Virus record (IMG/VR): IMGVR_UViG_3300020195_000178
Span: 1 to 21,883 of that record
DNA from: a virus
Reading direction: 5' to 3' (one strand)
DNA length: 21,883 bases
Made by a program: the position numbers and the translations under genes. A model generated the notes under the pieces. It was not told the DNA's origin and did not search any database. It was given only the letters and a program-made list of their open reading frames with translations. Shown in pieces: positions 1 to 21,883 of the stretch. Position 1 is the stretch's first letter, and each line of letters opens with the position of its first letter.

Positions 1-109
1 GTAAGCAATTGCGGCGCTGGCACTAACATCCGCATTTACAATACTTAAAGCCAAGTTTAACTTCGAGTAAGCAATTGCGGCGCTGGCACTAACATCCGCA
101 TTTACAATA
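1..109. repeat. 43-bp direct repeat in the tail fibre gene
   Basis: Positions 1-43 and 67-109 are identical, with a 66-bp period (22 codons), so frame is kept. Both copies encode the motif IVNADVSASAAIAY in the fibre. The repeat touches the left edge, so further copies may lie outside. Confidence 0.95.
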
Positions 110-1998
110 AGTGATGATGAAAATAAGCCACCACTACTTGAGTGAACGATTCCTAAACCTAAACCTGATAGTGTAAGTCCCGTGAAAGTAGGGCTTGAAC
201 CAGTTCCGATGCTCTGGACAGTTCCGATTGTAACTGCTCCAGTTGCGCCCGAGACGGTTGTTTGGTTAGCAGTTGCAATGAGAGATGTAACGCCTGTGTT
301 TGATATAGTAACCGCGCCAGTCGCGCCTGAAACTCCAATACCTGTTCCTGCGATTGCACTTGTCACCCCCGTGTTCGCCAGCGCGATGGTCCCAGCCCCG
401 AATGTTACGCTTAACCCAGTGCCGCCAGATAGAGTGGCGAACTCGTTAGCTGTGGCCCCAGCATTTGCCTTAATAAGCTGATTTGCAGTACCGTTAGCAA
501 TCTTAGTGATTGCGATAGCTGCGCTCGCTGCGATATCCGCATTTACTAAAGACCCTGCAATAATATCAGCGGTCAGGCTTGGCGTACCGTCCACATATAT
601 GAGCGACACCTTGGTGGAGTCAGCCACCATCGCGCCTACTGCGTCTTGTGCCTGCTCGTCCGTGTATCCGCCAGATGAACCAATGGTGAGAGTGTTTAAA
701 CCGTCGTTGTATGTGAGTGCGATCCCAGTGCCGGCAACAAGGAGGGATGCTACTCTGTCATCAACGCGCTCGTCTGTGTAGTAGAGGTTTGTTCCCTCTG
801 TAAGATTTGTCGTTGTCTTTAATGCAAAGTCCGTGTTGAACCTGGATGTTGTGTAGTAGAGGTTTGTTCCCTCTGTAAGATTTGTCGTTGTCTTTAATGC
901 AAAGTCCGTGTTGAACCTGGATGTTGTGTAGTAGAAATTAGTAGATCCCTCAGTAAGATCATCGGTGTCCTTAAGTGCAAATGAGGTATTGAATCTCGTT
1001 TCTGTGTAGTAGAAATTAACCACACCCTCTGGCAGATCGTCAGTCGTGGATATCGGAGAGCCTCCACCACTTATAGTATCGATGTCTAGCTGGAGCTCCT
1101 CAAGAGCTGCCTGTACATCTGAGCTAGCCAGGTTTCCCGCTGGTACCACACTAATATCGCTAGCATCGTGAGCGTCACTAGAGTTAACGTGATTAGCCAG
1201 GTTAGTTTGTGCTGTCGTGAACTGGCCCTGTATGCTCGAACTAACTCCAGATACGTATCCAAGCTCGGTTGCTGTAACGGCTGATGTGACAATTTTTCCA
1301 GACGGACTTGTGACGAGTGCAAATTCACCTCCCAGTGCCGACACTCCAAAGAACAGATCTATGTTCGTTTGCAGCTCGTTAAGTGCTGTTTGTACGTTAG
1401 TGGCTATCAGATTACCCGATGGAGCATTGCTTATAGCAGAGGCATCGTGCGCGTCCACCGTATCGTTAAGGTGAGCGGCGAGGTCTGCTGTGATATCGGC
1501 TGTGACCTCATCAAACGTGTAGAGCACTACCTGAGTGGCGTCATCGTTCCACCCGATCACAGTCGATGGGATCGGCTCACCATAGTTGAACCCGTTAGCT
1601 GGCACTTGCTCGGATATGTGCGCGATAGGCGCTCTGTCCGCGCGCTCACTCACCTGCTGGATCATGGCGACCAGCATATCCAGGTGGAGCTCCTGGGTCT
1701 CAGGGACGAAATCGGCGTTGTTCTGAAGATCCAGCGTCTGTTTTAAGTCTAAGGCTCTGGAGATCACCACCTGTTCGTCAGTGGTAGGGATCACGTTCAT
1801 GATGACGTTATCACCTACTATGGTGTAGTTCGTGCTGATCACTTGCAGTGTCTGAGTGACAGGGTCTACGGTAAGGTCGCGCTTATGGACGACGACCTCT
1901 GATGATGCATCGTCGATGACGGTGAACGGGATAGCGAACGTGGCGGTGACCCCGTTGCCGTTATAGGTAGCCTTCACAGTCTCATTGGTGAACGCCAT
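1..1998 (-). CDS. T7 gp17-type tail fibre, 3' end cut by window edge
   Basis: Open from an ATG at 1998 to the left edge, 666 codons with no stop. It starts directly after the TAA of the 815-aa gene (TAA-ATG). Residues 1-120 look like the N-terminal virion-attachment domain of T7 gp17 fibres (TNETVKATYNGNG near the start, YTIVGDNVIM at 58-67, ending near SERADRAP). Residues 140-160 carry the linker common after it (IPSTVIGWNDDATQ). The shaft is then repetitive: two copies of an HDAS-IS-VQ-AL-ELQ-ID unit (about 183-214 and 276-307), four copies of a TEG-N-YYT-RFNT-FALK unit (about 323-410), and three copies of a VNAD-ASAAIA unit (about 485, 632 and 654, the last cut off). The host-binding C-terminus is outside the window. 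Expected role: receptor binding at the tail. Certain as a tail fibre or tail-fibre-like adaptor; its receptor cannot be read. Confidence 0.9.
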   Translation of the reverse strand, partial: MAFTNETVKATYNGNGVTATFAIPFTVIDDASSEVVVHKRDLTVDPVTQTLQVISTNYTIVGDNVIMNVIPTTDEQVVISRALDLKQTLDLQNNADFVPETQELHLDMLVAMIQQVSERADRAPIAHISEQVPANGFNYGEPIPSTVIGWNDDATQVVLYTFDEVTADITADLAAHLNDTVDAHDASAISNAPSGNLIATNVQTALNELQTNIDLFFGVSALGGEFALVTSPSGKIVTSAVTATELGYVSGVSSSIQGQFTTAQTNLANHVNSSDAHDASDISVVPAGNLASSDVQAALEELQLDIDTISGGGSPISTTDDLPEGVVNFYYTETRFNTSFALKDTDDLTEGSTNFYYTTSRFNTDFALKTTTNLTEGTNLYYTTSRFNTDFALKTTTNLTEGTNLYYTDERVDDRVASLLVAGTGIALTYNDGLNTLTIGSSGGYTDEQAQDAVGAMVADSTKVSLIYVDGTPSLTADIIAGSLVNADIAASAAIAITKIANGTANQLIKANAGATANEFATLSGGTGLSVTFGAGTIALANTGVTSAIAGTGIGVSGATGAVTISNTGVTSLIATANQTTVSGATGAVTIGTVQSIGTGSSPTFTGLTLSGLGLGIVHSSSGGLFSSSLIVNADVSASAAIAYSKLNLALSIVNADVSASAAIAY
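775..935. repeat. 75-bp tandem repeat in the tail fibre shaft
   Basis: Positions 775-860 and 850-935 are identical, giving two full copies at a 75-bp period (25 codons) plus the start of a third. Diverged in-frame copies follow at about 931-1080, with one 78-bp spacing. The coded unit contains TNLTEGTNLYYT and RFNTDFALK. Perfect identity of the inner pair next to diverged outer copies suggests a recent duplication within an older array. Confidence 0.95.
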
Positions 1999-4446
1999 TT
2001 ATTTCCCGTATTGCTTCTTAAGCTGCCTGAGTTCTTTTCTTATGCCGTATCCTGGGTCATTAGCCTCGTAGGCATTCTCCCAAACCGCTTTGTCTAAAGC
2101 CCACTTTGTATAGAACAGGTTACCACCCGGTGTGTTCCTAGCTGTCCATTTCAGTGTTCGCTGGATCGCCAGCTGCTCCTGATGTGAGAGATCCTTGTCG
2201 GAATCGAACCGTGCATAGATGTCAACTAGATCCAAGGCCTCACCGAACACTGGGCCTGCTAGATTCTTGGCAATCTGATAGCTTGATTTATACGCACCGA
2301 ACAGGTAGTCTCCGTAAAGGCCGCCAGCCCCTCCTCGTACAAATGCCTGCGCTGCGTTTTCAAGAGTGGTGAAGTCAATGCGAGGGTCATTCCCCTCTGT
2401 GATCTTCTTCAGCATCATAGCCACACCGCCAAGTACAGTCGCTCCGCTCATGAACTCCGCCATGCCACGGATATCGCCCTTACCCTTCATAGCGTCCATG
2501 AATCCCTCAGCCGCTTTGTCCGGGTCACTGCTTGCTATCCGAGATAGCAGCTTATGTGTGGACATGGGAACGCTCTTAAGCTGCGCGAACATGCGCCGTG
2601 ACTGTGACCATGGGTCATCAGCCGTACCAGCGCCCAGCAGTGTGGTGCGTGTCCTAACGCCAGGCTGGAGCAGTGCCACGTCGACGTTGTCGTTGATGTA
2701 GTTACGGTAGCTCATCTCTAAGTTGTAGAGGTATTTCTCTGGAGTTGGTTTGAACTTCTGATCTGCGAACTTCACGTTAATGACCTGCTGTACAAGGTTC
2801 CTGTCGACTTTCTGTATAGCCTCAGCCGTCATCATCTTACGCCCTTCGTAGGTCTCCGTTGCTCCAGTGAGAACGAGCCAGTCACGATGGTCAATGTCGA
2901 AAGTGCCAAGTGCTGCTTGTAAGCGCTTCGGGATAGCATTGTAGCCCTTAGTGGAATGCTCGCCCAGCTCTTCGCCGAACGATATTGCCATAGCTAGCTT
3001 TGACTTATTGGTGTGCCACTCCATGCCGTTAATTTTAAAGAAGAACCTCTGGGCCTTGGATATCGCGCCCGCCGCTCCGTCTGTGTACATCATGTCCGTG
3101 TAGAGGAATCCTAGGTGGTCACTCAGCAGGATCCCCATCTTACCAGCGAACGCCTTTTTGGTCTCAGCGCTCATGGGATCTGCGTAGTTCTTAACGAGCT
3201 TGAGCATTCCTTCCATGGTGTTGCCACCGAAGTTAGCTCGGTAGATCGATGAAGCTCCCACCCAGTCGGGAAACGAGGATATGAGAGCCTTACCTAACTT
3301 AGACATGGATTGCAGGGACCTAGCGCTAGCTCCTACTTTAGCTACCATGGAGTCAGAGCCGCTGTTATTGATCCCCAGAAGGTTATTGTAGTTATTTAGG
3401 ATTTTGTTAGCTTGCCCCTCTTGAATGTCAAAGCGCTTGATTAGAGACTCTATCGTAGCCTTGGGATTGGTCCCGAACTTCATGATCAGGCCCACCTTAC
3501 GTGAATCCGAGTTCACACCAGAGACAAGCGTATCGAGGATATTACCTTTACCAAACTGAGTGTTATACTCGGCAAAACTTGCCCCGTCTTTGAAATGTAG
3601 CTTACGAGCGGTAGTGAACTGATTACCCAGTTTGGACTGTTTATATATATTATCTAAGTTATCGGACGTGGGGCCCGACGGCTCAATGCCATATCTCTCT
3701 TTAGTGATACTCTCGTAGGTGTGCTCCATAGCCTTAACAGACTCTGGGCTATCAGGGTTCCCATCCTTGAATGTCTTCTCAGGGTCGAGCTTGTCCTTAA
3801 TAAACGAGTACCACTCAGTGAAGGATACTTTTCTTATCTTGTCAGCACTATGGGTCTGGTCGATGAACCCATGTATCTCACCTAGTGGTAAGCCAACACT
3901 GCGTTTGGCATTAAGGAGCTCTTTATTCACAGCAGCTAGATGCTTAGCAATCAATCTAGCCTCTTGTGATATGTGGATAGTGGGAGGCGTCTTGTTAGCT
4001 TCGGAGAACGTATGCTCTGCTATCTCAGCATCAAGCTTACCCGACTTGAATAGTTCCAAGTGTGTGGCATCGAGCCCTTTGATCATATCATGGAGCTTAT
4101 TGCGCAAGGATACGCCGAACATCTCAGCTGAGTTACGTCCGCCTTTTTTAATCGTGTCACTACCACCAAGTGTCGTGAGTACGCCCTCTGCTTTGTCTTT
4201 AAACGAGTCGACCTGAACGATGAGCTTGTTTTTCTTAACAGCGTTAGTGGCCCGCTCCAAAGCCTCAGCCTTGGTTAATTTTTTTAGCTGCTCACGCTGC
4301 TGCTGGAGACGCGTCGGGAGCTCGCTCATTTTGCCTGTTTTCTCAAGCAGTGTTGCCACGTCGTCAAGATCGTTTAGCATGCTATCGATGACTTTATCTG
4401 GAACGTCAGGGTAACTCTTCTTAATCTCTTTTCTACAATCAGCCAT
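1999..4446 (-). CDS. Large ejection/internal virion protein, gp16-like position, LPD38-like C-terminus
   Basis: 815 aa, ATG at 4446 overlapping the previous stop as TAATG, with GGAG upstream. The N-terminal 100 residues are charged and helical (LPTRLQQQREQLKKLTKAEA). The C-terminal part (about 600-815) resembles the LPD38 region (large polyvalent protein associated) seen in phage ejected proteins, ending with GGNLFYTKWALDKAVWENA followed by NDPGYGIRK. A hydrophobic patch near residues 670-690 (FMSGATVLGGVAMMLKK) could insert into a membrane. Lying just before the tail fibre, it takes the place of T7 gp16, which is ejected to help DNA cross the envelope. I see no lytic transglycosylase motif. 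Function comes from position and the C-terminal likeness. Confidence 0.75.
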   Translation of the reverse strand: MADCRKEIKKSYPDVPDKVIDSMLNDLDDVATLLEKTGKMSELPTRLQQQREQLKKLTKAEALERATNAVKKNKLIVQVDSFKDKAEGVLTTLGGSDTIKKGGRNSAEMFGVSLRNKLHDMIKGLDATHLELFKSGKLDAEIAEHTFSEANKTPPTIHISQEARLIAKHLAAVNKELLNAKRSVGLPLGEIHGFIDQTHSADKIRKVSFTEWYSFIKDKLDPEKTFKDGNPDSPESVKAMEHTYESITKERYGIEPSGPTSDNLDNIYKQSKLGNQFTTARKLHFKDGASFAEYNTQFGKGNILDTLVSGVNSDSRKVGLIMKFGTNPKATIESLIKRFDIQEGQANKILNNYNNLLGINNSGSDSMVAKVGASARSLQSMSKLGKALISSFPDWVGASSIYRANFGGNTMEGMLKLVKNYADPMSAETKKAFAGKMGILLSDHLGFLYTDMMYTDGAAGAISKAQRFFFKINGMEWHTNKSKLAMAISFGEELGEHSTKGYNAIPKRLQAALGTFDIDHRDWLVLTGATETYEGRKMMTAEAIQKVDRNLVQQVINVKFADQKFKPTPEKYLYNLEMSYRNYINDNVDVALLQPGVRTRTTLLGAGTADDPWSQSRRMFAQLKSVPMSTHKLLSRIASSDPDKAAEGFMDAMKGKGDIRGMAEFMSGATVLGGVAMMLKKITEGNDPRIDFTTLENAAQAFVRGGAGGLYGDYLFGAYKSSYQIAKNLAGPVFGEALDLVDIYARFDSDKDLSHQEQLAIQRTLKWTARNTPGGNLFYTKWALDKAVWENAYEANDPGYGIRKELRQLKKQYGK

Positions 4447-6242
4447 TAGTTACCACTCCAGCATTTCTCAACAGCTTTGGATAACTCCAAGAACGCGTCG
4501 GCCTTCTCGTTATAGTCGATTATGTCTTTTGCCTCTTTGGCGGAGATCTCATCTAGTAGGCCGGCGTCATGCGCCTGTTTCAGATCAGCGACAGCCTGAT
4601 CGGCCTCACGTGCAAGCTCCTGCCCCCTAACCTCTGGGATCTGCGGGTTCTCCAGGTTGTCTGCTACAGCCTTGGCAGCGTCCGGGTTATGATCGAGGTC
4701 AGACGCTGGTGATTCCTGCTCTGCTTTAATCTTAGCAAGCTCATCAGGTGTGGGGTTACGCACCAGCTCTGGGTTAACCTCATGCTGTTTAATAACCTCG
4801 AGGTCAGCATGGTCGAAGATGACCAGACCGTTATGTGGCGAGTGGTCAACGCCTGCTACCTTGTCGACGGTGAAGCTATATCCCTTAATCCCCTGCTCTT
4901 TAGCTTTGGCGGCAACGGCATCGAGGAAATCCTGCTCGTCTACACCAGTAAGCTCAAGGAAATCGTTTATCGTTTTGTCTATGCTCTTTGGAGTCTCGGG
5001 CATCTCGAATTTAACCCCCATGTCGTCAGCTACCTGCTGGAGGATCGGGGTCATCCGGTGCTCGGGTGTGATCGGAGCGTTCAGGTTCTCGATGTCGAGC
5101 CCCTCTTTCACCTTAACCTCTACGTGGGATCCCATGGAGCCATCACCGTTAGCACGCACAGCTCCTGCGTTCGTTACAGCTGGGTTGTCGGAGATCTCTA
5201 CGCCTGGGCCTCTATAGTCGAATACCTTGGCAGATACCCCGCTGATATCGCTAGATGAGTTAGCAATCGGGACGTATAGCTGCTTAGTGGGAGCCTCCAC
5301 TGACGGGTCTGTTATAGGAGCGAAGTGGTAGCCGGTTTGGTCATGCGGGATGTCGGTCATCTTAACACCAGCCTCATGCACATGCTGCGCAGTGGGCGCC
5401 TTATCCATAAACTGCTGGCCAGTGGTGGAGTCGTCCACTATCTTGAAATGCTGATCACCTATACCACGGTACCAGTTCAGAGTTCTACCGCCAACGCCCT
5501 TAACACCTGCGAACGCCAGAGCTCCGATAGCTGAGTTATACAGCACGTCGCCAGCTGTGTACTCACGCCCTTCAGCCTGAGCCGCTGGGGCTACCAGTGA
5601 CATCTCGGTGGCGATGTTGCCGATGAAACCCTCGGCTGCGTCCTTAGCCACCTCTTGAGCGATGGTCTTACGCGCTAAACCCTGGGATATGCCCAGCTCC
5701 ACCGAGCGCGCAGCCTCAGCTGCTGTAAGCCGGCCAGCTCCGAACACTGTCCTAGCTACCGCTGTCTTAGCAACAGCTTTGCCGATAGCAGTCTTGGCTA
5801 AGAACCCGATACCAAAGCCTGTCGCAATACCAACGCCAATCTCGAGCGGGTCTGTCATGCTGGCGACAGCGCCCATACCGAAATCAAGGATAGTCCCTTT
5901 TAACCCCTGCGGACCCAGTGAACGCGCCACTTGCAGCTCTTGATATTTGGCATTACGGTTAGCTAACTCAGTAGCCACTAGCCGCGACTTGCCCTCTGTG
6001 AAATTCATCCCTGGGTATTCTTTGTTTAGCTGTTCTGGAGAAAGCTTCTCGTCATTGGCTGACTGAGACTCTAGCATTTTGATCTGTATCTGGCGCCGGG
6101 CTGCATAAGTAGCAGTGTCCCAGTTCATCAGGTCGTAGCTCGCTTTAGCCGCAGTGAACCCGCTAACGTCCGCCGCAAGCGTGTCGGTGAAATAACCGTC
6201 GTCACGATTCGTTGGCGCTAAGGGGTTAGTAACGATGCTCAC
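4446..6242 (-). CDS. Ejection protein with a possible ADP-ribosyltransferase-like domain
   Basis: 598 aa, GTG start at 6242 overlapping the upstream TGA (GTGA), with AGAAGG 7 nt upstream. Two glycine/alanine-rich hydrophobic stretches (about 120-160, FGMGAVASMTDPLEIGVGIA; about 230-252) fit an ejected, membrane-active protein. Residues 300-485 look like the ADP-ribosyltransferase-type domains found in large phage ejected proteins: GYHFAPI (304-310), GPGVEISDNPAVTNAG (345-360), GSHVEVKVKEGLDIENLN (371-388), and a late GYSFTVDK...NGLVIFD block (454-477). Residues 485-598 are acidic, helical and lysine/alanine-rich. Expected to enter the cell with the DNA. The domain call is pattern recognition only and the active-site residues are not assigned. 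Confidence 0.7.
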   Translation of the reverse strand: MSIVTNPLAPTNRDDGYFTDTLAADVSGFTAAKASYDLMNWDTATYAARRQIQIKMLESQSANDEKLSPEQLNKEYPGMNFTEGKSRLVATELANRNAKYQELQVARSLGPQGLKGTILDFGMGAVASMTDPLEIGVGIATGFGIGFLAKTAIGKAVAKTAVARTVFGAGRLTAAEAARSVELGISQGLARKTIAQEVAKDAAEGFIGNIATEMSLVAPAAQAEGREYTAGDVLYNSAIGALAFAGVKGVGGRTLNWYRGIGDQHFKIVDDSTTGQQFMDKAPTAQHVHEAGVKMTDIPHDQTGYHFAPITDPSVEAPTKQLYVPIANSSSDISGVSAKVFDYRGPGVEISDNPAVTNAGAVRANGDGSMGSHVEVKVKEGLDIENLNAPITPEHRMTPILQQVADDMGVKFEMPETPKSIDKTINDFLELTGVDEQDFLDAVAAKAKEQGIKGYSFTVDKVAGVDHSPHNGLVIFDHADLEVIKQHEVNPELVRNPTPDELAKIKAEQESPASDLDHNPDAAKAVADNLENPQIPEVRGQELAREADQAVADLKQAHDAGLLDEISAKEAKDIIDYNEKADAFLELSKAVEKCWSGN

Positions 6243-8407
6243 TCGACAACCTTCTTTTGTAGAAGGGGACTATTACTGCCAGGAGAAAAATGCAGCAGAT
6301 TAATTTTCACCAGCTCATCAGGTACTGAACTTACCTTAAGGCGAATAGGCTTATACATGGGCGTTCCATCAGGCATCTGACCAGCGTTAGCAGGGACAGC
6401 CCTAGATATTCCATCAGTACCCTTGGCCTTTAGCTCCAGGTACTGGCTGTCATGTGAGAGCGTCCACCTGGCGTTTGTCGTTATAGCGTTCATGTGCAGA
6501 TCTTGGTTTCGATCGGGCATGTACGGGTCGAATTGCTTGATATAACCAGGAGAAACGGACCTGGCTAAGAAATCGTCCATCGTTTGCTTTTCTACCTTCA
6601 TAGCATTCTTGGGAAACGCGATATTGCTCTTACCACCAGTGGTGACCACATAGTTGTTGTCGATGATCGTCTGCTTAGCTATCGCGATGGCTTTCTTTGG
6701 ATCAAGGTTATGATCACTGAGCTTAAGCTTCGATGCCTCAAGTACAACCTGCTCTTGGATAGCAGAGCCAGAGGAGAACTCGGAGGTGTTCTGTGTATTC
6801 ACAGCATCGGTGAACCCTTGACTAGCAATAGCGGCAAGCATCTCGAGCTCCTTAGACATAGAGTCACCGAAGCGATCTTTGAAAGCCTCCATATTAGCCT
6901 TACCGTTTTTGATATTATCAAGAACAGACCTGCGCGATTCAGCTGTGTCCACTTGAGCTAAGACGTAAACACCCTTAAGATCTTTGTTATCAATGGCGAC
7001 CTCAGAGAGCATCTGGCCTGCACGCTTGCCATAAGTATTAATAAACTTATCTAGAGTTACTTTCAGTACGTCAACCTCTGGAGACTTCGCTGCCTGAGAG
7101 ATAGCAGATCCGATACCGTCGCTCTGAGACTTAGTAGTAGTCCTGAACTTAGCGCCCGTTCGCTGAGCCTCAGACTCTGCCTCGCTTAGGAAGGCCTCCA
7201 TATCAGCTGGTGAGTTGTACGACTTATCTGCAAGCATTTTGACTTTCTCTGATGATTTCGTTGTAGATAGCAAGCCATCTTTTTGGCGCTCTTCGGTGAT
7301 ATCGTTAATAGCCTTGCCGGCGATGAATTTAATCTTAGCCCGAGCTTCGGGATTCCATGATGGGTTCTTATCCTCTTTGAATACATCAAGTTTACCGTAC
7401 TCGGCAGTTGGCAGCTTCACCGCCTCTTGCACCGAATAGCCAGCTTCCCTTGTAGCCTTAAGCTCATCGAGCTTGCGCTTGCGGATATCAGGCATGTCGT
7501 CAAGCGCTGGAGTGCTGGCGATCTGCGCATACACAGATCGGAACTGTGCCTCGTTTACTTTTCCATGGAGAGATTGGTAGGAGAAATCCTCAGCGCTGTT
7601 TTCGATGTTGATGAAATCTTTTTTCGCCTTTTGCTTAATATTAGATTCGAAATACTTTAGCAGCTCGCCGCGTTTGTTAGGCCCCAGATCCTTAGTAGGA
7701 CCCTCGCCTGATTTTAGCAGGTCAACGCCTTTTTTAAAATCCTCTGTATTGGATAGATGAGTGAAATATCCTAGAGCTCTTGTCTGGTTATATTTTCGAA
7801 GCTCTCCTGCTTTTTCCCCAGGCTCATAGTTGACGTTGTCGGAGTTTATTTTCTCAGATGCCGTATGCACCATAAGCCCATAATCATCTAAGTTACCACT
7901 GGTGATCAGCGTGTTCGCATCCTGCTCGGACATCTGCTCGTCACGATCCCTTGTAATCTTGGAAGACTGGAGCTTCTCCCATGAGTCCGCACGGTGAAGT
8001 GAGCTGATCTGGTAGTTGTCGACAGTCTGCTTGTATAAATCCTTAGCTAGCTGATTGGGCGCGTTCTGTAGAGCCGCGTTCTGCTTATCGTCCCAGCTCT
8101 GAGCAACCTCTTTAGAATATCCGTCGACACCCTTACCATCGCGCTGGCGCTGCTCTTTAATAAGCTGCTCTTGGCTCACCATAGACGTGTAGTCCTTATG
8201 GCTGGTCTCGTAGGCATAGTCTCGGGCTTTGTTCGTCTCACGCACTTGGCGCAGGTTCTCTACACTACCGCCAAGCTCAACGAGAGTGTCGCCTAGTTTG
8301 TCTATCGTCTTAAGCTTCTCGGAGGCTGCTTGGCCCCCTACGAAATTAGATACACTAGTGTCACCAGATATCGTGCCGACTCTCTCTGATATGGGTATTC
8401 GTGGCAT
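6239..8407 (-). CDS. Internal virion/ejection protein, gp15-like position
   Basis: 722 aa, ATG at 8407 overlapping the previous stop as TAATG. Mostly charged, predicted helical sequence with no signal peptide and no clear membrane segment. The N-terminus (MPRIPISERVGTISGD) resembles the short proline-containing starts of podovirus internal proteins, followed by helical repeats rich in K, E, D and Q (about 60-330). It lies between a gp14-like and a second large ejection protein, the T7 gp15 place, so it probably belongs to the inner core or channel ejected through the tail. No enzymatic motif seen. Confidence 0.7.
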   Translation of the reverse strand: MPRIPISERVGTISGDTSVSNFVGGQAASEKLKTIDKLGDTLVELGGSVENLRQVRETNKARDYAYETSHKDYTSMVSQEQLIKEQRQRDGKGVDGYSKEVAQSWDDKQNAALQNAPNQLAKDLYKQTVDNYQISSLHRADSWEKLQSSKITRDRDEQMSEQDANTLITSGNLDDYGLMVHTASEKINSDNVNYEPGEKAGELRKYNQTRALGYFTHLSNTEDFKKGVDLLKSGEGPTKDLGPNKRGELLKYFESNIKQKAKKDFINIENSAEDFSYQSLHGKVNEAQFRSVYAQIASTPALDDMPDIRKRKLDELKATREAGYSVQEAVKLPTAEYGKLDVFKEDKNPSWNPEARAKIKFIAGKAINDITEERQKDGLLSTTKSSEKVKMLADKSYNSPADMEAFLSEAESEAQRTGAKFRTTTKSQSDGIGSAISQAAKSPEVDVLKVTLDKFINTYGKRAGQMLSEVAIDNKDLKGVYVLAQVDTAESRRSVLDNIKNGKANMEAFKDRFGDSMSKELEMLAAIASQGFTDAVNTQNTSEFSSGSAIQEQVVLEASKLKLSDHNLDPKKAIAIAKQTIIDNNYVVTTGGKSNIAFPKNAMKVEKQTMDDFLARSVSPGYIKQFDPYMPDRNQDLHMNAITTNARWTLSHDSQYLELKAKGTDGISRAVPANAGQMPDGTPMYKPIRLKVSSVPDELVKINLLHFSPGSNSPLLQKKVVE
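6250..6266 (-). promoter_or_regulatory. Hairpin covering the ribosome binding site of the 598-aa gene
   Basis: On the minus strand CCTTCT (6261-6266 in plus numbering) and AGAAGG (6250-6255) form a perfect 6-bp stem around a 5-nt loop (ACAAA). AGAAGG is the Shine-Dalgarno candidate for the GTG start at 6242, 7 nt downstream. The stem lies inside the end of the 722-aa coding region, so ribosomes finishing that gene would melt it. This suggests translational coupling. Confidence 0.5.
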
Positions 8408-8868
8408 TACACCTTACTCCTCTCGCGGGACGCGCTTAGATTTGTTAGAGATGAGGCGCCGCCAAGGCCTTTTGTGATAGCTGCTAGCCCAGCATTCTGC
8501 TTGTATTGTGCCGACTCGTCTGCGTAGATGCTCGCTTGAGCCTCGAGCTGGCCGGCTTTGAAGCTAGCTTCACGCTGCATGATCGCGATCTCCTCGCCGA
8601 ACTGAGCACGTGTCTGCTCTAAGCGCTGAAGCGGAGATCCCTTAATATCCACACCGCCTCTGGCGTATGCGGACTTCTGCTTTTCTTCAAGCAATGCCCC
8701 CTGCCTTTGAAGAGCCTTGGTGTTAATCCGGGCACGCTCCATGATCTCTTGAGCCTCGAGCCTGTTTAAACCTGCTTTACGAGCAGCAAGATCAGCGTCG
8801 CTCTGAGCCCCCTGATAGGCCGAGTACATACTCAAGCCTGTTCCCGCTACTATGAGCGCCTCAGCCAT
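8407..8868 (-). CDS. Internal virion protein, T7 gp14-like
   Basis: 153 aa, ATG at 8868 overlapping the preceding stop as TAATG. The N-terminus is a small hydrophobic, glycine/alanine-rich segment (LIVAGTGLSMYSAYQGAQSD, residues 5-24), followed by a long amphipathic helix rich in A, E, Q and R (about 25-125). A gp14-like layout is a short alanine-rich helix-forming protein next to gp13 and gp15 analogues. In T7, gp14 is ejected first and goes to the outer membrane. Assigned by layout and position. Confidence 0.75.
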   Translation of the reverse strand: MAEALIVAGTGLSMYSAYQGAQSDADLAARKAGLNRLEAQEIMERARINTKALQRQGALLEEKQKSAYARGGVDIKGSPLQRLEQTRAQFGEEIAIMQREASFKAGQLEAQASIYADESAQYKQNAGLAAITKGLGGASSLTNLSASRERSKV

Positions 8869-9308
8869 TACCTGGCCCTCGCATATAAGATGAAATCCTG
8901 GCCCTCAGAGCCGTAGTTCTTAAGACGCCCTTCGGGCATTAGCCCCAAAGCCTCGAACCAGCGCTTAAGAGCCTTTGAATCGTTCGGTGCATACGCCTGC
9001 ATCCTGCGAATATCCAGCTTGGCCCATACAGCCTCAAGCAGAGCGCGGCATGCCTTGACGACATCGCGTGCATAATTATGCACAAGCTCGCCCATCAGAG
9101 CCCAGAGTTCCCACACCCCAGGATAGACGAAGTAACCACCCAATACAGCGATTGGCGTATCGCCAACCATGAGCGTATAGGCGATGGTCTCAGGGTGCCT
9201 TATCGCAGCTATACAACGAGCTTTGATGGTTTCGTCAGTACCATAGATAGACTTAGGAGTGATCACCTCGATATCGCCGATTCTAGCGAACACTATATCA
9301 ACCTTCAT
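8868..9308 (-). CDS. T7 gp13-like (DUF2833) protein with GNAT-like fold
   Basis: 146 aa, ATG at 9308, 11 bp inside the end of the nozzle gene. The sequence has an acetyltransferase (GNAT) layout: a strand block IAYTLMVGDTPIAVLGGYFV (about 43-62), then a WELWALMG segment, a helix (VKACRALLEAVWAKLDIRR), and an ALKRWFEALGLMPEGRLKNYG tail like the C-terminal motif of GNAT proteins. T7 gp13 family members (DUF2833) have this length and position before gp14. In virions gp13 is needed for internal core assembly. Whether it acetylates anything is unknown; the usual acetyl-CoA pyrophosphate loop is not obvious. Confidence 0.75.
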   Translation of the reverse strand: MKVDIVFARIGDIEVITPKSIYGTDETIKARCIAAIRHPETIAYTLMVGDTPIAVLGGYFVYPGVWELWALMGELVHNYARDVVKACRALLEAVWAKLDIRRMQAYAPNDSKALKRWFEALGLMPEGRLKNYGSEGQDFILYARAR

Positions 9309-11574
9309 TCGTCACCCCAGTCACAGCAATGCCAGTCACATCAAGCGGAAATGGCTTATCGTTCACGATAACCACCGTTGACTCCCTGGTGTAATTGCCT
9401 CTGAATATTTGATCTTTAATCCCCCGATAAAAGGGCGTTGCATCCCCCATGGGGATGTCGTTAGGTCTGAATATAATGTCTTCAAGATTATCCACGTTGC
9501 GCCCGAACTTACAGAACACAGCTCGGGAAAACCGGATCACTGCTCTATCAATAGTTTTTGTTTGGTGTAGACCTGATCCGATGACGGAGCCAGCGTCGAT
9601 GAAAATAGGCTCGATTATCTGTCGATAGGGTAGGCCCACGACAACAAAAGAAGCAGCGCTAAGAATATCCAGCTCTCCATCAGCATCGATTACAAACTGC
9701 CCCTCGTACTTCCCGTCAGCTATCACGTCCACAGTTTGGCCGATTAAGTGCTTTAGCCCTGTGAAGTTAGTCGCTGGAGATACACTAAACCGAACGACCT
9801 GTGAGTCGCAATAGTTTAAATGTGCGTTCATATCGAACGACTCACTAGCAGGATCTGTTCTGAAATACTGAGCCTCTATGCGCTCAAAGTAATATGCCGT
9901 AGCCCCATTGATGGTTCTCTGAACTAAGGCGTACACACCGTCACTGGTACCATCCTCGATAGTCGCTGTGCAGATAGATAGAACCTTCGGCGGCTCGTCA
10001 TCAAGATCACCGCCAAGCTTATGAAAGTGCCATGCTAGCATCTGCGATGGGCGATCCCTGGTGCAGCCGAACAGGCTCCCGTTAGAGTCAATGAACCAGA
10101 ACGTCGATGCATTCCCCCCTTGGTATTGCATCTGCAGAATCTCTGGGACTTTTTGAGTCTCTCTAATCTCAAGGGACCTGTCGAGCATGTGGTCGGCGAG
10201 CAGTGACAGGTTGTCAGGACGAAACGAGTCCTCTTGGAAATTGAACACAAACTCTCGAAGCGTTCTCCCATCACGATCAACGAAGTAGATCGCGTTCCCC
10301 ACTTTTTGTGCTTGTATGTAGCTGGAGCCCACCTCGGACTCTGCTCTGAAATCAACGTTATCTGTTCCAAAGGAAGCCGTAGGATCAGGGGCTGAGGCAA
10401 TGATCTCTTTACCGCGAGTTCCAATGTTTAAGTTCGTGCCGGCGATCATCCAGTTTATCTCAGAGCCGTCACCAGCAGTGATCGTCAGCGCGTACGGGGC
10501 CGTGTCTCCAGTGCCGCCATCGAACTGCTGGATATCACCCGTCTCGGATCCCCATATCGTGTCAGGGAACGCGGCACTTCCGCCGTAGACGGCTCTGCCT
10601 TGGTGGAACGCTATCGTGCGCGGCCATCCCCTGGCGTTAGACCAGTAGCTCTCTTGCCAGTTAGCAGACGCGGACGCAGAGCCAAGGGTCGTAGTGACTC
10701 TAGCTGTCGCCGTAGTTCCATTTGTAACTGCGGTGATCTCGAAGAATCCGCCACTGCTTAGCTTGAACATCGCGCCAACATGGGCAGCGACGAAGAAGCC
10801 AACCGACGATGTGACCGTCACACTGCCAGTCGTTCCTGAGAACGAGAGCGTGTGATTGGCGTTAGCGTTCACAGGCTGATAGGGCCACGCATCGTCAGGG
10901 AACGACACGGACTCAATAGTATAAAACGAGGCCGTGGTTTTCGATTGCTGATTAGGCTTTAGATAAAACGGATACGCCACGAATGTGTCATAGTTAGCGT
11001 CCGCGTATCTCCGCTGGATGATCAGCGGCACCCGGTTCGGATGAACCAAGATCATGATATCGCCGAACTGAGCATATTGAATTTGATTAAGCTCAGATTC
11101 TAGATAGCCCTTAAAAGAGCTTGAGTTCGGGATGAGAAAAGCAACATTGTAGATCTCAATCCAATCGATAGCAGGAATGTTTTTATAGTTAACTCCGCCA
11201 AAAGCTGGGTTTGTGTCTCTAGCCGTATAAGTCTCGTCAGAGTAGATATCGCAGCTGGTGGTAAGAGTGTACTCACTCTGATCAGCATTCGGACGTATGA
11301 GTAAAACAGAACCAATGGTTTTACTTTTCCTGAAATTTATTAAGCGAATATTGCTATTAAACACAGACAAAGAAGCATCAAAGAGAGATTCCACAACACT
11401 GTTAGCTATGAAATAAGACCCAGGCCTTCTCCCTCCACCACCTTGAACATATGGGATGGCATTCTCCAAAGTCTTGCAGGATTTCTTAAACACATCTAAG
11501 TCAGAACGTGCGTAGGATTTAGGCGTTATCTCGCCCGCCCGCAGATCATTAACCAGGTAGCTAAACTTAGACAA
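9298..11574 (-). CDS. Tail nozzle protein, T7 gp12 (tubular protein B)-like
   Basis: 758 aa, TTG start at 11574 with GAGG 8 nt upstream and a 2-nt gap to the upstream gene. The N-terminus carries the hallmark of podovirus nozzle/stabilisation proteins: a short LRAGEITPKSYARSDL motif (about 11-26), then an ENAIPYVQGGGGRRPGSYFI segment (about 37-56). Long, beta-rich body with many short strands. Family members are 700-900 aa and form the hexameric nozzle below the adaptor. Follows the gp11-like gene as in T7. Confidence 0.9.
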   Translation of the reverse strand: MSKFSYLVNDLRAGEITPKSYARSDLDVFKKSCKTLENAIPYVQGGGGRRPGSYFIANSVVESLFDASLSVFNSNIRLINFRKSKTIGSVLLIRPNADQSEYTLTTSCDIYSDETYTARDTNPAFGGVNYKNIPAIDWIEIYNVAFLIPNSSSFKGYLESELNQIQYAQFGDIMILVHPNRVPLIIQRRYADANYDTFVAYPFYLKPNQQSKTTASFYTIESVSFPDDAWPYQPVNANANHTLSFSGTTGSVTVTSSVGFFVAAHVGAMFKLSSGGFFEITAVTNGTTATARVTTTLGSASASANWQESYWSNARGWPRTIAFHQGRAVYGGSAAFPDTIWGSETGDIQQFDGGTGDTAPYALTITAGDGSEINWMIAGTNLNIGTRGKEIIASAPDPTASFGTDNVDFRAESEVGSSYIQAQKVGNAIYFVDRDGRTLREFVFNFQEDSFRPDNLSLLADHMLDRSLEIRETQKVPEILQMQYQGGNASTFWFIDSNGSLFGCTRDRPSQMLAWHFHKLGGDLDDEPPKVLSICTATIEDGTSDGVYALVQRTINGATAYYFERIEAQYFRTDPASESFDMNAHLNYCDSQVVRFSVSPATNFTGLKHLIGQTVDVIADGKYEGQFVIDADGELDILSAASFVVVGLPYRQIIEPIFIDAGSVIGSGLHQTKTIDRAVIRFSRAVFCKFGRNVDNLEDIIFRPNDIPMGDATPFYRGIKDQIFRGNYTRESTVVIVNDKPFPLDVTGIAVTGVTNEG

Positions 11575-11576
11575 TG

Positions 11577-12137
11577 CTAAAACCTCACGTCTCTAAAAGT
11601 CCCGGCATCGATAACAGCGCCGCTGGACTCCTGAGCATTAAAGGATCTGGCTTGGGCGATCTTCTCTTTGGCTTCTATCTTTAATTCTTTCGACAGAGTG
11701 GCATTCTTGCTTAATAAAAAGCATATATCCGCAGCTAGATCAGTAGCTAGCGCCTCTTCGAAATGCGGATCGAACTTAGATGTGTCAGTTAGATCTGTGA
11801 TGTATTTTATTTTGCATTCGGTATTATTAGTAACAAGGGTTCTGCCCTCGATACGCCATGGGATGTAATTATCCTCGATGTCCAGAACTCGCAGGCAATC
11901 AGCGGGTACGCCAAACGCACTGTCGAACTCGAACACTGGCTCCGTCGCGAGAAGTCCGATCTCTATTCTTAAAGTAGCAAAGTTCCATGGGTGTGATCGG
12001 AGTAGCGCTTTACGTTTATTGTCGTACTGCCCGTTACAGGCTCTTGCAGCAGCTGAGTCCTCGGATAAAGACGTGATTCTATCGGACCCCACTTTTGCCA
12101 AAGCAGAATTACAGATATCAACTGGCGATGAGGCCAC
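11577..12137 (-). CDS. Head-tail adaptor, T7 gp11 (tubular protein A)-like
   Basis: 186 aa, GTG start at 12137 fixed by AAGGGGG 4 nt upstream. The N-terminus DICNSALAKVGSDRITSLSE (residues 7-26) with ARACNGQYDNKRKALLRSHPW (31-51) is the standard motif of gp11-like tail tubular A proteins. Family length (180-200 aa) fits. It forms a ring between portal and nozzle. It stands just after the alternative hairpins, so its translation may be set by them. Confidence 0.92.
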   Translation of the reverse strand: MASSPVDICNSALAKVGSDRITSLSEDSAAARACNGQYDNKRKALLRSHPWNFATLRIEIGLLATEPVFEFDSAFGVPADCLRVLDIEDNYIPWRIEGRTLVTNNTECKIKYITDLTDTSKFDPHFEEALATDLAADICFLLSKNATLSKELKIEAKEKIAQARSFNAQESSGAVIDAGTFRDVRF

Positions 12138-12141
12138 GAAT

Positions 12142-12177
12142 CCCCCTTAAAGAAATAAGGGGGCTATAAAAGCCCCC
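12142..12177 (-). terminator. Terminator-like hairpin overlapping an alternative SD-sequestering hairpin
   Basis: On the minus strand GGGGGCT and AGCCCCC (12171-12177 and 12159-12165) form a 7-bp GC-rich stem with a 5-nt loop, followed by TTATTTCTTT. That is a rho-independent terminator shape just after the decoration protein stop. The CCCCC arm, with the following TTA, can instead pair with TAAGGGGG (12142-12149), an 8-bp stem that hides the Shine-Dalgarno of the adaptor gene. The two stems share 12159-12163, so they cannot form together. Seen directly; function inferred. Confidence 0.7.
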
Positions 12178-12184
12178 AGACTAA

Positions 12185-12682
12185 TTAATCAACGCTATAT
12201 TCGATAGCTACTTTCAATGTGAAAGCAGTCGCTGAACTTGCTTCTGTGCATTGAAGCTTCAAGTCTACCGCAGAGGCGAATTGCTTGAACAATCCAGGGC
12301 GGGCTGCAAAGCCTCCTCCTGTACCTGCTGCAATCCCGCCGCCTTGCATAGAAGCGCCGTTGTCTGTCTCAGGATTGAATCCTAAAATGAATCCATCCTG
12401 ATCGGCTGCTTCTACAGCGTCGGCGCTTACGCCCCAACCCACATCCCATACTCCAGCTGTTCCGTTGTCATCGCTATAAACGACAACATTGTGAACGCGG
12501 GCACTAGCGGGGATCTTTTGCATGGTGACGATATCACCGATCTCGCTAGCTTCAGCGTAGGTATAGCTGTCATACGCAACGTGCAAATGAGAGTATCCTT
12601 CACCTTTTGGAATCTTCACACTGGGTACAGTGGAAGCCCACTTTGTTCTATTCAGTCCTAATAATGTAGCATCTGCTGCCAT
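12185..12682 (-). CDS. Head decoration-like structural protein
   Basis: 165 aa, ATG at 12682 with TAGGAGAG about 7 nt upstream and 26 nt after the capsid gene stop. Beta-rich with little charge. The core EIGDIVTMQKIPASARVHNV (about 58-77), a GVWDVGWG strand, and a final TAFTLKVAIEYSVD strand follow the pattern of small head proteins coded next to podovirus capsid genes. Such proteins probably bind the capsid exterior or vertices. It shares strand order and C-terminal IEY/IEF signature with the secreted 165-aa protein at 19895-20392. No enzymatic motif. Confidence 0.7.
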   Translation of the reverse strand: MAADATLLGLNRTKWASTVPSVKIPKGEGYSHLHVAYDSYTYAEASEIGDIVTMQKIPASARVHNVVVYSDDNGTAGVWDVGWGVSADAVEAADQDGFILGFNPETDNGASMQGGGIAAGTGGGFAARPGLFKQFASAVDLKLQCTEASSATAFTLKVAIEYSVD

Positions 12683-12708
12683 GGTATTTCTCTCCTATAA
12701 ATTAGATT

Positions 12709-13638
12709 TTAAGCCTCTGCGCAAAGAACCATAACAACCTTGGACTCTTCCATCCGGGTAGCACCAATGCTCATTTGTGCGTACACTTGAGTGGAATAAC
12801 CTTTGTCGTCACGCTCTGAAATCCGCGCCTTCATATCCATACCGATCGATAACAAGAGTCCATCACCAGCGAATGCGAAGCATTGGCGGGCAGCGTTTCC
12901 GTTACCTGTCGACAAGGTCACAGCACCTGTAGAGGTGTTGATGCTATAAAGTCCGGAGTTGTTTAAACGCTCTGAGCGGATAAACTTGAATCCCATGTAT
13001 GAGTCGATTTGACCGTTAACAAGGGCTTTAACAGTGTTGAAGTCTGCGCTTGTGACTTCGGTTTCGCTTAGAAGGTTCTGGCGCTGTTCAGCGGAGAACA
13101 CGAAGTAACGAGGAATCTTCTCGTCAACTTCAGCTTCGTCGAAAATTCTTTGAGTAACTCTCAAAGCTTCAACGTTTAGTCCGCTTAAACTACCACCAGA
13201 GACAGCTCCAATGTGCTGAGCCGCTGGAAGAGCAACCGCTGTTCCACCGTCAACGCCGCCGTAAGCAGAGCCGTTAGCAGCACTGATGACAACGTCATCC
13301 ATTGCGCGTCCCATAGCCATCATACTAGCTTTTACATAATCGCTAGCAGGATCGATGAGCATGCGAACTTTATCGACATCGTCGATTAAGTCTGCCCATT
13401 CGTAGTCATTTAAGGTTACACGCCTACGTGAGTGAGGTGTGTCGAATTGCGGTGTGTCCGCGTGCCGGCTTGTACGAAGTACGGCAGTAACAGAGCCGAT
13501 ACGATCGTAGAAACTTGCTTCTGATTTTTGGCTTTCTTTTCTTACAACAGGAGCTAAACGAGATCCATCTTGTTGGCTAAGATGAAATATGTTCGAGCTA
13601 AACTGTTTTACAAACGCTGTAGTAACTTCTTGAGACAT
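12709..13638 (-). CDS. Major capsid protein
   Basis: 309 aa, ATG at 13638 with AGGGGG 5 nt upstream. The N-terminal part (VTTAFVKQFSSNIFHLSQQD, 5-24; then residues 30-105 with TPHSRRRVTLNDYEWADLID) matches podovirus (epsilon15/BPP-1-like) capsid proteins with HK97 fold, which start with a V-FV-Q-F-L-QQ motif. Length is typical. It lies after a scaffold gene and behind a 189-nt leader with its own promoter candidate, as expected for the most abundant virion protein. Confidence 0.9.
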   Translation of the reverse strand: MSQEVTTAFVKQFSSNIFHLSQQDGSRLAPVVRKESQKSEASFYDRIGSVTAVLRTSRHADTPQFDTPHSRRRVTLNDYEWADLIDDVDKVRMLIDPASDYVKASMMAMGRAMDDVVISAANGSAYGGVDGGTAVALPAAQHIGAVSGGSLSGLNVEALRVTQRIFDEAEVDEKIPRYFVFSAEQRQNLLSETEVTSADFNTVKALVNGQIDSYMGFKFIRSERLNNSGLYSINTSTGAVTLSTGNGNAARQCFAFAGDGLLLSIGMDMKARISERDDKGYSTQVYAQMSIGATRMEESKVVMVLCAEA

Positions 13639-13827
13639 AGAATCCCCCTGACAATTTGTTATTGTTCAAACAAACTACTCTTTCTATAGTTGCTCGTACT
13701 TAACGGAATTGTCCCTAAAAGGGATTCACTGATATCCACTGGGGTCTCCAGCTTCAAACTAGGACTGGGGATGAGCGCCCAGTTGTCCTTAGCCTATTTA
13801 ACGGCTATTTCAGAAAAATAGTCAAGG
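13639..13827 (-). promoter_or_regulatory. Structured leader of the capsid gene
   Basis: This 189-nt non-coding stretch is long for this packed operon. It holds a promoter candidate next to the scaffold stop and several hairpins. A strong one at 13759-13792 has an outer CTAGGAC/GTCCTTAG stem and an inner TGGG/CCCA stem around an 8-nt loop. A second (13712-13724) is TCCCT/AGGGA with a 3-nt loop. A weaker one at about 13739-13751 is CTGG/CCAG. No poly-T follows the strong hairpin, so it looks more like an RNA-stability or processing element than a terminator. Confidence 0.55.
13796..13825 (-). promoter_or_regulatory. Sigma70-like promoter candidate for capsid genes
   Basis: On the minus strand TTGACT (13820-13825) and TTAAAT (13796-13801) are separated by 18 nt, immediately after the scaffold stop codon. 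The -35 is 5/6 and the -10 4/6 against consensus. It would give the capsid gene an extra transcript with a leader of about 150 nt. Candidate only. Confidence 0.4.
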
Positions 13828-14676
13828 CTACTCTTTAGGTTTTTCTGGATATGCCATCTCATGCAGCTCTAACATCTCTTGAACCGCAATCTTATGGTTC
13901 GGATGTGAGGGATTATGGTATGGGTGCTCACGGTTCGCCATAGTCATGCCGATTTCGACTTTCGCGTCGTTTGGTGCTTTCGCATTAGCAGGACCTGTGC
14001 CATGCATCTTGTCTTCTTGCAAGAATCCTGAGAACTTAACGAAGGCCTTTAACAGCGCGGGATTAGAGCCAGCATCATTCTCTTTCAAGAATTTGTCTAA
14101 CTCTGGGTCGCCCGTGTATTTAATCGCCTGTTTCACACGCTCCATATTCTGGTCGTATGCTTTACCCCACTCTTTTTCTAATAGGGCTTTCGCCTCGTCC
14201 TTCTGACCTTGGGCGAGCTTGGATCTTTGTCCTATGATTTCTTTTTCTTTATTAATATACCAGCCGAGTAAGTTTTGTGCTTGCTCTGGCAATATACCAG
14301 ATTCATGCATTTTAGCTTTCACTGAGTTAAAGAACTCAGTGTTGATCTCAGTATCCTTAGGAGCATCCACCTTGTAGTCGTCGATCTTCTCAGGGAGGCC
14401 TAGTTTATGGTAGAACGCACGGCGCTCCAAGTCTGTCGCATGCTTACTCGGAAGGACGATCTTATCCGCCCCTACTTGCTTTTGAGCATGCACGAAACTT
14501 CTCGCAAGGCCTGTAAGGTCATGAACAGTCTTAAGTGACGACTCCTCTTTTAAGTCATCAGGAAGCATGGAATGCCAGTTCTCACCTAACACAGGTAAGC
14601 TAGCTGCAGCCGCTGCGTCTGGTGGCGGTGTGCTAGACGAAGCTGGTGGTGTTTGCTGTGTAGTCGAATCGCTCAT
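13828..14676 (-). CDS. Capsid scaffold/assembly protein
   Basis: 282 aa, ATG at 14676 with GGAGG 9 nt upstream, starting 44 bp inside the previous gene. The N-terminus is low-complexity (S, T, P, A rich, residues 1-28), then comes a helical, lysine/glutamate-rich body with LPVLGENWHSMLPDDLKEES (28-47). The charged C-terminus (NREHPYHNPSHPNHKIAVQE) fits a capsid-binding end. Position between portal and capsid genes, length and composition match podovirus scaffolds. Scaffold drives procapsid assembly and is later removed. Confidence 0.82.
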   Translation of the reverse strand: MSDSTTQQTPPASSSTPPPDAAAAASLPVLGENWHSMLPDDLKEESSLKTVHDLTGLARSFVHAQKQVGADKIVLPSKHATDLERRAFYHKLGLPEKIDDYKVDAPKDTEINTEFFNSVKAKMHESGILPEQAQNLLGWYINKEKEIIGQRSKLAQGQKDEAKALLEKEWGKAYDQNMERVKQAIKYTGDPELDKFLKENDAGSNPALLKAFVKFSGFLQEDKMHGTGPANAKAPNDAKVEIGMTMANREHPYHNPSHPNHKIAVQEMLELHEMAYPEKPKE

Positions 14677-14923
14677 GTTTAATAGCCTCCGATAATTGGT
14701 TTTCTAGTTTCTTAAGATCCGTGTTCATCTGATTAATGATCATCAATACAACTGTCCGCTGTCCCTCGTTGTACGCCATTTCCATAGGGTCGCTCGAGAA
14801 GACAGGATCCATCACCCGGTACTGCCTCATAAGATCATATAGAATGCGCTTACCAGTTTCTGACGTAAACAAGCTTTTATAATCAGCCTTCTTGGCCACA
14901 TATTTCTTATGCTGTCTATTCAT
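14633..14923 (-). CDS. Bbp19-like small protein
   Basis: 96 aa, ATG at 14923 with AGGG upstream and 2 nt after the portal stop. The core FTSETGKRILYDLMRQYRV (19-37), then DPMEMAYNEGQRTVVLMII (45-63), matches a small family known from Bordetella phage BPP-1 (Bbp19) and many podoviruses, in which F-T-GK-VL-DL and A-EG-R-V-I are conserved. Always found between portal and scaffold; exact role not known to me. Predicted helical, with a charged C-terminal helix. Confidence 0.8.
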   Translation of the reverse strand: MNRQHKKYVAKKADYKSLFTSETGKRILYDLMRQYRVMDPVFSSDPMEMAYNEGQRTVVLMIINQMNTDLKKLENQLSEAIKHERFDYTANTTSFV

Positions 14924-14925
14924 CT

Positions 14926-16521
14926 TTATCCCTGTATTGCGGGTTTCACTTTAGAAAGATTATCGGCAGCTACTGTTTGTTGCTGTTGCTGGGCTGCTTG
15001 CTCTTGTGCTTGCTGACGACCTTTTCTGATCTTCTCGACTTCAACCTTAGGACGGATCATCTTTTGAGGGAAATTGTAGATACGAGCAATCTCCCTGATT
15101 GATTCATCCCCATCAAAGTTATCCAAAACCGTAGGATCTGCTTGAATGAACGGCGATGCCGCTTGTACTGTTTTAAGAATATTATCCCCCTCAGCTTGCT
15201 TCTGGATTCTAGCAATTTGGCTAGAGTACCGTACGCCCAAGCCGCCAGCACTTTTTATAATGTCTGGCATGGGAAGAAACAATTTCTTTCTGTCCATAAT
15301 CTTAAATAATCTGGAAACGATAGGTCCCAGGGTCTCGTTCTGCTGACGACCTAGCACGGGAGCTAGCAGGCGAAGCTTCTCTTCTGTGCGCTGATTTACT
15401 TCAGTGGCCGTCATCTGAGGGCCTGTGCCTAATTGGAGCTGATCTACGAAAAAGGCTTCTCGGATACGTTGACGGTGCTTTTCCATCATAGCTTCACCGA
15501 AATCAATCCTGAAGTCCTTTGAGAGTAAAGCTTCTACTCTATCTGTTCCTCCAGCACGGTAGTAATTCACTCCACCAGGGAATGTCTTCAGCGGAAGTAC
15601 GAACCCGTCATCTGGCATCTGCAGCGGAGGGTTGATCATCTTAGCAGCACCAAGAAGCGTCATCTCCGTCATCTTGTTAATTGTCTTAGCTTCTGGAAGA
15701 GCCGTCATGCCAGGGCCACGGCCATACTCCTCATCGGAGATCTTCGACCATCTGCCAATGATGAACGGGAACTCGTTAAAACCTTTTACGGAAATATCCT
15801 CGTCCTCATCCAAAACTGTGTAGTGGCTGATGAACGGAAAGTTCGAAAGCTTCCCGCTACTGTCCGTATCTGCATTTGGGTAAACGCCGTGGAGAAGCTT
15901 AAACACTTCATCGGAGTTTTGTTTATACGCGCTCATTACCTTCTTAGATAAGTTCGCTTCATCCAATCCGAAGTTTGCGACGATAAGCCTAGCTGGCCAT
16001 TCGAAGGTTCTGTAGGCCTCGTCAATAAAACCTTTATTATTTTCTGATATATAGATATTGCCAATATGTATAGCCATGAACCGAACGATCGTTTCCTCGT
16101 CCTCTTCCATCAGCAGCGGCGCTGTGCCGAATGCCGGTAAATCCAAGTAATACTCGTGGATCTCTGTTTGGAAGTTCGAATCGTTGATCACCGTGTGCAT
16201 GCGCCTGGTTGAATCCTGGAGCCAAAGTCTAGCGCCATCGTCAGAGTCAATATCAGGGTTTCCCGTGTAGAGCTCAAACCACTGAGTGTATGGGTTCGTT
16301 AAAAGGCCGTGCAGCGCACCTGCGAGAAGCTCGTTGGCCTGGATCGCGGTATTGTCGAACAGGTGAGTGTTTGTCTTCTCGCCCTTAGATCGTTTCGTAG
16401 TAATGGAGTTTTTGTTTGGTAGAATAAAATCCGCAAGCTCTTGCCAGTGGTTCTCCCAAATGGCGCGTTTGACAACTTTGGACTTAAACCTCTCCCTAAG
16501 CTCTCTCGGTGATAATGGCAT
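14926..16521 (-). CDS. Portal (head-to-tail connector) protein
   Basis: 531 aa, ATG at 16521 overlapping the previous stop (TAATG). The N-terminus ELRERFKSKVVKRAIWENHW (7-26), then LADFILPNK and FDNTAIQANELLAGALHGLL (54-73), is the signature of T7/epsilon15-type connectors (Head-tail_con family). Length is typical (500-560). The last 35 residues are glutamine/alanine-rich (a run of five Q). It forms the dodecameric ring at the special vertex, docks terminase and later holds the tail adaptor. Confidence 0.95.
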   Translation of the reverse strand: MPLSPRELRERFKSKVVKRAIWENHWQELADFILPNKNSITTKRSKGEKTNTHLFDNTAIQANELLAGALHGLLTNPYTQWFELYTGNPDIDSDDGARLWLQDSTRRMHTVINDSNFQTEIHEYYLDLPAFGTAPLLMEEDEETIVRFMAIHIGNIYISENNKGFIDEAYRTFEWPARLIVANFGLDEANLSKKVMSAYKQNSDEVFKLLHGVYPNADTDSSGKLSNFPFISHYTVLDEDEDISVKGFNEFPFIIGRWSKISDEEYGRGPGMTALPEAKTINKMTEMTLLGAAKMINPPLQMPDDGFVLPLKTFPGGVNYYRAGGTDRVEALLSKDFRIDFGEAMMEKHRQRIREAFFVDQLQLGTGPQMTATEVNQRTEEKLRLLAPVLGRQQNETLGPIVSRLFKIMDRKKLFLPMPDIIKSAGGLGVRYSSQIARIQKQAEGDNILKTVQAASPFIQADPTVLDNFDGDESIREIARIYNFPQKMIRPKVEVEKIRKGRQQAQEQAAQQQQQTVAADNLSKVKPAIQG

Positions 16522-17000
16522 TATGCTAACAAGCTCCCTACGTTTAACGATGACGTTTGATTAATAAGACTGGGCGTTGATCCAACGAGGAATCTTCCTG
16601 GCTGATCTATCTGCTGCTTCCTTGATTGCTGAGCGCCTTCTCTCTTCTTTTTTTGCTCAGCAATCGCCCCCTGGATACGAGCAGACACATCTGCTAATTG
16701 CTGATCGAAGTTTTTGCCCCCGATTAACTTGCCGACGCCTGACCCCTTACCTGATTCAGCTTTAATAATAGCTTGATCCACTCCAGAAATCTCATCGAGA
16801 AAACCCTTTCTCTGAGCGTCGGTTAGATCCTGCTCGGAATTAATCGCTGTTAATAGAGCTTGGCTCTTCTCTCTATTCTGATTATTACCAGAGTTCACTT
16901 CCTCGGTAGGACGAAATAGGCCTTGCCGATTTATTATCTGATAAGGAACCCCGATGGCCGGAGCCGTTAGCGCTGGAAGGTTGTTTTGAGCTTCACCCAT
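16521..17000 (-). CDS. Unknown protein between terminase and portal
   Basis: 159 aa, ATG at 17000 directly after the terminase TAA, with GGAG 8 nt upstream. I do not recognise it. The N-terminal half is polar and asparagine/glutamine-rich (NNLPALTAPA; NSGNNQNREKSQALLTAINS), the middle glycine-rich (GKGSGVGKLIGGKNF, about 84-98), then an amphipathic helix (QLADVSARIQGAIAEQKKKR, about 100-119). No signal peptide or membrane segment. Its place and low complexity suggest a head assembly accessory or minor virion protein, but nothing in the sequence proves this. Confidence 0.75.
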   Translation of the reverse strand: MGEAQNNLPALTAPAIGVPYQIINRQGLFRPTEEVNSGNNQNREKSQALLTAINSEQDLTDAQRKGFLDEISGVDQAIIKAESGKGSGVGKLIGGKNFDQQLADVSARIQGAIAEQKKKREGAQQSRKQQIDQPGRFLVGSTPSLINQTSSLNVGSLLA

Positions 17001-18305
17001 TTATTTATCTCCAAATATATCAAATTTATCGTCAGACTGCCTTGGGAGCTCATGCCACTTAATCCTGTGGCTTCCTTCTCTCACGCCCATTGCGAACGAA
17101 CGAAATGCATCTGCACTATGGCTCGTCCAATTATGCAAAGGCTGACTTGAGAAAATCTTATTCTTAGAGTCCCACTTCTTCTCGTAGTTTTTCAAGCAGT
17201 TTATGCCCCTCTCACACTTTAGAGCATCAAACCAGCACTTATTCATTATAAGCCTAGAAGCATCAATCCCGTCCTTAACATCCGTCCTGGGTAATATCCT
17301 CGTCCGAAGTCCTAATGAGCGCAAGATCTCCTCCCGGGTCTTCCCTGTACCTAAATCCCTGGCTGCAGCGTCATGAGGGAGCACGTGCTCGTCATAGTCG
17401 TAGGGCTTTTTACGTAGCTCTTTAGCATAATGATCAATCGCCACACCTGAGTCCTCCAGATGATCGATTATATGGAACGCCTTGCCGACCTGCTGGATAA
17501 ACCAGATAGCCGTCGTGTCCGCGATCCCCAAATCCCAGTACGTGCTAACAGGAACGGCCTTGTCATAAGGAACAATGGTAATGCGCCCCTCATCCTCAGC
17601 CTTTTTCATCTCTTTACCATAGTAAGCGCCTATAAGGGCGGCGGAGAAATCGCACTCGAATTCTTGAGCATATTCCTCATCCGACATTATTTGTTTAGCC
17701 GCCTCTAGCTCAGACATTGGAATGATACCTGTCTCTGATGCCTTATGAAGAGCCGTGTACCAATCTGGATTTTTTAAAGCTATTTGATATATATCCCAGA
17801 AATGGTTAACGCCTCTAGGTGTACCGACGAATATTGCCCACCCAAGTCTATCTGATAGCGCTGGTCTAATGACAGTCGCCCAGATCTCAGGACCCATCTC
17901 TGCGTACTCGTCAAGCACCACGCCATCAAGGTAAAGGCCTCGAAGTGACCCAGGATCTTCTGATCCTAGAAGGTAAATACGAATCCGATCGCCCATGTGC
18001 GGGCGCGGGATGTCCACCCTTAGCTCTGATTCATTAGCCTCATAGCCAGGGATGTCTTGGGCGTATTCTTTTAATATAGTCCATGCATTTCGTTTCGATT
18101 GTTTGAACGTGGGCGAAATATATGCGTATTGGCCGTTCTTAAGAGGATTTCTTAAACCTTTGTCAATAATCTCCATTAACGCGAAATGGGTTTTACCGGC
18201 CCTACGGTGAACGACTAAAACACTGAAGCGTTTAATTTCTTTGTGCAGCTTACTTTGTAAGGGTCGGGGCCTATATCCTAAATTTACAGTTACTACTTTC
18301 GACAT
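17001..18305 (-). CDS. terL: Terminase large subunit
   Basis: 434 aa, ATG at 18305. The ATPase domain shows Walker A in VVHRRAGKTH (31-40, K38 T39), Walker B VVLDE (129-133, D132 E133) and coupling motif VGTPRG (160-165). The nuclease domain shows D258 in TYWDLGIAD, a candidate second acidic residue D312 (PHDAAARD), and D399 in HSADAFRSF. All key residues are present, so it should be an active packaging motor and headful or site-specific nuclease. It acts on the procapsid with the small subunit coded just upstream (59-nt gap). Confidence 0.96.
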   Translation of the reverse strand: MSKVVTVNLGYRPRPLQSKLHKEIKRFSVLVVHRRAGKTHFALMEIIDKGLRNPLKNGQYAYISPTFKQSKRNAWTILKEYAQDIPGYEANESELRVDIPRPHMGDRIRIYLLGSEDPGSLRGLYLDGVVLDEYAEMGPEIWATVIRPALSDRLGWAIFVGTPRGVNHFWDIYQIALKNPDWYTALHKASETGIIPMSELEAAKQIMSDEEYAQEFECDFSAALIGAYYGKEMKKAEDEGRITIVPYDKAVPVSTYWDLGIADTTAIWFIQQVGKAFHIIDHLEDSGVAIDHYAKELRKKPYDYDEHVLPHDAAARDLGTGKTREEILRSLGLRTRILPRTDVKDGIDASRLIMNKCWFDALKCERGINCLKNYEKKWDSKNKIFSSQPLHNWTSHSADAFRSFAMGVREGSHRIKWHELPRQSDDKFDIFGDK

Positions 18306-18364
18306 TTAGTACCCAATACCCTTTCAAACAGACCAACCTCAGTTTATTAACCTTCGACTTGCCA

Positions 18365-18982
18365 TCATGGACCTGACTCCTCAATCTTTTTAACGTCTCT
18401 CTCAACGTCGCCCTCTCTTATAACCCCCGTCACGATCACGATCGTCTGGGATCCCACCTGAGATACCTCAGTAGCAGGCTTTGCTCTGAACCTAGAGGAG
18501 TCATAGCTAGCAAGGGACTTATACGCTTGAATCTGAACGTTCTTACTCGAGTAATTACCCTCGTTAGTTTCGTCCGCCAGTCTTCTTATATTGTCGGCAA
18601 TGTGCTCTGCTCGATCCTCATAAGCAGACTGAAGCATCTCTTTGAATTTCTCATACATCCGCTTCCACCTGGCAACGACCTTATAAGGAGGATATAGCTG
18701 GCCGTCGCAGATATCAGTAATCAAGCGCCCTTCGACTATCTCATCGCATATCTTCTGAGCAAGCTCAATGCTATATTCCCATCTTTCATCAGGAAGCCTC
18801 GTACTAGGGTCAACGAGAATAGTGCCGCCAGACGGTAGCTCTACTTTAATAGCGCGCTCTTCTAGAGTCTGCACTTTAGAGATATTGTCCTTGTGGACAC
18901 CAACGAGCTCGCCAGTGGCAGAGTCGTAATGTTCCATAGCCCCAGTCTTAGGGTTTTTGTAAGCAAAGGTCTTCTCGTTCAC
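18365..18982 (-). CDS. terS: Terminase small subunit-like protein
   Basis: 205 aa with a GTG start at 18982 (AGGACG upstream), overlapping the end of the membrane protein gene by 35 bp. An ATG downstream (the MEHYD codon) is an alternative. Residues 65-120 carry a helix-turn-helix layout typical of small terminases (AQKICDEIVEGRLITDICDG, PPYKVVARWKRMYEKFKEML), followed by RAEHIADNIRRLADETNEG, a common TerS oligomerisation segment. The C-terminus has VGSQTIVIVTGVIREGD. It binds the packaging site and recruits TerL, which follows. Confidence 0.87.
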   Translation of the reverse strand: MNEKTFAYKNPKTGAMEHYDSATGELVGVHKDNISKVQTLEERAIKVELPSGGTILVDPSTRLPDERWEYSIELAQKICDEIVEGRLITDICDGQLYPPYKVVARWKRMYEKFKEMLQSAYEDRAEHIADNIRRLADETNEGNYSSKNVQIQAYKSLASYDSSRFRAKPATEVSQVGSQTIVIVTGVIREGDVERDVKKIEESGP

Positions 18983-19892
18983 TCACGCGTCCTATAAAAT
19001 AGATAATAAATAACCAAAAGAATGGCTGCGATAAGGGCATCTGAAAACACATGACCACGATAAAGCCGCCCAGTAGGGATGTAAACTCTTTACTTCCCCT
19101 GGCCGATCTCCACGCCATAACAAGCAAGAATAGCAATATACATAATCCAAGTATGCCATACCCAAAGGTTACTTCGACAAAATCATTGTGCGTCCATACC
19201 GGAACTGACATGTGTCCGAGCCTCTGGTTCATCGCCGCACCGTAAACGAAATAACTACCTGGACCTAAGCCTAGAACAGGCATCTGCGATAGTGATAGCT
19301 CCAGTGCTTGCTGCCAGTAGAACAGCCGCCCGTTATCCGCCCAGAAGTCAGGTAAGAACGACCATAAGCAAAGCGCACCGAGAATGGCAGGTAGGAAGAT
19401 CATATAATGCACGTAAAGAGCACCTATCACGAACGTTGCCAAGAACGCAGTCGCTGACTTCGATAACATAATGCCAATCAGAGCAGGGATCATCAACCCG
19501 TAGAATTTCTCCCTAGCCATAAGAGGGAGAGTAAGTGCGATAAACGCTCCATCTTGACCGGGGTTTCCTAAGAGACCTTGACCAAAGCAGACTAGAACAG
19601 CATTAATCAAACCCAAACCTATTAAAAACCTCGAAGATACTACACTTGTGGTATGTAGCCCCAAAACGATCACCAGCGTGTATCCCGTGAACAGGAAAAG
19701 CGATTGACGCTGCAAAGTGTATAGGTTCATCGGCCCAAGGCCAGGTAAGAATAAGTGAGGCTCACAGTAATCAAACAAGGGCCTTGCTAAAATGTATAGC
19801 ACACACCAAAAGGCCCATTTAGGAAGTTTAACTAAAACTAGTTGGTAAGCCGCCATCATCATGAAGAGGGCTATTGAAATGTCGTAAGGCAA
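18948..19892 (-). CDS. Wzy_C / O-antigen ligase-like membrane protein
   Basis: 314 aa; the longest reading starts with TTG at 19892, 2 nt after the previous stop; internal ATG codons near residues 11-13 are alternatives. About 9-10 hydrophobic segments. The Wzy_C signature is clear: GRLFYWQQALELSLSQMPVL (188-207), GLGPGS (208-213), THNDFVEVTFGYGILGL (234-250). This family (O-antigen ligase WaaL, polymerase Wzy and relatives) transfers or polymerises undecaprenyl-linked glycans at the outer face of the inner membrane. Length is short compared with cellular members (about 400 aa). It sits between virion and packaging genes in the same operon, so it is expressed with them. Probable role: altering host surface polysaccharide, perhaps to block superinfection or re-adsorption. 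The reaction and substrate cannot be read. Confidence 0.85.
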   Translation of the reverse strand: MPYDISIALFMMMAAYQLVLVKLPKWAFWCVLYILARPLFDYCEPHLFLPGLGPMNLYTLQRQSLFLFTGYTLVIVLGLHTTSVVSSRFLIGLGLINAVLVCFGQGLLGNPGQDGAFIALTLPLMAREKFYGLMIPALIGIMLSKSATAFLATFVIGALYVHYMIFLPAILGALCLWSFLPDFWADNGRLFYWQQALELSLSQMPVLGLGPGSYFVYGAAMNQRLGHMSVPVWTHNDFVEVTFGYGILGLCILLFLLVMAWRSARGSKEFTSLLGGFIVVMCFQMPLSQPFFWLFIIYFIGRVSEREDLCLQKP

Positions 19893-19894
19893 TG

Positions 19895-20392
19895 TTAGCT
19901 ATCTTGAGCAACAAACTCAATGTAGATGTTCGCTTTACCAGTGGACACAATCGAAGATCCTGCCACCGTCGCTGTAATATTACATCCAGCCGCAATGCTT
20001 TTCTTAAAAGCAGAGGCTGCTCCTGTCGACTCACCTTCATTCACAGAGTCAAGAGCTTTTCCTGTAATGTCCACCGCAGTAACGATGTTATTCGCATCTT
20101 CACAGCTAATAGCTACTGTGCCAGCCCCAGCATCCGTGAACGCTGTGGCAACGTAGTACCAGCTTCGAGTAATAATCGCACCCTTAGGAAGACTTACACC
20201 TAAGTTGTAAGTCCCTGCGGCACCGCCTGTAGCAGCAATATCGAAAGTCGCCCGAGCAACACGCTGAACATCGCGACCGTTCTTATTCGGAATCTGGTCA
20301 ATATACTTCTGCAACCATGGTGGAAACGGAGATGCAGCCAATGCACTAACAGTGAAGGCAACGGCCAAGATTAATAGGTATATTTTTCGCAT
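19895..20392 (-). CDS. Secreted, decoration-like beta protein
   Basis: 165 aa, ATG at 20392 with GGGGG 6 nt upstream. The N-terminus is a clear Sec signal peptide (K3 charge, hydrophobic core LLILAVAFTVSA, likely cut after ALA near residue 19), followed by FPPWLQKYID. The mature part (about 42-165) looks like a small phage structural beta domain: VARATFDIAATGGAAGTYNL, LPKGAIITRSWYYV, GTVAISCEDANN, ending ANIYIEFVAQD. It carries two or three cysteines. Strand order and the IEF ending resemble the decoration-like protein at 12185-12682. Export makes an ordinary head role unlikely; periplasmic or outer-membrane location is expected. Role unknown. Confidence 0.75.
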   Translation of the reverse strand: MRKIYLLILAVAFTVSALAASPFPPWLQKYIDQIPNKNGRDVQRVARATFDIAATGGAAGTYNLGVSLPKGAIITRSWYYVATAFTDAGAGTVAISCEDANNIVTAVDITGKALDSVNEGESTGAASAFKKSIAAGCNITATVAGSSIVSTGKANIYIEFVAQDS

Positions 20393-20419
20393 GAATTTCC
20401 CCCAAAAAGGTTACAAATA

Positions 20420-20620
20420 TTACTCTGCAGGTGATTCGATAGGCAAGTCAACACCATTTTCAAGTTGTTCTAAAATATGGTCTATTGGCGCAATAATGTT
20501 CGCAATGTAGCCCTTAAGAACAATCTTACAACGATTCTCTTTGAGTGATATGACCGCAAGAACAGAGTCCGGGTTTATATAGATGTCATACCCTTCCTCA
20601 GTCCTATACTCCAGAAACAT
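20420..20620 (-). CDS. Small unknown protein
   Basis: 66 aa, ATG at 20620 with AGAGGA 7 nt upstream; 27 nt before the secreted protein gene. First well-supported gene of the minus-strand operon. The pattern DIYINPDSVLAVISLKENRC with KIVLKGY (about 11-37) suggests a small beta barrel, then a helix (IDHILEQLENG). It loosely recalls FlbD-type small proteins, but not enough for a call. No signal peptide or membrane segment. It could be a regulator or a small virion part. Confidence 0.65.
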   Translation of the reverse strand: MFLEYRTEEGYDIYINPDSVLAVISLKENRCKIVLKGYIANIIAPIDHILEQLENGVDLPIESPAE

Positions 20621-20675
20621 CAGTTATTCCTCTCAAGCCAAGTGACGGTAATAAAAGCGCAAGTAGAAATGTCAT
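20604..20675 (-). CDS. Possible 23-aa leader peptide
   Basis: ATG at 20675 with GGGGG 4 nt upstream, 23 hydrophobic-leaning codons (MTFLLALLLP at the start), TAG at 20604. It overlaps the start of the 66-aa gene by 17 bp in another frame. The same G5 ribosome binding site occurs before proven phage genes. The promoter candidate at 20688-20716 would place the RNA start close to this G run, which argues against efficient translation from that transcript. Confidence 0.3.
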   Translation of the reverse strand: MTFLLALLLPSLGLRGITDVSGV

Positions 20676-20687
20676 GGATCCCCCAAA

Positions 20688-20716
20688 GTTATAATCTAAA
20701 ATCAAGTTATCGACAA
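20688..20716 (-). promoter_or_regulatory. Promoter candidate for the virion operon
   Basis: On the minus strand TTGTCG (20711-20716) and TATAAC (20688-20693) are 17 nt apart, 4/6 and 5/6 matches to sigma70 consensus. It stands upstream of the first minus-strand gene, where an operon promoter is expected. A second weaker -35 (TTGACT) lies further upstream. Candidate only. Confidence 0.5.
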
Positions 20717-20758
20717 AGCCGCCATTAAGTCAATCAAGGATTCCGGGTTTATAGAAAA

Positions 20759-20801
20759 GCGGCGTAAAGCCACTTGCTTTAGCTATGGGGATATAAGCCG
20801 C
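20759..20801 (+). other. Imperfect hairpin upstream of tnpB, possible IS200/IS605-type end
   Basis: An outer stem GCGGC (20759-20763) / GCCGC (20797-20801) encloses an inner imperfect hairpin at about 20770-20789 with CCAC-T-GC pairing to GC-A-TGG around TTTA. The order AAAGCC - stem - CTTTAGC - stem - GGGG resembles subterminal hairpins of IS605-family elements. If it is the left end, the element would begin here about 50-90 nt before tnpB. The second end lies outside. Confidence 0.4.
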
Positions 20802-20823
20802 CTGTCTCGTTCCAAGACCAGCT

Positions 20824-20850
20824 TGTTAGTTTTCTTGAATTAATCTAACA
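20824..20850 (+). other. Inverted repeat just before the tnpB start
   Basis: TGTTAG (20824-20829) and CTAACA (20845-20850) form a perfect 6-bp dyad with a 15-nt AT-rich loop, ending 1 nt before the ATG at 20852. It could be an operator, or a hairpin limiting translation; no Shine-Dalgarno is visible between it and the ATG. Short enough to be chance. Confidence 0.3.
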
Positions 20851-20851
20851 G

Positions 20852-21883
20852 ATGAGGTATCCTGGGCGAGCCGTGAGCGACACCGAAACTTGCGTCTCAA
20901 CATTCCAATTTAAGATACGACGGAATCAAAAGTTCCTTGCGAAAACCGCACCTAAGGTGAACTACGTCTTCAACTACTGCAACGAAACTTCATTTCGGGC
21001 GATTAAGCGCGATGGGAAATTCTTAAGCGGATTTGACCTACAAAAACTCACGAGCGGGGTTGCGAAAATATTGAAGATCAACGCACAGACCGTGCAAATG
21101 GTTTGCGCCGAGTATGCTAATCGTCGGAAGCAGTTTAAAAAGCGGAAGCTGAAATGGCGCAAGAGTTCTGGCTCAAAACGGAGTCTTGGCTGGATTCCAT
21201 TCAAGGCATCTGGTGTTCGAGTCGAAAGTGACACGGTCACCTTCATGAACGAGAAGATCAAATTCTTTAAATCTCGCGAACTCGGCGGACCGATTCTCAC
21301 CGGCTCATTCTCACAAGACGCCGCTGGCGATTGGTATGTGAATTTTCAATGTGAAGTTCAGCTTCTTGAGGCAGCTCTTAAAATAGCAGTAGGAGTTGAC
21401 CTCGGTCAGAAGTCTTTGGTCACTACGAGTGATGGTGAGGTTTTTCATAATCCGAAAGCATTTTATGCCGCGCAGGATGTGCTCGCGAAGGCGCAGCGAC
21501 ATGGCAAGAAAAGGAGAGCGAAGAAGATTCATCGCAAGATTTCTCGAATCAGAAAAGACAATTTGCACAAAGTGAGCACAACTCTCACGAGCAACTATGC
21601 AAAAGTAATTTTAGGAAATTCGAGATTAGCTAACGGCAAGGCAGACCTCGCCGCCTCGTTCGGAACACTTAAAACATTCTGCGAATACAAAGCCATAAGG
21701 CGGCGCGGAATGTGTGTTCTCGTCAACGAAGCATACACAACTGTAACTTGCAACAATTGTCTGGAGAGAACGGGGCCGACAGGTCTGTCTGGACTCTCTG
21801 TAAGAGAATGGGCTTGTGCGAGCTGTGGACAAACGCATGACCGCGACAAAAACGCGGCCATAAATATTCTCCGTATCGGACTT
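20852..21883 (+). CDS. tnpB: TnpB (IS200/IS605 OrfB) RNA-guided nuclease family, 3' end cut by window edge
   Basis: 344 codons from an ATG preceded by an in-frame TAA two codons upstream; open to the right edge, probably only 10-40 residues missing. RuvC-I aspartate D183 lies in VGVDLGQKSLVTTSDG; the zinc ribbon uses C300, C303, C322, C325 (TCNNC, WACASC); RuvC-III D332 lies in THDRDKNAAINIL. At the usual RuvC-II place the glutamate is absent (VILGNS, 252-257), while E293 in VNEAYTT, 38 residues later, fits the relocated glutamate seen in Fanzors and some TnpBs. So it may still cut DNA guided by an omega RNA, normally made from the 3' end of the element (outside). No tnpA in the window. Lies divergent to the virion operon. 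Confidence 0.93.
   Translation, partial: MRYPGRAVSDTETCVSTFQFKIRRNQKFLAKTAPKVNYVFNYCNETSFRAIKRDGKFLSGFDLQKLTSGVAKILKINAQTVQMVCAEYANRRKQFKKRKLKWRKSSGSKRSLGWIPFKASGVRVESDTVTFMNEKIKFFKSRELGGPILTGSFSQDAAGDWYVNFQCEVQLLEAALKIAVGVDLGQKSLVTTSDGEVFHNPKAFYAAQDVLAKAQRHGKKRRAKKIHRKISRIRKDNLHKVSTTLTSNYAKVILGNSRLANGKADLAASFGTLKTFCEYKAIRRRGMCVLVNEAYTTVTCNNCLERTGPTGLSGLSVREWACASCGQTHDRDKNAAINILRIGL

Follow-up and report, generated by a model that had tools for sequence, protein, structure and literature searches.

A compact Wzy_C-family membrane protein gene heading the packaging operon of a divergent HTVC010P-clade podovirus

The window, by which we mean the whole stretch of DNA analysed here, is a viral fragment of 21,883 nucleotides (21.9 kb; IMG/VR record IMGVR_UViG_3300020195_000178). 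A run of genes on its minus strand includes a gene for a Wzy_C-family membrane protein, which heads the packaging operon, directly before the genes of the small (TerS) and large (TerL) terminase subunits. The features of this region, in their order along the minus strand, are the following:

20420..20620, minus strand: soluble protein of 66 aa, first gene of the run; an ORF with no family match
19895..20392, minus strand: secreted (signal-peptide) protein of 165 aa, predicted to be beta-rich; an ORF with no confident family
18948..19892, minus strand: Wzy_C-family membrane protein gene, 314 aa; TTG start, with an ATG at codon 11
19450..19458, minus strand: site of the family's 'SR' motif (codons 145-147, here K-S-A), placed by alignment columns and the HMM alignment
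19134..19334, minus strand: Wzy_C core (R189, GLGPG, H235 of HX10G, G246), placed by the profile search match and a 36-sequence alignment
18365..18982, minus strand: terminase small subunit, Sf6-type; GTG start; PF20901 at 59.5 bits; phrog_1482
17001..18305, minus strand: terminase large subunit; phrog_2 at E 4.8e-37; 46% identical to a pelagiphage TerL

The TTG start of the Wzy_C gene lies 2 bases past the stop codon of the secreted-protein gene (19895-20392), and its ORF (18948-19892) overlaps that of TerS (18365-18982) by 35 bp; the ORF coordinates thereby bear out the position given in an earlier note on this DNA, between a secreted protein and the small terminase with a 35-bp overlap. Gene order and junctions were the same in the sister contig L002, in which the wzy gene differs at 2 of 945 nt, both non-synonymous, and the window is therefore not a chimeric assembly. 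A sigma-70-type scan returned promoter-like and terminator-like sites at chance frequency only, and LPS-biosynthesis genes were not found near the Wzy_C gene within the 21.9-kb fragment.

The signal peptide of the 165-aa protein, read by eye, is MRKIYLLILAVAFTVSALA-AS. The protein had no Pfam family above the cut-off and only a weak match to phrog_4042 (E 0.0023), no relative was found by tblastn in the phage records, and no relation was detected to the structural protein encoded at 12185-12682. Its AF2 model was beta-rich but of low confidence (pLDDT 54), with fold matches mostly to uncharacterised phage proteins. It ends in Ser, and is an export-bound phage protein adjoining a putative glycan transferase.

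Several other genes of the window were recorded alongside. The late operon is adjoined by a convergent TnpB-like gene (20873-21883, plus strand), which is complete in the sister contig (L002:295-1344, minus strand) and encodes a 349-aa protein with OrfB_IS605 and Cas12f1-like TNB domains; its nearest genome match was 44%, in a Burkholderiaceae MAG (L045), and it differs by 1.1% between the sister contigs, compared with 0.1-0.3% for wzy, TerS, and TerL. The tail-fibre gene (1-1998, minus strand) contains near-identical internal repeats (TTNLTEGTNLYYTTSRFNTDFALK) and runs off the contig end. Between the tail and internal-virion genes, a GNAT-acetyltransferase-like protein of 146 aa is encoded at 8868-9308 (minus strand), which by eye resembles T7 gp13.

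HTVC010P is an abundant ocean phage, and the best matches of the window were to pelagiphages of its type, with identities of up to 46% for TerL and up to 56% for the major capsid protein (MCP). The portal, scaffold, MCP, and tail tubular genes are collinear with those of HTVC010P-type podoviruses, and identities for MCP, TerL, and portal are about 45-56%; these comparisons place the phage within the HTVC010P clade, as a divergent member. Pelagibacter is probably not its host, because the GC content is 48.5% in the window compared with 32% in HTVC010P. HTVC010P-type podoviruses (pelagiphages, Greip, Skadi, HTVC024P) share a similar order of structural genes, but carry no Wzy_C over the cut-off, and nothing Wzy_C-like was seen before TerL in the relatives inspected. 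Likewise, no Wzy_C over the cut-off was found in five annotated relatives or in any of 37 further viral records related by clade or by MCP, sister contigs excluded; since the gene is missing from the sampled clade relatives, it is dispensable there. The surroundings of TerS and TerL vary within the clade: TerL is preceded by fibre-like ORFs in L006 and L007, and in L008 (1013-4833) beta-rich, fibre-like ORFs occupy about 3.8 kb between the TerS and TerL genes. In this clade, the beginning of the operon therefore resembles a slot for accessory genes.

A tyrosine integrase was found in none of 20 records (the window, its sister, clade relatives, and L055/L056, described below), many of which are fragments. 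With no integrase in the window and 19 related records, classic lysogenic conversion is therefore unlikely. The earlier note had argued for such a departure from lysogenic conversion; its reading of the operon-head position was right, and the integrase-free records fit such a departure. The late expression on which it also relied is something that we infer from gene order only.

The same note had assigned the protein to the Wzy_C (O-antigen ligase/polymerase-like) family and proposed an HMM search with PF04932, and the assignment held. By hmmscan, residues 187-253 matched PF04932 at 29.5 bits (E 7.7e-7), slightly below the Pfam gathering score of 31.7 bits, while a six-frame profile search of the record, with neighbouring frame matches added, reached 31.7 and flagged the match as over the cut-off; the protein of the sister contig scored 32.5-32.9 bits. 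As a yardstick, Wzy-beta of phage D3, a proven phage polymerase, scored 21.9 bits on the same profile. Wzy_C was the sole Pfam family for the window protein at E up to 10, PHROG and NCBIfam searches gave no family fitting it, and none of 200 composition-shuffled versions came near the real HMM score. When the single sequence was compared by hhalign with a profile of D3 Wzy-beta and 33 cellular Wzy_C proteins, residues 105-313 matched with 96% probability (E 1.1e-9). On the strength of these profile comparisons, the C-terminal half of the protein is homologous to Wzy_C, and we regard the homology as real.

No close homologue of the gene was found in phages, plasmids, or 398 Pseudomonadota genomes, or by a pattern scan of genome contigs, and the best cellular relatives in the 398 genomes were ordinary Wzy_C proteins. 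In the motif-pattern scan, L002 alone carried the motif; three other matches were not Wzy_C. A match in Cronobacter phage GAP52 was rejected because it runs antisense to an annotated gene of 3.9 kb.

Six to seven hydrophobic segments were counted by simple hydropathy, in agreement with the many membrane segments noted earlier; the protein is probably a polytopic membrane protein, with a putative periplasmic loop bearing the motifs. Its AF2 model, built from the single sequence, was too poor (pLDDT 44) for fold search or comparison. The motif residues named in the earlier note (R189, W193, G208, G210, H235, N236, G246, and G249) are all present, and three of them (R189, H235, and G246) are almost invariant in the 36-sequence alignment, where the counts are as follows: Arg at R189 in 35 of 36 proteins, W193 in 23, G208 in all 36 and G210 in 35, His at H235 in 35 and N236 in 26, and Gly at G246 in all 36 and G249 in 32. 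H235 is the His of an HX10G motif. D3 Wzy-beta requires Arg270 and the His300 of its HX10G (PMC4815439), and these align with R189 and H235, respectively.

In E. coli WaaL, three residues matter, R215, R288, and H338 (PMC3643930), and the window protein has two of these three catalytic-type residues. H235 is the equivalent of H338, and R189 would correspond to R288, judging from similar spacing and the match to D3 Arg270, WaaL itself being outside the alignment. The Arg of the family's 'SR' motif may likewise be read by spacing as the equivalent of R215 (WaaL again outside the alignment), the distance from it to the next conserved Arg being 73 residues in WaaL and a median of 67 in the family here. 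This first conserved Arg, whose absence the earlier reading overlooked, is missing from the window protein: A147 stands where 32 of the 36 proteins have Arg, and K145 lies two residues before. The segment from this site to R189 is also about 20 residues short, at 42 aa compared with a minimum of 61 and a median of 67 in 34 others. In 40 genomes, every cellular Wzy_C match over the cut-off fell in an open frame of 401 aa or more, compared with 316 aa for the open frame in the window and 314-363 aa for the two phage proteins (the window copy and the one in L055/L056). RX10G occurs in the window protein only at R265, after the Wzy_C His, unlike the D3-type arrangement, in which this motif belongs to the other periplasmic loop. 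Taken on its sequence, the window protein is a compact, slightly unusual Wzy_C; because the R215-equivalent Arg is missing and the Arg-to-Arg segment is short, its activity is not assured.

A TerL search brought up a second instance of the arrangement, which the earlier note had not recognised. It occurs in L055 and L056, two almost identical contigs that come from separate samples and represent a single distant podovirus. Their TerL is 35% identical to that of the window locally, their MCP belongs to a different family (GP7-type), and their TerS falls in another PHROG. Their Wzy_C scored 38.8 bits in the genome search and 33.1 by hmmscan, and its gene lies directly before the TerS gene and overlaps it. 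A 235-aa signal-peptide protein precedes it in L056, and L055 shows the last part of that protein at its contig edge, so that the order secreted protein, Wzy_C, TerS, TerL is common to the window, L002, and L055/L056. Both copies are also compact, with Arg-site segments of 42 aa (window) and 48 aa (L055/L056), and in the L056 copy the basic residue is displaced two positions earlier, as in the window. A survey covered 107 loci with TerL, some of them overlapping, of which 75 had 1.5 kb or more of upstream sequence. Apart from one antisense ORF in L048, only the window lineage and L055/L056 had, upstream of TerL and on its strand, an ORF with four or more hydrophobic segments. Another 78 TerL relatives of L055 gave no match to PF04932.

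The two terminase-linked copies are 23-24% identical and group at 97/88 in a tree of 36 proteins. When either is omitted, however, the other moves elsewhere in the tree, and long-branch attraction may therefore underlie the grouping; the copies may share a common origin or may have converged. A similar gene in the identical slot of an unrelated phage suggests a role in late infection.

The reading that we favour, tentatively and at close to an even chance, is that the protein is a compact Wzy_C glycan transferase, made late, that remodels a host surface glycan during lytic infection. As an accessory gene heading the late packaging and structural operon, it would yield its protein late; the protein would insert in the inner membrane, meet its donor, the host's undecaprenyl-pyrophosphate-linked glycan, in the periplasm, and lengthen, re-link, or ligate surface polysaccharide in the manner of a polymerase or a ligase. 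A surface altered in the last lytic phase could reduce re-adsorption of progeny to debris or the number of superinfecting phages. There is a precedent for Wzy_C in a late gene run in the annotated O-antigen ligase of phage YPHTV-1.

The secreted protein next door invites the main rival reading, one that the earlier note did not raise, in which the phage protein would be an O-oligosaccharyltransferase moving a host lipid-linked glycan onto that neighbour (165 aa in the window, 235 aa in L056). A signal-peptide protein is encoded immediately before Wzy_C in both lineages, that of L056 includes a Thr-rich stretch (DTATITTATITSLTATTTRT), LPS-biosynthesis neighbours are absent from the window, and the bacterial enzymes PilO/TfpO and PglL act on a pilin encoded next door. 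Indeed, 21 of 31 bacterial pglL genes adjoin a pilin-type acceptor gene, outside LPS loci, and pilO adjoins its pilin (PMC3643930). However, no relation was detected between the two secreted proteins, or of either to pilins, and the Wzy_C protein gave no match to PglL_A (PF15864) at E up to 10, although PilO is also without PglL motifs and this comparison is not decisive. We consider the reading unlikely, and improbable in its narrower form, in which the compact, phage-specific Wzy_C, linked to TerS in unrelated podoviruses, would be a dedicated oligosaccharyltransferase glycosylating the phage's own secreted protein late; if true, that form would amount to a phage-encoded enzyme-acceptor glycoprotein system.

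Both terminase-linked copies are compact and have lost the Arg corresponding to R215, and a catalytically weak or inactive Wzy_C might look like this, acting as a dominant-negative protein or a sink that blocks O-antigen assembly late. Such a protein could bind the lipid-linked glycan of the host, or its Wzy/WaaL, with the outcome that the receptor is removed or that undecaprenyl phosphate is tied up and the wall weakened before lysis. Phages are known to block the host enzyme, D3 having, by annotation, a separate inhibitor of the host polymerase, iap. In T7, the holin gene is found immediately ahead of the one for TerS, and a late membrane effect would fit such a position. Nevertheless, a dead enzyme would not be expected to retain R189, H235, and the glycine motifs as this one does, and each copy still has a basic residue two positions before the lost Arg, so we find this inhibitory role rather improbable. 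A comparably low probability attaches to the gene being neutral or host-benefit cargo (a moron) in a variable terminase-side slot, with no lytic role. The variability of the TerS/TerL surroundings in the clade (the fibre-like ORFs of L006/L007 and the ~3.8 kb of L008) and the restriction of Wzy_C, within the clade, to the window lineage are in its favour, yet an intact gene with a tight TerS overlap in two sister contigs, and the same slot used in an unrelated podovirus, would require more than one accident.

The best-known phage Wzy_C genes, those of D3, VarioGold, and the prophage wzyPh1, belong to temperate phages and to lysogenic conversion. No description of a compact, terminase-linked, late-operon Wzy_C in two podoviruses was found in the open-access papers searched. 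Present in the same slot of two unrelated podoviruses, a compact version among the packaging genes of a clade that appears to be lytic would point to remodelling of surface glycans or of a glycoprotein within the lytic programme. The two-gene unit of secreted protein and Wzy_C is small enough for a direct test of LPS change against protein glycosylation.

Among phage-encoded counterparts, Wzy-beta of the serotype-converting Pseudomonas phage D3 is an experimentally proven O-antigen polymerase (PMC4815439) and likewise a Wzy_C protein, with Arg270 and His300 at the positions of R189 and H235. In contrast to the window protein, it retains the first conserved Arg and is 386 aa long rather than 314, and the two show no significant pairwise BLAST similarity. 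D3 is temperate, and its gene is read in the opposite direction to the late genes, close to attP and the integrase and accompanied by iap and an acetylase. In the Variovorax phage VarioGold, VG_p25 (O-antigen ligase family) follows a gene that encodes a signal-peptide protein, as in the window, but it measures 411 aa, and the phage is temperate, with the VG_p25 cluster thought to be expressed in lysogeny (PMC9658991); VG_p25 adjoins lysis genes and the integrase, not the terminase. Another phage Wzy is wzyPh1 of an Acinetobacter prophage (PMC9241936), and relatives of D3 also have Wzy_C genes. ORF43 of Halomonas phage YPHTV-1, annotated as an O-antigen ligase, is a Wzy_C gene inside a late structural run, as in the window, although it encodes 419 aa, scores 85 bits on PF04932, and lies between tail genes and an O-acetyltransferase; YPHTV-1 is annotated with an integrase (PMC10305713), as carried also by D3, VarioGold, and FBPa19. 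Finally, bacterial WaaL, PglL, and PilO belong to the same Wzy_C superfamily, and when compared to them the window protein lacks the R215 equivalent, an LPS locus, and a pilin neighbour, while it has the counterparts of WaaL R288 and H338.
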